A DNA stretch of 64,000 nt. It comes from an uncultured Pelagibacteraceae bacterium (GTDB taxonomy: Bacteria > Pseudomonadota > Alphaproteobacteria > Pelagibacterales > Pelagibacteraceae). How positions within the stretch are numbered: the stretch's first letter is position 1; the number at the start of each line of letters is the position of its first letter. A program made the translations under genes and the position numbers. Below, piece after piece: positions 1 to 64,000 of the stretch. The notes beneath the pieces were generated by a model. The model made no database searches, was not told the origin of the DNA, and saw nothing but the letters and a program-made list of their open reading frames with translations. The DNA is taken from NCBI GenBank assembly GCA_902599335.1, contig CACKFA010000007.1, positions 1 through 64,000 on the forward strand, read 5' to 3'.

Positions 1-346
1 TTATTTGTTTTTTAATTTTAGAAAACGACTCTTTATGAATTTTTTTTTCATTTACTGGGCTAAATTCTTTATTTCCATTAGCAATTTTAGCTGCACCACA
101 ATCTTCATGATTAATGACAATTAATTTTTCTATTTTATGCAATTGAATAGAAGTTTCTAAATTATCATAAAACGTTTTATGCCATTTTTTAAATTTATTA
201 TGTGTTACCCCAACAGCTGCACCTGCGATTGTAAAAGCACTATATTTTCCTGTTAATTTTTTTTTCTTTAAATGATTATGAACTAAATATTGAAATCTTG
301 GATCTATACAAGATAATACCATTGCTTTAAATTTCAATTTCTTCAA
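1..346 (-). CDS. Beta-carbonic-anhydrase-like protein, 3' end beyond the window
   Basis: The frame runs off the left edge, so only the N-terminal ~115 residues are seen. They include a Cys-x-Asp-x-Arg motif (SCIDPRF) and, about 85 residues on, a His-x-x-Cys motif (HEDCGA). These are the zinc-ligand and catalytic signatures of beta-carbonic anhydrases, which interconvert CO2 and bicarbonate. The segment between the two motifs is short and lysine-rich, so this may be a small divergent relative rather than a proven carbonic anhydrase. The first in-frame start is TTG at 346, overlapping the TGA of the upstream SOUL gene (TTGA). An ATG at 322 is the alternative but would leave only two residues before the conserved LSCIDPRF stretch. 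Translational coupling to the SOUL gene is likely. Confidence 0.6.
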   Translation of the reverse strand, partial: MKKLKFKAMVLSCIDPRFQYLVHNHLKKKKLTGKYSAFTIAGAAVGVTHNKFKKWHKTFYDNLETSIQLHKIEKLIVINHEDCGAAKIANGNKEFSPVNEKKIHKESFSKIKKQI

Positions 347-909
347 TTTAATTCCACTTTAAACATGGCCTCATTTCTTCTATTCATTGGAAGTGTAAAT
401 GGACTGTCATATGTAGCTCTAATAGGTGGGCTTATAATTGATATATTATTTTTTTGTAACTCTTTTTCTAAAATTTCTTTATGCTTAAGAAAGTTTCCAT
501 CTGAAGCTCGTCCAGAATATCTCAGCACCGCATAGTATCCTCCTTCAATATTAACTATTTTAACGTCTTCTCTGCTTGGATTTGGTGCATTTTCTGAGTT
601 AAATTTAGATGGTAAATAAAATTGCATACTCATATTTCCATTTTTCTCAACTTGAGTAACTGGAGTTGTCATTTTAATTTTCTCTTGGGTATCGTTTCTA
701 CCTGAAATATAATTAAATAACTTTCTAAAATTACTATCTATTCCGGATGTAATAGTTTCAACCGCTAAACGATCTGAATATTTTCTAATCTCATAAACTT
801 CATTTTTAGAGACAACTTCATAATTTGCTTCTTCGTAAGCCATAACTGTAGAATAAGGTAAAACAAATAAAGTACAAAATACTATAATATAAAGTTTTAT
901 AATTTTCAT
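343..909 (-). CDS. SOUL family heme-binding protein, secreted
   Basis: This 188-residue protein begins with a Sec signal peptide (lysines, then a hydrophobic stretch, cleavage probably after the VMA near residue 24). The rest matches the SOUL/HBP family: the YEVVSKNEVYEIRKY start, KIKMTTPVTQ in the middle, an FYLPSKF motif and VLRYSGRASD near the C-terminus. SOUL proteins bind heme or tetrapyrroles; the bacterial role is not settled. The predicted location is the periplasm. It sits 2 bases downstream of the next minus-strand gene (912-1466) and overlaps the carbonic-anhydrase-like gene by 4 bases, so the three are probably co-transcribed. Confidence 0.85.
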   Translation of the reverse strand: MKIIKLYIIVFCTLFVLPYSTVMAYEEANYEVVSKNEVYEIRKYSDRLAVETITSGIDSNFRKLFNYISGRNDTQEKIKMTTPVTQVEKNGNMSMQFYLPSKFNSENAPNPSREDVKIVNIEGGYYAVLRYSGRASDGNFLKHKEILEKELQKNNISIISPPIRATYDSPFTLPMNRRNEAMFKVELN

Positions 910-911
910 TG

Positions 912-1466
912 TTACATAACTTTATATTCAAAATTTTGTGTAGTTTCATTAATTTGGATTAATTTAGCTCCATTTCTCTCATGAAAATTAGTTGCCATTT
1001 CTGTTAGAGGTGAAAGAGTTACCAATCTATTTAAATGATTAGATTTTTTTATTTTTTTGAATACTTCTTTTACTATTAATTTTCCTCCACCCTTTTTTTT
1101 AGACCATACGGTGTAAGCAATTGCTATTTGACCACCAGCCTGATCTCTCATTGCTGTTTGTAGAAATGCATCAGTGCTTAATTTTTCCAACTCTTCAACA
1201 CTTTTTGGAATTTCATTTGTATAAGCAAAACACATCACAGCATGAATTTCTCCTTGATATTCAACACCAAAAATTTTTCTTCCGTATCCCGTTCTAAACT
1301 TGTTATCTAATTCTGGTCTAACAGGATCCTCTTCAGGATTACATTCTTTAAGCTCAACAAGTTTTGCGCCTTTGACCCACCCAAAAAAATTATCAATATT
1401 TTTAGTTAAAACCTGTCTATTTTTTCTTAATCTTGCTTTAATTCTTGGGTTAAATTTTTTTTTCAT
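912..1466 (-). CDS. Uncharacterised protein, possibly GNAT-fold
   Basis: This 184-residue protein has a basic N-terminus (KKKFNPRIKARLRKNRQ) and no signal peptide or membrane segment. The part from about residue 95 (QIAIAYTVWSKKKGGGKLIVKEVFKKI, then LVTLSPLTEMATNFHERNGA) looks like the second half of an acetyltransferase fold: a beta strand, a Gly-rich helix start, and a late FHERNGA resembling the GNAT 'F-Y-x-x-x-G-F' element. I do not recognise a named family, so the GNAT idea is a weak structural guess. It is first in the apparent three-gene unit with the SOUL protein. Confidence 0.55.
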   Translation of the reverse strand: MKKKFNPRIKARLRKNRQVLTKNIDNFFGWVKGAKLVELKECNPEEDPVRPELDNKFRTGYGRKIFGVEYQGEIHAVMCFAYTNEIPKSVEELEKLSTDAFLQTAMRDQAGGQIAIAYTVWSKKKGGGKLIVKEVFKKIKKSNHLNRLVTLSPLTEMATNFHERNGAKLIQINETTQNFEYKVM

Positions 1467-1514
1467 TTTAATAATTATCTACCATTTATTTTAAAGTTTA
1501 AATGCGCAATTAAA

Positions 1515-2261
1515 TCATACCAGATAATCATACAAAAGCTTCGCACTAGTAACAAAAATTAAAGCATATAAAATATTGTAAAATAATTTCTCTTCAATAA
1601 TTTTAAGTAATTGATATCCAATCAATATTCCCAATAATGCAACTGGAAACAATGTTGCTGACTGTTTAAAAGACTCAAAGTTTGTCATAGATAAACTAAT
1701 GTAAAAGGGAAGTTTAATTAAATTTACGAAAGTGAAAAAAAATATTCTTGTACCTACATAAATTTCTTTTTTCATTCTAAGCGGGAGTAAATAAAGACTA
1801 GTGGGAGTTCCTCCTGCATGTACACAAAAACTTGTAAATCCTGCTACAACTGAACAAGTACCACCTTTAAAAAAGTTTTTTTCTGACTTTTTTTCTTTAT
1901 TTTTTTTAAAAAAAAAGTAATGACCAGAAAACAAGAAGCCCATAACTCCAATAATAAATTTTAATAATTCCTCTGAAAAATATGAAAAAGTTAATGATCC
2001 AATAAATATCCCAATTGCTGCAAAAGGAACCATTAATTTTAAAGTTCCTAAATCAAATTCTTTCCTATATTTATAAACAGCAATAAAATCTGAAAATATT
2101 AATATTGGTAAAATAATTCCTAAAGCTTGATTTAGTGGCATAACTATTGTCATTAACGGAACGGAAATTAAAGTCATGGATCCACCTAGACCTGATTTTG
2201 CAATCCCATATAAAATTATGGCTGGAACAACTGTAAAAAAAAATAATAAGTTTATTTCCAT
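1515..2261 (-). CDS. TauE/SafE family membrane transporter
   Basis: The protein has 248 residues and about eight hydrophobic helices, with the two-fold repeat typical of TauE/SafE (family usual length 240-270). The N-terminal repeat has GIAKSGLGGSMTLISVPLM and the second has GFTSFCVHAGGTPTSLYLLP. Members export sulfite, sulfoacetate or other organosulfur anions; the substrate cannot be read from sequence. Its start overlaps the 3' end of the small GNAT gene (2252-2521) by 10 bases, so the two are translationally coupled. A second TauE/SafE protein lies at 52505-53251. Confidence 0.85.
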   Translation of the reverse strand: MEINLLFFFTVVPAIILYGIAKSGLGGSMTLISVPLMTIVMPLNQALGIILPILIFSDFIAVYKYRKEFDLGTLKLMVPFAAIGIFIGSLTFSYFSEELLKFIIGVMGFLFSGHYFFFKKNKEKKSEKNFFKGGTCSVVAGFTSFCVHAGGTPTSLYLLPLRMKKEIYVGTRIFFFTFVNLIKLPFYISLSMTNFESFKQSATLFPVALLGILIGYQLLKIIEEKLFYNILYALIFVTSAKLLYDYLV

Positions 2262-2521
2262 TTATTTAATGATTTTAATAATTTTGATCCTAAAGGACTA
2301 ATTGGTTGCTGAAGTATTATTTCTTTTCCAGTTTTTTGTTTTACTAATTGTAATAATTTAGTTGCTAACCCTTGTTTTCTAAAAATTGGATTAACAAAAA
2401 TATATTCTACCTCACCTTTCTCATTAAATCTAACAAAGCCTATTGTTGTATTTTCATTTTTAAAGGTGAAAACTCCCTCAGTTTCCTCAATTTTAAAATT
2501 TGAAACTTCCAGGCTGTTCAT
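2252..2521 (-). CDS. Small GNAT-family acetyltransferase (YidJ/GtnT-like)
   Basis: This is an 89-residue single-domain protein. It carries GFVRFNEKGEVEYIFVNPIFRKQGLATKLLQLVKQ: the beta4 strand followed by the acetyl-CoA pyrophosphate-binding loop (RKQGLA, the R-x-x-G-x-A signature) and the following helix. It is shorter than full GNAT enzymes (about 150 residues) but matches the compact GNAT class of about 90 residues. Substrate unknown. It lies between the 54-residue membrane protein upstream and TauE/SafE downstream, which suggests a three-gene unit. Confidence 0.75.
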   Translation of the reverse strand: MNSLEVSNFKIEETEGVFTFKNENTTIGFVRFNEKGEVEYIFVNPIFRKQGLATKLLQLVKQKTGKEIILQQPISPLGSKLLKSLNKWK

Positions 2522-2526
2522 GAATC

Positions 2527-2691
2527 CTAGTAATTTAGGAGCAAAAGGATAACCGCTATTACAGCAATGATGGAGCTAACAACAATATAATTAAGCTTAA
2601 TGTTGAACTTTTTCTCAACAAAATCAGTTATTTTCTCCCAAAATAAAACTATTAAAAATACAATAATAGCTGGTATCAGATATTTAATCAT
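2527..2691 (-). CDS. 54-residue two-helix membrane protein, unknown
   Basis: I translated this small reading frame by hand. It encodes 54 residues starting MIKYLIPAIIVFLIVLFWEK and ending in VVSSIIAVIAVILLLLNY, with a short charged middle (TDFVEKKFNIKLN). The two hydrophobic stretches (about residues 3-18 and 36-52) predict a hairpin in the inner membrane with a charged loop. The stop codon (TAG at 2529-2527) is 5 bases before the GNAT start at 2521, so it looks like the first gene of a unit with the GNAT and TauE/SafE genes. No family recognised. A frame of this length with clean hydrophobic organisation is unlikely to be chance in such compact DNA. Confidence 0.6.
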   Translation of the reverse strand: MIKYLIPAIIVFLIVLFWEKITDFVEKKFNIKLNYIVVSSIIAVIAVILLLLNY

Positions 2692-2711
2692 ACAAATGAA
2701 TTTTTATTAAT

Positions 2712-2763
2712 TTAAGACTATTAAAGTGAATATTCTATTTGTAAATAATTTTAAGACTGTTAA
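2712..2763 (+). repeat. 13-bp direct repeat upstream of the DmdA-like gene
   Basis: TTAAGACTATTAA (2712-2724) and TTAAGACTGTTAA (2751-2763) differ at one base and start 39 bases apart. The second copy ends 9 bases before the ATG at 2773. Such spacing could be two operator half-sites on nearly the same DNA face. The function is inferred. Confidence 0.4.
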
Positions 2764-2772
2764 TGGTCACAG

Positions 2773-3912
2773 ATGTCGCGTAAAAACTTTGGTTTTGGAA
2801 CACAAATTAGGAAATCTCCATATTTCGATGCTACCGTAAAATGGGGAGCAACTGGTTTTTCTGTATATAATCACATGTATATTCCAAGAGATTTTGGAAG
2901 TCCTGAACAAAATTTTTGGAACCTTATTGAAAAATCGATCTTATGTGATGTTGCAGTTGAAAGACAAGTCGAGATCACTGGTCCTGATGCCTACAAATTT
3001 ACTCAATTATTAACACCTAGAGACCTTTCAAAATTATCAATAGGACAGTGTAAATATGTATTAATCGTAAATAATGATGGTGGTATTTTAAACGATCCAG
3101 TTTTATTAAGATTAGCAGAAAATCATTTTTGGTTATCCTTAGCAGATAGTGATGTTTTGTTGTGGGCTCAAGGAGTTGCTATAAATTCAGGCTTAGACGT
3201 TAAAATATCTGAACCGGATGTATCTCCTTTACAATTGCAAGGCCCTACCTCACAAGAAATTATGGTTAAATTATTTGGTGATGGCATAAGAGATTTAAAA
3301 TATTATTGGCTTAGAGAATATAATCTTGATGGAATTCCACTGATTGTTTCAAGAACAGGTTGGTCAAGTGAACTTGGTTATGAAATATATTTAAGAGATG
3401 GTTCAAAAGGAAATGAATTATATGAAAAAATTATGTCTACTGGTAAAGAACATGGAATTCAACCAGGTCATACATCGTCTATAAGAAGAATTGAAGGCGG
3501 TATGCTTTCATATCATGCAGATGCAGATATCCATACAAATCCATACGAATTAGGATTAGATCGATTAGTTAATTTAGAAAATGATATAGAATTTATAGGT
3601 AAAGAAGCTCTAAAAAAGATTAAACAAAAAGGAATAAAGAGAAAACAGGTTGGTCTTATAATTGATTGTGATCCTTTGTCAGGACCTAACACAACTTTTT
3701 GGCCGATTGAAAAAGATGGTAAAACAATTGGTAAAGTAACTTCAGCTGTATATTCTCCTAGATTAAAAAAGAATATCGCACTTGCAATGATAGAAGTAAA
3801 TTATTCAGAATTAGGAAATCAATTAAATGTTCAAACTCATGATGCAAAATATACTGCTAGAATTGTAGAAAAACCTTTTTATGATCCTAAAAAGAAAATA
3901 GCCAGTAGCTAA
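2773..3912 (+). CDS. DmdA-like aminomethyltransferase (GcvT) family protein
   Basis: This 379-residue protein has the GcvT fold of tetrahydrofolate-dependent aminomethyl- and methyltransferases. Segments resemble SAR11 dimethylsulfoniopropionate demethylase DmdA as I recall it: VYNHMYIP near residue 33, CDVAVERQVEITG, LTPRDLSKLSIGQC, WLSLADSDV, SRTGWSSELGYEIY and an AVYSPRLKKNIALAMI C-terminal barrel. DmdA moves a methyl group from DMSP to THF. The sequence diverges from the DmdA I know (LQLQGPTS, GGMLSYHADAD), so it may be a paralogue acting on another methylated or C1-bearing substrate. The ATG follows the second direct-repeat copy, with no clear Shine-Dalgarno. It converges with the ABC-2 permease; the stops overlap by 4 bases. 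Confidence 0.7.
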   Translation: MSRKNFGFGTQIRKSPYFDATVKWGATGFSVYNHMYIPRDFGSPEQNFWNLIEKSILCDVAVERQVEITGPDAYKFTQLLTPRDLSKLSIGQCKYVLIVNNDGGILNDPVLLRLAENHFWLSLADSDVLLWAQGVAINSGLDVKISEPDVSPLQLQGPTSQEIMVKLFGDGIRDLKYYWLREYNLDGIPLIVSRTGWSSELGYEIYLRDGSKGNELYEKIMSTGKEHGIQPGHTSSIRRIEGGMLSYHADADIHTNPYELGLDRLVNLENDIEFIGKEALKKIKQKGIKRKQVGLIIDCDPLSGPNTTFWPIEKDGKTIGKVTSAVYSPRLKKNIALAMIEVNYSELGNQLNVQTHDAKYTARIVEKPFYDPKKKIASS

Positions 3913-4676
3913 GATTTAATATTGTAACCTTTTTTTAGTAAAATAGTAACAACGGTGATGCATCCAAGTAAAAACGCAACCATAGAAATGATACTAACCC
4001 AAATATTAAAATCTGATACTCCATAAAATGAAAATCTTAATCCGTTTATTAGATAAACTACTGGATTAAAATAAGTAACCATCTGCCAAAATTCTGGCAG
4101 CATATCTAAAGAATATAAACTACCACCTAAAAATACCATCGGAGTAATAACTAAGGTTGGTATAATTGACATTTGTTCAAAATTAGAACTCATCAATCCG
4201 ATTAAAAAACCAAACAAGGCAAAAGTAAAAGCGACTAAGACTAGTAAAAATATCATCAGTAAAGGATATTTTACATCTACTTCTACAAAAAATGTTGCTG
4301 TTATAAAAATTACAACACCTACAATTAAAGTTTTTGTTGCACCAGCACCAACAAAAGCAAGAACAATCTCTAAAGTTGATATGGGAGCTGCCAAGATTTC
4401 ATAAATAGTTCCATTAAATTTAGGAAAAAATATACCAAAGGATGTGTTACTGATTGATTGAGTTAAAAGAGTAAGCATCAACAAACCAGGTACGATGTAT
4501 GATCCATAACTAATGCCATCTATATTTTCAACATACCCTCCAATTACTGAGCCAAAAACTATAAAATACAATGAGGTAGATAAAACTGGCGATAATAAAG
4601 ATTGCATCAATGTTCTTCTAAACCTATCCATCTCATGAAGATAAATTGCTTTAAATGCGTAATAATTAAATTTCAT
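3909..4676 (-). CDS. ABC-2 type transporter permease
   Basis: The 255-residue protein has six hydrophobic segments, beginning after an N-terminal amphipathic stretch ([19 protein letters not shown]). It has the family-typical [21 protein letters not shown] and [20 protein letters not shown] motifs. ABC-2 permeases form exporters of polysaccharides, lipids or drugs together with a separate ATPase. Its start overlaps the ATPase gene upstream by 11 bases, so the pair forms one transporter. The substrate is unknown. Confidence 0.88.
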
Positions 4677-5601
4677 TATTTTCCTTTACTAAACTGACAA
4701 AAATCTTTTCTAATGTACTCTGTTCTGTTTTAAGATCTTTAAGTTTTAATCCTGCATCTTTTAAATCTTGAAGTAAATTTGTAATCCCTGTTTGTTTTGC
4801 TTGAACATTATAAGTATAGTCAATTGACATTTTATCTTGTCCAATTTCAAGATTATATTTTTCTAAACTACTTGGTAGTTCATTTAATTCTTCTTGTAAA
4901 TCTACAGTAAGTTTCTTATGACCCATTTTTTTTAATAATTCTTTTGTTTCATCAACTACTATAATTTCACCTTGATTGATTACTCCTACTCTATCTGCAA
5001 TCGCCTCAGCTTCTTCTATATAGTGAGTGGTTAAAATTATTGTAACACCAGTTTTTCTTAAACTTTCAACAACTTTCCACATATCTTGCCTTAACTCAAC
5101 ATCTACTCCTGCAGTTGGTTCATCTAAAAATAAAATAGTTGGTTCATGAGACAATGCTTTTGCAATTAAAACTCTTCTTTTCATTCCACCAGATAACTGT
5201 CTAAGTCTTAAATCCTTTTTATCCCAAAGACTTAAATCCTTTAAAACTTTTTCAATATGTTTTGGGTCAGGTTTTTTTCCATACAAACCTCTTGAATAAG
5301 AAACATTATTAAAAACTGTTTCGAATTGCTCTAAAGTTAATTCTTGAGGAACCAAACCTATTTTAGATCTTGTTTCTCTATAATCTTTAACGATATCAAA
5401 ATTATCGACTGTTACATTTCCAGATGATGGCCTCACAATTCCACAAATAATGCTAATAAGTGTTGTTTTTCCTGCACCGTTAGGTCCTAGCATCGCAAAG
5501 ATTTCACCTTTTTTGATGTTTAGGTTTATGTTCTTTAAAGCTTCAAAACCGTTGTCATAAATTTTAGATAGATTGTTTATGTTGATTTGATTACTAGACA
5601 T
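4666..5601 (-). CDS. ABC-2 exporter ATP-binding protein
   Basis: This 311-residue ATPase has a Walker A (GPNGAGKTT, about 39-47), an LSGGMKRR signature, a Walker B followed by [13 protein letters not shown], and the switch His in [10 protein letters not shown]. The C-terminal ~90 residues (from [15 protein letters not shown]) form the extra domain common in CcmA/NatA-type export ATPases. It partners with the overlapping permease gene. A 72-base spacer separates it from the divergent thioredoxin-like gene, so promoters for both should lie at 5602-5673. Confidence 0.9.
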
Positions 5602-5673
5602 TTGATTTATGCATATATAGGGGCATTTTGTTGTATTACAATAAATTAAAATTTGCTCTAATGTTTAAAAATT

Positions 5674-6042
5674 ATGAAAAAATTTTTAGTTTTTATTTGT
5701 TTTATATTGGCATTCAGCAGCAATGCTATTGGAAAAGAGACTACTTACAGTAAAGAGTTATTCGATAAAGCATTATCGGAAGGAAAAGTTGTAGTTGTAA
5801 GTTCTTGGATTAAATATTGTACTTCTTGTGCAAGCCAAATGAAAGTTCTTGAAAAAGCAAAAAATGATTTTGATAATATGGAATACTTTGCTTTTGATGT
5901 AACAAATAAAGAAATTGCTCAATTTTTTAACGTTCAATATCAAACTACACTTTTAATTTTTAAAGATGATAAAGAAGTTTACAGAAGTATTGGTGAGACC
6001 ACCAAAGAACTTATTTATGATGCTTTAAAATCCTCTATCTAA
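5674..6042 (+). CDS. Secreted thioredoxin-like protein
   Basis: The 122-residue protein begins with a Sec signal peptide (MKKFLVFICFILAFSSNAIG). It is followed by a compact thioredoxin fold with the redox motif Y-C-T-S-C (about residues 49-53) and a late YQTTLLIFKDDKE segment, where the TT replaces the usual Thr-cisPro region. CxSC-type motifs occur in DsbD C-terminal domains and other periplasmic reductants. The likely role is disulfide reduction or exchange in the periplasm. The 3' end overlaps the convergent symporter gene by 8 bases. Confidence 0.8.
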   Translation: MKKFLVFICFILAFSSNAIGKETTYSKELFDKALSEGKVVVVSSWIKYCTSCASQMKVLEKAKNDFDNMEYFAFDVTNKEIAQFFNVQYQTTLLIFKDDKEVYRSIGETTKELIYDALKSSI

Positions 6043-7474
6043 ATTTAATTTTTAAGATTATTGCGGGCAAGAAAGTTGCAATCAAAAAAGATAAAAACAA
6101 TAAAGATTGAGCTATAAAAGGTGAAAACAAGTCTTTAGACATAAATACTCCCACTAATAAGCTTTTAGAAAAATCTGGAAATGGAAACATTAAAAATCCA
6201 GCAACTAAACCAATTATAATTGAAGCATAAGCGGTTTTTTCATCCACTTTATTATAGAAACTATAAAAAACAGTTACTACAAACGCACAACAAAATAAAT
6301 CTGCAAGAAGAAATAAATATAAAATATCAAATCCTTTTGAAGCAATACCAAAAGCAATTACAGACAAGATTAAAATAAAATATTTAGAAATTTTTAAGTA
6401 ATCACTTTTTTTATCTAAGTTAAAAGTTGCTTTGCCATCAACTACAAATAAACTAGAAATAGCATTAACCAAAGTATCAACAGTAGAAATTGTTAATGCA
6501 AGACCGAGGATAATGATCAATAAGGATAAAATTTCTGTTTGATCTTTTAATAATAAACTAAAAAATCCTAAATCAGGTCTAACAGATGGATCAATTGAAA
6601 ATGAAACCATTCCAATAAAACCCATTAAAAAAACTATTGGAACAATAATAAAGAAAGAAATTGTCAAACTAGTTTTTAATGTTTGATAATCTTTTGCTGC
6701 ATATACTCTTTGCCAATTTCCCTGATGAAATAAATTGGTTGCTGCAACTGCTATAAAGAAAGTTAATCCAGCAGTGTATCCTGGAATATAATTTGAACTT
6801 ATTAGTTGAGGGTTTTTCTCATTAATTAAAGAAAAAGAAAAATTATCTCCTGAAGATGAACTAATAATTGAGATCAAAATAATTAATAAAACACCAATTA
6901 CAATCATTTGAATATTATCAGTAAATATTGACGCTCTTAATCCCCCATAAAGAGTATAGCTTAAGGTAGCTACCAAGACTATTAATGCTGTAATCCACAA
7001 TTCTGTTCCAGATATATAATTAATTAATACAGCAACTGCAGTTACTTCTGCACAAAGAAATATGAACATATAAAAAATTGTCATTATCAAAATTAACTTA
7101 AATAAACTTTTGCCAAACTTCTTTCTCATAAACTCAACTAAAGAAGATCCTTTAGGAAACTCATTTCTAATTTTTTTTCCAAAATAAATTAAGAAAATCA
7201 TTGGAAAAGCTGTACCTAATGCATAACCAATAACAGCACCTACCCCGCCCCACGTTGCGGCCGCAACTGGACCAAATAAAATCCAAGCACCTAAAGCTGA
7301 TGCTACAAGACTTGTGGTAAGTGAAAATAAACCAATGTTTCTATTTGCGGTTAAATAATTATTAATGCCTTTAAATTTTTTAGAATGAAGAATTCCTAAA
7401 AAAGTAAATATTAAACTAATTACTAAAACTAAAATTAATGATGTTGATTGAGTTAAAAAATATGTTTTATCCAT
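6035..7474 (-). CDS. thiV: ThiV-like sodium:solute symporter (thiamin precursor uptake)
   Basis: This 479-residue protein has about 13 transmembrane helices and belongs to the sodium:solute symporter family (ITALIVLVATLSYTLYGGLRASIFTDNIQ is a typical SSS segment; LGLALTISTVDTLVNAISSL carries the conserved sodium-site serines/threonines). A TPP riboswitch directly upstream shows control by thiamin diphosphate. In SAR11, an SSS gene so placed has been named thiV and proposed to import HMP, the thiamin pyrimidine precursor that these bacteria require. The substrate is inferred from that context, not from the protein sequence. Confidence 0.85.
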   Translation of the reverse strand: MDKTYFLTQSTSLILVLVISLIFTFLGILHSKKFKGINNYLTANRNIGLFSLTTSLVASALGAWILFGPVAAATWGGVGAVIGYALGTAFPMIFLIYFGKKIRNEFPKGSSLVEFMRKKFGKSLFKLILIMTIFYMFIFLCAEVTAVAVLINYISGTELWITALIVLVATLSYTLYGGLRASIFTDNIQMIVIGVLLIILISIISSSSGDNFSFSLINEKNPQLISSNYIPGYTAGLTFFIAVAATNLFHQGNWQRVYAAKDYQTLKTSLTISFFIIVPIVFLMGFIGMVSFSIDPSVRPDLGFFSLLLKDQTEILSLLIIILGLALTISTVDTLVNAISSLFVVDGKATFNLDKKSDYLKISKYFILILSVIAFGIASKGFDILYLFLLADLFCCAFVVTVFYSFYNKVDEKTAYASIIIGLVAGFLMFPFPDFSKSLLVGVFMSKDLFSPFIAQSLLFLSFLIATFLPAIILKIKFR

Positions 7475-7476
7475 TT

Positions 7477-7545
7477 TATCCCTTTCTGAATTACCGGACA
7501 GGTTCTTAGGGTATGATCTCAGTCTGTTAGGACACCCCTTGTTAA
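7477..7545 (-). promoter_or_regulatory. TPP (THI-box) riboswitch controlling thiV
   Basis: Read on the minus strand, the leader carries the THI-box elements in order: GGGGTGTCC, CTGAGA, TACCC, GAACCTG and a shortened TCCGG-TAATTCAG arm, then AAAGGGATAAA and the thiV ATG. GGGT pairs with ACCC (P2) and CTG with CAG (P4). P3 is reduced to GTC/GAC, and I cannot form a convincing P1 by eye. The AAGGGA that serves as Shine-Dalgarno sits within the 3' end of the motif, a few bases before the start codon. This suggests that ligand binding blocks translation directly. Confidence 0.92.
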
Positions 7546-7593
7546 TATACTTAATATATTTTGTTTATCATGGAAAGTCTTTTTAAAATTTAA

Positions 7594-7887
7594 TTATTTC
7601 TGGTTTTTGTGGTTCATTATTTCGATCATACATTGTGTAGCGTATTCTCTCCACTCAGACGAAGTCTTATTTTTTAAGCTATTAAGATGGTTTCTGTTAC
7701 TTTGAATATCATCTTTGTGTTTTATGTAGTCAGCTCCATTTAAGTTTTTCTCCATTTCAGACAAATTTGTTTCCATTGCTTTTATCCATTCTTTACCAAG
7801 CTCAACACATTTTTGATCGTCTTTTTCATCACAAATTTGTTTAAAAAAATTAAAAATAACATCATCAGTATTCACTGAGGTATTCAT
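7594..7887 (-). CDS. Uncharacterised 97-residue cytosolic protein
   Basis: A mostly alpha-helical, charged protein without signal peptide or membrane helix. It contains three cysteines (FFKQICDEKDDQKCVELG and YATQCMIEIM) and a predicted helical pair (METNLSEMEKNLNGADYIKHKDDIQSNRNHLNSLKN). I recognise no family. It lies 3 bases downstream of the pentapeptide-repeat gene, so the two are probably co-transcribed. The start ATG at 7887 has a GTTTACAAGT-like upstream stretch and no strong Shine-Dalgarno. Confidence 0.55.
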   Translation of the reverse strand: MNTSVNTDDVIFNFFKQICDEKDDQKCVELGKEWIKAMETNLSEMEKNLNGADYIKHKDDIQSNRNHLNSLKNKTSSEWREYATQCMIEIMNHKNQK

Positions 7888-7890
7888 TAA

Positions 7891-8400
7891 TTATTGTTTA
7901 CAAGTACCAATCGACTCTGGACCACACTTTTGACCATTAGTCCAAGTAGCTCCAGTTAAATTAGCTCCATCAAAATTAGCATTCATAATATTAGATGATG
8001 TAAAATTAGCTTCCATTAAGTTAGAGTTTTGAAAATTAGCCTCAATTAATGTTGCACCCATAAAATCAACTCTAGTTAAGTTAGCTCCAGTAAAATTAGT
8101 TTTTTCAAAATTTGCACCTATAGAAACCGATTCATAAAGATTAGCTCTTACAAATGTAGACTCAGGGAAAGTTCCAAATGATAAATTTGATGTCATCATG
8201 ATACTTTTATCAAAATTTACTTGAATAAAACTTGCAAAAGAAAGATTTGAATTTGGAAGATAGCTGCCTTGTAAATCTTGAGAGTCTGAAAATCTACAAT
8301 TAGAATAATCTACACCTTCTGTTAAAGGATCATCACATGCAGCATTTGAATTTGTGATAAATAACAAACTAAATAAAGCAAGTAAGATAATTTTTTTCAT
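7891..8400 (-). CDS. Secreted pentapeptide-repeat protein
   Basis: The 169-residue protein starts with a signal peptide (MKKIILLALFSLLFITNSNA). From about residue 45 it consists of pentapeptide repeats of the A(N/D)(L/F)xx type, for example ANFEKTNFTGANLTRVDFMGATLIEANF. Such repeats form a right-handed quadrilateral beta helix. The C-terminus ends in a cysteine pair (WTNGQKCGPESIGTCKQ) and the N-terminus has ACDDPL, so disulfides may cap the helix in the periplasm. The function of this class is generally unknown. It is first in a unit with the 97-residue gene. Confidence 0.85.
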   Translation of the reverse strand: MKKIILLALFSLLFITNSNAACDDPLTEGVDYSNCRFSDSQDLQGSYLPNSNLSFASFIQVNFDKSIMMTSNLSFGTFPESTFVRANLYESVSIGANFEKTNFTGANLTRVDFMGATLIEANFQNSNLMEANFTSSNIMNANFDGANLTGATWTNGQKCGPESIGTCKQ

Positions 8401-8461
8401 TTAAAAAGTTAACAAATAAAATATGTCAAAACAATGAATGATTTAAATTTAAATAAAAATT

Positions 8462-9499
8462 TTATATTCTTACTTTTTTACCAGTTTTTGCACTTTTAGT
8501 TATTGCTGCAAAAATTTTGAGAGAAATTAAACCATCATTACCATTCACTTTTGGTTTAGCTTTTTTAGTCACTACATCAGCAAAATGGTCAATTTGATTT
8601 ACCAATGTATTATCATCTTTTTTGTTTTTATCTTCATTAACAAAAATCTTGTTCCACCAGCTTCGTTCTTTTTTATAGAACCAATATTTAAGATTAGGAA
8701 ACTGTAAAGAACCTTTTGTGCCTCCAATCATATATGCAGATTGGTTTGTAATTGGATATGCAGGATTTTCTCCAGCAGTTAATTCATAACTCCATGGTGC
8801 AACAATTGTATCTGACAAATTTAGTGTGCAAAGTGCTCCTGAATTAAAAATCAAGCTTATTGTAGCTGTATCTTCTACGTGAAATTTTCTAGTTTTATTT
8901 GTTGTAAATGCTTGCACATATTTTATTGAACCTAATAAATAACAAATCATATCAATGTCATGAACTAAATTGATACCTAAAGGCCCACCACCTTTACTAA
9001 CTCTCCATTTTTCTTTGTAATAAGCTTTGTGTTTATACAGCCAACATAAAACGTTTACCGAAACGATATTACCCAATTTACCTTTGTTAATAATGTCTTT
9101 TACTTTAGAAACTATTGAATTGTGTCGACGATGATATCCAATCAATAATGGTGTTTTATTTTTGTTAGCACTACTGATAATTTTTTTAGCTGAATTTATA
9201 TTGTCTGAAATAGGTTTTTCTAACAATACTGGAATTTTTTTCTTTAGAAAACTTACTGTATGCTTTTCATGGAGTTGATTTGGAGTAGCAACAATCATCG
9301 CATCTAAATTTTTTGAGTTTAATAGTTCACTTGTATTTGAATACAATGGGATCTTATATTTTTTAGATAAATTTTTAGCGTTATCACCAATCTCTACTAT
9401 AGAGTGAAGATTTGCTTTCTTTGATTTTTGAATAGCTTTTATATGTTGCAAACCCATTAATCCTGTACCTAAAATTGATATATTTATTTTTTTTTTCAT
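8462..9499 (-). CDS. Gfo/Idh/MocA family sugar oxidoreductase
   Basis: The 345-residue enzyme has an N-terminal NAD(P)-binding Rossmann fold (ISILGTGLMGLQHIKAI), the LLEKPIS lysine motif (about residue 93) that helps catalysis in this family, and the second-domain GGGPLGINLVHDIDMICYLLG segment with the catalytic His/Asp region. Members oxidise or epimerise sugars and cyclitols. It abuts the aldose 1-epimerase gene (1 base spacing) and an SDR gene, which together look like an aldose oxidation operon. The exact substrate cannot be called. Confidence 0.85.
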   Translation of the reverse strand: MKKKINISILGTGLMGLQHIKAIQKSKKANLHSIVEIGDNAKNLSKKYKIPLYSNTSELLNSKNLDAMIVATPNQLHEKHTVSFLKKKIPVLLEKPISDNINSAKKIISSANKNKTPLLIGYHRRHNSIVSKVKDIINKGKLGNIVSVNVLCWLYKHKAYYKEKWRVSKGGGPLGINLVHDIDMICYLLGSIKYVQAFTTNKTRKFHVEDTATISLIFNSGALCTLNLSDTIVAPWSYELTAGENPAYPITNQSAYMIGGTKGSLQFPNLKYWFYKKERSWWNKIFVNEDKNKKDDNTLVNQIDHFADVVTKKAKPKVNGNDGLISLKIFAAITKSAKTGKKVRI

Positions 9500-9500
9500 T

Positions 9501-10484
9501 TTATGAAATATTTATTTTTGTAAAATACTTATAAAGTTTTTTAGGTTTAATTAAAGTACTTGGAAAATTTTTATTATTCGGTGCATCTGGATAATGTTGA
9601 GTTTCTAAACAAACACCTTGGAAAGGATTCAGTTTATTTTTATATCTCAAACCCTGACTAGTATAAAGCTGTACCCCAGGAAGATTTGAATAAAAATCTA
9701 ATTGAATATTAGTTTTTTTATTTTTTAATGAGGCTAAATAATTTTTGTAATTTTTTTTAATACAAAATGTTAAATCAAATCCTAATGCATTTATTTTATT
9801 TAGTATTATTTTTGATTTTTTATATTTGATAATATTTATTTTTGCTCCAATATTTTGAAACTTATTGAAATCATTAATAGTATTTTTAACTTGTTTAAAT
9901 TTACCAGTTGGGATCAATTTATTGTTTACCTCAAGATATTTTTCTGAATTGATTTTTAATTCATGATTAAAAATTTTTTCTTTTTTATTTTTATTTAAAT
10001 TCCAATAACTGTGATTTGTTAAACTCACATGCGTTAATTTATTTGATTTGTATTGATATTTGATAAATAAACTTTTATTCTTAATTTCATAAATACAACG
10101 TGAATTAAGATCTCCTGGAAAACCTTGATCTAAGTTTTTAGATAATAATTGATAGATTATTTTATTTTTTGAGTGATGGTGTATTTTCCATTCCAACCTA
10201 TCAAATCCTATTTTTCCTCCATGAAGTGTATTTCTTCCTTCATTACCATCGAGTTTATAAATCTTGTTTTTAATCTTGAATCTTGAATTTGATATTCTTC
10301 CTGCGTACCGACCACACGTAGCACCTACATAAAAATTTTTATTACTATAATTTTCTTTATAACCAAGATTTAAGATTAAATTTATCTTCTTTTGCTTGTC
10401 ATAAACTTCATACAAACAAGCACCAATATTAATTGATTTAACTCTTAGATACTTATTCTCTATTATTGAGCTTTGTACTCTCAC
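9501..10484 (-). CDS. galM: Aldose 1-epimerase (mutarotase)
   Basis: The 327-residue protein has the galactose mutarotase signatures: TLHGGKIGFDRLEW (first catalytic His region, about residues 86-99), the NHSYWNLN motif with the second catalytic His, and GVCLETQHYPDAPN carrying the catalytic Glu near the C-terminus. It interconverts alpha and beta anomers of free aldoses. It lies between Gfo/Idh and SDR genes on the same strand, fitting a route in which a free sugar is oxidised at C1 by an anomer-specific dehydrogenase. The gene is very A+T- and Lys/Asn-rich, more than its neighbours. Confidence 0.88.
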   Translation of the reverse strand: MRVQSSIIENKYLRVKSINIGACLYEVYDKQKKINLILNLGYKENYSNKNFYVGATCGRYAGRISNSRFKIKNKIYKLDGNEGRNTLHGGKIGFDRLEWKIHHHSKNKIIYQLLSKNLDQGFPGDLNSRCIYEIKNKSLFIKYQYKSNKLTHVSLTNHSYWNLNKNKKEKIFNHELKINSEKYLEVNNKLIPTGKFKQVKNTINDFNKFQNIGAKINIIKYKKSKIILNKINALGFDLTFCIKKNYKNYLASLKNKKTNIQLDFYSNLPGVQLYTSQGLRYKNKLNPFQGVCLETQHYPDAPNNKNFPSTLIKPKKLYKYFTKINIS

Positions 10485-10492
10485 AAAGCTTA

Positions 10493-11254
10493 TTACAACC
10501 AGCCTTTATCAACAATATAAGATTGATTTGTGCATCCACCTGATTGCTCTGATGAAAAAAACAATACTGCTTGAGCAAGCTCATGGGGTAACAATCTCTC
10601 TTTTAAACATTGGTTTTTCATCAAATCTTTTTCAGACTCCTCGTTTAACCAAAGATCAATTTGTCTTTGTGTTAAAACCCAGCCTGGTACTACTGAGTTA
10701 ACCCTTATGTTAAATTCACCCAAATCTCTGGCAAATGATCTTGTCAAACCAACTACTCCAGATTTTGCAGCTGTATAAGCTGCCATACCACCTTGTCCAA
10801 CCATCCAAGAAGAAGATCCTATATTGACAATTACACCACCCTTATTTTCAATCATTGATTTTTTAACTGACTGAACTGTGAAAAAATAATGTCTTAGGTT
10901 TACATTCATTCTTTCGTTCCAATATTCTTCTGTAACATCATCAATTTTGTGTCTTGTGTCATTAGCAGCATTGTTTATTAAGATATCAATTGGGCCTTTT
11001 TGATCTATTATGTCTGCTATTGTCTTTTGAAGTTGTTTTATATTTAACAAATCACATTCAATAAAAGTTGGTATTGAATATTTTTTACTTTTTATATCTT
11101 CAATTAATTTTTCAGCCTCTGCCACTTTAATATCTATAAAATAAACCTCAGAACCTTGTTCACAAAAATGTTCAACAATTGAAGCTCCAATTCCTGATCC
11201 TCCACCTGTAATAAATACTCTTTTATTTTCTAGATCATAATATTTTACTTTCAT
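10493..11254 (-). CDS. SDR family aldose dehydrogenase
   Basis: The 253-residue classical short-chain dehydrogenase has TGGGSGIG (about 16-23), NNAA, an active-site Ser-Tyr-Lys set (SSSWMVG... YTAAK) and RVNSVVPGWVLTQRQIDLW. That last motif resembles the V-T-x-R-Q segment of bacterial D-galactose, L-arabinose and L-fucose 1-dehydrogenases. Next to galM, a role in oxidising an aldose to its lactone is the best reading, but the sugar is not determined. The first ~17 codons are echoed in a broken copy immediately upstream (11255-11310). Confidence 0.8.
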   Translation of the reverse strand: MKVKYYDLENKRVFITGGGSGIGASIVEHFCEQGSEVYFIDIKVAEAEKLIEDIKSKKYSIPTFIECDLLNIKQLQKTIADIIDQKGPIDILINNAANDTRHKIDDVTEEYWNERMNVNLRHYFFTVQSVKKSMIENKGGVIVNIGSSSWMVGQGGMAAYTAAKSGVVGLTRSFARDLGEFNIRVNSVVPGWVLTQRQIDLWLNEESEKDLMKNQCLKERLLPHELAQAVLFFSSEQSGGCTNQSYIVDKGWL

Positions 11255-11310
11255 TTTCCTAATCCTCCACCTGTTATAAATGCTCTTTTGTTTTAAAAAT
11301 CGTAATGTTT
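11255..11310 (-). pseudogene. Decayed 5' fragment of an SDR gene
   Basis: Read on the minus strand, this stretch translates as Y-D-F-stop-N-K-R-A-F-I-T-G-G-G-L-G-K-stop. It aligns codon by codon with YDLENKRVFITGGGSGIG of the functional SDR gene directly downstream; most changes are at synonymous positions. An in-frame TAA interrupts it and it ends in TGA overlapping the live gene's ATG. It is a relic of a second SDR 5' end, from a partial tandem duplication or a deletion by recombination at the Rossmann motif. Confidence 0.75.
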
Positions 11311-11393
11311 ACAAATTCTATTAGCTTAATATTTTCTATTATGTTTATTTAATTATTAATATTTATAGAGAATTTAAATTAAAAATATAGATT

Positions 11394-12248
11394 TTATTTA
11401 GCTTTATAACCTAAACCAATATTATTTGTTTTTTTGCTCGTATCCATAATTTTTGGATATTCATAATTTAATCCTAAAAGCTGTCGCACTTTTGGACTTG
11501 AATTATTTTTAAAGTCTTCAGATAAATAAGTGACTAAATCCTCTACTGGTTTTATATATTTAGGAAGAAACTCTATCAATAAAGCTGCTCTTTGGTGATT
11601 TGATTTATTTGGTGATGCTCCATGCCAACAGTTACCATTAAAAAAAACTAAATCTCCAGGATTAGCAATCATTTGTTGTTTATTTGAAAAATCATCATTT
11701 TCATTTGGATAATGTAATTTCTTCTGTGATCCCGGTATATATGCAGTTGCTCCTGATTGTTCTGAACAAATATCTAGAGGTATAGTAGCCTGACAGTTTT
11801 GTGCAAATGAGCTATTAAGACCCATAGGGAAAGTCTCACTATTATAAAAATCCCAATAAGGATAATCGATATGCAGTTCCTGTCCAATTGACCCTGGTAG
11901 CAATCTACTTGCACAGTAAGATCCGCAAAAAAACTCCGAACCTAAAAGTTTAGACATTAAGCTAAAAATAATTTCATTTGTAATTAATTTACTAAATACC
12001 TCTCCTTTACCAAACAAGTTCCATATCCTTTGTTGAAGTTTAATTTTGTCGGATGCTTCAGCCTCAGCATTAAAGTGGGTTTCTTTTTGCTCTTGTGTAT
12101 CTGCAAAATAATTAACAATCTCTCTTGCTTCTTCAATATCATTTAAATCGTATGCATTTTCAATAACTATAACTCCAGACTCATGCATTAATTCATTTAT
12201 TGCTTTAGTAATATTAAAACTTTCTCTTGAGAATTTGCGCATAGACAA
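11394..12248 (-). CDS. Phytanoyl-CoA dioxygenase (PhyH) family protein
   Basis: The 284-residue protein has the double-stranded beta-helix iron site of Fe(II)/2-oxoglutarate oxygenases: H-x-D in ELHIDYPYWDFY (about 126-128), the distal His in FFNGNCWHGASPNKS, and an Arg ten residues on (HQRAALLIEF) to hold 2-oxoglutarate. PhyH-family enzymes hydroxylate varied small molecules, and the substrate is not predictable here. It lies upstream (by transcription) of the SDR-galM-Gfo/Idh set and downstream of the ABC importer genes, so an imported sugar or sugar ether is a plausible substrate. Confidence 0.82.
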   Translation of the reverse strand: MSMRKFSRESFNITKAINELMHESGVIVIENAYDLNDIEEAREIVNYFADTQEQKETHFNAEAEASDKIKLQQRIWNLFGKGEVFSKLITNEIIFSLMSKLLGSEFFCGSYCASRLLPGSIGQELHIDYPYWDFYNSETFPMGLNSSFAQNCQATIPLDICSEQSGATAYIPGSQKKLHYPNENDDFSNKQQMIANPGDLVFFNGNCWHGASPNKSNHQRAALLIEFLPKYIKPVEDLVTYLSEDFKNNSSPKVRQLLGLNYEYPKIMDTSKKTNNIGLGYKAK

Positions 12249-12286
12249 ATCTTAAGTGAAAAAAAATTAAAAAAAAATAAAAAAAA

Positions 12287-13066
12287 TTATAACTCTAATT
12301 CTTGAGCAAGATCGCCAATTTTTGCACCACCTGACATCAATCTTTTTACATCTTCACCACCAAGTTCTGAAGATAATCCTGAACCAATCACTTCTCCTAA
12401 ACTTAAAAAAGTATATCGATCAGCTATAAGGCGTGCATGAATTTCATTGTGTGTAATAAGTATAATTGCAATATTTCCAAGCCTTTGAACTTTTTTTATT
12501 GTTTTTAAAACTTCCATTTGCTGCTTTTGACCTAATGCTGATGTAGGTTCATCTAATATTAATATCTTTGCACCAAAGTAAATTGCTCTTGCAATAGCCA
12601 AAGTTTGTCTTTGTCCACCTGACATTGTTCCAACTGGTTGGTTAGGGTTTGAAATGTTAATTCCAATTTTAGACATTTCTTCTATTGTTATTCTGTCCAT
12701 CTCATCCATTTGCATTAAGCCAAATGGGCCAAGTCCTTTTTTTATTTCACGTCCAAGAAAAAAATTTCTTGTTACTGAAGTTAAAGCATTCAACGCTAAA
12801 TCTTGATAAACTGTACCAATACCCGCATCAGATGCTTGTCGCGGTGAGGAAAAATTAACAGTTTCCCCATCAACTTTTATTTCTCCACTTGTCATAAGAT
12901 GAACTCCGGATAACACTTTGATCAAGGTTGACTTTCCAGCTCCATTATCACCTAAAAGAGCGTGAACTTCCCCTGGATAGACATCTAATGAAACACCATT
13001 TAAGGCGGTAAATGATCCAAATTTTTTTACTACATTTTTTAGTTCTATTAATGGTTTTTTATCCAT
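12287..13066 (-). CDS. Sugar ABC transporter ATP-binding protein (FrcA-like)
   Basis: The 259-residue single-domain ATPase has Walker A GDNGAGKST (about 38-46), a Q-loop (YQDLALNALTSVTRNFFLGRE, typical of the ribose/xylose/fructose class), signature TMSGGQRQTLAIARA and Walker B ILDEPTSALG. It is half the size of RbsA and has one domain, like FrcA, so it probably works as a homodimer. It overlaps the permease gene by 1 base and belongs to the operon binding protein, permease, ATPase. Confidence 0.92.
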   Translation of the reverse strand: MDKKPLIELKNVVKKFGSFTALNGVSLDVYPGEVHALLGDNGAGKSTLIKVLSGVHLMTSGEIKVDGETVNFSSPRQASDAGIGTVYQDLALNALTSVTRNFFLGREIKKGLGPFGLMQMDEMDRITIEEMSKIGINISNPNQPVGTMSGGQRQTLAIARAIYFGAKILILDEPTSALGQKQQMEVLKTIKKVQRLGNIAIILITHNEIHARLIADRYTFLSLGEVIGSGLSSELGGEDVKRLMSGGAKIGDLAQELEL

Positions 13067-14661
13067 TAGATATTTCCCATAATTCGTTTCCTAATATTCT
13101 CATTTGTAAGAGCAGCAGTAACAAGAACAGCTCCAAGGAAGACTCTGTAGAATGATCCATCAATTCCTGGAATATAAAAAAAAGCTTCTTTTGCTATTCC
13201 AAAAATAATTGTACCTAAAATAATTCCACCTATTGTTCCAAAACCTCCTGTTAGCACGACACCACCAATTACTGCTGCAGCAATTGCTTCTAACTCTTTT
13301 AAATTACCTTTAGCTGTATCCGCAGTATTAACTTCAAATACTTGGCATGCAGCAAACATTGTTGCGCAGAATGCAGTATTCACAAATAATGAAATCTTAA
13401 CTTTGTTTGTTGGCACACCATTAGCCTTTGCAGCACTAAGATTTCCTCCAGTTGAATAAATCCAGTTACCTGCTTGAGTTTTGCTCAAAATTAAATAAAA
13501 AATTAAAGCTATAAGTGCCCAAATCATTAAACAGGAATACATTCCTTTAGCAAAAATGTTCCCGTAGTTATTTACGTTCCAGTCTGCAGTAAAATACAAC
13601 CAGTTAAAAATTGGTTCCATAATATCGCCTCCAAAAAAGTTAGCGACTGGTCTTGCAGTATAAATTGTGTCAATATAAGCTTTTGCTATATCAATATCAG
13701 TAACTGCTTTTGCAGCAACTTCAGGGACATTAACTCCAGCTTCTATTTTCTTTGTCAAAATTTCCACCATTGAGTCATTGCCAGATTTTTTTGCTCCAGC
13801 TAAAGATTTCTCTAAAGTTGCAATCATTTTTTCTGAATTTGAGGCAGTTTTGAAAGCAGCAACTTTTTCATTAATATATGTTAATCTTTCAGTTAATTTT
13901 GCTACTGTGCTTGCCGGTACAGTGCTAAGAATTTCTAATAGTTGGTCATTTGGTAAATTTTTAGCCGCATCCCTTTCCATTTCTCCATGACCTGGTACAT
14001 TTATAATATTTTTAATATCTGGTAAATCTGTAACAGTTGTTGATCCAGCAGTCTGGTCGGGAGCTCTATTAAATGCTCTATAGGATACTTCTGTTAAACC
14101 TCTTAAAAAGAAAAGTCCGCCTAGTGTAACAATGAAAGAAGCTATACCACTTTTAACTATTATCCATCCCTGAATCCATCCAAAAGATAAAGTCATGCAT
14201 AAAGTAATTAATATTGCAAGTAGTGGAGAAACATCTCTTATTTCAAATAACCTTAACCCCTCAAAATGAAAACCTCCTTCAAAAGATATGTAAGGAATAA
14301 CAACAGCAAAACCCCATTTAAGTATCATTGCCATACAACCACCAGCAAAACCGATCATAGAACCAACAGAAAGATCAAATTCACCTGCAATGATCAACAT
14401 TCCAGCAGCAAGTGCAACAATCCCTAATTGAGCAATTACCCTAAAATTATTTCTAATTCCTAAAGCATTAAATCCTTCACCAGAAAAAGGGTTCAAAGAA
14501 AATTGTCCTTCTGGAATAGAAAAGTATCCCAACATACAAAAAAGTAAAACCATCACTCCAAAAGGTCCGACCTCTGGTCGAGATGTTAATGCTGAGTACC
14601 ATTTTTTTTCACCTTGTCGGTCAGATTCTTGTCTAGGTTTTTTTGTTGTTGATGTGTTCAT
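13066..14661 (-). CDS. Sugar ABC transporter permease (FrcC/RbsC-like) with a large insertion
   Basis: The 531-residue protein belongs to the RbsC/FrcC permease family: GEFDLSVGSMIG (about 93-104), IVTLGGLFFLRGLTEVSYRAFNRAP, then GNLSAAKANGVPTNKVK and GGVVLTGGFGTIGG near the C-terminus. Typical members have 310-370 residues. The excess is an insertion at about residues 205-370, a hydrophilic helical domain (NLPNDQLLEILSTVPASTV... KLTERLTYINEKVAAFKT) placed between transmembrane segments, probably in the periplasm. The N-terminus (1-30) is cytosolic and basic. An intercistronic terminator-like hairpin lies just upstream. Confidence 0.88.
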   Translation of the reverse strand: MNTSTTKKPRQESDRQGEKKWYSALTSRPEVGPFGVMVLLFCMLGYFSIPEGQFSLNPFSGEGFNALGIRNNFRVIAQLGIVALAAGMLIIAGEFDLSVGSMIGFAGGCMAMILKWGFAVVIPYISFEGGFHFEGLRLFEIRDVSPLLAILITLCMTLSFGWIQGWIIVKSGIASFIVTLGGLFFLRGLTEVSYRAFNRAPDQTAGSTTVTDLPDIKNIINVPGHGEMERDAAKNLPNDQLLEILSTVPASTVAKLTERLTYINEKVAAFKTASNSEKMIATLEKSLAGAKKSGNDSMVEILTKKIEAGVNVPEVAAKAVTDIDIAKAYIDTIYTARPVANFFGGDIMEPIFNWLYFTADWNVNNYGNIFAKGMYSCLMIWALIALIFYLILSKTQAGNWIYSTGGNLSAAKANGVPTNKVKISLFVNTAFCATMFAACQVFEVNTADTAKGNLKELEAIAAAVIGGVVLTGGFGTIGGIILGTIIFGIAKEAFFYIPGIDGSFYRVFLGAVLVTAALTNENIRKRIMGNI

Positions 14662-14685
14662 TTATTTAAAGACTTATTAATTTAT

Positions 14686-14719
14686 AAAAAAAAAGGGCCG
14701 ACTGAATAATCGACCCTTT
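14686..14719 (-). terminator. Hairpin with U-tract between binding-protein and permease genes
   Basis: On the minus-strand RNA, AAAGGGUCGA pairs with UCGGCCCUUU (10 pairs including one G-U) around an 8-base loop and is followed by a U-run. It lies between the binding-protein stop (14733) and the permease start (14661). It should partly terminate transcription and protect the 3' end of the binding-protein message. Confidence 0.85.
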
Positions 14720-14732
14720 AAATTATTACTGA

Positions 14733-15638
14733 CTATCTGTCAATTCCTGCTAGAGCAGCAACTGAAGAAGCGTTAGACTTGTCAACGAAGCCAGGTCCCG
14801 ATGGGATGTTAGCTCCTGGAAGAAGTCCAGCACTGTTGTTGTACAAGTGTAATACGATAACTGGCATATAACCTTGTAGTCTTTGTTGTTGATCGATAGT
14901 GAAAGAAACTCTTCCAGATCCGATTAGGTCCATCACTGCAGGACTCAAGTCGAAGCAAGAGTGGTGTACTGTCATACCAAGATCAACTAAAGCTTTATCA
15001 ACAGCCTCACATACGTGTGGTCCTACTGAAAGGATTGCATTGATATCACTGTTAGCTTGTAAAGCAGCAGTAGCCCTAGTTTGAATAGTTGCCGGGTCAG
15101 ATGTAGTATCAGTCATTTGCATAGGAACTGCAGAACCGTAACCTTCACATCTGTCTACAAGAGCTGTGTTGTATGCTTCTTGAATCATACATAATGCTTT
15201 AGTAGCACCTTCGGCTTTTGCTCTTTCACCAGCTTTTTGTCCAGCAAGTAATTCAGGCTGACCAACGTGCATTAAAGCACCCAGGCTAGCAGAAGACTCT
15301 AAACCTGAGTTCATTGTAATAACTGGAACACCAGCAGCAACAGCAGCTTTAATAGCTGGGCCTAATGCATCTGGATCTGGTAAAGAAATTACCATACCGT
15401 CTGGTTGAGTAGCTGCAGCAGCTTGAATTGAGCTTGCCATATCAGCCATATCAGCAGAAGGGTTGTAGATGTATTCAAAGTCAGCACCGATTGCTCTAGC
15501 TGCATCTTCACCACCTTTTTGAACTACTGGCCAAAAAGGATCTTTACCTTCACCATGAGTAATCATGACGTATCTTTCAGCGAACGCAGAAGTTGCAAAT
15601 AATGCAAGAGCTGCAATCGAAAGTATAAGTTTTTTCAT
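14733..15638 (-). CDS. Sugar ABC transporter substrate-binding protein (FrcB/RbsB-like)
   Basis: The 301-residue periplasmic protein has a Sec signal (cleavage after ATSAFA, about residue 20) and the type I sugar-binding fold: YVMITHGEGKDPFWPVVQKGGEDAARAIG, QPDGMVISLPDPDALGPAIKAAVAAGVPVITMNSG, and ILSVGPHVCEAVDKAL. Ligand contacts in this family come from the DPFW aromatic, the MNSG turn and the FDLS region, all present. Residues are enriched in Ala and codons are more regular than in neighbours, consistent with very high expression. It is first in the operon, followed by a hairpin and the permease and ATPase genes. Fructose, ribose or another monosaccharide are all possible. Confidence 0.9.
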   Translation of the reverse strand: MKKLILSIAALALFATSAFAERYVMITHGEGKDPFWPVVQKGGEDAARAIGADFEYIYNPSADMADMASSIQAAAATQPDGMVISLPDPDALGPAIKAAVAAGVPVITMNSGLESSASLGALMHVGQPELLAGQKAGERAKAEGATKALCMIQEAYNTALVDRCEGYGSAVPMQMTDTTSDPATIQTRATAALQANSDINAILSVGPHVCEAVDKALVDLGMTVHHSCFDLSPAVMDLIGSGRVSFTIDQQQRLQGYMPVIVLHLYNNSAGLLPGANIPSGPGFVDKSNASSVAALAGIDR

Positions 15639-15650
15639 TATTTCCCTCTT
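15639..15650 (-). promoter_or_regulatory. Strong ribosome binding site of the sugar-binding protein
   Basis: The minus strand reads AAGAGGGAAATA immediately before the ATG. Exactly the same 12 bases precede the TctC gene (20533-20544). AGAGGG is a good Shine-Dalgarno in a genome where many genes have none, fitting high translation of binding proteins. Confidence 0.7.
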
Positions 15651-15664
15651 ATTAGTTAGTTAAT

Positions 15665-15711
15665 TTAATATATATATATTAATTATTAAGTAAGGATTTA
15701 AACACATTCAA
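15665..15711 (-). promoter_or_regulatory. Promoter and palindrome of the sugar ABC operon
   Basis: On the minus strand, TTGAAT (15711-15706) and TAATAA (15688-15683) are 17 bases apart and form a sigma70-like promoter. Just downstream, an 18-base perfect palindrome (15665-15682; TTAATATAT and its complement) could be an operator, although it is low-complexity AT sequence. The remaining spacer up to 15897 (259 bases in all) is A/T-rich, with no gene or RNA that I can see. Confidence 0.45.
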
Positions 15712-15897
15712 ACATAAGTAGTAAAGTAAAAAATAAAATTATTAAAGATTTATATATAATATCTATATCTAATTTTATTTTGTTAAAATTAAAATAAATT
15801 CAACTATTGGTTGATATTTATTTTTTATGATTTTTTTTTTATTTTTTAATACTTTTAGAAAAATTTAATTTTTTTTATTAAATTATAAATAGAATTT

Positions 15898-16800
15898 CTA
15901 ATACGTTGCACTTCTTCCTAATCTTGCGGCACCTCTAACGCCACTAGCGTCTCCGTATCTAGGTTTTAAAAAAACACCCTCATATTCTCTTCCAATAACA
16001 AATTTTCTAACCAATGAGTCTATTTCATGTAAAAAATCAATTTCGTTTGAAACTCCTCCTCCAAATATAAAAGCATCAGGATCTAAAATGTTTATGATGC
16101 ATGAAAGTGACATTGCTAAATTTACTTTAAAATCATCTATAAATCTTTCTGCATCTAAATCGTGTTTTCTGTTCAATTCAAAAATTTCATTTGTTTTTAA
16201 ATTTTTTCCATAAAGTTTCTTAAATCTTTTTGCTAAACTTAAACCAGATAAAAAGCTTTCAATCTCTGCTTCCCTAGCATTACTAGAGTCGAAATTTTCT
16301 TTTTTAGCTGCAAAATATGGAATTTGGTTGTGTCCCCATTCCCCTGCTACTCCATTCGAGCCAGTAATAATTTTTTTGTCTATTACTAAACCACCTCCAA
16401 CTCCTGAACCTAATATAATTCCATAAACAATTTTGTAATGTTTACCTGATCCATCTATAGCTTCTGATAAAGAAAAACAGTTTGCATCATTTTCACAAAA
16501 TACTTCTTTTCCAAGTGCTTTACGTAGATCACTTTGAAATGGTTTTTTTTCTAACCAAGATATATTTGGAGCATTTTTTACTAATCCAGTTTGAGGAGAA
16601 TGAACTCCTGGATGACAAACTCCAATCGGAAGTTCTTGTTTAAACTCTTGTTCTAATTGTCTATGAATATCTTTTATAGCAGTTATAATTTGGGTATACT
16701 CCTTTGGACACGATATTCTTGATCTATGTTTTTCGTTCCCATTTTCTTCAAGTACAACACTCTCTATTTTAGTTGCACCAACATCGATACCTACTTGCAT
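15898..16800 (-). CDS. ROK family sugar kinase (Mak-like), lacking the zinc cysteines
   Basis: The 300-residue protein carries the ROK hallmarks: GIDVGATKIESVV phosphate motif (about 4-16), the catalytic Asp in FCENDANCF (D105), GSGVGGGLVI and AGEWGHNQIPY (153-161). The last matches the GEWGHNPLPW segment of E. coli fructokinase Mak. The C-x-C-G-x-x-G-C zinc motif that normally follows is absent: residues 162-180 contain no cysteine. Fructose, mannose or another hexose is the likely substrate. Two bases separate it from the SDR gene. Placed after the sugar importer, it would phosphorylate the imported sugar. Confidence 0.82.
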   Translation of the reverse strand: MQVGIDVGATKIESVVLEENGNEKHRSRISCPKEYTQIITAIKDIHRQLEQEFKQELPIGVCHPGVHSPQTGLVKNAPNISWLEKKPFQSDLRKALGKEVFCENDANCFSLSEAIDGSGKHYKIVYGIILGSGVGGGLVIDKKIITGSNGVAGEWGHNQIPYFAAKKENFDSSNAREAEIESFLSGLSLAKRFKKLYGKNLKTNEIFELNRKHDLDAERFIDDFKVNLAMSLSCIINILDPDAFIFGGGVSNEIDFLHEIDSLVRKFVIGREYEGVFLKPRYGDASGVRGAARLGRSATY

Positions 16801-16802
16801 AA

Positions 16803-17552
16803 CTAATATGTTGCTCTTCCACCACTTAAATCAAAAACTGCTGCAGTTGAAAATGAATTCTCCTCACTAGCTAACCAAGTTACTAATGAGGCTAATTCCT
16901 CAACTTTTGCAAATTTGTTTCTAGGAATTTTTGATAACATATAATTTATATGTTCTTCTGTCATTTGATCAAATATCCTGGTTTTAGCTGCTGCTGGTGT
17001 AACACAATTTACAGCTATATTTTTTTGCGCTAGCTCTTTACCTAGAGATTTTGTTAAACCTATAACACCCGCCTTAGATGTGCTGTAAGCGCTAGCATTT
17101 GGGTTTCCTTCTTTACCTGCAATAGATGCAATATTAACAATTCTTCCATAATCATTCTTAGCCATAAATGGAACTACTGCTTTGCAACAGTAAAAAACTG
17201 CAGTTAAGTTTAAGTTAATTACCTTATTCCACTCTTCTATTGGATATTCTGCAACTGTAGTGTTCATTCCAGCTACACCCGCATTGTTAATAAAGATATC
17301 AATCTTACCATGTGATTTTTCAACTTCAGATAATTTCGAATTTATTGTATCATAATTGCTCACATCAACTATTTGATAAGTTAAGTTTTCTGATTTTACT
17401 TTTTCTAAAGCTTTTTTAGCTTCACCTTCGTCTATATCCCAAATTACTACTTTAGCTCCAGATTCAATAAATCTTTCAGTGATAGCTAAACCAAATCCTT
17501 GAGCTCCACCTGTTACAATTGCTACTCTGTTTTTTAAATCATATTTAATCAT
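16803..17552 (-). CDS. SDR family oxidoreductase
   Basis: The 249-residue classical SDR has TGGAQGFG (about 14-21), NNAG, the NIASIAGKEG serine, YSTSKAG (Tyr and Lys of the catalytic set) and the C-terminal LSGGRATY. It resembles the FabG/glucose-ribitol dehydrogenase group. It lies between tctA (2 bases) and the ROK kinase (2 bases), hence one transcript with the TctCBA transporter. The substrate is not determined; a sugar acid or polyol is plausible from context. Confidence 0.82.
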   Translation of the reverse strand: MIKYDLKNRVAIVTGGAQGFGLAITERFIESGAKVVIWDIDEGEAKKALEKVKSENLTYQIVDVSNYDTINSKLSEVEKSHGKIDIFINNAGVAGMNTTVAEYPIEEWNKVINLNLTAVFYCCKAVVPFMAKNDYGRIVNIASIAGKEGNPNASAYSTSKAGVIGLTKSLGKELAQKNIAVNCVTPAAAKTRIFDQMTEEHINYMLSKIPRNKFAKVEELASLVTWLASEENSFSTAAVFDLSGGRATY

Positions 17553-17554
17553 CT

Positions 17555-19027
17555 TTATTTTTTAAATTTTTTTGATCTTATTAAAGGAAAAGCTAAGGCA
17601 ATTAAAGACAAAATAAAGAACGTTAAAGCTATTGGTCTTGTGAAAAACATTAACCAATTTCCATCAAATATAACCAGAGATTGTCTTAAAGTACCCTCAA
17701 CTAATTCACCTAAAATCAATCCGATGATAACTGGTACAACTGAAAAACCATATCTTCTCATAAAGAAACCTAGAATACCAAAAAATAACATTATCCAAAC
17801 ATCTATTATAGATTGGTTTAATGAATAGGTTCCGCAAACTGAAACTGCAAAAATCATTGGCCATAAAATTTTATTTGGCACTAATGTTATTCTTGCAAAA
17901 ATTTTCGCTCCAAAGAACCCAAATATAAAAAACAAAACATTGGCAATTAACATTGCTCCAAAGATTCCATATAAAAAATCGGGTTGTTCTCTAAATAAAT
18001 CAGGACCAGGTCTTACACCATGTATAATTAATCCAGTAAGGATAACAGCTGTTGTTGCACTACCAGGAATTCCAAGTGCAAGTGTTGGAACCATCGCGCC
18101 TCCAGTTGCTGCATTATTTGCTGCTTCTGCACCAGCAATACCCTCTATAGAACCTTTTCCAAACTGTTCAGGTTTTTTCGAAAATCTTTTTGCTTCTGAA
18201 TATCCAATTAAAGAAGCAACTGTTCCGCCTTCAGCAGGTAACACTCCAATAAACGAACCAATGCCACTGGATCTTAAAATTGTTTTCCAGGTATTTTTAT
18301 AATCATCTTTACTTGGAAGTTTTATTGCTTTTAAAGTTATTCTATTAAATATTTGGTTAATTAAAGTTGATTGAGTTAACATCTCGCTCATTGCAAATAA
18401 ACCAACTACCACAGGTATAAAACCAATCCCTTCAGTTAATTCATTAATTCCAAAAGTAAATCGATCAATTGAAGTCATAAAATCTTTGCCAACTGTTGAA
18501 ATTAAAATTCCAAATGCACCTGCAATTAAATTCTTAATTGGGCTTCCCTCTCCTATTGATGCAAGCATCGTTAAACCAAAAATTGCTAACGCAAAATATT
18601 CTGGTTGACCAAATTCATAAGCTAGTTGAGCCAGAATAGGTGCAAAAAATACAAGAATAATAACGCTAAAAATACCCCCAACTGTACTAGAAACAGTTGC
18701 CATTCCTAAAGCCCTACCAGCCTCTCCTTTTTGTGCTAAAGGATACCCGTCTAAACAAGTTGCTGCAGCAGCTGGGGTTCCAGGTGTATTAATCAGAACT
18801 GCAGTGATTGCACCTCCATAAGTACCTGCACAATAAATTGAGGTCAACAATACAATTGCTGATAAAGGATCGAGCGTCATTGTAAAAGGTAAAATTAATG
18901 CACCACCAGTTGTTGGTCCTAAACCGGGTAGAACACCTAATATTAAACCAAACAAAGTTCCAAAAAATAAAACCAACATTAGCTTTGAGCTAAATAAAGG
19001 AGCCATCATTAATAATAAATTTTCCAT
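17555..19027 (-). CDS. tctA: Tripartite tricarboxylate transporter, large membrane subunit TctA
   Basis: The 490-residue protein has about 12 membrane helices and the TctA signatures: FGTLFGLILGVLPGLGPTTGGALILPFT near the N-terminus, and the repeated GVLPAEGGTVASLIGYSEAKRFSK and GSATTAVILTGLIIHGVRPGP segments. It forms the transport pore of TTT uptake systems, driven by an ion gradient and fed by the periplasmic TctC. It starts one base after the tctB stop. TTT systems carry citrate and other carboxylates; the substrate here is open, although sugar-acid-type molecules fit the neighbours. Confidence 0.92.
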   Translation of the reverse strand: MENLLLMMAPLFSSKLMLVLFFGTLFGLILGVLPGLGPTTGGALILPFTMTLDPLSAIVLLTSIYCAGTYGGAITAVLINTPGTPAAAATCLDGYPLAQKGEAGRALGMATVSSTVGGIFSVIILVFFAPILAQLAYEFGQPEYFALAIFGLTMLASIGEGSPIKNLIAGAFGILISTVGKDFMTSIDRFTFGINELTEGIGFIPVVVGLFAMSEMLTQSTLINQIFNRITLKAIKLPSKDDYKNTWKTILRSSGIGSFIGVLPAEGGTVASLIGYSEAKRFSKKPEQFGKGSIEGIAGAEAANNAATGGAMVPTLALGIPGSATTAVILTGLIIHGVRPGPDLFREQPDFLYGIFGAMLIANVLFFIFGFFGAKIFARITLVPNKILWPMIFAVSVCGTYSLNQSIIDVWIMLFFGILGFFMRRYGFSVVPVIIGLILGELVEGTLRQSLVIFDGNWLMFFTRPIALTFFILSLIALAFPLIRSKKFKK

Positions 19028-19534
19028 CTAGCTATAATAAATATTGGTTATAATTCCAGGTGGAAACCTTAGACCTAGAATTGTCTCAAAAAAAATAAAT
19101 ACTAAGACTGGAAAAATAATACCAACAAGTAATAAATAAAATATTCTTTTTTCTCCCCAATAATATGAAACAAAAATAGATAAAGCTGAAATTGCTAAAA
19201 AAAAATCTAAACTTTTTGAAATCACTACAAAAATAAAAAAACTTAAAATTGTTAAATAAAATGATTTAGGTAATTTTTTTTCAACTTTCCAAGGATTTTT
19301 GATTGCTAAATAGTAAATTAGTAAACTCATTACTATTATTAAAATCAAAAGTGCCTTTGGAAATGTTGCTGGTTGAATTCCTCTATTTAAAATAGGAGGA
19401 ACAATATCAAATGTAAAAGTAGTGATTAATAATGCTACAGAAGTTAAAATAATAACCAAACAAACTTTAAACTCGTCTCTAAAAAAAAAGGGCAAACTTT
19501 TGTTTGCCCTTTTTTGTTTTTGTACATTCTTCAT
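19028..19534 (-). CDS. tctB: Tripartite tricarboxylate transporter, small membrane subunit TctB
   Basis: The 168-residue protein has four hydrophobic helices and the PPILNRGIQPATFPKALLILI motif typical of TctB near its first loop. It stabilises the TctA pore. The annotated ATG at 19534 makes codons ~6-17 (QKQKRANKSLPFFF) coincide with a strong terminator-like hairpin, and it has no Shine-Dalgarno. No other in-frame ATG occurs before the first helix, but a TTG (about codon 26) downstream of the hairpin is a conceivable alternative start. Confidence 0.85.
   Translation of the reverse strand: MKNVQKQKRANKSLPFFFRDEFKVCLVIILTSVALLITTFTFDIVPPILNRGIQPATFPKALLILIIVMSLLIYYLAIKNPWKVEKKLPKSFYLTILSFFIFVVISKSLDFFLAISALSIFVSYYWGEKRIFYLLLVGIIFPVLVFIFFETILGLRFPPGIITNIYYS
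19482..19516 (-). terminator. Strong intrinsic terminator inside the 5' end of tctB
   Basis: GGGCAAAC (19490-19497) and GTTTGCCC (19502-19509) form a perfect 8-pair stem with a TTTT loop. It is extended by A-T pairs and followed on the minus strand by nine U residues. It works as a terminator in both orientations. It lies downstream of tctC and inside the annotated tctB reading frame, so readthrough must supply tctB and tctA. Confidence 0.9.
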
Positions 19535-19557
19535 ATTTAAATGTACTTTTAATTAGA

Positions 19558-20532
19558 TTAGTTAATGTAACCTAATGCTTTAAGCTGAGCAGTCATTTCT
19601 GTAAGCATTTCCTCCATTTGCTTACCCCACTCGTCAGCACCAACTACACTAGTGTCATCAAGACCAATTTCAGTTAAGAAATTTTTGTAATAGTTGTGAC
19701 TCATAGCTTTCATCATTCCAGCTTCTAATTGTTTTACTCTGTCTGCTGGAGCACCTTTTTTTGTTACGAAACCTCTAACAGTAGATAAAGACACAGGTAT
19801 ACCTAACTCTTTTGCTGTTGGAGAGTCTCCAATTTTAGCCATTCTATTGTTTGCTAATACGACTGAAACACAAAGTTTACCTTCATTAATTTCAGTTAAT
19901 GCTTCACCTAAGTTTAAAACACCTACATCAATATCTCCTTTGATAAGGTTAGTTTTAATTGGTGCAACACCTTTGTAAGCAACGATAGTTGGATCTTTTA
20001 ATCCACCTTTTTTTGTAAATGCGATTGCACTAACATCATCAATACCACCAGTATGTGTTGTTCCATATTTTAGTGATTTTGATTTTTGTGTGCTTATAAA
20101 TTTCTTAGCATCTTTGATATCGTTTTTACAATTAACAACAAATAATTGAGGATCATCAGTTCCTCTTGCAAGTGGTTGCATATCGCTCAACTTAACTTTA
20201 GTTTTACCTAAAGCCATAGATACAGCATGACCTGTAGTCCAAGTTAAAGTATGATTTCCATCAGCTGGTAAAGACATCATGTAGTCCATAGATGCTGCTC
20301 CACCACCACCTTTTTTGTTTACTAATTGCATATCCTGCTTAAGAACTCTTCTAGCTCTTAATAACATCATTCTAGTAGTAACGTCTGTTCCACCACCAAA
20401 ACCAGCATGAGTAATTGCTTGTATTGGATGTCCATCAGCTTTAGCTGAAGTGATCATTAATGGAAGAGCTACAACAAAAAATTCAGTTACTAAAAAAGCG
20501 GCTGCTAAAAATAGTTTAAAACTTTTTTTCAT
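19558..20532 (-). CDS. tctC: TTT-family periplasmic substrate-binding protein TctC (Bug)
   Basis: The 324-residue protein has a long signal peptide (cleavage after about residue 32, ITSAKADG) and the Bug-family fold: QAITHAGFGGGTDVTTRMMLLRAR, KKGGGGAASMDYMMSLPADGNHTLTW, LKYGTTHTGGIDDVSAIAFTKK and a C-terminal MLTEMTAQLKALGYIN. Bug receptors bind carboxylated ligands through the G-G-x-D loop. It is the first gene of tctC-tctB-tctA-SDR-ROK. Its start is preceded by the same 12-base leader as the sugar-binding protein. Confidence 0.9.
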   Translation of the reverse strand: MKKSFKLFLAAAFLVTEFFVVALPLMITSAKADGHPIQAITHAGFGGGTDVTTRMMLLRARRVLKQDMQLVNKKGGGGAASMDYMMSLPADGNHTLTWTTGHAVSMALGKTKVKLSDMQPLARGTDDPQLFVVNCKNDIKDAKKFISTQKSKSLKYGTTHTGGIDDVSAIAFTKKGGLKDPTIVAYKGVAPIKTNLIKGDIDVGVLNLGEALTEINEGKLCVSVVLANNRMAKIGDSPTAKELGIPVSLSTVRGFVTKKGAPADRVKQLEAGMMKAMSHNYYKNFLTEIGLDDTSVVGADEWGKQMEEMLTEMTAQLKALGYIN

Positions 20533-20570
20533 TATTTCCCTCTTAAGTTAATTTATATTTAATAAATTAA
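20533..20570 (-). promoter_or_regulatory. tctC ribosome binding site and 9-5-9 inverted repeat
   Basis: AAGAGGGAAATA directly precedes the tctC ATG. Upstream of it, TTAATTTAT (20548-20556) and ATAAATTAA (20562-20570) are a perfect inverted repeat with a 5-base spacer. This could be an operator or a 5' hairpin. The chance risk is real in AT-rich DNA. The divergent PdxA-like gene starts at 20602. Confidence 0.4.
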
Positions 20571-20601
20571 ACATAATCTGATACAAGACGTAAAGAAAAA
20601 A

Positions 20602-21606
20602 ATGACTCAAAACAAATCTAACATTGCTTTATTGCTAGGAGATCCTGCGGGGATAGGTCCAGAGTTAATTTCAAAACTTTTGAATGATAATATTACTAAA
20701 AAAGCAAACATAGTCATCATTGGTGAAAAACAAGTATTTGAAAACGGAAATAATATTACTGGTATTTTTCATAAATTAGATGTTGTTGAAAATTTTGATG
20801 AAATAGATTTTAATAAATCTAATCGATTTTTATTAGATATTTCAAAAGGAAAAAATCATAAATATAAATTAGCTGTACCTTCCAAAGAATCTGGTGAAAG
20901 TGTATTAGAAGCTTTATATTTAGCTTTAACACTCGCTAAAGAAAAAAAAATAGATGCAATTAATTTTGCACCAATGAATAAAACAAGTTTAAAACTTGGA
21001 GGAAACAAGCATTCAGATGAGTTGCAATTAATGGCTGAAAAGCTTGGAGTAGAAAGCTTTTGTTGTGAATTTAATGTCATAGATGATTTTTGGACGGCAA
21101 GAGTAACTTCCCATATTCCAATAAAAGAAGTTGCTCAACATATTACAAAAGAAAATATCATGAAGCCGATAAAACTTATAAATGAAGTTATGGAGTTGAA
21201 TGGTGTAAAAAATCCTCGAATTGCTGTTCAGGCACTTAATCCTCATGCTGAGTTTGGTACAGAGGAAAAAGATGAAATTATACCTGCAATTGAGGAAGCA
21301 AAAAAACTTGGTTACAATGTTGATGGTCCTTTACCATGTGACACATCTTTTGTGGTTGCATATAAAAATAAAAATCATGATTGTATGGTTGGCATGTATC
21401 ATGATGCACTTCAATCTGGGCTAAAAGCATTTGGCTTCGACAGAGGCGTAACAGTTCAAGGAGGATTAACTGTACCAGTAACTACTACAGCTCATGGTTC
21501 TGCATTTGCTATTGCAGGAAAAAATGAGGCTAATTTAGCACCAATTTTAAATTCTTTTAAAATTGCTTTGTCTATGGCTGAGAATAAAAATAAATCTATT
21601 AATTAA
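20602..21606 (+). CDS. PdxA family dehydrogenase, probably catabolic (PdxA2-type)
   Basis: The 334-residue protein has the PdxA fold: LLGDPAGIGPELISKLL (about 10-26), APMNKTSLKLGG, SHIPIKEVAQHITKENI, and the metal-site GMYHDALQSGLKAFGFDRGVTVQGGL. True PdxA oxidises 4-phosphohydroxythreonine in vitamin B6 synthesis. PdxA2 relatives act on 4-phospho-erythronate/threonate in sugar-acid breakdown. Here it is flanked by tctC and Gfo/Idh/IolD genes, with no other B6 gene, so a catabolic role is favoured. It is divergent from tctC, with a 69-base shared promoter region. Confidence 0.82.
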   Translation: MTQNKSNIALLLGDPAGIGPELISKLLNDNITKKANIVIIGEKQVFENGNNITGIFHKLDVVENFDEIDFNKSNRFLLDISKGKNHKYKLAVPSKESGESVLEALYLALTLAKEKKIDAINFAPMNKTSLKLGGNKHSDELQLMAEKLGVESFCCEFNVIDDFWTARVTSHIPIKEVAQHITKENIMKPIKLINEVMELNGVKNPRIAVQALNPHAEFGTEEKDEIIPAIEEAKKLGYNVDGPLPCDTSFVVAYKNKNHDCMVGMYHDALQSGLKAFGFDRGVTVQGGLTVPVTTTAHGSAFAIAGKNEANLAPILNSFKIALSMAENKNKSIN

Positions 21607-21620
21607 AATTTAACTATTTT

Positions 21621-22778
21621 TTAATTTAATATTTTTTTAATTTCTTCAAGTGTAAAAGGTTTTGGTTTTTTACATGTGGTTTTTATTTCTTGAGGAACTC
21701 CAGTTTGTGAAGCTCTCATTGTGGAGTCTATTATATCTAATACATGCAGTGATAACTCTCCGTTACATCGATGCTCTAAATTATTTTCAATTGCATACGC
21801 CATTTCTGATAATCCAGCCCCTCGGTAATTTGCATTAGTTGGTGATTCGTTTGCTCTGGAGCTTTGACTCTTTATATTAATCTTTCCTAAAGGCATCATA
21901 TCTGTTTTATGTTCTCCCCAATTACCTCCAGCTGTAACTGAGACAAAAGCAGAGCCACCAAACATGTTTGGATCTGGAACAATAATTGATCCTTTGTTTC
22001 CATAAAGCTCAATATGGTTTCTTTGATGTGCGACCACATCAAATGATAAAGTTATTTGAATTATGCAATCATTTTCAAACTGTATAGTTGCTAAATAAGT
22101 TGTTGGAGTATCAACTTTAAATTTTTGACCTTTTTTGTGACCAATTCCAATTTCTCTTTCTTCAAAAACTTTTGTACATCTTCCTTGAACCTGTTTTGCT
22201 GGACCAATTAAATTTACCAATGCTGTTAAGTAGTATGGTCCCATATCTATAACTGGTCCACCTTCATTTTTAGCAAACCATGGTTCTGGATTTGGATGAT
22301 AAGATTGAATTCCTGGATAAGCAAAAATAGCATTACCTAACTTGATATCTCCAATAACCCCGTTATCAATTAATTCTCGGGTTTTTTGAATTCCTCCTCC
22401 TAAAAATGTATCTGGCGCATTCCCAAGATATAAATTTTTATTTGAAGCAATCTCTATTAATTTTTTTCCATCATCAAAATCAACTGACAAAGGTTTTTCA
22501 GCATAAGAATGTTTGCCATTTTCTAAAGCCATTTTAGAAACTTCAAAATGTGCTGCAGGTATTGTTAAATTGAGTATTATTTCAATTTCCTTATCATTCA
22601 AAATTTCCTCAACGGTAACAGCTTCAATATTGTAATGTATTGCACATTTTTTTGCCGCATCCAGATTTATATCAGCACATTTAACTATCCTAATATTATT
22701 AAAATACTCTTGTGCTCTAAAATAAGTTTCTGAAATATGCCCACAGCCAATAAGACCGACTTTAAAAATTTTATTCAT
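21621..22778 (-). CDS. Gfo/Idh/MocA family oxidoreductase (inositol-dehydrogenase-like)
   Basis: The 385-residue enzyme has a Rossmann start (KVGLIGCGHISETYFRAQ), the SYAEKPLSVDF lysine motif (about 96), GGPVIDMGPYYLTALVNLIGPAKQVQG with the catalytic region, and a C-terminal LEEIKKIL. At 385 residues it is longer than typical Idh enzymes, like many sugar/cyclitol members with an extended C-terminal sheet. It lies 6 bases downstream of iolD on the same strand, so it is probably part of cyclitol breakdown or of a C2/C3 oxidation feeding it. Confidence 0.85.
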   Translation of the reverse strand: MNKIFKVGLIGCGHISETYFRAQEYFNNIRIVKCADINLDAAKKCAIHYNIEAVTVEEILNDKEIEIILNLTIPAAHFEVSKMALENGKHSYAEKPLSVDFDDGKKLIEIASNKNLYLGNAPDTFLGGGIQKTRELIDNGVIGDIKLGNAIFAYPGIQSYHPNPEPWFAKNEGGPVIDMGPYYLTALVNLIGPAKQVQGRCTKVFEEREIGIGHKKGQKFKVDTPTTYLATIQFENDCIIQITLSFDVVAHQRNHIELYGNKGSIIVPDPNMFGGSAFVSVTAGGNWGEHKTDMMPLGKINIKSQSSRANESPTNANYRGAGLSEMAYAIENNLEHRCNGELSLHVLDIIDSTMRASQTGVPQEIKTTCKKPKPFTLEEIKKILN

Positions 22779-22784
22779 AAAGGT

Positions 22785-24629
22785 TTATACACCTTGTCTT
22801 TGTTTACCTTTTCCTTCTTTATAAAGTTTTAAAGCCTCTTCATTTTCTTTAGTGGTTGAAATTTCTAAAGTTGGACTATCCCAAAAAGATGAGCCTTCAA
22901 CCCATTTGTAAGCATGAGTTTTTATTGAAATAACATAAGTCACATCAGATGCTTTTGCTCTTTTAAATGCAGCTTCAAGATCTGAAATTGAAGTAACGTG
23001 TTCAGATTTTGCACCCATACTTTCCGCATGTTTTGCAAAATCTACATCAACTAAGCCAGGTGTGTTAGAACTCTTTAATAAGTTGTTGTACTCTTTACCA
23101 CCTTTAAATAATTGTAATCGATTAATAACTGCAAAGCCTCCGTTGTCACAAACAATTATAATCAATTTTTTTTTTGTGATAACTGAAGAATAAATGTCGG
23201 TATTATTTAATAGATAAGATCCATCTCCTACAAAAGAAATTACTTCTTTGTCTGGATTTGCCATTTTGATTCCCAAAGCTCCAGAAATTTCATAACCCAT
23301 ACAACTAAAACCCCATTCTGTTTCATGAGTATTTAGTTCTCTTGGTCTCCAAACTTGAATTACCTCACCAACTAAACCTCCTGCAGCTGTAACTGCAATA
23401 TCTGTTGGATTAGAATTTCTATAGATTGCACCAATTGCCTGAACATAACTTGGGACTTCTTGATTAGTTGGAGCACTCTCTTTATCTATATGCTCATTCC
23501 ACGACTTAAGCTCAATTTGAGATTTTTTATTCCAATCTTCTCCTACTTTCCAGTCACCTAAAGCTTGAGAAAGTTCAGTTAATGAAACTTTTGCATCTCC
23601 AACAACTGCCTGTGCTAAATGTTTATTAGCATCATATCTTGATACATTGATAGAAACTAATTTGAAATTTTCGTTTTCAAAATTTGCCCATGATCCTGTT
23701 GTAAAATCAGCAAGTTTTGTTCCAACCGCAATAGCAAGATCAGTTTCTTTAGCTAATGTATTTGTATTTTTTCCTCCTAGACCTCCAATTTGACCTGCAA
23801 AATGAGAATGGTCTCTCTTCATTGTTGAATAGCCCATTACAGTTTGTGTAACTGGAATGTTGTGTTTAATTGCAAACTGACTTAATTCTTCCATTGCATC
23901 TGAATAAAATACTCCACCTCCAGATATTATTATTGGATTTTTTGAAGATTTAATTTTAACAGCTGCTTCTTTTATTTGAAATTCATCTGGTCTTGGTCTT
24001 CGAATCGTGTGAACTTTTTCTTGAAAAAATTCTACTGGATAATCAAAAGTTTGACCTTGGATATCTTGACTCAACGAAATACAAGCTGGGCCACAATCAG
24101 CTGGATCTAACATTGTTTGAACTGCTATTGGAAATGATTGAATTATTTGTTCGGGTCTTGTGATACGATCAAAATATCTCGTAACTGGTTTAAAAGCATC
24201 GTTTGCAGTTGTGCTTGGGTTGTTAAATTGTTCAACTTGTTGCAATACTGGATCTGGCATTCTATTTGCATAAGTATCACCAGGTAAAAATAAAATTGGT
24301 AATCTATTGCTCATAGCAACCGCAGCAGCTGTAATCATATTTGTTGCTCCAGGTCCAACAGATGATGTCGCTACAAAAATTTGTTGTCTTCTTTTTGCTC
24401 TTGCATAGCCAATTCCTGTAAGAGCCATATTTTGCTCATGATGACCTCTATATGTTGGAAGATCTTTTTGATTTTCCTCTAATGCTTGACCTAAGCAAGC
24501 TACGTTTCCATGTCCAAAAATTCCAAAGACACCTGGAAATAAAGGTTCTTTTTTGCCGTTAATTAATATTTTCTGAGCAATTAAATATTTAACTATTGCA
24601 TGAGCACATGTAAGGGTAATTTTTTTCAT
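22785..24629 (-). CDS. iolD: 3D-trihydroxycyclohexane-1,2-dione hydrolase IolD (TPP-dependent)
   Basis: The 614-residue protein has the three-domain acetolactate-synthase fold and matches IolD closely. It has LTCAHAIVKYLIAQKI at the N-terminus, GIFGHGNVACLGQAL, the cofactor-activating Glu in YRGHHEQNMAL (about 63), PDPVLQQVEQ, ALKPVTRYFDRITRPEQ-like text (here AFKPVTRYFDRITRPEQ), and the C-terminal TPP/Mg site GDGSYLLNNTDIYSSVI...NGGFAVINRLQ. IolD opens the ring of the dione from inositol to give 5-deoxyglucuronate. Six bases separate it from the Gfo/Idh gene. TPP dependence ties it to the thiV locus. Confidence 0.92.
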   Translation of the reverse strand: MKKITLTCAHAIVKYLIAQKILINGKKEPLFPGVFGIFGHGNVACLGQALEENQKDLPTYRGHHEQNMALTGIGYARAKRRQQIFVATSSVGPGATNMITAAAVAMSNRLPILFLPGDTYANRMPDPVLQQVEQFNNPSTTANDAFKPVTRYFDRITRPEQIIQSFPIAVQTMLDPADCGPACISLSQDIQGQTFDYPVEFFQEKVHTIRRPRPDEFQIKEAAVKIKSSKNPIIISGGGVFYSDAMEELSQFAIKHNIPVTQTVMGYSTMKRDHSHFAGQIGGLGGKNTNTLAKETDLAIAVGTKLADFTTGSWANFENENFKLVSINVSRYDANKHLAQAVVGDAKVSLTELSQALGDWKVGEDWNKKSQIELKSWNEHIDKESAPTNQEVPSYVQAIGAIYRNSNPTDIAVTAAGGLVGEVIQVWRPRELNTHETEWGFSCMGYEISGALGIKMANPDKEVISFVGDGSYLLNNTDIYSSVITKKKLIIIVCDNGGFAVINRLQLFKGGKEYNNLLKSSNTPGLVDVDFAKHAESMGAKSEHVTSISDLEAAFKRAKASDVTYVISIKTHAYKWVEGSSFWDSPTLEISTTKENEEALKLYKEGKGKQRQGV

Positions 24630-24721
24630 AAATATGTTTATCTTTTAATATGTATAGTGTTTATATATAATTTTAATTATAAATTAAAAAACCTAATTAA
24701 GTAAACTTAAAAATAAATTCT

Positions 24722-26164
24722 ATGTACGAAAAATTTGGACAATTCATTGATGGTAAATGGCAGCAAGCTGAAAAAAAAGAAACTTATGATGTAATCAACC
24801 CTGCAACTGAGGAAGTGATTGGAAAAGCATCGAAAGCTTCATCTATTGAAGTACAAAAAGCATTAAAGTCTGCAGAAAAAGGTTTGGAAGTTTGGAAAAA
24901 CACCGCTCCATGGCAAAGAGCTTACGTGCTTAGAAAAATTGCAGACATGATGAGAGAGAAAAAAGATGTTATTGCAAAATGGTTAACTCTTGAAGTTGGA
25001 AAACCTTTAACAGAAGCAGTTGGTGAGGTTGGTGGTGGAGCTGATATTTTTGAGTGGAATGCTGAGGAAACAAAAAGGATTTATGGTCAAACACAACAAA
25101 GTAGATTTCCAGATACTAGAGTTCATGTTTATTATCAACCTGTAGGAGTTGTTGCAGCTTTAGTTCCTTGGAATTTCCCAATAGTTTTAGCCTCAAGAAA
25201 AATTTCTACTGCTTTAGCTGCAGGATGTTCTGTAATTTGCAAACCTGATGTAATTACTCCTGGTGCTGTAATGGAATTAGTAAACATTTGCAAAGAAGCT
25301 GGTGTACCAGATGGTGTGGTTAGTCTTTTGTCAGGTGACCCTGCTGAAATATCAAATGAATTAATGGAATCTGATATTATTAAAAAGGTATCAGTCACTG
25401 GATCAACTAGAGTTGGTAAAATTATTTTAAAAAAAGCAGCTGATAAGGTTCAAAGAGTTACTATGGAGCTAAGCGGACACTCCCCTTTTATTGTATGTGA
25501 AGATGTGGATATGAACAAAGTAGCTGATATAGCAATAACTGGTAAATTTAGAAATAACGGTCAAGTCTGTATTTCACCGAATAGATTTTATATCCAAGAA
25601 AATAGAAAAGATGAGTTTGTTGATGCTTTTATCGAAAGAGCAAAAAAATTAAAAATTGGAAACGGTATGGATAAAGGTGTGGATCTAGGACCTTTAACAA
25701 CAGCTAAAAGATTAGAAGAAATAGAAAAACTCGTTGAAACTACAAAAAAAGAAGGAGCTAAAGTATTGATGGGTGGACAGAAACCTTCTGGTTTCAATAA
25801 AGGATATTATTATGAACCAACAGTTTTTGACGATGTAAAAGATAATTTTACAATAATGAAAGAAGAACCTTTTGGTCCACTAGTTCCAATTTTAACTTTT
25901 AAAACTTTTGATGAGGTAATTAAAAGAGCAAATGATAATGACTTAGGATTATGTAGTTATTTGTACACTAATTCTATGGACAAAGCTCATATTGGATCTG
26001 AAAAGCTAGAGTCTGGTTGTGTTGCAGTTAATACTGGTGTTGTTGCAATTGCTGAAGCACCTTTTGGAGGTATTAAACAAACTGGTTATGGTCGTGAAGG
26101 TGGTTCAGGAGCAATTAAAGACTATCTAAATGTGAAATACACTCACATGGGCTTAAAAATATAA
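24722..26164 (+). CDS. NAD(P)-dependent aldehyde dehydrogenase
   Basis: The 480-residue enzyme has the ALDH core: VVAALVPWNFPIVLASRKIS (NAD site), the general-base Glu in VTMELSGHSPFIV (where SGHSP replaces the common GGKSP), the nucleophile Cys in NNGQVCISPNRFY and EEPFGPLVPIL near the end. It resembles the succinate-semialdehyde/alpha-ketoglutaric-semialdehyde dehydrogenase group. Divergent from iolD (92-base spacer) and 3 bases upstream of an HpcH aldolase gene, it likely oxidises the aldehyde released by that aldolase. Confidence 0.87.
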   Translation: MYEKFGQFIDGKWQQAEKKETYDVINPATEEVIGKASKASSIEVQKALKSAEKGLEVWKNTAPWQRAYVLRKIADMMREKKDVIAKWLTLEVGKPLTEAVGEVGGGADIFEWNAEETKRIYGQTQQSRFPDTRVHVYYQPVGVVAALVPWNFPIVLASRKISTALAAGCSVICKPDVITPGAVMELVNICKEAGVPDGVVSLLSGDPAEISNELMESDIIKKVSVTGSTRVGKIILKKAADKVQRVTMELSGHSPFIVCEDVDMNKVADIAITGKFRNNGQVCISPNRFYIQENRKDEFVDAFIERAKKLKIGNGMDKGVDLGPLTTAKRLEEIEKLVETTKKEGAKVLMGGQKPSGFNKGYYYEPTVFDDVKDNFTIMKEEPFGPLVPILTFKTFDEVIKRANDNDLGLCSYLYTNSMDKAHIGSEKLESGCVAVNTGVVAIAEAPFGGIKQTGYGREGGSGAIKDYLNVKYTHMGLKI

Positions 26165-26167
26165 ATA

Positions 26168-26962
26168 ATGCGAAAAAACAAAGTTAAACAAATGATGAAA
26201 GACGGTAAGCCCGTAATCAATGGTTGGTGTGCTATTCCTAGCACTGCATCTGCTGAAGCAATGGCTCATCAAGGATGGGATTCTCTTACAGTAGATATGC
26301 AACATGGTTTAGTAGATTACAGTAATGCCTTACCAATGATGCAAACAATATCCACAACAGAAGTAACTCCTTTAGCAAGAGTAAATTGGAATGAACCTGG
26401 TCAAATAATGAAAATATTAGATGCTGGATGTTATGGAATTATATGCCCAATGGTAAGTAATAAAAAAGAAGCAGAAAATTTTGTCCAAGCATGTATGTAT
26501 CCACCGGATGGTTACAGAAGTTTTGGCCCTGTTAGAGGTTTAATTTATGGAGGTCCTGATTATGCAGATCATGCTAATCAAGAAATACTAAAATTGGCAA
26601 TGATAGAGACAAAAGAGTCATTGGAAAACCTTGATGAAATTATGTCTACACCAGGTGTAGATGGTATTTATATTGGACCAGCAGATTTAAGTTTAGCTAT
26701 AGGAGAAAAACCTGGGTTTGACAGACCAGAGTCTACTAAAGCTTATTCAGAAATTTTAAGAATTTTAGAACATGCAAAAAAAAATAATATTTTTGCAGGA
26801 ATTCATAATGGTACTACAGAATATGCAACCAAAATGATTGAAAAAGGTTTTAATTTTGTAACTATAGCGTCTGATTTAAGGGCTCTAAGTGCTGGTGCAA
26901 AAGCTACAGTTGATAAAATGAAAGGTTCATTATCCAAAAAAGACGATAATGCAACTTACTAA
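26168..26962 (+). CDS. HpcH/HpaI family class II aldolase
   Basis: The 264-residue protein has the HpcH/HpaI TIM barrel: the catalytic His in DMQHGLVDY (about 43), LARVNWNEPGQIMKILDAG, the metal-binding Glu in MIETKESLENLDEI and Asp in GVDGIYIGPADLSLAIG. Family members cleave 2-keto-3-deoxy sugar acids to pyruvate and an aldehyde (garL, yfaU, hpaI types). It is co-transcribed with the aldehyde dehydrogenase upstream. The stop region overlaps the convergent PanB-like gene by 4 bases. Confidence 0.87.
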   Translation: MRKNKVKQMMKDGKPVINGWCAIPSTASAEAMAHQGWDSLTVDMQHGLVDYSNALPMMQTISTTEVTPLARVNWNEPGQIMKILDAGCYGIICPMVSNKKEAENFVQACMYPPDGYRSFGPVRGLIYGGPDYADHANQEILKLAMIETKESLENLDEIMSTPGVDGIYIGPADLSLAIGEKPGFDRPESTKAYSEILRILEHAKKNNIFAGIHNGTTEYATKMIEKGFNFVTIASDLRALSAGAKATVDKMKGSLSKKDDNATY

Positions 26963-27774
26963 TCTAATTGATCTAAAAATTTCTCAAATTGTTTTTTTTC
27001 TAAATTAGATGATTGTTTTTTTCCTGGAAATTTACCAGTCATTGAGTCCTTTTTAAAAGCTCTAAGTGCTTTTACTCTTTCTTGTTTTATTTCATTTCTA
27101 AGTTTCAATAAATTTCCATACGCTTTTGAATGTCTTGGGGGATTTTCAGTATCACCACAAATATCTTCCATAAATAAATACATTACATCAGCATTTTTTC
27201 CTGAACCTAGTGAAACAGTAACGATGTCTGTGCGCTTTGAAATTTCACCCATTACATTTTCAGGTATAACTTCACACTCAGCCGAAAAAGCACCTGCATC
27301 TTCTAATCTTTTAAACTTTTGAAAAAGTTTGTACGCTTCATCAGAAGTTTTACCCACTGCTCTTAAACCGCCAATCCAAGTAGATTTTCTTGGAACTAAA
27401 CCTAAATGCCCCATCACCGGAACATCTTCCTTTGCTAACATTTCAACTACGTCCATACTTCTTGGTGTCATAACTGCATCTGCACCATTCTCTAATGCTT
27501 TAAAAGCCCCACGCATAATATCCTCTGCAGTTACAAACTCATTTAATACTAAAGCTGCAGTTAAAAATAAATTTTTTGAACCTTCTCTTACAGGAATTAC
27601 GTTTTTCGCATTTGATATAATCATGTCAAATCCTGCCTTTTCAGCTGCTTCGGCTTCTTCAACACTATTCGCTGTAACTTGTGTAAATTTTCTTTTTCCT
27701 TTAGCTGTCTTTAGATCGGCTACAGTTAAAGTTCGCTTTGCTGGTTTAGCGGCCCATGTATAAATATTCTTCAT
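26959..27774 (-). CDS. PanB-superfamily protein with altered active site
   Basis: The 271-residue protein aligns over its length with ketopantoate hydroxymethyltransferase: KFTQVTANSVEEAEAAEKAGFDM, the PVMGHLGLVP signature (about 119-128), and ECEVIPENVMGEIS with the catalytic Glu (E168). But by my alignment the metal-binding Asp residues of PanB (VGDS and ADLPF regions) are replaced by ISNA (53-56) and FLTAAL (69-75), and the KIEGG lysine by TPRSM. It probably does not make pantoate. A carbon-carbon lyase of the PEP-mutase/PanB superfamily acting on a keto acid is a reasonable guess. It overlaps the regulator gene by 4 bases. Confidence 0.75.
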   Translation of the reverse strand: MKNIYTWAAKPAKRTLTVADLKTAKGKRKFTQVTANSVEEAEAAEKAGFDMIISNAKNVIPVREGSKNLFLTAALVLNEFVTAEDIMRGAFKALENGADAVMTPRSMDVVEMLAKEDVPVMGHLGLVPRKSTWIGGLRAVGKTSDEAYKLFQKFKRLEDAGAFSAECEVIPENVMGEISKRTDIVTVSLGSGKNADVMYLFMEDICGDTENPPRHSKAYGNLLKLRNEIKQERVKALRAFKKDSMTGKFPGKKQSSNLEKKQFEKFLDQLD

Positions 27775-28187
27775 TTAACACCTTTATAAAGAATGTCTCT
27801 CCTATCAATAAATTCCTCAAAGGTTTTAATGGTGATTACTGAAGGTAATATAAATATAGATCTTTTGTCTCTCTCATTTCTTATAATTCTAAAATAACCT
27901 TTTTTAATTGCAGTATCGATATAAACATTTGAGGTTAAATATGATTTCTCGATCACTTTAAGTAATTGATTTTTAGTAATTGATTTATTTTTATAATAAG
28001 CAAGCATAACCATATGCAACATTATCCAATGTTGTGGGGTTAAGGAGAACCAATTCAATAATTCATTGGCTAACCTTCCTTCAAAATCGCCAAGTGATAT
28101 TTCTGCTAATTGAATTCTTTTTTGAGTAAGTTTTGGTATTTTTTTTTGTTCCTCAAAGTGCTTGGGATACTTGAACTGTCTTTTCAT
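27771..28187 (-). CDS. MarR-like winged-helix regulator
   Basis: The 138-residue protein has helices, then a helix-turn-helix (SITKNQLLKVIEKSYLTSNVYIDTAIKKGYFRI, about 67-99), then a beta wing with NERDKRSIFILPS, the D-x-R-x-x motif of MarR proteins. Length and layout fit MarR, although the N-terminal dimer helices are short and the match is distant. It lies between the DUF1907 gene and the PanB-like gene in one minus-strand unit and probably controls it, perhaps through the palindrome at 29230-29255. Confidence 0.7.
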   Translation of the reverse strand: MKRQFKYPKHFEEQKKIPKLTQKRIQLAEISLGDFEGRLANELLNWFSLTPQHWIMLHMVMLAYYKNKSITKNQLLKVIEKSYLTSNVYIDTAIKKGYFRIIRNERDKRSIFILPSVITIKTFEEFIDRRDILYKGVK

Positions 28188-28215
28188 TTAAATAAATTTA
28201 AACTCATTGAGTTTT

Positions 28216-29193
28216 CTATTCAATACTATTTTTACTTAATAGCTCCTTATAAATATTATTTACTCTATGTACTTCTGAAGCAATATTAAAATAACCTTCA
28301 TATTCTATTTCTTCAGGTGTTACGTCAAAATGATAATGCCCAGCATCTCTGTCATGTTCGTAAGAATGGAAGTGAGTATGTTCACCAGACTCTCTTAGAT
28401 TTAATTCTCCTCCAGTAGGATCACCGGTCCAAAGAACAGTATAACATTGTAATTTTGGTCCAACAGGTTCATAAAATTGAAGAAAATCTTTTACACATTT
28501 CATTTGTTTTGGATCATAATACTCATGTTTAATATCTTTATAATCAGGTTGCACATGCGATCTTATTTTTCCATTTAATACTCTAAATACTCCGGCAAGA
28601 GATAAGTGTTCATTATCTTTAATTTTTAAATTTTTTGATAAAGAAGACCTCATTGCTTGGGGCAAAGAACCTTGTTCTCCATTTCTACCTTTGATTTTAA
28701 TTTTAATAACTTTTCCTTGTTTACCATCTGTGTAATAAATGTTTCCAAGTCCACCATGTTTTTTTGCAGAATATTTTTCAACAATACATTTTTTGTCTGG
28801 GCTTACTCTTGCTATTATTGACTTGGACTCATCGGTAATTAAATTTTCATTTATAACTAATTCTCCACAGTGACCATTTAAACATGACATTGCGCCTGAT
28901 CCAGCTCCTAAAGCATAAGATTTTTCAGAGTCAATCATTTTAGATATTTCTTGATAGTCAAATTCTGCACCAATAAATTTTGGATCATGCATATAAGGCT
29001 CTCCACCAACGTCTATTATTTTTTGATTTCCACTTATTCCTTCTGACGGACAACCCCAATCTCTAAGATTAGGGCACTCTACCACTTCTGCTTCAACGTT
29101 TTTAAAATTTTCAGACAATCCTTTTCTTAATGCATCTGAAATATCTTCTAGCGAGTAATCTTTAAAAGTTCCTTTTTCTATTTTTAATTGCAT
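28216..29193 (-). CDS. DUF1907 (C11orf54/PTD012-like) zinc protein
   Basis: The 325-residue protein matches the DUF1907 family known from human C11orf54 (PTD012), whose structure holds a zinc ion bound by histidines. The histidine cluster is clear at the C-terminal end: ESGEHTHFHSYEHDRDAGHYHFDVTPEEIEYEGYF (about 266-300). Other family features are CPNLRDWGCPSEGISGNQKIIDVGG and GLGNIYYTDG. The human protein was reported to have ester hydrolase activity, and bacterial function is unknown. It is first in the unit with the MarR-like and PanB-like genes, which suggests a catabolic zinc hydrolase or isomerase. Confidence 0.82.
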   Translation of the reverse strand: MQLKIEKGTFKDYSLEDISDALRKGLSENFKNVEAEVVECPNLRDWGCPSEGISGNQKIIDVGGEPYMHDPKFIGAEFDYQEISKMIDSEKSYALGAGSGAMSCLNGHCGELVINENLITDESKSIIARVSPDKKCIVEKYSAKKHGGLGNIYYTDGKQGKVIKIKIKGRNGEQGSLPQAMRSSLSKNLKIKDNEHLSLAGVFRVLNGKIRSHVQPDYKDIKHEYYDPKQMKCVKDFLQFYEPVGPKLQCYTVLWTGDPTGGELNLRESGEHTHFHSYEHDRDAGHYHFDVTPEEIEYEGYFNIASEVHRVNNIYKELLSKNSIE

Positions 29194-29229
29194 GATGTTA
29201 ATAAGCTATAATTTATTTTGCATAATGTC

Positions 29230-29255
29230 TATAGATAATATATATAATTTCTATA
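29230..29255. promoter_or_regulatory. Imperfect 26-bp palindrome between DUF1907 and PanE-like genes
   Basis: The outer arms TATAGA and TCTATA are perfect and the AT-rich interior is almost symmetric (22 of 26 positions). It sits in the middle of the 88-base divergent spacer. Size and symmetry suit a MarR dimer operator, and a MarR-like gene is in the adjacent operon. This is inference. Confidence 0.4.
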
Positions 29256-29281
29256 CATAAATAATTTTAAATAAGGTAACG

Positions 29282-30226
29282 ATGATTAATAAAGATTTGA
29301 AAGTAGCTGTACTTGGTGCAGGAGCAATGGGTTGCTTGTTTGGCGGTTTGCTTGCTGAAAAAGGTTTAAATGTAATTTTAATTGATGTTTGGAAAGATCA
29401 TGTAGATGCAATTAATAAAGATGGCTTGAAAATGGATGGTTATGGCGGAGATCGTATAATCAAAGTTAAAGCCACTTCAGATCCATCCTCGTTGGATAAA
29501 GTAGATGCTGTGATAGTTATGTGTAAAGCTACAGCTTTAGAACCGGCATTAAATAGTATTAAAAATATCATTGGAGACAAAACAGTATTCATGTCTTTTC
29601 AAAATGGTATTGGTCATGAAGCAATTATTCAAGGTATTGTTGGTAATGAAAAAGTAATAGGTGGAACAACTACTCAAGCTTCAAACATTTTAGGACCAGG
29701 TCATATAATGAATCATGGTTCGTTACCATCTTGGATTGGTGAGTACGAGGGGGGGATTACTGATAGAATTAAAGAAATAGCAGATACTTTTACAGCACAT
29801 AATCTTGAAATGATTGCTGCAGAGGATGTAAAGAAAAGAAAATGGATGAAACTTTTTGCTTTAACAGCAATTGGACCATTATCTACAATTTTTGATCTTC
29901 ATCATACTGATTTATACATAAACAATAAAGCAAACGAAGTATCTCGAGGTTTAGGTAAAGAAATAATTTTAGAGACAAGAGAAGTGGCGCTTGCAGATGG
30001 AGTTAATGTTTCAGAAGATGAGTGCTTATTTATGTTTAATAAAATTGTTGACTCAATGCAAACTAACAAGTCGTCTATGGCTTTTGATGTTCAATATAAG
30101 AGAAAGACTGAAATAGACTTTATTAGTGGCGCTGTTTCAAAAATAGGTAAAAAACATGGGATTAAAACACCTTTAAACGATCTGATGTATAAAATGATTA
30201 AAGTGAAAGAAGGAATGTACAGCTAA
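29282..30226 (+). CDS. PanE/ApbA family 2-keto-acid reductase
   Basis: The 314-residue protein has the N-terminal NADP fold (VAVLGAGAMGCLFGGLLAEKG, 8-28), the VIVMCKATALEPAL segment, FQNGIGHE, the catalytic Lys region (AAEDVKKRKWMKLFALTAIGPL), and the TEIDFISGAVSKIGKKHGIKTPLND C-terminal motif of ketopantoate reductases. Distance from classical panE and a catabolic neighbourhood without panC or panD argue that it may reduce another 2-keto acid. It is followed directly (0 bases) by a 2OG oxygenase gene. Confidence 0.85.
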   Translation: MINKDLKVAVLGAGAMGCLFGGLLAEKGLNVILIDVWKDHVDAINKDGLKMDGYGGDRIIKVKATSDPSSLDKVDAVIVMCKATALEPALNSIKNIIGDKTVFMSFQNGIGHEAIIQGIVGNEKVIGGTTTQASNILGPGHIMNHGSLPSWIGEYEGGITDRIKEIADTFTAHNLEMIAAEDVKKRKWMKLFALTAIGPLSTIFDLHHTDLYINNKANEVSRGLGKEIILETREVALADGVNVSEDECLFMFNKIVDSMQTNKSSMAFDVQYKRKTEIDFISGAVSKIGKKHGIKTPLNDLMYKMIKVKEGMYS

Positions 30227-31096
30227 ATGCTCAGTACAAATAAATTAAAAAAAATCAAAAGTAACTTTCCTGTTTTAGTTGGAGACAACGTTGTTTCAAA
30301 AAATATCTGTAATTTATTAATTAAAGAAATAAGTAACTCAAAATCATTTGATGATATGATTATGGGGGGTAGAAGCAGGATTAATAAAGGTTCTAAAAAT
30401 TTTAATTTATATATTAAAAATTCAGTTAACTCTGCAAAACTTTTTAAGCTTTTTAATGGTAAGTCTTTTTATAAAAAAATTGAAAATCTTTTTACAAAAA
30501 ATTTTAAAAATGGATCGTGGGTAAATTTACATAAACCAAAATCATTTAATCCTAAAAAGTTCACTATTAAAAAAAAATTAAATTCTAGTGAATTAAAAAA
30601 AATGTTGGGTAACAATTATACTAATCCTAAAGTAAATTTAGATATAGACTTTTCAGTATCAAAGGGAGGGTATAGATTAAGACCTCATCGAGATGATATA
30701 ACAAGATTATATAATTTCTTAATTTATTTAACTGACATTCCAAAAAAGAATGGTGGCTCTCTTACTATCTATAGAAAAAAAGCAAAAAAAAATTTAAGAA
30801 AAAGTTTTAGAAGATTTCCAAAAATAACTGAACTTGAAATAGTCAAATCTTTTACACCCAAAAAAGGAACTGTTGTTTTTTTCCAATCTACTCCAAATTC
30901 CTACCATGGAGTTAAGCGTTTTGTAGAAAAAAATTGTCCAAAGCGTTTTTTTATTTATGGAAGTTATGCATTAAATAAACCAGTTATATGGAATTACAAA
31001 GGTATCTCATATTATCCTCACATAATTAGCACCAAAAAAAGAATGTTAACTTCTTTTCATGATGCGAACTATTTAACCACAGCACCAAAACATTGA
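30227..31096 (+). CDS. Putative Fe(II)/2-oxoglutarate oxygenase
   Basis: The 289-residue protein shows the oxygenase facial triad: H-R-D in YRLRPHRDDITRLYNFLIYL (about 150-152), followed by GGSLTIYRKK, with the distal His in STPNSYHGVKRF and a 2OG-binding Arg in CPKRFFIYG. The pattern is that of prolyl-hydroxylase-like enzymes. The substrate is unknown. The ATG directly follows the stop of the PanE-like gene, so expression is coupled. The N-terminal half is very Lys/Asn-rich. Confidence 0.7.
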   Translation: MLSTNKLKKIKSNFPVLVGDNVVSKNICNLLIKEISNSKSFDDMIMGGRSRINKGSKNFNLYIKNSVNSAKLFKLFNGKSFYKKIENLFTKNFKNGSWVNLHKPKSFNPKKFTIKKKLNSSELKKMLGNNYTNPKVNLDIDFSVSKGGYRLRPHRDDITRLYNFLIYLTDIPKKNGGSLTIYRKKAKKNLRKSFRRFPKITELEIVKSFTPKKGTVVFFQSTPNSYHGVKRFVEKNCPKRFFIYGSYALNKPVIWNYKGISYYPHIISTKKRMLTSFHDANYLTTAPKH

Positions 31097-31124
31097 AATA
31101 TTGTGAATGATAAAATAAATTTTA

Positions 31125-32111
31125 ATGATGAGAAATAGTCTTCAGAAAAAATTATATGAGAATGGGTACTTGATTGTTAAAAATGTACTTAACTTTAGAA
31201 GAGACTTAAAGCCAATTCTTAATGATATGGAATTTGTTATGGATTGTCTCATCCAAAAATATGCAAAAAAGAGAGACATAAAAAAAGTTCTTAAATTCGA
31301 TTTTAAAAAAAAATACTCTTATATTTCAAAACTTAATATTTATGATTTAGATCAATATTTTAATACTCGATTACCAAGAGACCACGTAAAAAAAGATAGT
31401 GATTATTTTGCTACTCAATCATTATGGAATTTAATTACTAATAATAATATTTTGGATGTTGTAGAAAATATTTTGGGTAAAGAAATAATGTCTAACCCTG
31501 TTCAAAATACTAGAATTAAACAGCCTGAAAAAAAATTACCAAAAGGTTCAATTCATGATGGTCTAAGTGGAAGAACGCCTTGGCATCAGGATGCTGCTGT
31601 ATTAAATAAAAAAGGACAAAAATTAACTGACATGGTTACTGTATGGATTCCTTTTACTAAAACTACTAAAAAAAATGGATGTATGATTACTGTTAAAAAG
31701 ATCAATAAAATAGGATTACTAAATCACGTTTCAGGATATAGAGGACAAGTAGAATTAAAAAATAGTGAATTGTTAGATAATATGAAACATGTTTATTTAG
31801 AGGCTAACATTGGTGATGTGATACTTCTACACAAACATTCGATACACTGCTCTTTACCAAATAGATCAAATGATTTTAGAATAAGTGCTGATCTAAGGTA
31901 TAATGTTGCTGGACAGCCATCAGGACGAGAGCCCCTTCCCAATTTTTACGTTAGAAGTAAAAATAAAAAAAATCTTAAAATTAAAAATTTTAAACAATGG
32001 CTAGCCCTCTGGGAAAAAGCTAAAGAAAAATGTATTCCAAGAAAATTTGCTTTTAAATATCCTCTGCCTACTTTTAAAAATAACAAAAGAGATTTATCTA
32101 ATTTAATTTAA
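31125..32111 (+). CDS. Phytanoyl-CoA dioxygenase (PhyH) family protein
   Basis: The 328-residue protein has the PhyH iron site: H-x-D in RTPWHQDAAVLN (about 145-147), TDMVTVWIPFTKTTKKNGCM, distal His in HKHSIHCSLPNRSNDFRISADLRY with the 2OG Arg. It is third in the run PanE-like, 2OG oxygenase, PhyH, hydroxyacid dehydrogenase on the plus strand. Two neighbouring oxygenases plus two dehydrogenases suggest oxidation of a carbon skeleton, for example O-demethylation or hydroxylation, before reduction/oxidation steps. The substrate is not known. Confidence 0.8.
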   Translation: MMRNSLQKKLYENGYLIVKNVLNFRRDLKPILNDMEFVMDCLIQKYAKKRDIKKVLKFDFKKKYSYISKLNIYDLDQYFNTRLPRDHVKKDSDYFATQSLWNLITNNNILDVVENILGKEIMSNPVQNTRIKQPEKKLPKGSIHDGLSGRTPWHQDAAVLNKKGQKLTDMVTVWIPFTKTTKKNGCMITVKKINKIGLLNHVSGYRGQVELKNSELLDNMKHVYLEANIGDVILLHKHSIHCSLPNRSNDFRISADLRYNVAGQPSGREPLPNFYVRSKNKKNLKIKNFKQWLALWEKAKEKCIPRKFAFKYPLPTFKNNKRDLSNLI

Positions 32112-32128
32112 TATTAATATTTTATAAA

Positions 32129-32148
32129 ACTTATATTTGTGTATAAGT
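32129..32148. promoter_or_regulatory. 7-6-7 inverted repeat before the hydroxyacid dehydrogenase gene
   Basis: ACTTATA (32129-32135) and TATAAGT (32142-32148) are perfect inverted arms 6 bases apart, ending 4 bases before the chosen ATG at 32153. A repressor or hairpin here would block translation or initiation. It is candidate only, in AT-rich DNA. Confidence 0.35.
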
Positions 32149-32152
32149 GCTT

Positions 32153-33109
32153 ATGAAAAAAATATTAGTCATCCAACCTATACATGAAGCAGGGATAGAG
32201 CTTATTAAAAATAATCCTGATTATGAGTTCGAAGTTGTAGAAAATACAGATGTTGAATTTCTCAAATCAAAAATAAAAGATTGTGATGGAGTTTCAATTA
32301 GAACTGCAAAACTAGCTAGAGAAGTAATTGATAGTGCAAACAAACTTAAAATAATATCAAGACATGGTGTAGGTTATGACAATATAGACTTGGAAAGCAC
32401 AAAAAAAAATAACATTACTCTTGCAATTACAGCAACCGCAAATGCAGTAGCTGTTGCTGAGCATGTAATGTTTATGCTGCTTAATATTTCCAAAAAAGGA
32501 AATATGTATGATGAAACTGTTAAAAGTGGTAAATTCAATGATCGAAATAAATTACCCAAAACTGTTGAATTGTGGAATAAAAATATATTAATTGCTGGGT
32601 TTGGTCGTATTGGACAAGCTTTAATAAAAAGATGTCATGGATTTGAAATGAAAGTTTTTGTCTATGATCCATTTGTATCTAAAGAAATAATTGAACAACA
32701 CGGTGGTATAAAAGTAGATAGTTTAGAAGAAGCCTCGAAAAGCATGGATGCTTTATCCCTTCATGTGCCACTTAATGAAAAAACTAAGAATATTATTAAT
32801 TATGATTTGCTAAAAAATATGAAAAAAAATTGCATCATAATCAATGCTGCAAGAGGTGGAGTGATAAATGAAATTGATCTGGATAAAGCTTTAAATGAAA
32901 ACCTAATTCTTGGGGCTGGTTTAGATGTTTTTGAGATTGAGCCACCTGATACAAATAATCCTTTACTTAAAAATAATAAAGTATTTTTAAGTCCTCACAC
33001 TGCAGCATTCACAGAAGAATGTATGATAAGGATGGGTAAAGAAACAATTCAAAACATTATTGAATTTTTTGATGATAAATTAGAAAAATCTAAGATTGTA
33101 AAATTATAA
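32153..33109 (+). CDS. D-2-hydroxyacid dehydrogenase (SerA-like)
   Basis: I start at ATG 32153 (MKKILVIQPIHEAG) rather than the GTG at 32147, because the latter lies in the inverted repeat. The 318-residue enzyme has SRHGVGYDNIDLES, the NAD site ILIAGFGRIGQALIKR, the catalytic Arg in NAARGGVINEIDLD, Glu in DVFEIEPPDTNNPLL and His in LSPHTAAFTEE. It lacks the ACT domain of long SerA. It may be a phosphoglycerate dehydrogenase or act on a different 2-hydroxyacid; the catabolic context favours the latter. Confidence 0.85.
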   Translation: MKKILVIQPIHEAGIELIKNNPDYEFEVVENTDVEFLKSKIKDCDGVSIRTAKLAREVIDSANKLKIISRHGVGYDNIDLESTKKNNITLAITATANAVAVAEHVMFMLLNISKKGNMYDETVKSGKFNDRNKLPKTVELWNKNILIAGFGRIGQALIKRCHGFEMKVFVYDPFVSKEIIEQHGGIKVDSLEEASKSMDALSLHVPLNEKTKNIINYDLLKNMKKNCIIINAARGGVINEIDLDKALNENLILGAGLDVFEIEPPDTNNPLLKNNKVFLSPHTAAFTEECMIRMGKETIQNIIEFFDDKLEKSKIVKL

Positions 33110-33166
33110 TTTAAAAAATTTAGTTTATACCACTTTGTGATGTTATAGAAAATTATGAATTATTTT

Positions 33167-34066
33167 CTATTTATTGATTTCAATATTACTACTATTTAAA
33201 GTTTTAGTTAAATATTTGTAACCTATTTTTGCGTATTCGAATGGGTTTGCTTTTGCAGGATCTTGTTCCGCCTCTACTACCAACCATCCAGAATAATTTT
33301 TTTTCTTCATTACATCAAATAATGGCTTGTAATCAATACATCCATCACCAGGAACTGTAAATGCACCCTCTAAAAATGCTCCTCTAAAACTTAAATCTTC
33401 TTTTAAAGATTTTTCTAAAACATCTTTTCTAATATCTTTACAATGCACATGAATTAATCTTTCACTAAAGTCGTTTAATATTTTTAAAGAGTCCCCTTGA
33501 GCAAACAACATGTGACCAGTATCTAATGTAAGTTTTACACTATCATGAGTGTTCTCAAGCAATCTTACTGTATCTTCTTCAGTCTCTATTACAGTGCCCA
33601 TGTGATGATGATAAGCTAACGGCATACCCTCGTCTTCAAGATACTTGCCCATCTCTGAAATTTTTTCATAGTATTTTTTTGATTCTTCAAGATCCATTTG
33701 AGGTCTTGTAGACAATTTTCGATCTGGATCTCCTTGAATTGAACCAGAAACTTCAGCAAAAACCATACAAGGTGAATTACAATCTTTAAAAAGTTTCAGC
33801 TGATCTTGAATTAAATCTTTTTCTTCGTCAATACTATTTGTTCTTAAATTAGCTCCATACCAACCTGAGCAAAGATTTAGACTAAATTCTTTAAGTTTAG
33901 GGATTAATTCTTCTGATTTTTTTGGAAATTTACCACCAGACTCAATTCCAATAAATCCTGCCTGACTAGCTTCTGACAAACATTGTTCTAAAGAAGTATC
34001 ACCACCCAATTCAGGCATATCATCGTTACTCCATGCAATTGGTGCTATTCCTAATTTTACTGACAT
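33167..34066 (-). CDS. iolE: Myo-inosose-2 dehydratase IolE
   Basis: The 299-residue TIM-barrel protein matches IolE closely. The opening VKLGIAPIAWSNDDMPELGG, SEASQAGFIGIESGGKFPK, LAYHHHMGTVIETEEDTVRLLEN (metal His), LTLDTGHMLFAQGD, HVHCKDIRKDVL and VPGDGCIDYKPLFDVM are family hallmarks. IolE removes water from 2-keto-myo-inositol to give the trihydroxycyclohexane-dione that IolD opens. It is divergent from iolG, with a 135-base spacer that holds a long inverted repeat. Confidence 0.92.
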   Translation of the reverse strand: MSVKLGIAPIAWSNDDMPELGGDTSLEQCLSEASQAGFIGIESGGKFPKKSEELIPKLKEFSLNLCSGWYGANLRTNSIDEEKDLIQDQLKLFKDCNSPCMVFAEVSGSIQGDPDRKLSTRPQMDLEESKKYYEKISEMGKYLEDEGMPLAYHHHMGTVIETEEDTVRLLENTHDSVKLTLDTGHMLFAQGDSLKILNDFSERLIHVHCKDIRKDVLEKSLKEDLSFRGAFLEGAFTVPGDGCIDYKPLFDVMKKKNYSGWLVVEAEQDPAKANPFEYAKIGYKYLTKTLNSSNIEINK

Positions 34067-34085
34067 AAAATTTATTAAAAAGTTA

Positions 34086-34172
34086 AAACATTTTTAAATG
34101 ATGATGTTATGTGCATCAAGAAAATTATATTTTTAATTAGTGTTTAATTCATCATTAAAAATGTTTCTTGAT
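34086..34172. promoter_or_regulatory. Long inverted repeat between divergent iolE and iolG
   Basis: AAACATTTTTAAATGATGA (34086-34104) is complementary to TCATCATTAAAAATGTTT (34149-34166) with one bulged base. A second pair, ATCAAGAAA (34115-34123) and TTTCTTGAT (34164-34172), interleaves with it, and TGATG/CATCA arms lie between. The arrangement suggests two operator sites that a dimeric repressor could bridge across both promoters. Confidence 0.65.
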
Positions 34173-34201
34173 TTTGTTTTTTAATTCTGTTCTATATTCT
34201 T

Positions 34202-35203
34202 ATGATTAACTTTTCGTTAATGGGAGCAGGACGGATTGGAAAAATGCATGCTAAATTTATTGCTGCACATCCAAAAGCAAAATTAAAATACACATACGAC
34301 ATTAATTCTGAATTCGCTGAAGAAGTAGCAAAATCAACAGGATGCTCAATTGCTTCTTCACCAGAGGGAGCAATTAATGCGGATGACGTAGATGCAGTTC
34401 TTATAGCTTCTGCTACTCCAACTCATACTCAATTTATTACAATGGCAGCAAAAGCAGGAAAAGCAATTTTTTGTGAAAAACCAATTGATTTAGATATCAA
34501 TAAAGTAAATGAGTGCATGGAAAATATTAAAGGAACAAACGTTCCTATTCAAATTGGCTTTAACAGAAGGTTTGATGCAAGTCATGCAAAGGCACAGCAA
34601 GCAAGGGTAAAAAAGGAAATTGGTGAATTGGAAATGGTTGTTATTACTAGTAGAGATCCTGAGCCTCCTGGAATTGACTATTTAAGAGCTGCTGGTGGAT
34701 TTTTTCGAGATACTACTATTCATGATTTTGATTTAACTAGATTTATATTAGGTAATGATCCTATAGTTCAAGTATCAGCATTTGGAGGTGCTTTATTTGA
34801 TAAAAATTCACAACAAGTAAAAGATCTGGACACCGCTATGTTTATTTTAAAATCAAAAAATGGTGTTTTAATTCATATTAACAACTCTCGACGAGCAGTT
34901 TATGGGTATGATCAAAGAGTTGAGGTATTTGGTAGTAATGGAATGGTAATCTCTGATAATCAAACTCCTACTTCTTTAGAAAGATACACAAGCACATCAA
35001 CAAATGAAAAAGAACCTATACATTTTTTTTTTATTGAAAGATATGAACAAGCTTACAGAGATCAATTTAATGAATTTGTAAAATGCGTTGAGAATAAAAC
35101 AAAACCATTAGTAGGATTTGAGGATGGAAGAAACGCTTTGATTATAGCTAATGCAGCATATGAATCCTTTGAAAGTGGTAAAGTAATAGATATAAAATTC
35201 TAA
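34202..35203 (+). CDS. iolG: Inositol 2-dehydrogenase IolG
   Basis: The 333-residue Gfo/Idh/MocA enzyme has FSLMGAGRIGKMHAKFIAAHP (NAD site), AIFCEKPIDLDI (catalytic Lys, about 97), and the inositol dehydrogenase hallmark GGFFRDTTIHDFDLTRFILGNDP with the catalytic Asp/His. It oxidises myo-inositol at C2 to 2-keto-myo-inositol. It is followed 1 base later by an SDR gene and then an aldo/keto reductase. IolG paralogues acting on scyllo- or D-chiro-inositol cannot be excluded. Confidence 0.9.
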   Translation: MINFSLMGAGRIGKMHAKFIAAHPKAKLKYTYDINSEFAEEVAKSTGCSIASSPEGAINADDVDAVLIASATPTHTQFITMAAKAGKAIFCEKPIDLDINKVNECMENIKGTNVPIQIGFNRRFDASHAKAQQARVKKEIGELEMVVITSRDPEPPGIDYLRAAGGFFRDTTIHDFDLTRFILGNDPIVQVSAFGGALFDKNSQQVKDLDTAMFILKSKNGVLIHINNSRRAVYGYDQRVEVFGSNGMVISDNQTPTSLERYTSTSTNEKEPIHFFFIERYEQAYRDQFNEFVKCVENKTKPLVGFEDGRNALIIANAAYESFESGKVIDIKF

Positions 35204-35204
35204 T

Positions 35205-36059
35205 ATGTCTAATAAATATATATCTGAACAATCTAACCAATTTAAAAACAAAATAATAATTGTAACAGGAAGCACCCAAGGGAGTGGAGCTGAGACTGCA
35301 AAATTACTAGCAAACAGAGGTGCTAAAGGAATAACTATCTGTGGAAGAAATAATAAAAATGGAAACAAAGTAAAATCTGAAATAGAAAGTATAGGTGCAG
35401 AATGCCTATACGTTCAAGCAGATTTAGAAAAACTTGAAGACTGTAAAAAAATAGTTTCTGAAACTGATAAAAAATTTAGCACAGTAGATTCTTTTATAAA
35501 TGTTGCAGCTTTTACTGAAAGAGGAACGATCTTAAGCACAACAGAGGAAAATTATGATAAAAATTTTAATGTAAATGTAAAAGCTCCTCTTTTTATGATG
35601 CAAGATGTTATAAAAATAATGATCAGAGATAAAAAAAAAGGAACTATAGCTCATATTTTATCAATGGCTGGATACAGTGGTATGCCTTTCTTGACTGCTT
35701 ACAGCTCTTCTAAAGCAGCATTAGCAGTAATGATTAAAAATGTTGCTAATTCAGTTTCTGGTCATCAAATAAGAGTGAATGGTGTAAATCTAGGTTGGAC
35801 AGATACACCAGCGGAAACAGTAATTCAGAAAAAATTTCACAACGCAGATGATAATTGGTTAAAAAAAGCTGAATCAAAAGTTCCTTTTAAAAGATTAAAC
35901 AAACCTTTGGATGTTGCAAAGATATTGGCATTCTTGTGCTCAGATGAGTCAGGAATTATGACTGGCAGTATTGTTGATTTTGATCAGACAGTTGCAGGAT
36001 GGCATTCTTATTCAGCATATGACACCAAGGTATTAGATGATAGTATTTTAGGTGAGTGA
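35205..36059 (+). CDS. SDR family oxidoreductase
   Basis: The 284-residue SDR has GSTQGSGAETAKLL (about 19-32; the usual G-x-x-x-G-x-G is present), a diverged NVAA at the NNAG position, HILSMAGYSG (Ser), YSSSKAA (Tyr/Lys), and a long C-terminal tail (DQTVAGWHSYSAYDTKVLDDSILG). Tails like this are seen in polyol and keto-cyclitol SDRs. It is in operon with iolG and the aldo/keto reductase, so a stereo-inverting second oxidation or reduction of an inositol isomer is plausible. Confidence 0.82.
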   Translation: MSNKYISEQSNQFKNKIIIVTGSTQGSGAETAKLLANRGAKGITICGRNNKNGNKVKSEIESIGAECLYVQADLEKLEDCKKIVSETDKKFSTVDSFINVAAFTERGTILSTTEENYDKNFNVNVKAPLFMMQDVIKIMIRDKKKGTIAHILSMAGYSGMPFLTAYSSSKAALAVMIKNVANSVSGHQIRVNGVNLGWTDTPAETVIQKKFHNADDNWLKKAESKVPFKRLNKPLDVAKILAFLCSDESGIMTGSIVDFDQTVAGWHSYSAYDTKVLDDSILGE

Positions 36060-36078
36060 ACCTAATTAAAATTAATTT

Positions 36079-37041
36079 GTGAAAAAAAATAAAATTAAAG
36101 ATACTGGTTTGGAAGTTACAGAATTAAGTTTTGGAACATCCTCTTTGGGGAGTATGCCAGATACTTATGGTTATGAAGTACCAGAACAAAGGGCTCAAGA
36201 AACGTTAAAAAGATTTTTTCAAGGTCCAGTAAATATGCTTGATACTTCAAGAAATTATGCAATGGGAGAAAGTGAAAAAAGGATTGGAATAGCAATAAAA
36301 GAAAATAAGGGTTGGCCAGAAAATTTTATCTTATCAACAAAAATTGATAGAAATATGGATACGCTAGTTCTTGATAAAAAAAGAACAAGAGAATCTATTG
36401 AAGAAAGTTTAAAAACTTTAAATGTAGATTCTGTGGATATTTTATTTCTTCATGATCCAGAATACGTAAAAGATGTAAATGATATCACTAAAAAAGATGG
36501 GGCATTGGATGAGTTATTTAAAATAAAAGAAGAGGGTTTAGCTAAGGCAGTTGGTTTAGCTATGGGAAAAATAAATATAATGTTTCCTCTTTTAAAAAAT
36601 TGGGACTTTGATGTGATAATTAATCATAACAGATATACTTTATTAAACAGAGAAGCAGATGAAATGTATAGCTATGCTCACAGTAAAAATATATCTATTT
36701 TTAATGCTGCTCCTTACGCTGGTGGTGTTTTAGCAAAAGGTCCAAGTAACTTTAAAAAAATAACTTATCAAGATGTTACAGAAGAGAAACTTGCACCTGC
36801 TAGAGAAATAGAAAAAGTTTGTAAAAAGTATAATGTTGAAATGGGTGCAGCTGCCTTACAGTTTTCAATGAAAGATAAAAGAATTACCTCTACTCTATGC
36901 GGTGTTACTAGTATTCAGAGTATTGAAAAAAACCTGTCTTGGGCTAAAACAAGTATCCCAGATGAATTTTGGAACGAAGTTTTAAAATTACCTTACTCAA
37001 GCAAAGATCCAGAATCTGAAAGAAAATATACACCTGGTTAA
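36079..37041 (+). CDS. Aldo/keto reductase
   Basis: The 320-residue protein starts at GTG 36079. It has the AKR barrel signatures: LDTSRNYAMGESEKRIG (catalytic Asp/Tyr), LSTKIDRN (Lys), and SVDILFLHDPEYV (His). It resembles D-threo-aldose 1-dehydrogenase / L-fucose dehydrogenase-type AKRs. It probably interconverts an aldose or keto-cyclitol. It ends a plus-strand run iolG, SDR, AKR. The next gene is a sugar-binding protein after a 140-base spacer with inverted repeats. Confidence 0.85.
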   Translation: MKKNKIKDTGLEVTELSFGTSSLGSMPDTYGYEVPEQRAQETLKRFFQGPVNMLDTSRNYAMGESEKRIGIAIKENKGWPENFILSTKIDRNMDTLVLDKKRTRESIEESLKTLNVDSVDILFLHDPEYVKDVNDITKKDGALDELFKIKEEGLAKAVGLAMGKINIMFPLLKNWDFDVIINHNRYTLLNREADEMYSYAHSKNISIFNAAPYAGGVLAKGPSNFKKITYQDVTEEKLAPAREIEKVCKKYNVEMGAAALQFSMKDKRITSTLCGVTSIQSIEKNLSWAKTSIPDEFWNEVLKLPYSSKDPESERKYTPG

Positions 37042-37091
37042 ATTTTAAAAAAATTATAAATAAGATAATCATATATTTATTTTGTTAATTT

Positions 37092-37142
37092 AATTATCAA
37101 CAATTTCCGGGGATAATTTTTAATTGTAATCAATTTTAAAAA
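37092..37142. promoter_or_regulatory. Two inverted repeats upstream of the sugar-binding protein gene
   Basis: AATTATC (37092-37098) and GATAATT (37112-37118) flank a GC-rich core (TTTCCGGGG) that stands out in AT-rich DNA. Directly after, TTTTTAATTG (37117-37126) and CAATTTTAAAAA (37131-37142) form an imperfect hairpin. One may be an operator, the other a leader hairpin. The gene starts at 37182 with a strong AAGGAGC Shine-Dalgarno. Confidence 0.4.
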
Positions 37143-37181
37143 TACATAATCTATCAAACATAAATTAAAAAAGGAGCATAA

Positions 37182-38426
37182 ATGAAAAAGGTTATTATCT
37201 CATTAATAATGATGTTTGGAATAATCTCTTCAACTTCATTTGCTGGTACTTTAGTGATAAATACAGATACATCTGATGCAGCACCAAAAGAAGCTTTTGA
37301 ATATATTATTAAAAAATTTGAAGAGGAAAATCCGGACGTCACAGTAAAATGGAATGTTTTTGACCATGAAGGTTACAAACAATCCATAAGAAATTTTTTA
37401 AACACTGATCCACCTGATGTTGCAAACTGGTATGCTGGAAATAGAATGTTACCATTTGTAAGAGCAGGTTTGTTTGAAGATGTCTCTGATATTTGGAAAG
37501 ACTCAGGCTGGGTAGACGGAAACCTTTCTGAAAATATGGAGCATGCTAAAAAATCTATGACGATTGGTGGTAAGCAATGGGGTATTCCTTACACTTATTA
37601 TCAGTGGGGCGTGTATTACAGGAAAGATTTATTTACAGCAAATGGAATATCGGTACCAAAAACATGGGATGATTTTGTAGCTGCATGCGCTACGTTAAAA
37701 GCTGCAGGTATTACACCTATTACAATTGGATCAAAGTATCTTTGGACAACAGCTGGTGTTTTTGATTATTTAAATCTTAGAACAAATGGCTATGAATTCC
37801 ATATGGATTTAACACTAGGTAAAGTTCCTTACACAGATCCAAAAGTGCAAGCAGTATTTGATAAATGGGATGAGCTTGTAAAGCCTGGTTACTTCTTAGA
37901 AAATCATGCAGCACTTAGTTGGCAAGAAGCTTTAACTCCTATGGTGAACGGTGAAGCAGCAATGTATGTGATGGGTAACTTTGCTGTTGCTCCTTTAAAA
38001 GAGGCTGGCTTAAGAGATTCTAATTTAGGTTTCTTCCAGTTCCCTGAAATCACACCAGGTATCCCAATGGCTGAAGAAGCACCTACGGATACTGTGCATA
38101 TACCTTCTAAGGCTAAAAATAAAACTGATGCTAAGCGTTTCTTAATATTTATGTCTCGAGCAGATGTGCAAGAAGAGATCAATAAAATATTAGGTCAACT
38201 TCCTATTAACAAGAACTCTAGTGTTAAAAAGGGAGATCCATTCTTAAAAGCAGGATTAAATATGCTAAATAATGCTTATGCAATGGCGCAATTCTACGAT
38301 AGAGATGCTCCAGCTCAAATGGCATCAGAGGGTATGAAAGGCTTTCAAGAATATATGTCTAATCCTGACAGAAGACAAAAAATCTTAGAAAGATTAGAAA
38401 AAGTACGTCAAAAAGTTTATAAATAA
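37182..38426 (+). CDS. Sugar ABC transporter substrate-binding protein (family 1)
   Basis: The 414-residue protein has a Sec signal (cleavage after SFA, about residue 21) and the extracellular-solute-binding family 1 fold: IIKKFEEENPDVTVKWNVFDHEGYKQSIRNFL, PPDVANWYAGNRMLPFVRAGLFEDV, WGIPYTYYQWGVYYRKDLFTANGISVPKTWDDF and DAKRFLIFMSRADVQ. It is the receptor for the two permeases downstream. With GH4 and GH1 glycosidases in the operon, the ligand is probably a short alpha- or beta-linked glycoside. Confidence 0.92.
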   Translation: MKKVIISLIMMFGIISSTSFAGTLVINTDTSDAAPKEAFEYIIKKFEEENPDVTVKWNVFDHEGYKQSIRNFLNTDPPDVANWYAGNRMLPFVRAGLFEDVSDIWKDSGWVDGNLSENMEHAKKSMTIGGKQWGIPYTYYQWGVYYRKDLFTANGISVPKTWDDFVAACATLKAAGITPITIGSKYLWTTAGVFDYLNLRTNGYEFHMDLTLGKVPYTDPKVQAVFDKWDELVKPGYFLENHAALSWQEALTPMVNGEAAMYVMGNFAVAPLKEAGLRDSNLGFFQFPEITPGIPMAEEAPTDTVHIPSKAKNKTDAKRFLIFMSRADVQEEINKILGQLPINKNSSVKKGDPFLKAGLNMLNNAYAMAQFYDRDAPAQMASEGMKGFQEYMSNPDRRQKILERLEKVRQKVYK

Positions 38427-38435
38427 ACTTTTAGC

Positions 38436-38467
38436 TTAACTGTGGGGCTTATTGGCCCCTCAGTTAA
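38436..38467 (+). terminator. Intercistronic hairpin after the binding-protein gene
   Basis: TTAACTG-T-GGGGC (38436-38448) pairs with GCCCC-T-CAGTTAA (38455-38467): a stem of 12 pairs with one T-T mismatch and a 6-base loop, 10 bases after the stop codon. It has no U-tract, so it is more likely an mRNA-stabilising or processing element than a full terminator. The permease gene starts at 38503. Confidence 0.8.
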
Positions 38468-38502
38468 AAATTCGATTTCATCAATTTTTAAAATATAATT
38501 AT

Positions 38503-39423
38503 ATGGAACTAAATAATTCAAAAGCTAAAAGAATTACTTGGTGGCAAAAAAATCAAGTTAAAATAAGCCCATGGATTTTTCTAGCTCCAGGATTAATATT
38601 TTTTTCCATTTATGTAATAGCCCCGATATTTGTATCTATTGGCATTTCTTTTTATCAATGGGATGGATTATCTCCATCTATATATGTTGGTCTTCAAAAT
38701 TACATTGAACTTTTAGATGATGAGTATTTTTATATTTCACTTTGGAACAATCTTAAATGGTTAATATTTTTTATGTTAGCAGTTCCTATTGGCTTAGGAC
38801 TAGCAATATTTTTAAATCAAATTGTTTTTGGAATTAGATTAATTAAATCTCTATTTTTTTTTCCATTTGTTATTTCTCAAGTAGTCATTGGACTTATTTT
38901 TACTTGGTTTTACCAACCAAATTATGGGGTTATTGCACCCTTTCTAAATTTAATTGGATTAGAAGGATTTTCAATTCTTGCAAATGAAAATACTGCAACT
39001 TATGGGATAATATTTGCAGGTCTATATCCACAAATTGCTTATTGTTTAATTTTATATTTAACAGGACTTAACAATATTAACCCTGAACAAATTGAGGCTG
39101 GGAGAATGGATGGTGCAAAAGGATTTCATTTATTTTGGAATATAGTGCTTCCTCAACTAAGGCACGCTACCTTTTTAGCAATTGTAGTAACTGTGATTGG
39201 TGCGCTTAGAAGTTTTGATATGGTGGCAATAATGACTCAAGGTGGACCTTATGGTTATTCAAATGTCTTAGCGTATTACATGTTTGAGCAAGCTTTAAGT
39301 GAATACGGTTACAGAATGGGATACGGGTCAGCGATAGCAACTGTTTTGTTTACAATAATGATGTTTTATATTTTATTTTTTATATACAGAATGTATCGAA
39401 ACGAGAGGGAGGATAATAACTAG
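38503..39423 (+). CDS. Sugar ABC transporter permease (MalF-type)
   Basis: I start at ATG 38503 (MELNNSKAKRITWW); the longer frame from TTG 38452 would begin inside the hairpin. The 306-residue protein has six membrane helices and the EAA loop NINPEQIEAGRMDGAKGFHLFWNIVLPQLRHA, which contacts the ATPase. It pairs with the second permease downstream. The ATPase of this system is probably the convergent gene at 43008-44084. Confidence 0.9.
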   Translation: MELNNSKAKRITWWQKNQVKISPWIFLAPGLIFFSIYVIAPIFVSIGISFYQWDGLSPSIYVGLQNYIELLDDEYFYISLWNNLKWLIFFMLAVPIGLGLAIFLNQIVFGIRLIKSLFFFPFVISQVVIGLIFTWFYQPNYGVIAPFLNLIGLEGFSILANENTATYGIIFAGLYPQIAYCLILYLTGLNNINPEQIEAGRMDGAKGFHLFWNIVLPQLRHATFLAIVVTVIGALRSFDMVAIMTQGGPYGYSNVLAYYMFEQALSEYGYRMGYGSAIATVLFTIMMFYILFFIYRMYRNEREDNN

Positions 39424-40275
39424 ATGTTCCCTACTCCAATTCATCAAAAACCAATCGTAAATCAATATATTTATAAAATATTTTTACCTATCTCATTAAT
39501 TATTTGGTTGATACCGATTTTTGGTATTTTAATGACATCAATAAGAGGTTTAGGAGATATTACTGCTGGAAATATGTGGGGAACACCAAGTGAATTTTTA
39601 CTTTTTTCAAATTTATACGATGTTTTCACTAACACTCCAATGATCAAATACACTCTAAATAGTTTTAAAGTAACTATACCAACAATGTTAGGAGCGGTTG
39701 CTTTAAGTTGTATGACCGGCTTTGCTCTTGCGAATTATAAGTTTAAGACAAATTTAATAATATTTTTTATTTTTATAGCTGGAAACTTTGTTCCATTTCA
39801 AATTTTAATGATACCGGTTAGAGATCTGACTTTTAAAATTGGTCTATACAACACTATTACAGGATTGGTTTTATTTCATGTAGCTTTTCAAACAGGTTTT
39901 TGCACACTTTTTATGAGAAATTTTATTAAAGCGTTACCTCAAGAGCTTATCGAGGCTGCGAGAATGGATGGAGCATCTGAATTTAGAATATTTTGGAAGA
40001 TAATATTACCTTTGACTAGACCAGCTATAGCAGCACTGTGTGTTTTAATTTTTACATTTATATGGAACGATTATTTTTGGGCAACCGTCTTAATACAAGG
40101 TGATCATGCGATGCCAATTACTGCTGGATTAAAATCATTAAATGGTCAATGGATTACAGCTTATCACTTGCTATCAACTGGATCTATTGTTGCTGCGATA
40201 CCTCCTGTTATTATGTTTTTTTTAATGCAAAAACATTTTATTGCTGGATTAACTCTTGGAGCAACTAAAGGTTAA
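39424..40275 (+). CDS. Sugar ABC transporter permease (MalG-type)
   Basis: The 283-residue protein has six helices and the EAA loop ALPQELIEAARMDGASEFRIFWKIILPLTRPA. The start abuts the upstream permease stop (TAG-ATG), so translation is coupled. It is the second membrane subunit of the importer. It is followed after 1 base by the GH4 gene. Confidence 0.92.
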   Translation: MFPTPIHQKPIVNQYIYKIFLPISLIIWLIPIFGILMTSIRGLGDITAGNMWGTPSEFLLFSNLYDVFTNTPMIKYTLNSFKVTIPTMLGAVALSCMTGFALANYKFKTNLIIFFIFIAGNFVPFQILMIPVRDLTFKIGLYNTITGLVLFHVAFQTGFCTLFMRNFIKALPQELIEAARMDGASEFRIFWKIILPLTRPAIAALCVLIFTFIWNDYFWATVLIQGDHAMPITAGLKSLNGQWITAYHLLSTGSIVAAIPPVIMFFLMQKHFIAGLTLGATKG

Positions 40276-40276
40276 T

Positions 40277-41605
40277 ATGATTAAAGTAACTTTTATTGGA
40301 GCAGGAAGCACTGTATTTATGAAAAATATACTTACAGATATTCTTCTTGAAAAAAAATTCAGTAACTGTGAAATAGTTTTGCAAGATATTGATGATAGAA
40401 GATTAAAAACATCAAATTTGGTTGCAGAAAAAGTTGCAAAATCAATAGGTGCAAATCCGAGGATTATAATCGAAAAAAATCAAAAAAAAGCACTTAGTAG
40501 AGCTGACTTTGTAATATTAATGTTTCAAATAGGTGGTTATGAGCCCTCTACAGTTATTGATTTTGAAATTCCGGCAAAGTATGGACTAAAACAAACTATT
40601 GGTGACACTTTAGGAATAGGTGGGATCATGAGAGGATTGAGAACTGTCCCCGCTTTATTGTCAGTTGCAAAAGATATGAATGAAGTTTGTCCAAGCGCAA
40701 CTATGTTGCAGTATGTTAATCCTATGGCAATTAATTGTTTAGCATTGTCTAAATTTGCACCTGAGCTTAAATATGTTGGACTTTGTCATTCTGTACAAGG
40801 AACTGCTGAAGATTTAGCAAAAGATATTGGCGAGGATATAAAAAACATTAGTTATGAATGTTCAGGTATCAATCATATGTCTTTTTATACTAAATTTGAA
40901 AAAATTAATCCTGATGGAAAAAAAGAAAATCTTTATCCTAAAATTTTTAAAGCTGGAAAAGAAAAAACATTTGGTACCAATTGGGATGGATGCACAAACG
41001 AAGTTAGATATAAAGTTTTAGAAAAATTTGGATATTTTGTTACTGAGTCATCCGAACACTTTGCAGAATATACTCCTTGGTTTATTAAAAATAACAGAGA
41101 GGACTTATTAAGTGAATTCAATATTCCAATTAATGAATATATTCGAAGGTGCAAAAAACAAATTAAAGAGTGGGATCAACAAGAGCAAAATTTATTAGAT
41201 GGAGAAAAATTTGTTTGTGAGAAATCTTTAGAGTATGCTTCACGGATAATTGTATCAATTGTTGACGGAAAAGAAGACACAGTTAATGGAAATGTTTTGA
41301 ATAATAAGTTAATTTCTAATTTACCAGATGATTGTTGTGTTGAAGTACCATGTAAAATAAATAATGAAGGAATTAACCCTCAAAAAGTTGGGGATTTACC
41401 TATGCATTTAGCAAACCTAATGAAAACTAATATAAATGTACAACAATTAACTGTTGAAGCTTTAAGAAGCAAAAAGAAAGATGCCATTTATCATGCAGCT
41501 ATGTTGGATCCACTTACTTCTTCTTTATTAAGTTTAGATCAAATAAGTTCTATGGTAGATGAGTTGTTAATAGCTCACAAAAATTGGATACCCGTATTTA
41601 ATTAA
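40277..41605 (+). CDS. GH4 family alpha-glucosidase/alpha-galactosidase (NAD- and Mn-dependent)
   Basis: I start at ATG 40277 (MIKVTFIGAGST) since the in-frame upstream start at 40256 lies inside the permease gene. The 442-residue enzyme has the GH4 NAD site FIGAGSTVFMKNILTDILL, VNPMAINCLAL, GLCHSVQGTAEDLA (the metal-binding Cys/His of the family, here C in GLCHS) and GINHMSFYTKFE. GH4 enzymes oxidise C3 of the sugar to split the glycoside bond. The match is nearest to alpha-glycosidases of the MelA type. It acts in the cytosol after import. Confidence 0.87.
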   Translation: MIKVTFIGAGSTVFMKNILTDILLEKKFSNCEIVLQDIDDRRLKTSNLVAEKVAKSIGANPRIIIEKNQKKALSRADFVILMFQIGGYEPSTVIDFEIPAKYGLKQTIGDTLGIGGIMRGLRTVPALLSVAKDMNEVCPSATMLQYVNPMAINCLALSKFAPELKYVGLCHSVQGTAEDLAKDIGEDIKNISYECSGINHMSFYTKFEKINPDGKKENLYPKIFKAGKEKTFGTNWDGCTNEVRYKVLEKFGYFVTESSEHFAEYTPWFIKNNREDLLSEFNIPINEYIRRCKKQIKEWDQQEQNLLDGEKFVCEKSLEYASRIIVSIVDGKEDTVNGNVLNNKLISNLPDDCCVEVPCKINNEGINPQKVGDLPMHLANLMKTNINVQQLTVEALRSKKKDAIYHAAMLDPLTSSLLSLDQISSMVDELLIAHKNWIPVFN

Positions 41606-41606
41606 T

Positions 41607-42968
41607 ATGATAAATAAATTTCCTGATAATTTTTTTTGGGGAACGGCTACTGCAAGTTACCAAATAGAGGGTGCTATAGATAAAGATGGAAAAAGCAAAA
41701 GTATTTGGGATACTTTTACACATACACCTGGAAAAGTAAAAAATAATGAAAACGGAGATACTGCTGTAGACCATTATCATAGATACGAAGAAGATATTGA
41801 GCTGATGGCTAATATTAATTTAAATTCATATAGATTTTCTTTAGCATGGACTAGGATTATCCCTGAAGGGACAGGTAAAATAAATCCTAAAGGAGTAGAT
41901 TTTTATTCAAGGTTGATAGACAAGTGTTTAGAAAAAAATATTGAGCCTTTCATAACTTTATATCATTGGGACCTTCCTCAATCACTGCAAGATAAAGGAG
42001 GTTGGGCAAATAGAGATATAACAAATATATTTTCAGATTATTCAGAGGCTATTGTTAAACATTTTGGAGATAAATGTAATCATTTTATCACATTCAATGA
42101 ACCAGCTGTATTTACTATTTATGGATATGTAGATGGTTACATGGCTCCAGGATACAAGGATTTAGAAAAATATTTTGCATCAATACATAATGTTAATGTT
42201 GCACATGGCACAGCTTTTCAAGCAATGAAATCTTTAAATAATAATATTAAAATCGGTTGTTCACTTAATATGGCCCCATGTATTCCCGCTACAAAATCAA
42301 GTGAAGATATTCATGCAACTAAATTATTTGATACTTATTGGAATAGATCATTTGCCGACCCAATGTATCTTGGAAGATATCCTGAATTACTAATTGATGA
42401 TGTCTCAAAACATATTCAACAAGATGATATGAAAACTATATTTCAAAAAAATGATTTTATAGGATTAAATCATTATCAACATTATAGAATTAAAGCTGAT
42501 AATAATAATTTACTTAAAGCAAGAGGAGCAGTTAATGATGAATTACCTTTTGGTCTTGAAGATAAAGATGCAAAGTTAACTCTTATGGGATGGGAAATTG
42601 TTCCAGATGCTTATTATGATCAAATTATGGATTTAAAAAATAATTATGGAAATCCAGATATTTATTTAACTGAAAACGGTGCTGCATATCCAGATTTAAT
42701 TGAAAAAAATGGAGAAATAAACGACACCGATCGTATTGATTATTTTAAGAAATATTTAAGTGCTGTAAAAAAATCTATTGATAATGGAGCTAAAGTTAAA
42801 AGCTACTTTGCATGGACATTCATGGATAATTTTGAATGGGCGTTAGGATTTGAAAAGAGATTTGGAATAGTACATGTTGATTTTAAAACTTTAAAAAGAA
42901 CACCCAAAAAATCGTACTATTTTTTCAGAAAGCTTGTAGAACAAAATTCAATTCCGTTAAATTTTTAA
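41607..42968 (+). CDS. GH1 family beta-glucosidase
   Basis: The 453-residue enzyme is full length for GH1: FFWGTATASYQIEGA at the N-terminus, LYHWDLPQSLQDKGGW, the acid/base Glu in FITFNEPAVF, the nucleophile Glu in IYLTENGAA (the I/V-T-E-N-G motif), and AWTFMDNFEWALGFEKRFG. It hydrolyses beta-glucosides or beta-galactosides in the cytosol. It abuts the GH4 gene. Having both an alpha- and a beta-acting enzyme suggests several imported disaccharides or glycosides. Confidence 0.92.
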   Translation: MINKFPDNFFWGTATASYQIEGAIDKDGKSKSIWDTFTHTPGKVKNNENGDTAVDHYHRYEEDIELMANINLNSYRFSLAWTRIIPEGTGKINPKGVDFYSRLIDKCLEKNIEPFITLYHWDLPQSLQDKGGWANRDITNIFSDYSEAIVKHFGDKCNHFITFNEPAVFTIYGYVDGYMAPGYKDLEKYFASIHNVNVAHGTAFQAMKSLNNNIKIGCSLNMAPCIPATKSSEDIHATKLFDTYWNRSFADPMYLGRYPELLIDDVSKHIQQDDMKTIFQKNDFIGLNHYQHYRIKADNNNLLKARGAVNDELPFGLEDKDAKLTLMGWEIVPDAYYDQIMDLKNNYGNPDIYLTENGAAYPDLIEKNGEINDTDRIDYFKKYLSAVKKSIDNGAKVKSYFAWTFMDNFEWALGFEKRFGIVHVDFKTLKRTPKKSYYFFRKLVEQNSIPLNF

Positions 42969-43007
42969 TTTATTAAATCTAAATAAAAACTTACTAAAAA
43001 AGATAAA

Positions 43008-44084
43008 TTATTTAAAAGCTAAATTATTTTCGTCAAATAAATGACATTTATTTAGATCAAAACTTAAGCTTAAATTGTCTCCAATATTAGCTGAATTCTC
43101 ACCATCTGTTTGAACAACTAATGGTTCTCCATCTTTCTCTAAATATAGAAATGTAGATGAGCCTAATTTTTCAATTACAAATACCTTACTATTCCAGCAT
43201 TTTTCACCAGTATTGATTAAGATATGTTCAGGTCTGATACCAATCTTTACACTATCGCCAGGTGAAACTTTATCTGAAGTTTTTGGAACAATAATTTTTC
43301 CTTGTCCTGAAATTTCAACTTCGGTTCCAGAGCTATTAGAGCTTATAACTTTAGAATTGATAAAGTTCATCTTTGGCGAACCAATAAAACCACCAACAAA
43401 TAAATTTTCTGGTTCATTGTATAATTTTAAAGGTGATCCTTTTTGAGATACTATTCCATGATCTAATACAACTATGTCATCTGCAAGTGTCATTGCTTCA
43501 GTTTGATCGTGAGTAACATAAATCATCGTTGCATTTAATTGATCATGTAATTTAGCAAGCTCTACTCTCATCTGAACTCTTAAAGCTGCATCTAAATTAG
43601 ATAAAGGTTCATCAAATAAAAATACTTTTGGCTTTCTTGTAATTGCTCTACCAATTGCAACTCTTTGTCTTTGTCCTCCTGACAATTGTTTTGGTTTTCT
43701 CCCCAAGTATTCTTCAATTTGAAGAATTTTAGCAGCCTCCATAACTCTCTCTGTAATTTCTTCTCTAGATTTTTTTTCAATCTCTAAACCAAAAGCCATG
43801 TTATCGAACACTGTCATGTGTGGATACAAAGCATATGATTGAAAGACCATTGCTATATTTCTTTCTGATGGTGGAAGATCATTAATAACTTGTCCATCAA
43901 TTGAAATTGTTCCTGAGTTAACCTCTTCTAAACCAGCAATCATTCTTAGCATTGTTGATTTACCACAGCCACTTGGTCCAACAAATACAGTGAAAGATTC
44001 ACTTTTAATTTCTAAAGATACATCTTTGATTACATGTGTGGACCCAAAAGATTTATTAATTTTCGAAATATTTATCTCTGCCAT
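43008..44084 (-). CDS. Sugar ABC transporter ATP-binding protein (UgpC/MsmX-like)
   Basis: The 358-residue ATPase has Walker A GPSGCGKST (about 37-45), FQSYALYPHMTVFDNMAFGL, signature LSGGQRQRVAIGRA, Walker B FLFDEPLSNLDA, and a C-terminal MalK-type OB domain with KIGIRPEHI (regulatory/TOBE). It should energise the permeases at 38503-40275 although it is on the opposite strand, converging on the GH1 gene. Such ATPases can be shared by several importers. A 253-base spacer follows its start. Confidence 0.9.
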   Translation of the reverse strand: MAEINISKINKSFGSTHVIKDVSLEIKSESFTVFVGPSGCGKSTMLRMIAGLEEVNSGTISIDGQVINDLPPSERNIAMVFQSYALYPHMTVFDNMAFGLEIEKKSREEITERVMEAAKILQIEEYLGRKPKQLSGGQRQRVAIGRAITRKPKVFLFDEPLSNLDAALRVQMRVELAKLHDQLNATMIYVTHDQTEAMTLADDIVVLDHGIVSQKGSPLKLYNEPENLFVGGFIGSPKMNFINSKVISSNSSGTEVEISGQGKIIVPKTSDKVSPGDSVKIGIRPEHILINTGEKCWNSKVFVIEKLGSSTFLYLEKDGEPLVVQTDGENSANIGDNLSLSFDLNKCHLFDENNLAFK

Positions 44085-44284
44085 CTTAAGTTAATATTAT
44101 TTTTAAGTATTTATTAATAACCTCTAGTTTAAACTTAAGTTCTATTAAAATTTAAAATAAAAATAAATCTATATATAAAGGTGTACAACTAATACGAAAA
44201 TTTAAAATACTATCTCAAGTTGTAATTTTTCAAATTTTAATTTTAAATTAATATATTTAAAATCCACATAACTAATATTTAATT

Positions 44285-44312
44285 TTTTCATTAATTATTT
44301 TTCTTCTATAAT
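44285..44312 (+). promoter_or_regulatory. Promoter of the GYD-domain gene
   Basis: A perfect TATAAT (44307-44312) is preceded 16 bases upstream by TTTTCA (44285-44290). The leader to the ATG at 44338 is short and contains AGGAGG. The rest of the 44085-44337 spacer is AT-rich, with a CTTAAGTT/AACTTAAG inverted pair near the ATPase start and no gene. Confidence 0.55.
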
Positions 44313-44337
44313 GTTACTTTGTAAGTAGGAGGTAACT

Positions 44338-44664
44338 ATGGCTAAATTTATAGTAATGGGCAATTATACAGCTCAAGCTTTTAAAGGATTTATAGGTAAT
44401 CCAGATCAAGACAGGGCTGCAGCAGCTACTGCTTTATCAGAGGCAGTAGGAGGAAAGATGGAATCATTTATGATCACAAGAGGAGCTTATGATTTTGTAG
44501 GAGTTGTGAGTGGTAGTATTGGATTTGAAGGTGCAGCAGCAGTTAAGCTAGCAGTTGAAGCTTCTGGAGCTATAACAAATTTTACCATATTAGAGGAAAT
44601 GGATATGGGTAAAGCTGCTGGCATGGCATCAAAAGCTATGGCTAATTATAAACCAGCAGGTTAA
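44338..44664 (+). CDS. GYD domain protein
   Basis: The 108-residue protein matches the GYD family: KFIVMGNYTAQAFKGFIGNPDQDRAAAA, then the signature GAYDFVGVVSG (about 48-58), a small ferredoxin-like fold. Function in bacteria is unknown; members are small cytosolic proteins thought to bind small molecules or regulate enzymes. It has an unusually strong Shine-Dalgarno (AGGAGG) and a consensus -10, suggesting high expression. A hairpin separates it from moaA. Confidence 0.82.
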   Translation: MAKFIVMGNYTAQAFKGFIGNPDQDRAAAATALSEAVGGKMESFMITRGAYDFVGVVSGSIGFEGAAAVKLAVEASGAITNFTILEEMDMGKAAGMASKAMANYKPAG

Positions 44665-44673
44665 AGCTAGATT

Positions 44674-44726
44674 TTAAGTTAATTCTATCATGATTAAATT
44701 TATTAATTATGATAGCTTTAACTTAA
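44674..44726 (+). promoter_or_regulatory. Long hairpin abutting the moaA start codon
   Basis: TTAAGTTAA (44674-44682) pairs with TTAACTTAA (44718-44726), and CTATCAT (44685-44691) with ATGATAG (44709-44715), separated by a 2+2 internal loop and a 17-base loop. The 3' arm ends at the base before the moaA ATG, and moaA has no Shine-Dalgarno. It could end the GYD transcript or regulate moaA translation. Confidence 0.7.
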
Positions 44727-45719
44727 ATGAAAATATTAAGAGATAGTTTTGGTAGGTCTTTTCCTTATATAAGACTTTCGATTACCGATGTATGTAATTT
44801 TAAGTGTGGGTATTGTTTACCTAATGGTTATCAAGTTGATAAGAGTGATAATAGAAAATTTCTTCACTTAGAGGAAATCAGGCGTCTAGCAAAAGTTTTT
44901 TCAAAATTGGGTGTTTGCAAAATTAGACTTACCGGAGGCGAACCAACAGTAAGAAAAGATTTTTTTGATATAATCAAGATCTTAAAAAATGAGGCTGGAA
45001 TTAAAAAAGTTGTAATTACCACAAACGGTTATCACTTAGATGAAAAAGCAAGGATGTTAGTAGATAGTGGCTTAAACGGCATTAATATTAGCATTGATAG
45101 TCTAGATAGAAATACATTCAAAAATGTTACAGGTCACGATCGATTACCAGAGATTTTAAAAGGAATTAATATTCTACAAGATTTAAATTTTGAAAATATT
45201 AAGATTAATGCAGTTCTTTTAAATAGAATAAATGCATCAGAAAAAGATTTTGAGTCTTGGGGAGAATTTATAAAGAAGAATAAAGTAGATTTTCGATATA
45301 TAGAACTAATGCAAACAGGCGATAACCTAGATTATTTTAAAAAATATCATGTATCTTCAAAAATTTTCAAAGATTACTTAAATAAAAATAATTGGATTTA
45401 TCAAACCTTAGGTAAAGATGCAGGGCCGTCACTAAATTATATCAATCCAGAATACAAAGGGAAATTTGGAATTATAGCGCCCTACTCTAAAGATTTTTGT
45501 AGAAGCTGTAACAGATTAAGAATTACATCAAGAGGAGATCTTAGATTATGCCTATTTGGAAATACTGGAATAAGTATAAGACATTTATTACAAAAAGATG
45601 ATCAAATTGAAGAATTACAAGATCTTATAATGGGTCAAATGAAATTTAAAAAAGAATCTCACCATTTGGAACTAGGCGAAACTGGTTTAACTAAAAATTT
45701 ATCTACCATGGGTGGCTAA
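44727..45719 (+). CDS. moaA: GTP 3',8-cyclase MoaA
   Basis: The 330-residue radical SAM enzyme has the N-terminal cluster Cys residues C-x3-C-x2-C in DVCNFKCGYC (C23, C27, C30), the RLTGGEPTVR motif, the second [4Fe-4S] cluster in CRSCNRLRITSRGDLRLCLFG, and the C-terminal double glycine (STMGG) that acts in cyclisation. With MoaC it turns GTP into cyclic pyranopterin monophosphate, the first step of molybdenum cofactor synthesis. It overlaps moaC by 1 base, and the whole moaA-C-D-E run is tightly coupled. Confidence 0.95.
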   Translation: MKILRDSFGRSFPYIRLSITDVCNFKCGYCLPNGYQVDKSDNRKFLHLEEIRRLAKVFSKLGVCKIRLTGGEPTVRKDFFDIIKILKNEAGIKKVVITTNGYHLDEKARMLVDSGLNGINISIDSLDRNTFKNVTGHDRLPEILKGINILQDLNFENIKINAVLLNRINASEKDFESWGEFIKKNKVDFRYIELMQTGDNLDYFKKYHVSSKIFKDYLNKNNWIYQTLGKDAGPSLNYINPEYKGKFGIIAPYSKDFCRSCNRLRITSRGDLRLCLFGNTGISIRHLLQKDDQIEELQDLIMGQMKFKKESHHLELGETGLTKNLSTMGG

Positions 45720-46264
45720 TGTCAAAATTAAAAATTATTAATCAAGAAGAGCTTAAAGATTGGGCGAAAGAAATATTTCAAAAAAACTCTTTCAATATGG
45801 TTGATGTTTCTTCAAAAAAAGAAACTTTTAGAAGAGCACTTGCATCAGGTAAAATTTATGTTGGAAAAGAGGTTCTTGATCTAATTAAAAATAAGAAAAT
45901 GCCTAAAGGAGATCCTATTACTTTAGCTGAGGTATCAGCTGTGTTGGGTGTAAAAAAAACAAGTGAACTTATTCCTCTTTGTCACCCACTTCCAATTGAC
46001 CATACGGCTACTAAAATAATTATGAATGAATTAGACGGTTCATTAGAAGTGTTTTGCGTAGTTTCTGCAGTAGCAAAAACAGGTGTTGAAATGGAAGCTA
46101 TAATGGGTGTTAACTCTGCCTTAATCACAATTTACGATTTAAGCAAAATAGTAAATCCACATCTTAAAATTGATAACGTAAAATTATTAATTAAAGAAGG
46201 TGGAAAAAGTGGATTATGGAAAAACCCTGATGGTCTCCCAGATTTTTTAAAAAATATTTTTTAA
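45719..46264 (+). CDS. moaC: Cyclic pyranopterin monophosphate synthase MoaC
   Basis: The 181-residue protein has the MoaC signature: MVDVSSKKETFRRALASGKI, the GDPITLAEVSAVLGVKKTSELIPLCHPLPIDHT stretch with the active-site His, and AVAKTGVEMEAIMGVNSALITIYDL. It converts the MoaA product to cPMP. It overlaps moaA and moaD by 1 base each. Confidence 0.95.
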   Translation: MSKLKIINQEELKDWAKEIFQKNSFNMVDVSSKKETFRRALASGKIYVGKEVLDLIKNKKMPKGDPITLAEVSAVLGVKKTSELIPLCHPLPIDHTATKIIMNELDGSLEVFCVVSAVAKTGVEMEAIMGVNSALITIYDLSKIVNPHLKIDNVKLLIKEGGKSGLWKNPDGLPDFLKNIF

Positions 46265-46533
46265 TGAAAATATCAGTTGAACTATTTGGCGCAGCTAGAG
46301 AATTTAGTACTAAATCCCATTTAGACTTTGAATTAATTGAAAATTCCTCAATAAAGGATCTTAGAAACCAAATGATAGAGTTTATTGATATAAAATTTAA
46401 AGGAAATGAAACTTTTAAAAAAATTATTAAATCATCAGCTTTTTGTTCGTCTGATGATAAAATTGTCTCAGACAATTATAAAATAGTTAAAAAACAAAAC
46501 TTTAGCATTATACCTCCTATAGGAGGCGGTTAA
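46264..46533 (+). CDS. moaD: Molybdopterin synthase small subunit MoaD
   Basis: The 89-residue ubiquitin-like protein ends in IPPIGGG, the exposed Gly-Gly tail that becomes a thiocarboxylate and donates sulfur. The start KISVELFGAAREF is typical. It is one residue longer (extra Gly) than the strict -GG ending. It overlaps moaE by 1 base. Confidence 0.93.
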   Translation: MKISVELFGAAREFSTKSHLDFELIENSSIKDLRNQMIEFIDIKFKGNETFKKIIKSSAFCSSDDKIVSDNYKIVKKQNFSIIPPIGGG

Positions 46534-46979
46534 TGCTACATACTAAAATTATTGATGCTTCAAAAAATGAGAAGATAGAAATTTCAAAAGCAGAAAATTT
46601 TTTAAGTCAATCGAAATTTGGTGCTGTAATATATTTTGTTGGGACTGTAAGAGATTTAAATGAAAATAAAACAGTTACTGGTATTACCTATGATGCCAAA
46701 GAAAGTATGGTTATAAAAAGTTTTGAAGAAATTTATAAAGAAGCTGACAACAAGCTAAATATTAAAGAAAAAGCAGTATTTATTGAGCATGTTAAAGGAT
46801 ATGTGGGTTTAAAAGAAAAAAGCATCATTATTGGTGTAGCTTGTAAACATAGAGATCAAGCTTTTGTGTTATCTAGATATATAATTGAAGAAATTAAAAA
46901 AAGATCTCCTATTTGGAAAAAAGAACATTATGAAAATGAGGACAGTGAGTGGTTAAAAGGAATATCTCTAAATAATTAA
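46533..46979 (+). CDS. moaE: Molybdopterin synthase large subunit MoaE
   Basis: The 148-residue protein has VGTVRDLNENKTVTGITYDAKESM (about 35-58), EHVKGYVGLKEKSIIIGVACKHRDQAF and IKKRSPIWKKEHYENEDSEWL, the MoaE hallmarks including the catalytic Lys (KRSPIWKKE). With MoaD it inserts two sulfurs into cPMP to make molybdopterin. It is one base before msrP. Confidence 0.95.
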   Translation: MLHTKIIDASKNEKIEISKAENFLSQSKFGAVIYFVGTVRDLNENKTVTGITYDAKESMVIKSFEEIYKEADNKLNIKEKAVFIEHVKGYVGLKEKSIIIGVACKHRDQAFVLSRYIIEEIKKRSPIWKKEHYENEDSEWLKGISLNN

Positions 46980-46980
46980 A

Positions 46981-47886
46981 ATGATAAAATTTAAAAATTC
47001 AGAAATTACACCAGAGAATATTTATAAAAAAAGAAGATCTTTCATTAAATCTGTAGGTCTCGGTGCAAGCACATTAGCAATGTCGAGTATACCCTTTTTA
47101 AATAAATCTTTAGCAAGTGAGAGAGATAAATTAACGAGTTATAAAGACATAACGACTTATAATAATTATTATGAGTTTGGAACATCAAAGAGTGATCCTT
47201 ATAGAAACTCTCAAATATTTAAAACAACTCCTTGGGATATAGCTATTGAGGGTGAAGTTGAAAAACCAATAAAATTATCTATGGAAGAAATCTCAGAAAT
47301 GTTTATTTCTGAAGAAAGAATATATCGATTAAGATGTGTTGAGGGTTGGTCTATGGTTATTCCATGGATGGGCTTTTCTTTGAGCAAATTACTATCAAAA
47401 GTAAATCCAACTAATAAAGCAAAATTTGTTGAATTTGAAAGTGTATATGACCCTGCACAAATGAAAGGTCAAAGATACCCTGTTTTAAACTGGCCTTACA
47501 ATGAAGGTTTAAGAATTGATGAAGCTATGCATCCTTTGACAACAGTTGTGACAGGTTTATATGGTAAAAAACTGCCTAATCAAAACGGAGCACCACTAAG
47601 AATTTTTATTCCATGGAAGTATGGTTTTAAAAGTGCAAAAGCTATTGTTAAAATTAAATTTGTTGAAAACATGCCTACCTCATCATGGATGTGGGCTTCA
47701 CCTAGAGAGTATGGATTTTACTCAAATGTTAACCCTAATGTTGATCACCCAAGATGGTCTCAAGCAACTGAAAGAATAATAGGTGAAGGTATTTGGGCGC
47801 CTAGAGTAAAGACCTTAATGTTTAATGGTTATGGAGATGAAGTAGCAAGTTTATATACTGGTATGGATTTGAAAAAGTACTTTTAA
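46981..47886 (+). CDS. msrP: Periplasmic methionine-sulfoxide reductase, molybdoenzyme subunit MsrP
   Basis: The 301-residue protein has a Tat signal (KKRRSFIKSVG, R18-R19), a molybdenum-coordinating Cys in YRLRCVEGWSMVIPWMGF (C119) and the sulfite-oxidase-fold motifs KFVEFESVYDP, YNEGLRIDEAMHPLTTV and PWKYGFKSAKAIVKI. It repairs oxidised methionine in periplasmic proteins. It requires the molybdopterin made by the upstream moa genes and receives electrons from MsrQ downstream (1-base overlap). Confidence 0.94.
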   Translation: MIKFKNSEITPENIYKKRRSFIKSVGLGASTLAMSSIPFLNKSLASERDKLTSYKDITTYNNYYEFGTSKSDPYRNSQIFKTTPWDIAIEGEVEKPIKLSMEEISEMFISEERIYRLRCVEGWSMVIPWMGFSLSKLLSKVNPTNKAKFVEFESVYDPAQMKGQRYPVLNWPYNEGLRIDEAMHPLTTVVTGLYGKKLPNQNGAPLRIFIPWKYGFKSAKAIVKIKFVENMPTSSWMWASPREYGFYSNVNPNVDHPRWSQATERIIGEGIWAPRVKTLMFNGYGDEVASLYTGMDLKKYF

Positions 47887-48464
47887 TGATAAAGTATTTT
47901 AAGTCGAGTATTTTCATATTAAGTACAATTCCATTTTTAATTATAATTTATAAAATTTTTTTTAATAAATTAGGACCAGAACCAGTAAAAGAAATAACTC
48001 ATTTTACAGGAGAATGGACTTTAATTTTTATTTGTTTAACCTTAGCAATGAGTCCTTTAAAAAAATTAACTAATTTAAATTTTTGGGTAAAAGGAAGAAG
48101 AATGTTGGGATTATTTGTTTTTTTTTATGCATCATTACATCTATTAACTTACGTAGGCATAGACTACAGATTTAGCTGGCAACCAATCTTTGATGATGTT
48201 GTTAAAAAAAAATATATTTTTGTTGGATTTGCAGCTTGGTTGTTACTAATACCACTTACATTAACTTCATCTCAAAAAATGATGATGTTACTTAAGCAAA
48301 ATTGGAAAAAATTACACAGATTAATCTATGTTATTGCAATTTTAGGTTCTTTACATTTTATTTGGTTATCCAAAACTATATATTTTAAACCTTTAATTTA
48401 CTTTGTGATAATAACAATTTTACTATTTTTAAGAGTAAACTTTAAAAGGATATTTTATAAATGA
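47886..48464 (+). CDS. msrQ: MsrPQ heme-binding membrane subunit MsrQ
   Basis: The 192-residue membrane protein has six predicted helices and the YedZ/MsrQ landmarks: ITHFTGEWTLIFICLTLAMSPL, RRMLGLFVFFYASLHLLTYV and LHRLIYVIAILGSLHFIW, with histidines that ligate heme b. It passes quinone-pool electrons to MsrP. It overlaps msrP by 1 base and the XdhC-N gene by 4 bases. Confidence 0.93.
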   Translation: MIKYFKSSIFILSTIPFLIIIYKIFFNKLGPEPVKEITHFTGEWTLIFICLTLAMSPLKKLTNLNFWVKGRRMLGLFVFFYASLHLLTYVGIDYRFSWQPIFDDVVKKKYIFVGFAAWLLLIPLTLTSSQKMMMLLKQNWKKLHRLIYVIAILGSLHFIWLSKTIYFKPLIYFVIITILLFLRVNFKRIFYK

Positions 48465-48790
48465 GTAATTTTACCGAAAAAAAAATATTTGAAGAAGCTG
48501 ATAATTGGTTAAAAAAAAATAAAAGAGTTTCATTAGCAACTGTTGTTCAAACATGGGGTTCATCACCATTAGGGGTAGGTAGTAGAATGATAGTAAGTGA
48601 AGATGGAAATTTTTTAGGATCCGTATCTGGGGGATGTGTTGAGGCTAAAGTTGTTGAGGAATGTATATCTCTAATTAAAAATAAAAAAGTTTGTAAAAAA
48701 ATAGATTTTAAAGTTTCAAATGAAAATGCATGGGAAATAGGTTTAGCTTGTGGGGGCGATATTTCAATTTATATTGAAGAAATTAAGTAA
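48461..48790 (+). CDS. XdhC/CoxI N-terminal domain protein
   Basis: The 109-residue protein is the XdhC_CoxI domain alone: SLATVVQTWGSSPLGVGSRMIVSEDGNFLGSVSGGCVEAKVVEECI. XdhC proteins load sulfurated molybdenum cofactor into xanthine-dehydrogenase or CO-dehydrogenase family enzymes. The Rossmann half is a separate gene overlapping by 1 base (TAATG), so the usual two-domain protein is split in two. Confidence 0.88.
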   Translation: MSNFTEKKIFEEADNWLKKNKRVSLATVVQTWGSSPLGVGSRMIVSEDGNFLGSVSGGCVEAKVVEECISLIKNKKVCKKIDFKVSNENAWEIGLACGGDISIYIEEIK

Positions 48791-49476
48791 TGAAAATTGA
48801 AATAATTAGAGAAACTTTAAAAAATAAATCTTTAAAAAAAGAATTTGCACTTATTACAAATTTAATTAGTGGAGATAGTGAAATATTTATTCCTGGAAGA
48901 AATCTTACTGGGATGTTTTCAAAATATTTTGACGAAATAGAAAAAAAATTTCATTCAAACAAAAGTGGTATAATAGAAAATTCAGAAATATTCGTTCAAA
49001 TATTTAAAAATCCAATCAAAGTAATCATTGTAGGTGCTGGCGATATATCAATGTATTTAATTGATTTTGCAAAAAATTTAAATTTTGAGATTATTATTGT
49101 TGATCCAAGGGGATCTTTTGCATCTAAAGAAAGGTTTCCAGATACAAAAATTATAAATAAATGGCCTAATGAAGCGTTTAATGAAATAGAAACTAATTCA
49201 AAGACAGCTTTGGTTACTTTAACTCATGATCCAAAAATTGATGATTCTGCATTACAATATGCATTAAAAAATAATTTTTTTTATATTGGTGCTTTAGGAA
49301 GTAAAAAAACACATGAAAAAAGATGTTTTAGATTGATAGAGGCCGGCTTTAAAAAATCTGATGTAGAGATAATAAATGGACCAATTGGTATTAAATTGGG
49401 AGGAAAATCTCCATCTGAAATAGCATTATCTATTATTTCACAAATTGTTTCTGAAAAATATAAAAATAAAGTATGA
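48790..49476 (+). CDS. XdhC Rossmann-domain protein
   Basis: The 228-residue protein has the XdhC_C Rossmann fold: VIIVGAGDISMYLIDFAKNLNFEIIIVDPR (about 77-106), LTHDPKIDDSALQYAL and the FYIGALGSKKTHEKRCFRLIEAGF ending. It completes the split XdhC with the upstream gene. No molybdenum hydroxylase subunit is in the window, so the client enzyme must be elsewhere or substrate-specific. Confidence 0.88.
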   Translation: MKIEIIRETLKNKSLKKEFALITNLISGDSEIFIPGRNLTGMFSKYFDEIEKKFHSNKSGIIENSEIFVQIFKNPIKVIIVGAGDISMYLIDFAKNLNFEIIIVDPRGSFASKERFPDTKIINKWPNEAFNEIETNSKTALVTLTHDPKIDDSALQYALKNNFFYIGALGSKKTHEKRCFRLIEAGFKKSDVEIINGPIGIKLGGKSPSEIALSIISQIVSEKYKNKV

Positions 49477-49478
49477 AT

Positions 49479-49832
49479 TTATTTATTTTCTTGATCGTTA
49501 TCTACTACTAAGCAAATTTCAGATTTTGTTAAAAATCTTTTTCCTGTACCGTTGTCCAATGAAAACATTCCTCCAATACCACTCACAGCATCTATAGTTA
49601 AATCTGTATGTTTCCATTTTTCATATTGATCACCATTCATATAAAAAGGTACTCCTCCAATTTCACCAAGTTTTACATCATTATCTCCAAGTGGAAATTC
49701 ACCCTCTGGAAAACACATTGGTGCACTTCCATCACAACAACCTCCCGACTGATGGAACATTAATTTTTCCCCATATCTTGCTTGAAGTTCAGATAAAAGA
49801 TTTAAGGCTGATTTTGTTGCAGATACTTTCAT
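49479..49832 (-). CDS. DUF779 family protein
   Basis: The protein matches DUF779: ATKSALNLLSELQARYGEKLMFHQSGGCCDGSAPMCFPEGEF and VPFYMNGDQYEKWKHTDLTIDAVSGIGGMFSL. I start at ATG 49832 (MKVSATKSAL; 117 residues), since the first ATG at 49850 lies inside a hairpin arm. The Cys pair (GGCCDG) may bind metal. DUF779 genes are commonly neighbours of aldehyde dehydrogenases, as here. The function is unknown but likely accessory to the aldehyde dehydrogenase. Confidence 0.85.
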   Translation of the reverse strand: MKVSATKSALNLLSELQARYGEKLMFHQSGGCCDGSAPMCFPEGEFPLGDNDVKLGEIGGVPFYMNGDQYEKWKHTDLTIDAVSGIGGMFSLDNGTGKRFLTKSEICLVVDNDQENK

Positions 49833-49843
49833 TTTTAATGTCC

Positions 49844-49868
49844 GGCCCATGAATTAGAATCATGGGCC
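49844..49868 (-). promoter_or_regulatory. Perfect inverted repeat between aldehyde dehydrogenase and DUF779 genes
   Basis: GGCCCATGA (49844-49852) and TCATGGGCC (49860-49868) form a 9-pair perfect stem with a 7-base loop, lying between the aldehyde dehydrogenase stop (49892) and the DUF779 start. There is no following U-tract, so it is an mRNA-processing, attenuation or protein-binding element. Confidence 0.75.
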
Positions 49869-49891
49869 AGTATATATTATTGTATGTTATA

Positions 49892-51631
49892 TTAAAAGAA
49901 GCCTAATTTTTTCTCAGCATAAGAGACATGTAGATTCTTATTCTGACGATAATGATTAAGCATCATTTTATGAGTTTCTCTTCCAACTCCAGATTGTTTA
50001 TATCCCCCAAATGGTGAGTGAGCTGGATAAGCGTGATAACAATTTGTCCATACTATTCCTGCTTGTATTGCTCTACCCATTCTGTAGGCAATATTACCAT
50101 TTCTTGTCCATACACCTGCTCCTAAACCGTAAAGAGTATCATTGGCTATTTCTAGAGCCTCAGCCTCATCTTTAAATTTAATCACAGAAACAACTGGACC
50201 AAAAATTTCTTCTTGAGAAATTCTCATATTGTTGTTTGCTTCAAAAATAGTTGGCTCAATATAATTTCCTTTTTCAAGACCACTATTTAATTTAGCTGTA
50301 TTTCCACCTGCAAGGACTTTAGCACCTTCTTTTTTTCCAAGATCTAGATAAGATTTAATTTTCTCCATCTGTTCTATGGAAGCTTGTGCGCCAATCATTG
50401 TTTCCATTTTCAAAGGATTGTCTTGCACAACTGCCTTTGTTCTAGCAATACATTTTTCCATGAATTTATCGTAGATAGATTCTTGAACTAATGCTCTACT
50501 AGGACAAGTACAAACTTCACCTTGGTTTAGATTAAACATTACAAAACCTTCAACACATTTATCTAAAAAGTCATCATCTTTATCCATGATATCTTCAAAG
50601 AAAATGTTTGGAGATTTTCCACCTAATTCCAAAGTTATAGGAATTATATTTTGAGCAGCATACTGCATGATTAATCTTCCAGTAGTTGTTTCACCAGTAA
50701 AGGCAACTTTAGCAACTCTTTTTGATGAAGCTAATGGTTTACCTGCTTCTAATCCAAAACCACTTACAATATTAACAACTCCAGGAGGTAATAAATCACC
50801 AATTAATTCCATCATTACCATAATAGATGCTGGTGTTTGCTCTGCTGGTTTAAGAACTGAACAGTTACCTGCTGCAAGTGCTGGAGCTAATTTCCAAGTT
50901 GCCATCAGTAACGGAAAGTTCCAAGGTACTATTTGACCAACTACACCAAGTGGCTCAGGAATATTATAAGAGTATTGAGAATTGCTTATCTCAGCAACCG
51001 ATCCCTCTTCTGCTCTAATTACACCTGCAAAATATCTCCAATGATCTATTACAAGTGCTAAATCTGCAGCCATACATTCTCTTATTGGCTTTCCATTATC
51101 TAAACATTCAGCCACAGCCAACATATCTTTGTTTTCCTCAAGCTTGTCAGCTATTTTATTTAAAATATTTGATCTTGTAGTTATATCAGTTTTTCCCCAC
51201 TCTTTAAAAGCTGCGTGAGCTGCATCTAATGCTGCTTCAACATCTTTTTCATTTGATCGTGCTACAGAACAGATTATCTCGTTTGAAATTGGACTTGGAT
51301 TATCAAAGTATTTACCTGATAATGGCTCAACAAACTTTCCATTAATGTAATTTCCATATTTAGCCTTAAATGGAAATTTCACATTTAAGTGAGATGTATC
51401 TAGTACTGAAGACACTTTCATAGCTTCTGCACTCATATTTTTAACCTTTCTCTTGTTAGTTTTATTTTTAAGTTTATTATTTTTTCTAGATTTTTTAGAA
51501 CGCTTCTTAGTCGCAGACTTTTTAGCCACTACTCTTTTTTTCGTTTTAGTTTTTTTTCTAGAAGATTTGACCAATTTAGATTTTTTTTTCTTGGTCTTGG
51601 GTTTTGCTATTTTCTTTTTCTTAATAGCCAT
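49892..51631 (-). CDS. Aldehyde dehydrogenase with lysine-rich N-terminal extension
   Basis: The 579-residue enzyme has a complete ALDH core: [24 protein letters not shown] (NAD site), the general-base Glu in [14 protein letters not shown], the nucleophile Cys in [15 protein letters not shown], and [13 protein letters not shown]. It resembles AldB/ExaC-type acetaldehyde dehydrogenases. The first 65 residues are a histone-H1-like tail (30 Lys, 5 Arg, no acidic residue). The usual ALDH start is M66 ([13 protein letters not shown] 51436), which has its own AGAAAGG Shine-Dalgarno; the first ATG has none. Two forms may be made. DUF779 follows. Confidence 0.87.
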
Positions 51632-51748
51632 AAATAATTAAACTAATAAACTTATTTAAAGTCTATTTATAAAAAATCTAATTTTCTACTTACAAGTGTA
51701 CTAATACTACATCTTGTGCTTCTTTATTTTGTGATTAATATTTCAATA

Positions 51749-51994
51749 ATGAATGATAATCAAAAAAAAGAACTTCAATCAGCAGCTTTTGAGAGACTGT
51801 TAAAACATCTAGATGAAAGAAAAGATGTTCAAAATATTGATCTTATGAACCTTGCTGGGTTCTGTAGAAATTGTTTGTCAAGATGGTTTAGAGAAGAAGG
51901 TGAAAAAAATGGAGTAAGCATGTCAGACCTAGAAGCTAGAGAGCATGTTTATGGAATGCCTTATTCTGAATGGAAAGAAAAATATCAAAAATAA
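51749..51994 (+). CDS. DUF1244 family small protein
   Basis: The 81-residue protein (start ATG 51749, MNDNQKKELQ; an earlier GTG at 51716 gives only a short hydrophobic extension) matches DUF1244: AFERLLKHLDERKDVQNIDLMNLAGFCRNCLSRWFREEG and HVYGMPYSEWKEKYQK. The C-x-x-C pair (FCRNCL) may bind metal. It is widespread in alphaproteobacteria with unknown function. The stop abuts the convergent moaB. Confidence 0.85.
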   Translation: MNDNQKKELQSAAFERLLKHLDERKDVQNIDLMNLAGFCRNCLSRWFREEGEKNGVSMSDLEAREHVYGMPYSEWKEKYQK

Positions 51995-52495
51995 TTATTT
52001 TTCTTTAAGTCTTGGAAATAATTCAACAAAATTACAAGGTTTGTGATTAATATCTAATTGATGCTTTAAGATTCCATCCCATGCATCAGTTACACCTCCT
52101 GAGGATCCTGGTAATGCAAATATATATTTTCCATTTGATAAAGCTGCACAAGCTCTTGATTGTATAGAGGATGTTCCAACTGTTTTTAGACTTATAGTTC
52201 TAAAAACTTCTCCAAAACCAGGTATATGTTTGTCTGCAATTTCATCAATCGCTTCAGGAGTTATATCTCTACCTGTAAGCCCTGTTCCTCCAGTCGTGAT
52301 AATGACATCTATATCTTTTTGATTTGTCCATTCTTTTAAAATTTTTACAATATCTTCTTTATTGTCTTTACAAATTTTTCTATCAATTAATTTATGCTTA
52401 GCCTCTTTAATTTTTTCAACCAAGATTGCACCAGATTTATCATTATCAAATGTTCTTGTATCTGTTACAGTTAATAAAGCTATATTTACATCCAT
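51995..52495 (-). CDS. moaB: Molybdopterin adenylyltransferase MoaB
   Basis: The 166-residue protein has the MoaB/MogA motifs: LLTVTDTRTFDNDKSG, IDVIITTGGTGLTGRDITPEAI (about 77-98, the GGTG nucleotide loop), FRTISLKTVGTSSIQSRACAAL and FALPGSSGGVTDAWDGIL. It adenylates molybdopterin before molybdenum insertion. It is separated from the moaACDE operon by about 5 kb and is on the other strand. The start is 10 bases from the divergent TauE/SafE gene. Confidence 0.93.
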   Translation of the reverse strand: MDVNIALLTVTDTRTFDNDKSGAILVEKIKEAKHKLIDRKICKDNKEDIVKILKEWTNQKDIDVIITTGGTGLTGRDITPEAIDEIADKHIPGFGEVFRTISLKTVGTSSIQSRACAALSNGKYIFALPGSSGGVTDAWDGILKHQLDINHKPCNFVELFPRLKEK

Positions 52496-52504
52496 AATTT
52501 AAAA

Positions 52505-53251
52505 ATGATTATATTATCAATTCTTTTTTTTGTAACCGCTTTAATATACTCAAGCGTTGGATTTGGGGGTGGCTCAACATATCTAGCAATACTTTTAATT
52601 TGGGGTGTACCTTATACAATATTTCCGGTTATAGCTCTTGTATGTAATATTATTGTTGTATCTGGTAATTCTATCAATTTTATAAGATCTAAAAATATAA
52701 ATATTAATTTAATTTTTCCTTATTTAATTGGCTCTATTCCTTTTGCATTTATTGGAGGATCAATAACAATTGAAAAAAGTTTATTTGAGATTTTATTATT
52801 TTGTGTTTTGTTAATTGCTGGTATTTTTTTACTAATTGAGAGTAAATCTTTTAATAAAGAGCAAATTAAAATTAATAAAATACCAAGATTAATCTCAATT
52901 TCTATTGGATCGATAATTGGCTTTATGTCAGGGTTAGTAGGAATTGGTGGAGGAATTTTTTTAAGCCCACTTCTTTTTTTAATTAAGGCTGGATACTCTA
53001 GACATATCACCAGTAGTGCATCTTTGTTTATTTTAATCAATTCTATCTTTGGGATAGCTGGACAGCTGACAAAAGATCAGATTTTAGATCAGGTTACTAA
53101 CTATTGGCCATTGTTTTTAGCGGTGCTTATTGGAGGACAAATTGGTAGCTTATTAAACATTAAATTTTTATCGAATAAAATTTTAGCTCTACTAACTTCT
53201 TTTCTTGTAATTTTTGTCGCAATAAGAATGGGAATTAAACTTATTGCTTAA
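52505..53251 (+). CDS. TauE/SafE family membrane transporter
   Basis: The 248-residue protein has eight hydrophobic helices and the family repeat (YSSVGFGGGSTYLAILLIWG near the N-terminus; IGFMSGLVGIGGGIFLSPLLFL in the second half). It probably exports an organic or sulfur anion. It is not closely similar to the TauE/SafE protein at 1515-2261, so the two likely differ in substrate. It is divergent from moaB by 9 bases, so a shared promoter must lie within the ends of the two genes. Confidence 0.87.
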   Translation: MIILSILFFVTALIYSSVGFGGGSTYLAILLIWGVPYTIFPVIALVCNIIVVSGNSINFIRSKNININLIFPYLIGSIPFAFIGGSITIEKSLFEILLFCVLLIAGIFLLIESKSFNKEQIKINKIPRLISISIGSIIGFMSGLVGIGGGIFLSPLLFLIKAGYSRHITSSASLFILINSIFGIAGQLTKDQILDQVTNYWPLFLAVLIGGQIGSLLNIKFLSNKILALLTSFLVIFVAIRMGIKLIA

Positions 53252-53288
53252 TCTTGAATAAATATGCTTTTAATATATTTAAAGCATT

Positions 53289-53879
53289 ATGAAAAATATT
53301 AAGCCTTTTGGTCCATCAATTGGAAAAACAAAAATTTCAAAGAAATTTTTAAATATCCTGAATAAAGAGATTGATAATAAAGTTTTAACAAAAAAAAACG
53401 ATTATAGCTCTAAACTAGCTAGTCAAATTAAAAAAGAAATTAAAATTTCAAATAATTTTATAAAGAAGAATTTAGAGAGAGAAATAAAAAAAAATATTAA
53501 AGATTTTCTTAAAAATGAAGAAATTAAAAAAGTTAAAAATATAAAAATATTAAATTTATGGGTAGTTAGTCAATTTAAAGATGAATATAACCCTATTCAT
53601 TATCATGATGGAGATATATCTGGTGTGGGTTATTTAAAAGTCCCAAAAAATATGACTAAAAATAAACTTTTAAAAAATAAAAAAGATAAGACTAATGGCA
53701 CAATTGATTTTATAAACGGACAAAGGGGTTTTTTAAGTAGAAGTATTTTTAATATTGTGCCTAAAGAAAGAGAATTGATAATTTTTCCAAACTATTTAAT
53801 GCATACCGCATATCCATTTAATATTAATGCTGAAAGAAGATCTTTTTCTTTTAATGCTAAAATCATTTTTAGAAAATAA
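53289..53879 (+). CDS. Putative 2OG-Fe(II) oxygenase
   Basis: The 196-residue protein has a very basic N-terminal half and the iron site H-x-D in IHYHDGDISGVGYLKVP (about 102-106), a later His in FPNYLMHTAYPFN, and an Arg set in AERRSFSFNAKIIF. This is the pattern of the small 2OG oxygenases also found in marine phages. The substrate is not known. Its stop overlaps the homocysteine methyltransferase start by 1 base. Confidence 0.7.
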   Translation: MKNIKPFGPSIGKTKISKKFLNILNKEIDNKVLTKKNDYSSKLASQIKKEIKISNNFIKKNLEREIKKNIKDFLKNEEIKKVKNIKILNLWVVSQFKDEYNPIHYHDGDISGVGYLKVPKNMTKNKLLKNKKDKTNGTIDFINGQRGFLSRSIFNIVPKERELIIFPNYLMHTAYPFNINAERRSFSFNAKIIFRK

Positions 53880-54784
53880 TGATTAACAAAGATTTTTTTA
53901 AAAAAATTAGAATATTAGATGGAGGAATGGGTCAAGAATTGCTTGCAAGAGGGATGAAGCCAAATTCAACTTTATGGAGTGCTAATGCAATATTGGATGA
54001 AAATTATCATCAACTTGTTTTAGACACACATATTGATTTCATAAAAGCTGGTGCAGAGATCATTGTCACAACAACTTTTGCTACACGGCAAAAACGTTTA
54101 AAAGAGAACAATCTTTTAGATAAATTTGAATATTTAAATCAAAAGGCAGGTGAAATTGCTCAAACTGCAAAACGAAAATTTCCCAATACTTACATTGCTG
54201 GTGGTATACCTCCACAAAATTTAACCTATGAAGCAGATGATAGAGATGAGGTCGAAATTACAGAAAACTTTAATAGTCAAGCAAAGGCGTTAAATCCATA
54301 TGTTGATTTTTTTTACTTTGATGTTTGGAGTAGTGTTAAAGAGGTTAAGTGTGGAATTGAGGCTATAAAAGAATTTAAAAAACCATATTTAGTTGGATTA
54401 CATGTATCTGAAGGAACAACTTTACCAAGTGGGGAAAAGATCAAAGATGTCAAAAAAATAATTGATGAAAACGCTCTTGGAGTGCTGTTGTCTTGTGTTT
54501 CTCCTGAAAATTTTGAGAAAAACTTAAAAGAATTAAAAAATTTAAATATACCATTTGGTTTCAAATTAAATGGTTTTGTTACCACTAAACTAAGAGAAAG
54601 TTACACATCAGTTTTTTTAGGAAAAAAATCTAATCCAAATGAAATTTTGGGAAAAAGACAAGATTTAACACCAATCAAAATTCAAGAAATTGCTAAAAAA
54701 TTTAAAGACGCTGGGGCAACTATTCTTGGGGGATGCTGTGAAACAAGTCCTTCACACATAAAAGCAATCGCAAACCTTAAGTAA
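53879..54784 (+). CDS. Homocysteine S-methyltransferase family protein
   Basis: The 301-residue TIM-barrel protein has LDGGMGQELLARGM at the N-terminus, the first zinc Cys in GVLLSCVSPENF (about 206), and the C-C pair in TILGGCCETSPSHIKAI. Zinc thiolates activate homocysteine. Members use S-methylmethionine or betaine-type donors or methylated sulfur compounds. In an organism dependent on reduced sulfur, a DMSP-derived or S-methylmethionine donor is plausible. The 3' end overlaps the convergent EamA gene by 8 bases. Confidence 0.87.
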   Translation: MINKDFFKKIRILDGGMGQELLARGMKPNSTLWSANAILDENYHQLVLDTHIDFIKAGAEIIVTTTFATRQKRLKENNLLDKFEYLNQKAGEIAQTAKRKFPNTYIAGGIPPQNLTYEADDRDEVEITENFNSQAKALNPYVDFFYFDVWSSVKEVKCGIEAIKEFKKPYLVGLHVSEGTTLPSGEKIKDVKKIIDENALGVLLSCVSPENFEKNLKELKNLNIPFGFKLNGFVTTKLRESYTSVFLGKKSNPNEILGKRQDLTPIKIQEIAKKFKDAGATILGGCCETSPSHIKAIANLK

Positions 54785-55664
54785 CGTTTTTATAATCTGC
54801 TTTTCTTGCTAAATATATTCCAATAAATACCGCAATTAATGCAACAATAATTTTTGAGGTAATTATTTCATTAAGAAATATGTATCCTAAAATAATTCCA
54901 AATATTGGAATGATATATGAAACCTGTGAATGAAATATGAGACCATTTGTTTTTAAAATTCTGAATCTCAATAACCATGCTATCCCGGTAGGAAAAATTC
55001 CTAAATATATTACAGATATAATAGAGTCTGTTGAAGGATTTAACATCCAAGGTTTTTCAAAAATTAAAGTGAATGGAAGAAGTATAATTGTAGACCAAAT
55101 TAAAATTGAGCCTGTAACATTTTCATTTTCTTTATTGCTTATTTTTAATGTTATAACTCCTCCGATTACATAACAGGTAGATCCAAGAAGAATTAAAAGT
55201 GCAGCAATAAAGTTATTTTCATTAATTAAAAAGTTATCTGAAAACAAAAATACTATTCCTGAAAATCCTATTAATAATCCAATTGTTTTTAATAAGTTAA
55301 ATTTTTCTCCTTTTAAAAAAAAGTGAGCTAGAACTGTTGAGCTTAATGGTGTTGTGGACATCAAGATAGCTGCTAAGTTACTTTGAACAAAATTCACTCC
55401 ATAAGATATTAGTATGAATGGAATAACTAAATTTACCAATCCAATGATTGCAAACCACTTCCAGTCTTTTGAGAATGCTTCAATTTTTATATTTTTATAA
55501 AAACATAAAATTAAAACTGGTATAGCTCCTAAAAATGATCTTAAAAAACCTATTGTAATAGGTCCAAATGAGTATGTCGCAATCTTTATATTAAAAAAAG
55601 CAGACGCCCATATTAATGACAACAATGTCAACAACAAATAATCAACTAATTGTGGTTTTCTCAT
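54777..55664 (-). CDS. EamA/DMT family transporter
   Basis: The 295-residue protein has ten hydrophobic helices in two EamA repeats (the first ends in LAAILMSTTPLSSTVLAHFFLKGE; the second has LIFHSQVSYIIPIFGIILGYIFLNE). DMT transporters export amino acids, metabolites or nucleotide sugars. The substrate is open. It overlaps the YbaK gene by 4 bases and is probably translationally coupled to it. Confidence 0.87.
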   Translation of the reverse strand: MRKPQLVDYLLLTLLSLIWASAFFNIKIATYSFGPITIGFLRSFLGAIPVLILCFYKNIKIEAFSKDWKWFAIIGLVNLVIPFILISYGVNFVQSNLAAILMSTTPLSSTVLAHFFLKGEKFNLLKTIGLLIGFSGIVFLFSDNFLINENNFIAALLILLGSTCYVIGGVITLKISNKENENVTGSILIWSTIILLPFTLIFEKPWMLNPSTDSIISVIYLGIFPTGIAWLLRFRILKTNGLIFHSQVSYIIPIFGIILGYIFLNEIITSKIIVALIAVFIGIYLARKADYKNVT

Positions 55665-56143
55665 TCTGTTATTTCGTTTATCTCACCAGAAGTTAAGGCA
55701 ATTAAATTTTCAAAATTTATTTCAAAAACTGCATTAGGATGACCTGCAGCTGCAAAAATAGAGGAAAATCTATTTAAAGTATCATCAATAAAAATTTTTA
55801 TTTTTGTTAAATGTCCTGTTGGAGATACTCCACCAATTGTATATCCAGTAATTTTTTTAACATTTTCTGGGTTCGCCATTGAAACATCTTTTTCATCTAA
55901 AATTTTTTTTAATTTATTTAATGAACACCTTTTATCTCCAGAAACTAAACATAAAACATAACTATCCCCTGCCTTAAAAAGTAAGCTTTTGACAATGGCT
56001 CCTACTTTGCAACCTAAAGCTGTAGCTGCATCGTTAGCTGTTCTGGCAGTTTGCTTCAAAATAATCACTTTAAGATCTGGGTTAAATTGTTTTAGAGATT
56101 TTTGTGCTCTTAATACTGGCTCTTTATTTAATATTGAATTCAC
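55661..56143 (-). CDS. YbaK/EbsC family aminoacyl-tRNA deacylase
   Basis: The 160-residue protein matches the YbaK/EbsC fold: ARTANDAATALGCKVGAIVKSLLFKAGDSYVLCLVSGDKRCSLNKL, then GYTIGGVSPTGH and FIDDTLNRFSSIFAAAGHPNAVFEI. Such proteins hydrolyse mischarged Cys- or Ala-tRNA(Pro). The active-site Lys (VKSLLF) is present. It is co-transcribed with EamA and separated from glnA by a 137-base divergent spacer. Confidence 0.88.
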   Translation of the reverse strand: MNSILNKEPVLRAQKSLKQFNPDLKVIILKQTARTANDAATALGCKVGAIVKSLLFKAGDSYVLCLVSGDKRCSLNKLKKILDEKDVSMANPENVKKITGYTIGGVSPTGHLTKIKIFIDDTLNRFSSIFAAAGHPNAVFEINFENLIALTSGEINEITE

Positions 56144-56280
56144 AAGTTAAATATATTTATTATTTTAGTGACTAATTACACTACTTATGTGAAAATTGCA
56201 TAGGTGTTATTTGTTAAATAAGCAATATTTTTAAGTATTTTTTTGCTAATTAGGCCAAACAAAATTACATAGGAGACAAA

Positions 56281-57687
56281 ATGAGTGCAGCAAACGTATT
56301 GAAATATATCAAAGAAAAAGAAGCAGAATTTGTGGATCTAAGATTCACTGATCCAAGGGGAAAACTTCAACACTTAACAATGGATGCTTCAATAGTTGAT
56401 GAAGGTATGTTGAATGAAGGTGTCTTTTTTGACGGTTCGTCTATTGCTGGTTGGAAAGCAATTAATGAGTCTGACATGATTTTAAAACCTGATACTGCAA
56501 GAATGTTCATGGATCCTTTTACGTCTCATAATACTGTGGTTTTGTTTTGTGACATTCTAGATGCAATTAAAAAAGACCCTTATGAAAGAGATCCAAGAGG
56601 TGTTGCTAAAAAAGCTGAAGAATATTTAAAAGCTTCAGGTATAGGTGATAAAGCTTTTTTTGGACCTGAGCCAGAATTTTTTGTTTTTGACGATGTAAGA
56701 GTCAAAAATGATATGAATGAGTGCGGATTTAAATTAGATAGTAAAGAAGGTCCTTACAACTCAGGGAAAGAATATGAAAATGGAAACATGGGACACAGAC
56801 CTCAAATTAAAGGAGGATATTTCCCAGTACCACCAGTTGATAGTGAACAAGACATGCGTGGTGAGTATCTTAAAAATTTGAAAGAAGTTGGTATTAAAGT
56901 TGAAAAACATCACCATGAAGTTGCTCCTAGTCAGCACGAACTTGGAATGTATTTTGGAACTTTAGTAAACCAAGCTGATAACGTGCAATTATATAAATAT
57001 GTTGTTCAAATGGTAACTCATTCATTTGGAAAAACTGCAACTTTTATGCCAAAGCCAGTTGCTGGTGACAATGGTTCAGGTATGCACATCCATCAATCCA
57101 TTTGGAAAGGTGATACTCCGGTGTTTTCAGGTGATGCGTATTCTGGATTAAGTGAAACCGCATTACATTATATTGGTGGAATTCTAAAACACGCTAAAGC
57201 AATTAATGCTTTTGCTAACTCTACAACAAACAGTTACAAAAGATTAATTCCAGGTTTTGAAGCTCCAGTTCTTCTTGCATATTCAGCAAGAAATAGATCT
57301 GCTTCTTGTAGAATACCGATCACATTAAGCAAAAAAGGTGCAAGATGTGAGATTAGATTCCCAGATGCTGCCGGAAACCCATATTTAACTTTCGCAGCTA
57401 TGTTGATGGCTGGAATTGATGGAATTAAAAATAAAATTCATCCTGGTGAATCTTTTGATAAAGATTTATATGAATTGCCACCTGAAGAAGTTAAAGCTAT
57501 CCCAACAGTTTGTGGTTCTTTAAGAGAAGCAATGGAAAGTTTAGATAAAGACAGAGAGTTTTTAACTCAAGGCGGTGTCTTTACTGACGATCAGATTGAT
57601 GCTTACATTGCTCTTAAGTTTGAAGAAATTCACAAATTTGAACATGCACCTCATCCTGTAGAGTTTGAGATGTATTACAGTAGCTAA
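56281..57687 (+). CDS. glnA: Glutamine synthetase type I
   Basis: The 468-residue enzyme has the GSI motifs: [36 protein letters not shown] (metal Glu), [28 protein letters not shown] and [25 protein letters not shown]. Tyr397 in [10 protein letters not shown] matches the E. coli adenylylation site exactly, so control by GlnE is expected. It assimilates ammonium into glutamine. It starts with an AGGAGA Shine-Dalgarno. No glnB or ntrBC gene is in the window. Confidence 0.97.
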
Positions 57688-57696
57688 TAAATTTAA

Positions 57697-57867
57697 TTAC
57701 TGTCTAGTTGTTGCAATTGTATCTTTGTTAACACCTTTTTTAACTACGTAATCTTGTGTGCCGTTCGCACCGGTTTCAACTTCTTTACGTAGTTCTTTAA
57801 AGAATGTTTTTTCCTTTAAAGAGTCTTTTAAGTTTTTAACAAGATTTTTAAACTCAAATTTGTTCAT
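57697..57867 (-). CDS. 56-residue uncharacterised protein downstream of glnA
   Basis: From ATG 57867 the frame encodes MNKFEFKNLVKNLKDSLKEK and 36 more residues, ending QDYVVKKGVNKDTIATTRQ. A longer version with a hydrophobic start (to 57915) is possible, but its extra start is unsupported. It is charged and helical without a membrane segment. It is convergent to glnA with a 9-base gap. Family not recognised. Confidence 0.45.
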   Translation of the reverse strand: MNKFEFKNLVKNLKDSLKEKTFFKELRKEVETGANGTQDYVVKKGVNKDTIATTRQ

Positions 57868-57933
57868 GAAGAATCTATATACTAGATATGCAAATAATGC
57901 AATACAGATATGCAATTATTGGGATAATACAAC

Positions 57934-58269
57934 TTATGATATTTTAAAGGACTCTCCACAGCCACAACGCTCAGTTTCATTAGGATTATTGAACACAAAT
58001 GATGAGGACAATTCCTCCTTTTTATAATCCATTTCAGTGCCAAGCAGATACATAATAGCGGCTGAATCAACGAATACTTTCACACCCTTATCTTCTATAA
58101 CTTCATCATTAGGATTTAACTCTTTTGTGTACTCCATCACGTATGACATCCCTGCGCAACCACCAGATTTCACTGATACTCTAACTCCGATAGAATCTTT
58201 TTCAGCATTAGACATTATCTCTTTTATTCGTAATGCTGCGTTATCACTTAATTTAATTATAGGGTTCAT
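57934..58269 (-). CDS. sufA: A-type Fe-S carrier SufA/IscA/ErpA
   Basis: The 111-residue protein has the A-type carrier Cys set: one in SVKSGGCAGMSYVMEY (about 38) and the C-terminal CGCGESF pair. It accepts assembled clusters and delivers them to apo-proteins. It is last in the suf run, sharing one base with the SufT-like gene. Assignment to SufA rather than ErpA rests on the operon. Confidence 0.92.
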   Translation of the reverse strand: MNPIIKLSDNAALRIKEIMSNAEKDSIGVRVSVKSGGCAGMSYVMEYTKELNPNDEVIEDKGVKVFVDSAAIMYLLGTEMDYKKEELSSSFVFNNPNETERCGCGESFKIS

Positions 58270-58568
58270 TATAAATTCAATTCCAATTTTGCTGCTTCTG
58301 ACATCATATCTTTATTCCACGGTGGATCCCAAACTAACTCAAGATCAACATCCTCTATACCTTCAACTTGCATTGCACCATCTTTTACTTCTTTAGGTAA
58401 ACTTTCAGCTACTGGGCAATTTGGTGTAGTCAAAGTCATTTTAATTTTAGCAAACTTATCGTCCTCAACCTTAATATCATAAATCAAACCCAATTCGTAG
58501 ATATTTACAGGTAACTCAGGATCATAAATTTTTCTTATTTCCTCAATTATCTGTTCTTTTTTTGACAT
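58269..58568 (-). CDS. sufT: SufT-like DUF59/MIP18 family Fe-S assembly protein
   Basis: The 99-residue protein has the DUF59 motif: IRKIYDPELPVNIYELGLIYDI (about 11-32; D-P-E-L-P-V-N-I-Y-E-L-G) and MTLTTPNCPVAESLPKEV with the conserved Cys, then VWDPPWNKDMMSEAAKLEL. These proteins help mature Fe-S proteins. It lies in the suf operon, 3 bases downstream of sufU. Confidence 0.9.
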   Translation of the reverse strand: MSKKEQIIEEIRKIYDPELPVNIYELGLIYDIKVEDDKFAKIKMTLTTPNCPVAESLPKEVKDGAMQVEGIEDVDLELVWDPPWNKDMMSEAAKLELNL

Positions 58569-58571
58569 AAT

Positions 58572-59036
58572 TTAATTTTCCGTTTTTACTTCCTCTGTTT
58601 TTTCATCAAAAGCAGAAACCATTGTATGCCAAGATAAAGTTGCACACTTAACTCTCATTGGATATTGCTTAACACCAGATAAACACATTAGTTTAGTTTT
58701 TTCATCTTCACTCAAATACTTAGATTTTAATTCAGGATTTTCCTTAATCATTCCTAAAAAATCCTCAACTATCTCTTTAGCCTCATGCTCATTTTTTCCT
58801 TTAATTAAATCTGTCATTATAGAAGCTGAAGCCATTGAAATCGCACAACCACTCCCTTCGAAGGATGCATCTTCTACAATTTTTTGTCCATTTAGTTTTA
58901 AATAAACATGAACATTATCACCACAAAGTGGATTATTACCTTTAGCGTCTTTATTAAAACCTTCTGTCTTTCTAAGATTTCTAGGATTCTTACCGTGTTC
59001 TAATATAATTTCTTGATAAAGTTCTTTTAAATTCAT
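58572..59036 (-). CDS. sufU: SufU family Fe-S assembly scaffold
   Basis: The 154-residue protein has the NifU-N/SufU Cys set: GNNPLCGDNVHVYLKL (about 38), FEGSGCAISMASASIMTDLIKGK and YPMRVKCATLSWHTM. SufU proteins receive sulfur from SufS as zinc-dependent transferases. It shares one base with sufS. Confidence 0.93.
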   Translation of the reverse strand: MNLKELYQEIILEHGKNPRNLRKTEGFNKDAKGNNPLCGDNVHVYLKLNGQKIVEDASFEGSGCAISMASASIMTDLIKGKNEHEAKEIVEDFLGMIKENPELKSKYLSEDEKTKLMCLSGVKQYPMRVKCATLSWHTMVSAFDEKTEEVKTEN

Positions 59037-60253
59037 TATAAATTAAATATTTTTTTACAGTTGTTAATTGACTCATTCAACTGATCTAAATCCTCTTTTG
59101 TATTATATATACCAACTGATGCTCTTGCACTTGCTGGAATATTTAATTTGTCATGTAGAATTTGACAACAATGATGTCCTGCTCTTATTGCAACCCCGTC
59201 TTCATCCAGGATAGTTGCTATATCATGAGGGTGAACTCCTTCTATAGTGAATGATAAAACCCCTCCTTTATTTTTTGGATTTCCGATAAGTTTAACTGAG
59301 TTATTTTTTTGTAATAGTTCTTGCCCGTATTCAACTAAATCAGCTTCATGTTTCATAACATTTTCGATACCAATGCTTTCTAAAAATTTTATTGATTGGT
59401 CAAAAGCAATTACTTGTGCTGTAGCCATAGTACCAGCTTCGTATTTATTAGGTAGTTCACCATAGGAAATCCTATCTTTTTTAACTTCATTTATCATTCC
59501 TCCACCACCTTGGTATGGAGGTAATTCTTCTAACCATTTTTTCTTACCGTAAAGAACTCCCAAACCTGTAGGTCCATACATTTTGTGACATGAAATTGCA
59601 TAGAAATCACAATCTAAATCTTGCATATCTAATTTTAAATGTGGCGCTCCTTGACATCCATCGACTACAACAATTATTTCTTTTGAATGTGCAAGCTGGG
59701 TAATTTCTTTTACAGGTAAAATTGCACCTGTTACATTCGACAAATGAGTAATAGAAATTAATTTTGTTTTAGGAGTTATTTTTTTTTCTATTTCCTCAAG
59801 AGTGATTTCACCTTCTTCGTTTATTTCGGCAAAATTAATTTTTATATTTTTTGATTTTCTTAAAAAATGCCATGGAACATAATTTGAATGATGCTCAAGT
59901 TCTGTAATTAATACTTCGTCACCTTCCTGCAAGTAACTTTGACCCAATGTATTAGCAACTAAATTTAATGCTTCAGTAGCACCTTTTGTAAAAACAATCT
60001 CATTTTTATCTTTAGCGTTAATATATTTTTGAACAGATGTTCTTGTATTTTCGTATAAATTAGTTGCTGCTACAGCAAGATAATGAACACTTCTACCAAC
60101 ATTTGAAAATTGTTTTGTATAAAATTCATTAATTCTATCCACAACTACCTTAGGTTTTTGAGATGAGTTCGCACTATCTAAATATACTAGATCGTTATTT
60201 TGAATTTTTTCATCAAAAATCGGAAATTCTTTTTTTATTTGATCAATATTCAT
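59036..60253 (-). CDS. sufS: Cysteine desulfurase SufS
   Basis: The 405-residue PLP enzyme has YLDSANSSQKP, ITELEHHSNYVPWHFL, the PLP Lys in AISCHKMYGPTGLGVLYG (about 226) and the active-site Cys in IRAGHHCCQILHDKL. It releases sulfur from cysteine for cluster assembly. It overlaps sufD by 4 bases. Confidence 0.96.
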   Translation of the reverse strand: MNIDQIKKEFPIFDEKIQNNDLVYLDSANSSQKPKVVVDRINEFYTKQFSNVGRSVHYLAVAATNLYENTRTSVQKYINAKDKNEIVFTKGATEALNLVANTLGQSYLQEGDEVLITELEHHSNYVPWHFLRKSKNIKINFAEINEEGEITLEEIEKKITPKTKLISITHLSNVTGAILPVKEITQLAHSKEIIVVVDGCQGAPHLKLDMQDLDCDFYAISCHKMYGPTGLGVLYGKKKWLEELPPYQGGGGMINEVKKDRISYGELPNKYEAGTMATAQVIAFDQSIKFLESIGIENVMKHEADLVEYGQELLQKNNSVKLIGNPKNKGGVLSFTIEGVHPHDIATILDEDGVAIRAGHHCCQILHDKLNIPASARASVGIYNTKEDLDQLNESINNCKKIFNL

Positions 60254-61497
60254 TCTTTAATTCCAATCATATTTTTTATTAAGTTTTTTATTTCCGAGTC
60301 AGTAATTTTTTCAACAACATCAAGCAGAAAACCATTTATTAATAGCTCTCTTGATTGTTGATAACTTAAACCTCTAGACATTAAATAAAATATAGAATCT
60401 TCATTTAAACTGCCTGAAGCTGAACCATGCGAACATTTAACATCATCAGCATAAATTTCTAATTCGGGCTTGGCATTAAACTCTGACTCTTTATTCAGCA
60501 ATATTGCTTTGCTCAATTGGTATCCATCAGTCTTCTGAGCGTCTGAATTTACAAAAATTTTTCCTTGATACACTGCTTTAGAGCTTTGTTCTAAAACACT
60601 TTTAATTAATTGATAACTTTTTGTATTTTCGGTTAAGTGATTTATTATTGATCTGATTTCGTGATGTTTGCGATTATTCAATGAAAAAACACCATTTACA
60701 AAAGCTGATGCATATACTCCATTTAAATTACAATTTATCTCATTTTTAGAAAAATTTGATCCAGAGGATAAAATAAATGTTTCAGAAATACTGTTCTTAT
60801 CTTGATCAATATTATTAAAAGAATACTTGATATTTTTATTTTCAAACTTATCTACTTTATAATTTTTTAAAACTGCATTTTCCTTTAATTCAAAATTATA
60901 AAATATATTTAAAAAATTCTTTTCAGATGTATCATTAAACAAATCAATTAATCTTAATGAGCTATCTTTATCTAGTTCAAAATTAAGTCGTAAATTAATG
61001 TTTTTAGACCAAATTTTGGAGTTTGTTGTATGATAGATAATTAGAGGTTTTACTAACTGGTAACCTTTTTTTACCAATATTTTAAAACATTTATTAGTAA
61101 AAGCATTGTTCAAGTCAGATAATGAATTGCTATTTTTAAATTCATTAATAGTTTCTGATTGATCAATTATTTCTATTTGATCTTTTTTTTCATATTCAAA
61201 ATCAATTTTTTCAATTCTACCATTTATAAAAACTATTTTATTATGCTCTAATCCATCTACAAATACAGATGTATCAACTTTATTAGTAGATGTTTGGTCA
61301 TTATAGAAACTAAGTTCTCCAATATTATTTTTTATTATTTGATTTAAATCTGAAAATTTCCAATCTTCCTCTTTTTTATTTGGAAAACCTTTGTTTATGA
61401 AATTGTCCAAACAAAATTTTTTTATTTCAATATCTTTTTGAGATAAACTTAAATTTTTAATACTATTATCAAAATCTTTTTGTAATTGTTCTTTCAT
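60250..61497 (-). CDS. sufD: SufD, Fe-S scaffold subunit
   Basis: The 415-residue protein has a variable N-terminal half and the conserved SufB/D beta-helix domain: RKHHEIRSIINHLTENTKSYQLIKSVLEQSSKAVYQGKIFVNSDAQKTDGYQLSKAILLN and AEIYADDVKCSHGSASGSLNEDSIFYLMSRGLSYQQSRELLINGFL-type text. It forms the SufBC2D complex. N-terminal residues are more divergent and Asn/Lys-rich than the other Suf proteins. Confidence 0.93.
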   Translation of the reverse strand: MKEQLQKDFDNSIKNLSLSQKDIEIKKFCLDNFINKGFPNKKEEDWKFSDLNQIIKNNIGELSFYNDQTSTNKVDTSVFVDGLEHNKIVFINGRIEKIDFEYEKKDQIEIIDQSETINEFKNSNSLSDLNNAFTNKCFKILVKKGYQLVKPLIIYHTTNSKIWSKNINLRLNFELDKDSSLRLIDLFNDTSEKNFLNIFYNFELKENAVLKNYKVDKFENKNIKYSFNNIDQDKNSISETFILSSGSNFSKNEINCNLNGVYASAFVNGVFSLNNRKHHEIRSIINHLTENTKSYQLIKSVLEQSSKAVYQGKIFVNSDAQKTDGYQLSKAILLNKESEFNAKPELEIYADDVKCSHGSASGSLNEDSIFYLMSRGLSYQQSRELLINGFLLDVVEKITDSEIKNLIKNMIGIKE

Positions 61498-62232
61498 TTA
61501 ATTAAAATTTTCATATCCTTTTTTTTCTAATTCTAAAGCTAAATCTGGACCACCAGATTTTACAATTTTTCCATTCATCAAAACGTGAACAAAGTCAGGT
61601 TTTATATAATCAAGTAATCTTTGGTAGTGTGTTATAATTAAAAATGAATTATTTTTATCTCTTAATGTGTTAACTCCATCTGCAACAATCTTTAAAGCAT
61701 CAATATCTAAACCAGAATCTGTTTCATCTAAAATTGAAAGTTTTGGAGCTAGCAACGACATCTGTAAAATTTCATTTTTCTTTTTTTCACCTCCAGAAAA
61801 ACCAACATTTAATTGTCTATTTAATTTTTCCTCATCAAATTTTAATTCTTTAGACTTTTCTTTTACCAATTTTAGAAACTCAATAGCATCAAGCTCTTTC
61901 TCACCCCTAGCTTTTCTAACAGCATTTAAAGAAGTTTTTAAAAATATATTTGTATTTACACCTGGAATTTCTAAAGGATATTGGAAAGCTAAAAATATAC
62001 CCTTGTGTGCTCTTTCCTCTGTTTCAAGTTCAAATAAATCTTTTTCTTCAAAAAGAACTTCCCCAGAAACTTCATAACCTTTTTTTCCAGATAGAATATT
62101 TGATAATGTGCTTTTTCCAGATCCATTAGGACCCATAATTGCATGAACCTCACCGGGATTTATATCTAATGATAGCCCGTTTAAAATTGACTTATTATCT
62201 ATAGTTGCATTTAAATTATTTATTTTAAGCAT
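61498..62232 (-). CDS. sufC: SufC, Fe-S assembly ATPase
   Basis: I start at ATG 62232 (MLKINNLNATIDNKSI), 1 base after the sufB stop; the GTG at 62244 would overlap it. The 244-residue ATPase has Walker A GPNGSGKSTLSNIL (about 34-47), the SufC-type LAFQYPLEIPGVNTNIFL, FSGGEKKKNEILQM and LDETDSGLDIDAL. It powers the SufBCD scaffold. It is 0 bases from sufD. Confidence 0.96.
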   Translation of the reverse strand: MLKINNLNATIDNKSILNGLSLDINPGEVHAIMGPNGSGKSTLSNILSGKKGYEVSGEVLFEEKDLFELETEERAHKGIFLAFQYPLEIPGVNTNIFLKTSLNAVRKARGEKELDAIEFLKLVKEKSKELKFDEEKLNRQLNVGFSGGEKKKNEILQMSLLAPKLSILDETDSGLDIDALKIVADGVNTLRDKNNSFLIITHYQRLLDYIKPDFVHVLMNGKIVKSGGPDLALELEKKGYENFN

Positions 62233-62233
62233 A

Positions 62234-63676
62234 TTAGCCCACACTTCCTTCCAGACTGATACCTACAAGTTTTTGAGCTTCTACAGCGAATTCCATAGGT
62301 AATTGTTGCAACACTTCCTTACAAAAACCGTTAACGATCAAGCCAACAGCTTCCTCTGGATTTAATCCTCTTTGTTGACAATAATGTAACTGCTCTTCAC
62401 TAATCTTGGATGTGGTTGCCTCATGAGCAATATTGGACTCGGAATTTTTATTTTTTATATAAGGAACAGTGTGAGCTCCACATTTGTTACCCATTAATAA
62501 AGAGTCACACTGAGTATAATTAGTTGAATTTTTGGCTTTTGAAGAAATATCAACCAAACCTCTATAAGTCATATCTGAACAACCAGCTGATATTCCTTTA
62601 GAAATTATTTTACTTTTAGTATTTTTACCTAGATGAATCATTTTGGTACCTGTATCTGCTTTTTGATGATTGTTAGTAATAGCTATTGAATAGAACTCAC
62701 CAACAGAGTTATCTCCTTTAAGAATACAACTAGGATACTTCCAGGTAATTGCAGAACCTGTTTCAACTTGTGTCCATGAAATTTTTGAATTTTTTCCCTT
62801 GCATAAACCTCTTTTTGTTACAAAATTATAGATTCCGCCTTTGCCATCTTGATCACCTGGATACCAATTTTGAACAGTTGAATATTTTATTTCCGCATCA
62901 TCAAGTGCAATTAGTTCTACATTAGCAGCATGTAATTGATTTTCATCTCTCATTGGAGCTGTACATCCTTCTAAGTAGCTTACATAACTTCCTTTATCTG
63001 CAATAATTAAAGTTCTTTCAAATTGACCTGTATTAGATGCATTAATTCTAAAATAAGTTGATAGTTCCATTGGACACCTAACACCCTCAGGAATATACAC
63101 AAAAGAACCATCTGTAAAAACTGCTGAATTTAATGTTGCAAAAAAATGATCACTTGTTGGAATTACAGAGCCTAAATATTTTTTGACTAATTCAGGGTGA
63201 TTTTGAATTGCCTCAGATATAGGACAAAATATAATTCCTTGTTTTGTTAATTCATCTTTAAAAGTAGTAGCTACAGAAACTGAATCAAATACAGCATCAA
63301 CGGCTATTCCATTTAATCTCGCTTGCTCTTGCAAAGGAATTCCAAGTTTCTTATAAGTTTCTAAAAGTTTAGGATCCAGTTCATCTAAGCTCTTTGGCTT
63401 GTCTTTCATGCTTTTAGGTGCAGAGTAATAATATAAATCTTGATAATCTATTTTTGGAAATTTAGGTTTCTGCCAATCTGGTTCTTTTAATACTTTAAAT
63501 CTTTCAAAAGCTTTTAGTCTAAACTCAAGCATCCATGCAGGTTCTTTTTTAATATTAGATATAAATTTAATGACATCTTCATTCAAACCTTTTGGGGCTT
63601 GAATATTTTCTATGTCTGTCGAAAAACCATATTTATAGTCTTTTAAATTATTTATCTCTTTTTGTCTGTTATCCAT
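62234..63676 (-). CDS. sufB: SufB, Fe-S scaffold subunit
   Basis: The 480-residue protein is typical of Suf[106 protein letters not shown] and [23 protein letters not shown]. It carries conserved Cys and Glu residues of the assembly site. It lies 1 base after the Rrf2 gene stop. Confidence 0.97.
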
Positions 63677-63677
63677 T

Positions 63678-64000
63678 CTAAACTCTTGTCTCTTTATTAT
63701 TATTTAATAAATCTTTTAGGCTTTTATTTTCAAAGAATGTATTTATGTGTACCTCTAATTCATCCCATAGATTATGAGTAATACACTTAGTGGCTTTACC
63801 ATTGCATCCTTTTTTAGATTCTTTTTTACATTGAACAGTTTTTACTTTTTCATCTACTGCATGAAAAATATTTGTTAATTTAATATCGTTCGGATTTTTA
63901 TTTAAAACGTATCCTCCCTGAGTTCCTCTAATACTTTTAACAATTTCGTTTTTTTTTAATTTAGAAAAAATTTGTTCTAGATAATCTAAAGATATACCTT
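63678..64000 (-). CDS. Rrf2/IscR-type regulator of the suf operon, 5' end beyond the window
   Basis: Only the C-terminal ~106 residues lie in the window. They include the winged-helix wing [18 protein letters not shown] and the cluster-binding Cys set [24 protein letters not shown] (three Cys), then a helical tail. This is the IscR/SufR-like layout: a [2Fe-2S]-sensing repressor. It is the first gene before sufB in a single transcript, so it probably regulates the operon according to cluster supply. Confidence 0.9.

Follow-up and report, generated by a model that had tools for sequence, protein, structure and literature searches.

The window analysed here, a stretch of 64,000 nucleotides from a SAR11 (Pelagibacteraceae) genome, carries on its minus strand the operon tctC-tctB-tctA, in which the tctB open reading frame (19534..19028) encodes 168 amino acids. 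The genes and the elements at the junction between tctC and tctB are as follows:

17555..19027, minus strand: tctA, large membrane subunit (Pfam PF01970, E 2.2e-159)
19028..19534, minus strand: tctB, small membrane subunit, with its ATG start at 19534 (Pfam PF07331, E 1.4e-11, residues 25-158; frame conservation)
19481..19489, minus strand: nine-T run (U in RNA) 3' of the core stem, codons 16-18, Phe-Phe-Phe (sequence)
19484..19515, minus strand: hairpin 2, terminator-like, 14 pairs and a four-base loop, tctB codons 7-17 (fold energy, conservation, compensatory pairs)
19522..19546, minus strand: hairpin 1 (probable), GTACATTT / GAATGTAC stem with the tctB ATG in its loop (RNAalifold prediction, conservation, one compensatory pair)
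19558..20532, minus strand: tctC, binding protein of the tripartite tricarboxylate transporter (Pfam PF03401, E 1e-18); the element comes after its stop codon

Positions 19515..19481, read on the minus strand, have the order A6-GGGCAAAC-AAAA-GTTTGCCC-T9. The stem of hairpin 2, A6-GGGCAAAC / GTTTGCCC-U6 (19515..19484), consists of an 8-pair core with five G-C pairs and six further A-U pairs, 14 in all. It starts 19 nt past the A of the tctB ATG and occupies nt 20-51 of the tctB open reading frame (codons 7-17), while the last U of the run falls in codon 18. An earlier note on this DNA had described a terminator-like hairpin with nine Us after tctC and within the annotated start of tctB, and the coordinates, the fold and the open reading frame agree with this description. 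The "8-pair GC stem" of that note corresponds to the core, although three of the core pairs are A-U and the full stem is longer. The predicted energy of hairpin 2 is -18.7 kcal/mol, and none of 200 shuffled sequences matched it (two framings gave z values of -5.4 and -5.6). When the 64-kb window was scanned for unbulged hairpins with at least 8 pairs, at least 3 G-C pairs and -14 kcal/mol or better, two hairpins were returned, of which hairpin 2 is the stronger. A GC-bearing stem passing directly into a U run is the shape of an intrinsic (Rho-independent) terminator; hairpin 2 has this shape, and RNA polymerase may terminate at its U run.

Hairpin 2 is nearly symmetric and could be taken for the terminator of a plus-strand gene; the nearest such gene, pdxA-like, starts at 20602 and heads away, and this candidate was rejected. 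No Rfam family was found at the gathering threshold in the 64-kb window, hairpin 2 included. An antiterminator in the 3' end of tctC, as a riboswitch-type attenuator would have, was sought by folding 200 nt of tctC together with the junction, and hairpin 2 still folded in all 17 orthologs tried. In 14 of these the duplex energy of the upstream RNA with the hairpin region lay under 2.0 s.d. above base-shuffled controls, and the excess in L115, L123 and L143 was 2.0-2.7 s.d.; an antiterminator may exist, but good evidence for one was not found in these 17 orthologs. The window's other strong hairpin (49844-49868, -15.3 kcal/mol) overlaps the 5'-most ATG of the following open reading frame (49479..49850). 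It comes after an ExaC-like aldehyde dehydrogenase gene (49892..51631), the best match of which is slightly under its cut-off and which encodes ~85 additional N-terminal residues.

Relatives of tctB were gathered from 397 genomes of the family (83 with a match of any kind), from named contigs (the best 80 of 303 tctA relatives) and from further stretches. The named records closest in tctA belong to Pelagibacteraceae / Candidatus Pelagibacter, which places the window in SAR11. The tctB1 loci adjoining tctC number 145, with 105 distinct junctions among them; L057, L083 and L089, for which no tctC was found, were left out of the junction and frame counts. Hairpin 2 is present in all 105 distinct junctions, with energies of -15.2 to -22.4 kcal/mol and a start 12-22 nt past the A of the ATG, and 95 of them retain 8 or 9 Us in the run. 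RNAalifold, run on 37 divergent sequences with no structure supplied (39 representatives less the distant L146 and L148), predicted two hairpins. When this structure was extended by one A-U pair, to 21 pairs, and supplied, 97.9% of the cells in these 37 sequences paired. Compensatory change was observed at six pairs, five in hairpin 2 (of 14 pairs) and one in hairpin 1, compared with 0.6 in shuffles; none of 500 shuffles reached six. A control that counts further pair types is weaker, with 41 of 500 shuffles reaching the observed value. Stem variants in which pairing is kept include GGGACAAAC/GTTTGTCCC (L126), GGGGCAGAC/GTTTGCCCC (L136), GGGCGAAC/GTTCGCCC (L124) and GGGACGAA/TTCGTCCC (L144).

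The codons that make up hairpin 2 show little synonymous variation. Between sequences, the synonymous difference averages 0.014 for codons 7-18 and 0.354 for codons 19-55, ~25-fold lower in the hairpin (n=110, those of the 121 distinct sequences without indels and with the membrane motif). In these 110 sequences Pro-15 is encoded by CCC (99/99), Leu-14 by TTG (109/109) and Arg-9 by AGG (98/98), unlike the Pro and Leu codons later in tctB1, which are variable. The earlier note had considered it unusual for a terminator to encode conserved residues. The relation is better reversed, because the use of almost a single codon per residue indicates that the residues look conserved as a consequence of the conservation of the RNA.

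Hairpin 1 is formed by GTACATT and AATGTAC on either side of the tctB ATG (19546..19522). A stem of at least 6 pairs enclosing the ATG was found in 101 of 105 distinct sequences; the exceptions are L144, L146 and L147, with weaker stems, and L002, which was scored at its second ATG. Variation in this stem includes a compensatory pair in L137 and a different stem, CGTGC/GCACG, in L144. The stability of hairpin 1 is ordinary, as 4 of the 64 ATG starts in the window reach -5 kcal/mol, that of tctB included, and taken alone it is unremarkable, so that the case for this hairpin depends on conservation. We regard hairpin 1 as probably real and weaker than hairpin 2.

Of 109 distinct sequences, 108 have the homologous ATG in frame with the membrane segment. 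L136, L137, L140, L141, L146 and L147 are outside the 109, the membrane motif being absent, and an open ATG frame was found for them. An alignment of related tctB N-termini, which the earlier note had proposed as a check, thus finds the ATG frame kept, together with the residues RANKSLPFFF, which are well kept within the genus. The sole frame exception, L002 (its DNA is contained in L031), has one extra A between ATG1 and hairpin 2, and a second ATG, 7 nt downstream and still upstream of the hairpin, is in frame. The extra A could stem from misassembly, from a homopolymer error or from a genuine shift of the start. Insertions in the hairpin loop, seen in L123, L124, L136 and L137, are three bases each, while the spacer between the tctC stop and the ATG has 11 different lengths, from 11 to 28, in the 108 in-frame sequences. 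In most sequences the next possible start codon is TTG at codon 14, in the 3' arm of the hairpin, closer than the TTG around codon 26 named by the earlier note. In L124, L125 and L144, neither ATG nor GTG nor TTG occurs between ATG1 and the membrane segment, and a later start therefore cannot be the rule. The Pfam match starts at residue 25, so the hairpin codons precede the conserved domain. These comparisons indicate that the annotated start (ATG 19534) is probably right, and they support the view that hairpin 2 is both coding sequence and a selected RNA element. Of the two possibilities raised in the earlier note, a true start further in is not supported, given the frame, the three-base loop indels and the three loci devoid of a later start. 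The other, a hairpin both coding and attenuating, is borne out for coding and for selected structure by frame, compensatory change and synonymous constraint; attenuation itself is an inference. In L145 (G218:C10) tctB seems broken, with stops within both matches, but both start hairpins are intact.

A similar arrangement occurs in the second tctCBA operon of the window's genome (G000:C17, L313/L331), which has the terminator-like hairpin GAGCAGTGA / TCACTGCTC-U6 at the start of its tctB, here tctB2 (L313:1452-1525). The 5' arm holds the GTG start codon, the 3' arm and the U run encode SLLFF of the first hydrophobic stretch, and the hairpin region reaches -21.7 kcal/mol (z -5.4). Of 297 genomes searched, 158 had a tctB2 match, and 66 of these were examined. 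The GTG start was present in all 66 loci (66 genomes), and the ten-pair stem was complete in 64, with nine pairs in the other two. Of the two leucines encoded by the hairpin, one is CTG in 63 and the other CTC in 59 of 64 distinct sequences; at positions 14-55, CTG accounts for 0 and CTC for 3 of 210 leucine codons. Only one pair changed on both sides, a value reached by 149 of 500 shuffles. Since this covariation control is weak, the codon choice is the stronger evidence, and the fixed GTG adds to the case. The tctB2 stem should hide the GTG start codon. By eye and unscored, GGAGG just 5' of the GTG complements U/C-rich bases after the 3' arm in some tctB2 members (e.g. L368).

A third TctB lineage (L153-L166, 22-27% identical to tctB1) has a hairpin of 11-15 pairs in the first codons at 14 of 14 loci. 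Its sequence differs between subgroups and the long U run is absent, so that termination cannot be the entire function there. In the TctB group L149-L152 and L168-L170, a G5/C5 hairpin lies just upstream of the ATG. Among 12 TctC junctions from eight SAR11 genomes, the hairpin was inside or overlapping the next open reading frame in nine and upstream of it in two, and one junction had no hairpin. Six of the nine, the window's among them, were found by script, and three tctB2 junctions were assigned by inspection because their loop exceeds the limit of the script. At 48 GC-rich tctB loci from other families of the class, a crude script that guessed the strand gave mixed results, with some hairpins before the start, a few in the first codons (L298, L318 and L321) and a clear U run at none.

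To place these junctions among other transporters, four further binding-protein families were surveyed in eight SAR11 genomes (98 of 102 matches, four being without a locus). A strong hairpin (-14 kcal/mol or better) starting at most 60 nt from the stop codon was found in 74 of the 98 loci (L171-L268) and was absent from the remaining 24. The next gene was defined as an ATG-started open reading frame of at least 60 aa, a definition that would miss a GTG inside a hairpin, as in tctB2. In all 59 hairpin loci with such a frame at most 140 nt away the hairpin started upstream of it, and in none of them inside it; the other 15 of the 74 had no such frame within that distance. Thus, SAR11 binding-protein genes commonly have a hairpin behind them, and its location inside the next gene is, within this survey, a peculiarity of tctB. 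In 54 of the 74 hairpins, T makes up six or more of the eight bases that follow the last G/C of the stem, and in 15 it makes up four or fewer. Such a hairpin is absent after two other binding-protein genes of the 64-kb window. Strong hairpins thus follow 74 of 98 binding-protein genes, yet the window shows only two.

We favour, with moderate confidence, the explanation that hairpin 2 is the 3'-end hairpin of tctC, a leaky terminator and barrier to 3'-5' decay that has been absorbed into tctB, leaving more tctC RNA than tctBA RNA. The hairpin would close the tctC message as a leaky intrinsic terminator and would block 3'-5' decay of the tctC RNA. As a result, tctC RNA would outnumber tctBA RNA and, we propose, binding protein would exceed permease. 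Because the tctB frame starts upstream of the hairpin, the hairpin would also be translated, as an N-terminal extension, with selection preserving pairing and frame together at the tctB start. Ribosomes that initiate at the ATG, 19 nt upstream, could unfold the stem and thereby favour read-through. This explanation draws on the retention of the hairpin in every distinct junction, the covariation, the synonymous constraint, the conserved frame, the 74 of 98 binding-protein loci and the two further TctB lineages. Against it count the third lineage without a long U run, the 24 of 98 loci and two window genes without a hairpin, and the weaker pair-type control; moreover, so strong a terminator shape sits awkwardly with expression of tctBA. 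More tentatively, the element may be a translated dual-function module, in which the hairpin that ends the binding-protein message sits in the first codons of tctB. Initiation of tctB translation, at the ATG in the hairpin 1 loop or, in tctB2, at the GTG within the stem, would determine if RNA polymerase continues and permease is produced. A single hairpin would then set the ratio of binding protein to permease at the levels of transcription, decay and translation, and the arrangement would have arisen in at least three TctB lineages. We consider this extended version possible but rather doubtful.

Three other explanations were weighed. The hairpin could be a pure RNA-decay element resembling that of malEFG, blocking 3'-5' exonucleases after cleavage in tctBA, with termination absent. 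The lack of a long U run in the third TctB lineage, the 15 of 74 binding-protein hairpins with at most four T among the next eight bases and the E. coli precedent, which works by decay (PMC5927463, in the text available), all suit this idea; we nevertheless think it unlikely, as a decay barrier alone does not need the run of 8-9 U kept in 95 of 105 tctB1 junctions. We find it improbable that the annotated start is wrong, with tctB beginning at codon 14 (TTG) or beyond it and the hairpin being an ordinary untranslated spacer. The in-frame ATG in 108 of 109 sequences, the three-base loop insertions beside a stop-to-ATG spacer of 11 lengths, and the three loci without a later start before the membrane segment argue against this. 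They outweigh a Pfam match beginning only at residue 25 and a TctB group (L149-L152, L168-L170) that begins downstream of its hairpin. The frameshifting A of L002 (L031) also points to a later start, but L002 has another in-frame ATG upstream of the hairpin.

A coincidence, in which the N-terminal residues are selected and the hairpin is a by-product, seems very improbable to us. RANKSLPFFF is indeed well kept in the genus, but each residue is tied to a single codon (CCC for Pro-15, TTG for Leu-14, AGG for Arg-9) while later Pro and Leu codons vary, and residues change where paired bases change together. The leucine codons of tctB2, nearly all CTG or CTC in the hairpin and almost never so at positions 14-55, speak against it as well.

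Intercistronic hairpins behind binding-protein genes are already known. As described in the available portions of one study of E. coli, the part of malEFG and of four other ABC operons that was stabilised was in every case the binding-protein gene; among 34 gene pairs whose upstream gene was stabilised, 26 had the 3' end of that segment directly behind a stable hairpin (PMC5927463). This precedent counts in favour of the leaky-terminator and decay-barrier explanation. The malE-malF type and tctCBA share a stable hairpin right after the binding-protein cistron and upstream of the membrane subunits, and in both the binding protein is the subunit required in excess. However, the malE-malF structure is intergenic, whereas the tctCBA hairpin is terminator-shaped and lies in the tctB frame and so is not untranslated RNA; that study also excluded gene pairs parted by an intrinsic terminator (PMC5927463). 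A terminator that sequesters a ribosome-binding site, one hairpin both terminating and hiding the start, has been put forward as a possibility, with no experimental case by 2010 in the text available (PMC2965389). The tctB2 hairpin, with the GTG in its stem, has that shape, but it lies between cistrons and is known from sequence, whereas the proposal concerned a 5' leader (PMC2965389). Transcript ends inside open reading frames have been mapped in E. coli by 3'-end sequencing and, in the portions available, mostly attributed to RNase processing (PMC7815308). The tctB hairpin is likewise a candidate transcript end inside an open reading frame, but a conserved, U-tailed one at the very start of the second gene. 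Structured RNAs from the same bacterial group, in Ca. Pelagibacter ubique, include a rhtB-adjacent motif followed by 6-9 U in about half of the examples; as far as the available text goes, that search was aimed at long intergenic regions, so that elements in coding sequence fell outside it (PMC2704228). Under iron limitation, the Ca. P. ubique sfuC (binding protein) transcript was reported to rise 16-fold, compared with 10.4 for sfuB and 5.0 for sfuA (PMC2864753). This gradient would fit RNA levels that differ between the genes of a transporter operon and is silent on the tctC-tctB junction.

Among the open-licence papers listed by the literature searches, none appeared to concern a translated terminator at a binding-protein/permease junction or such hairpins in SAR11. 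What appears to be new is a terminator-like hairpin translated as the start of a permease gene, kept by pairing and frame and paralleled in two more lineages. It would be an RNA element concealed in annotated coding sequence, beyond the reach of searches confined to intergenic regions, and it cautions that a terminator-like hairpin within a gene start does not by itself mean a wrong start. Binding proteins rank among the most abundant SAR11 proteins. An explanation of how one SAR11 operon yields a large excess of binding protein over permease was not found in the available portions of the literature searched, and the hairpin pattern suggests a concrete, testable answer to how these streamlined cells favour the binding protein. 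The gene neighbourhood of the operon (13066-26164) suggests a cluster for sugar or inositol catabolism, with iolD above its cut-off and, below theirs, an iolG-like dehydrogenase, a ROK kinase, a PdxA-like protein and a rhizopine-type binding protein with its permease. This neighbourhood offers a hint as to the substrate range of the window's tctCBA.
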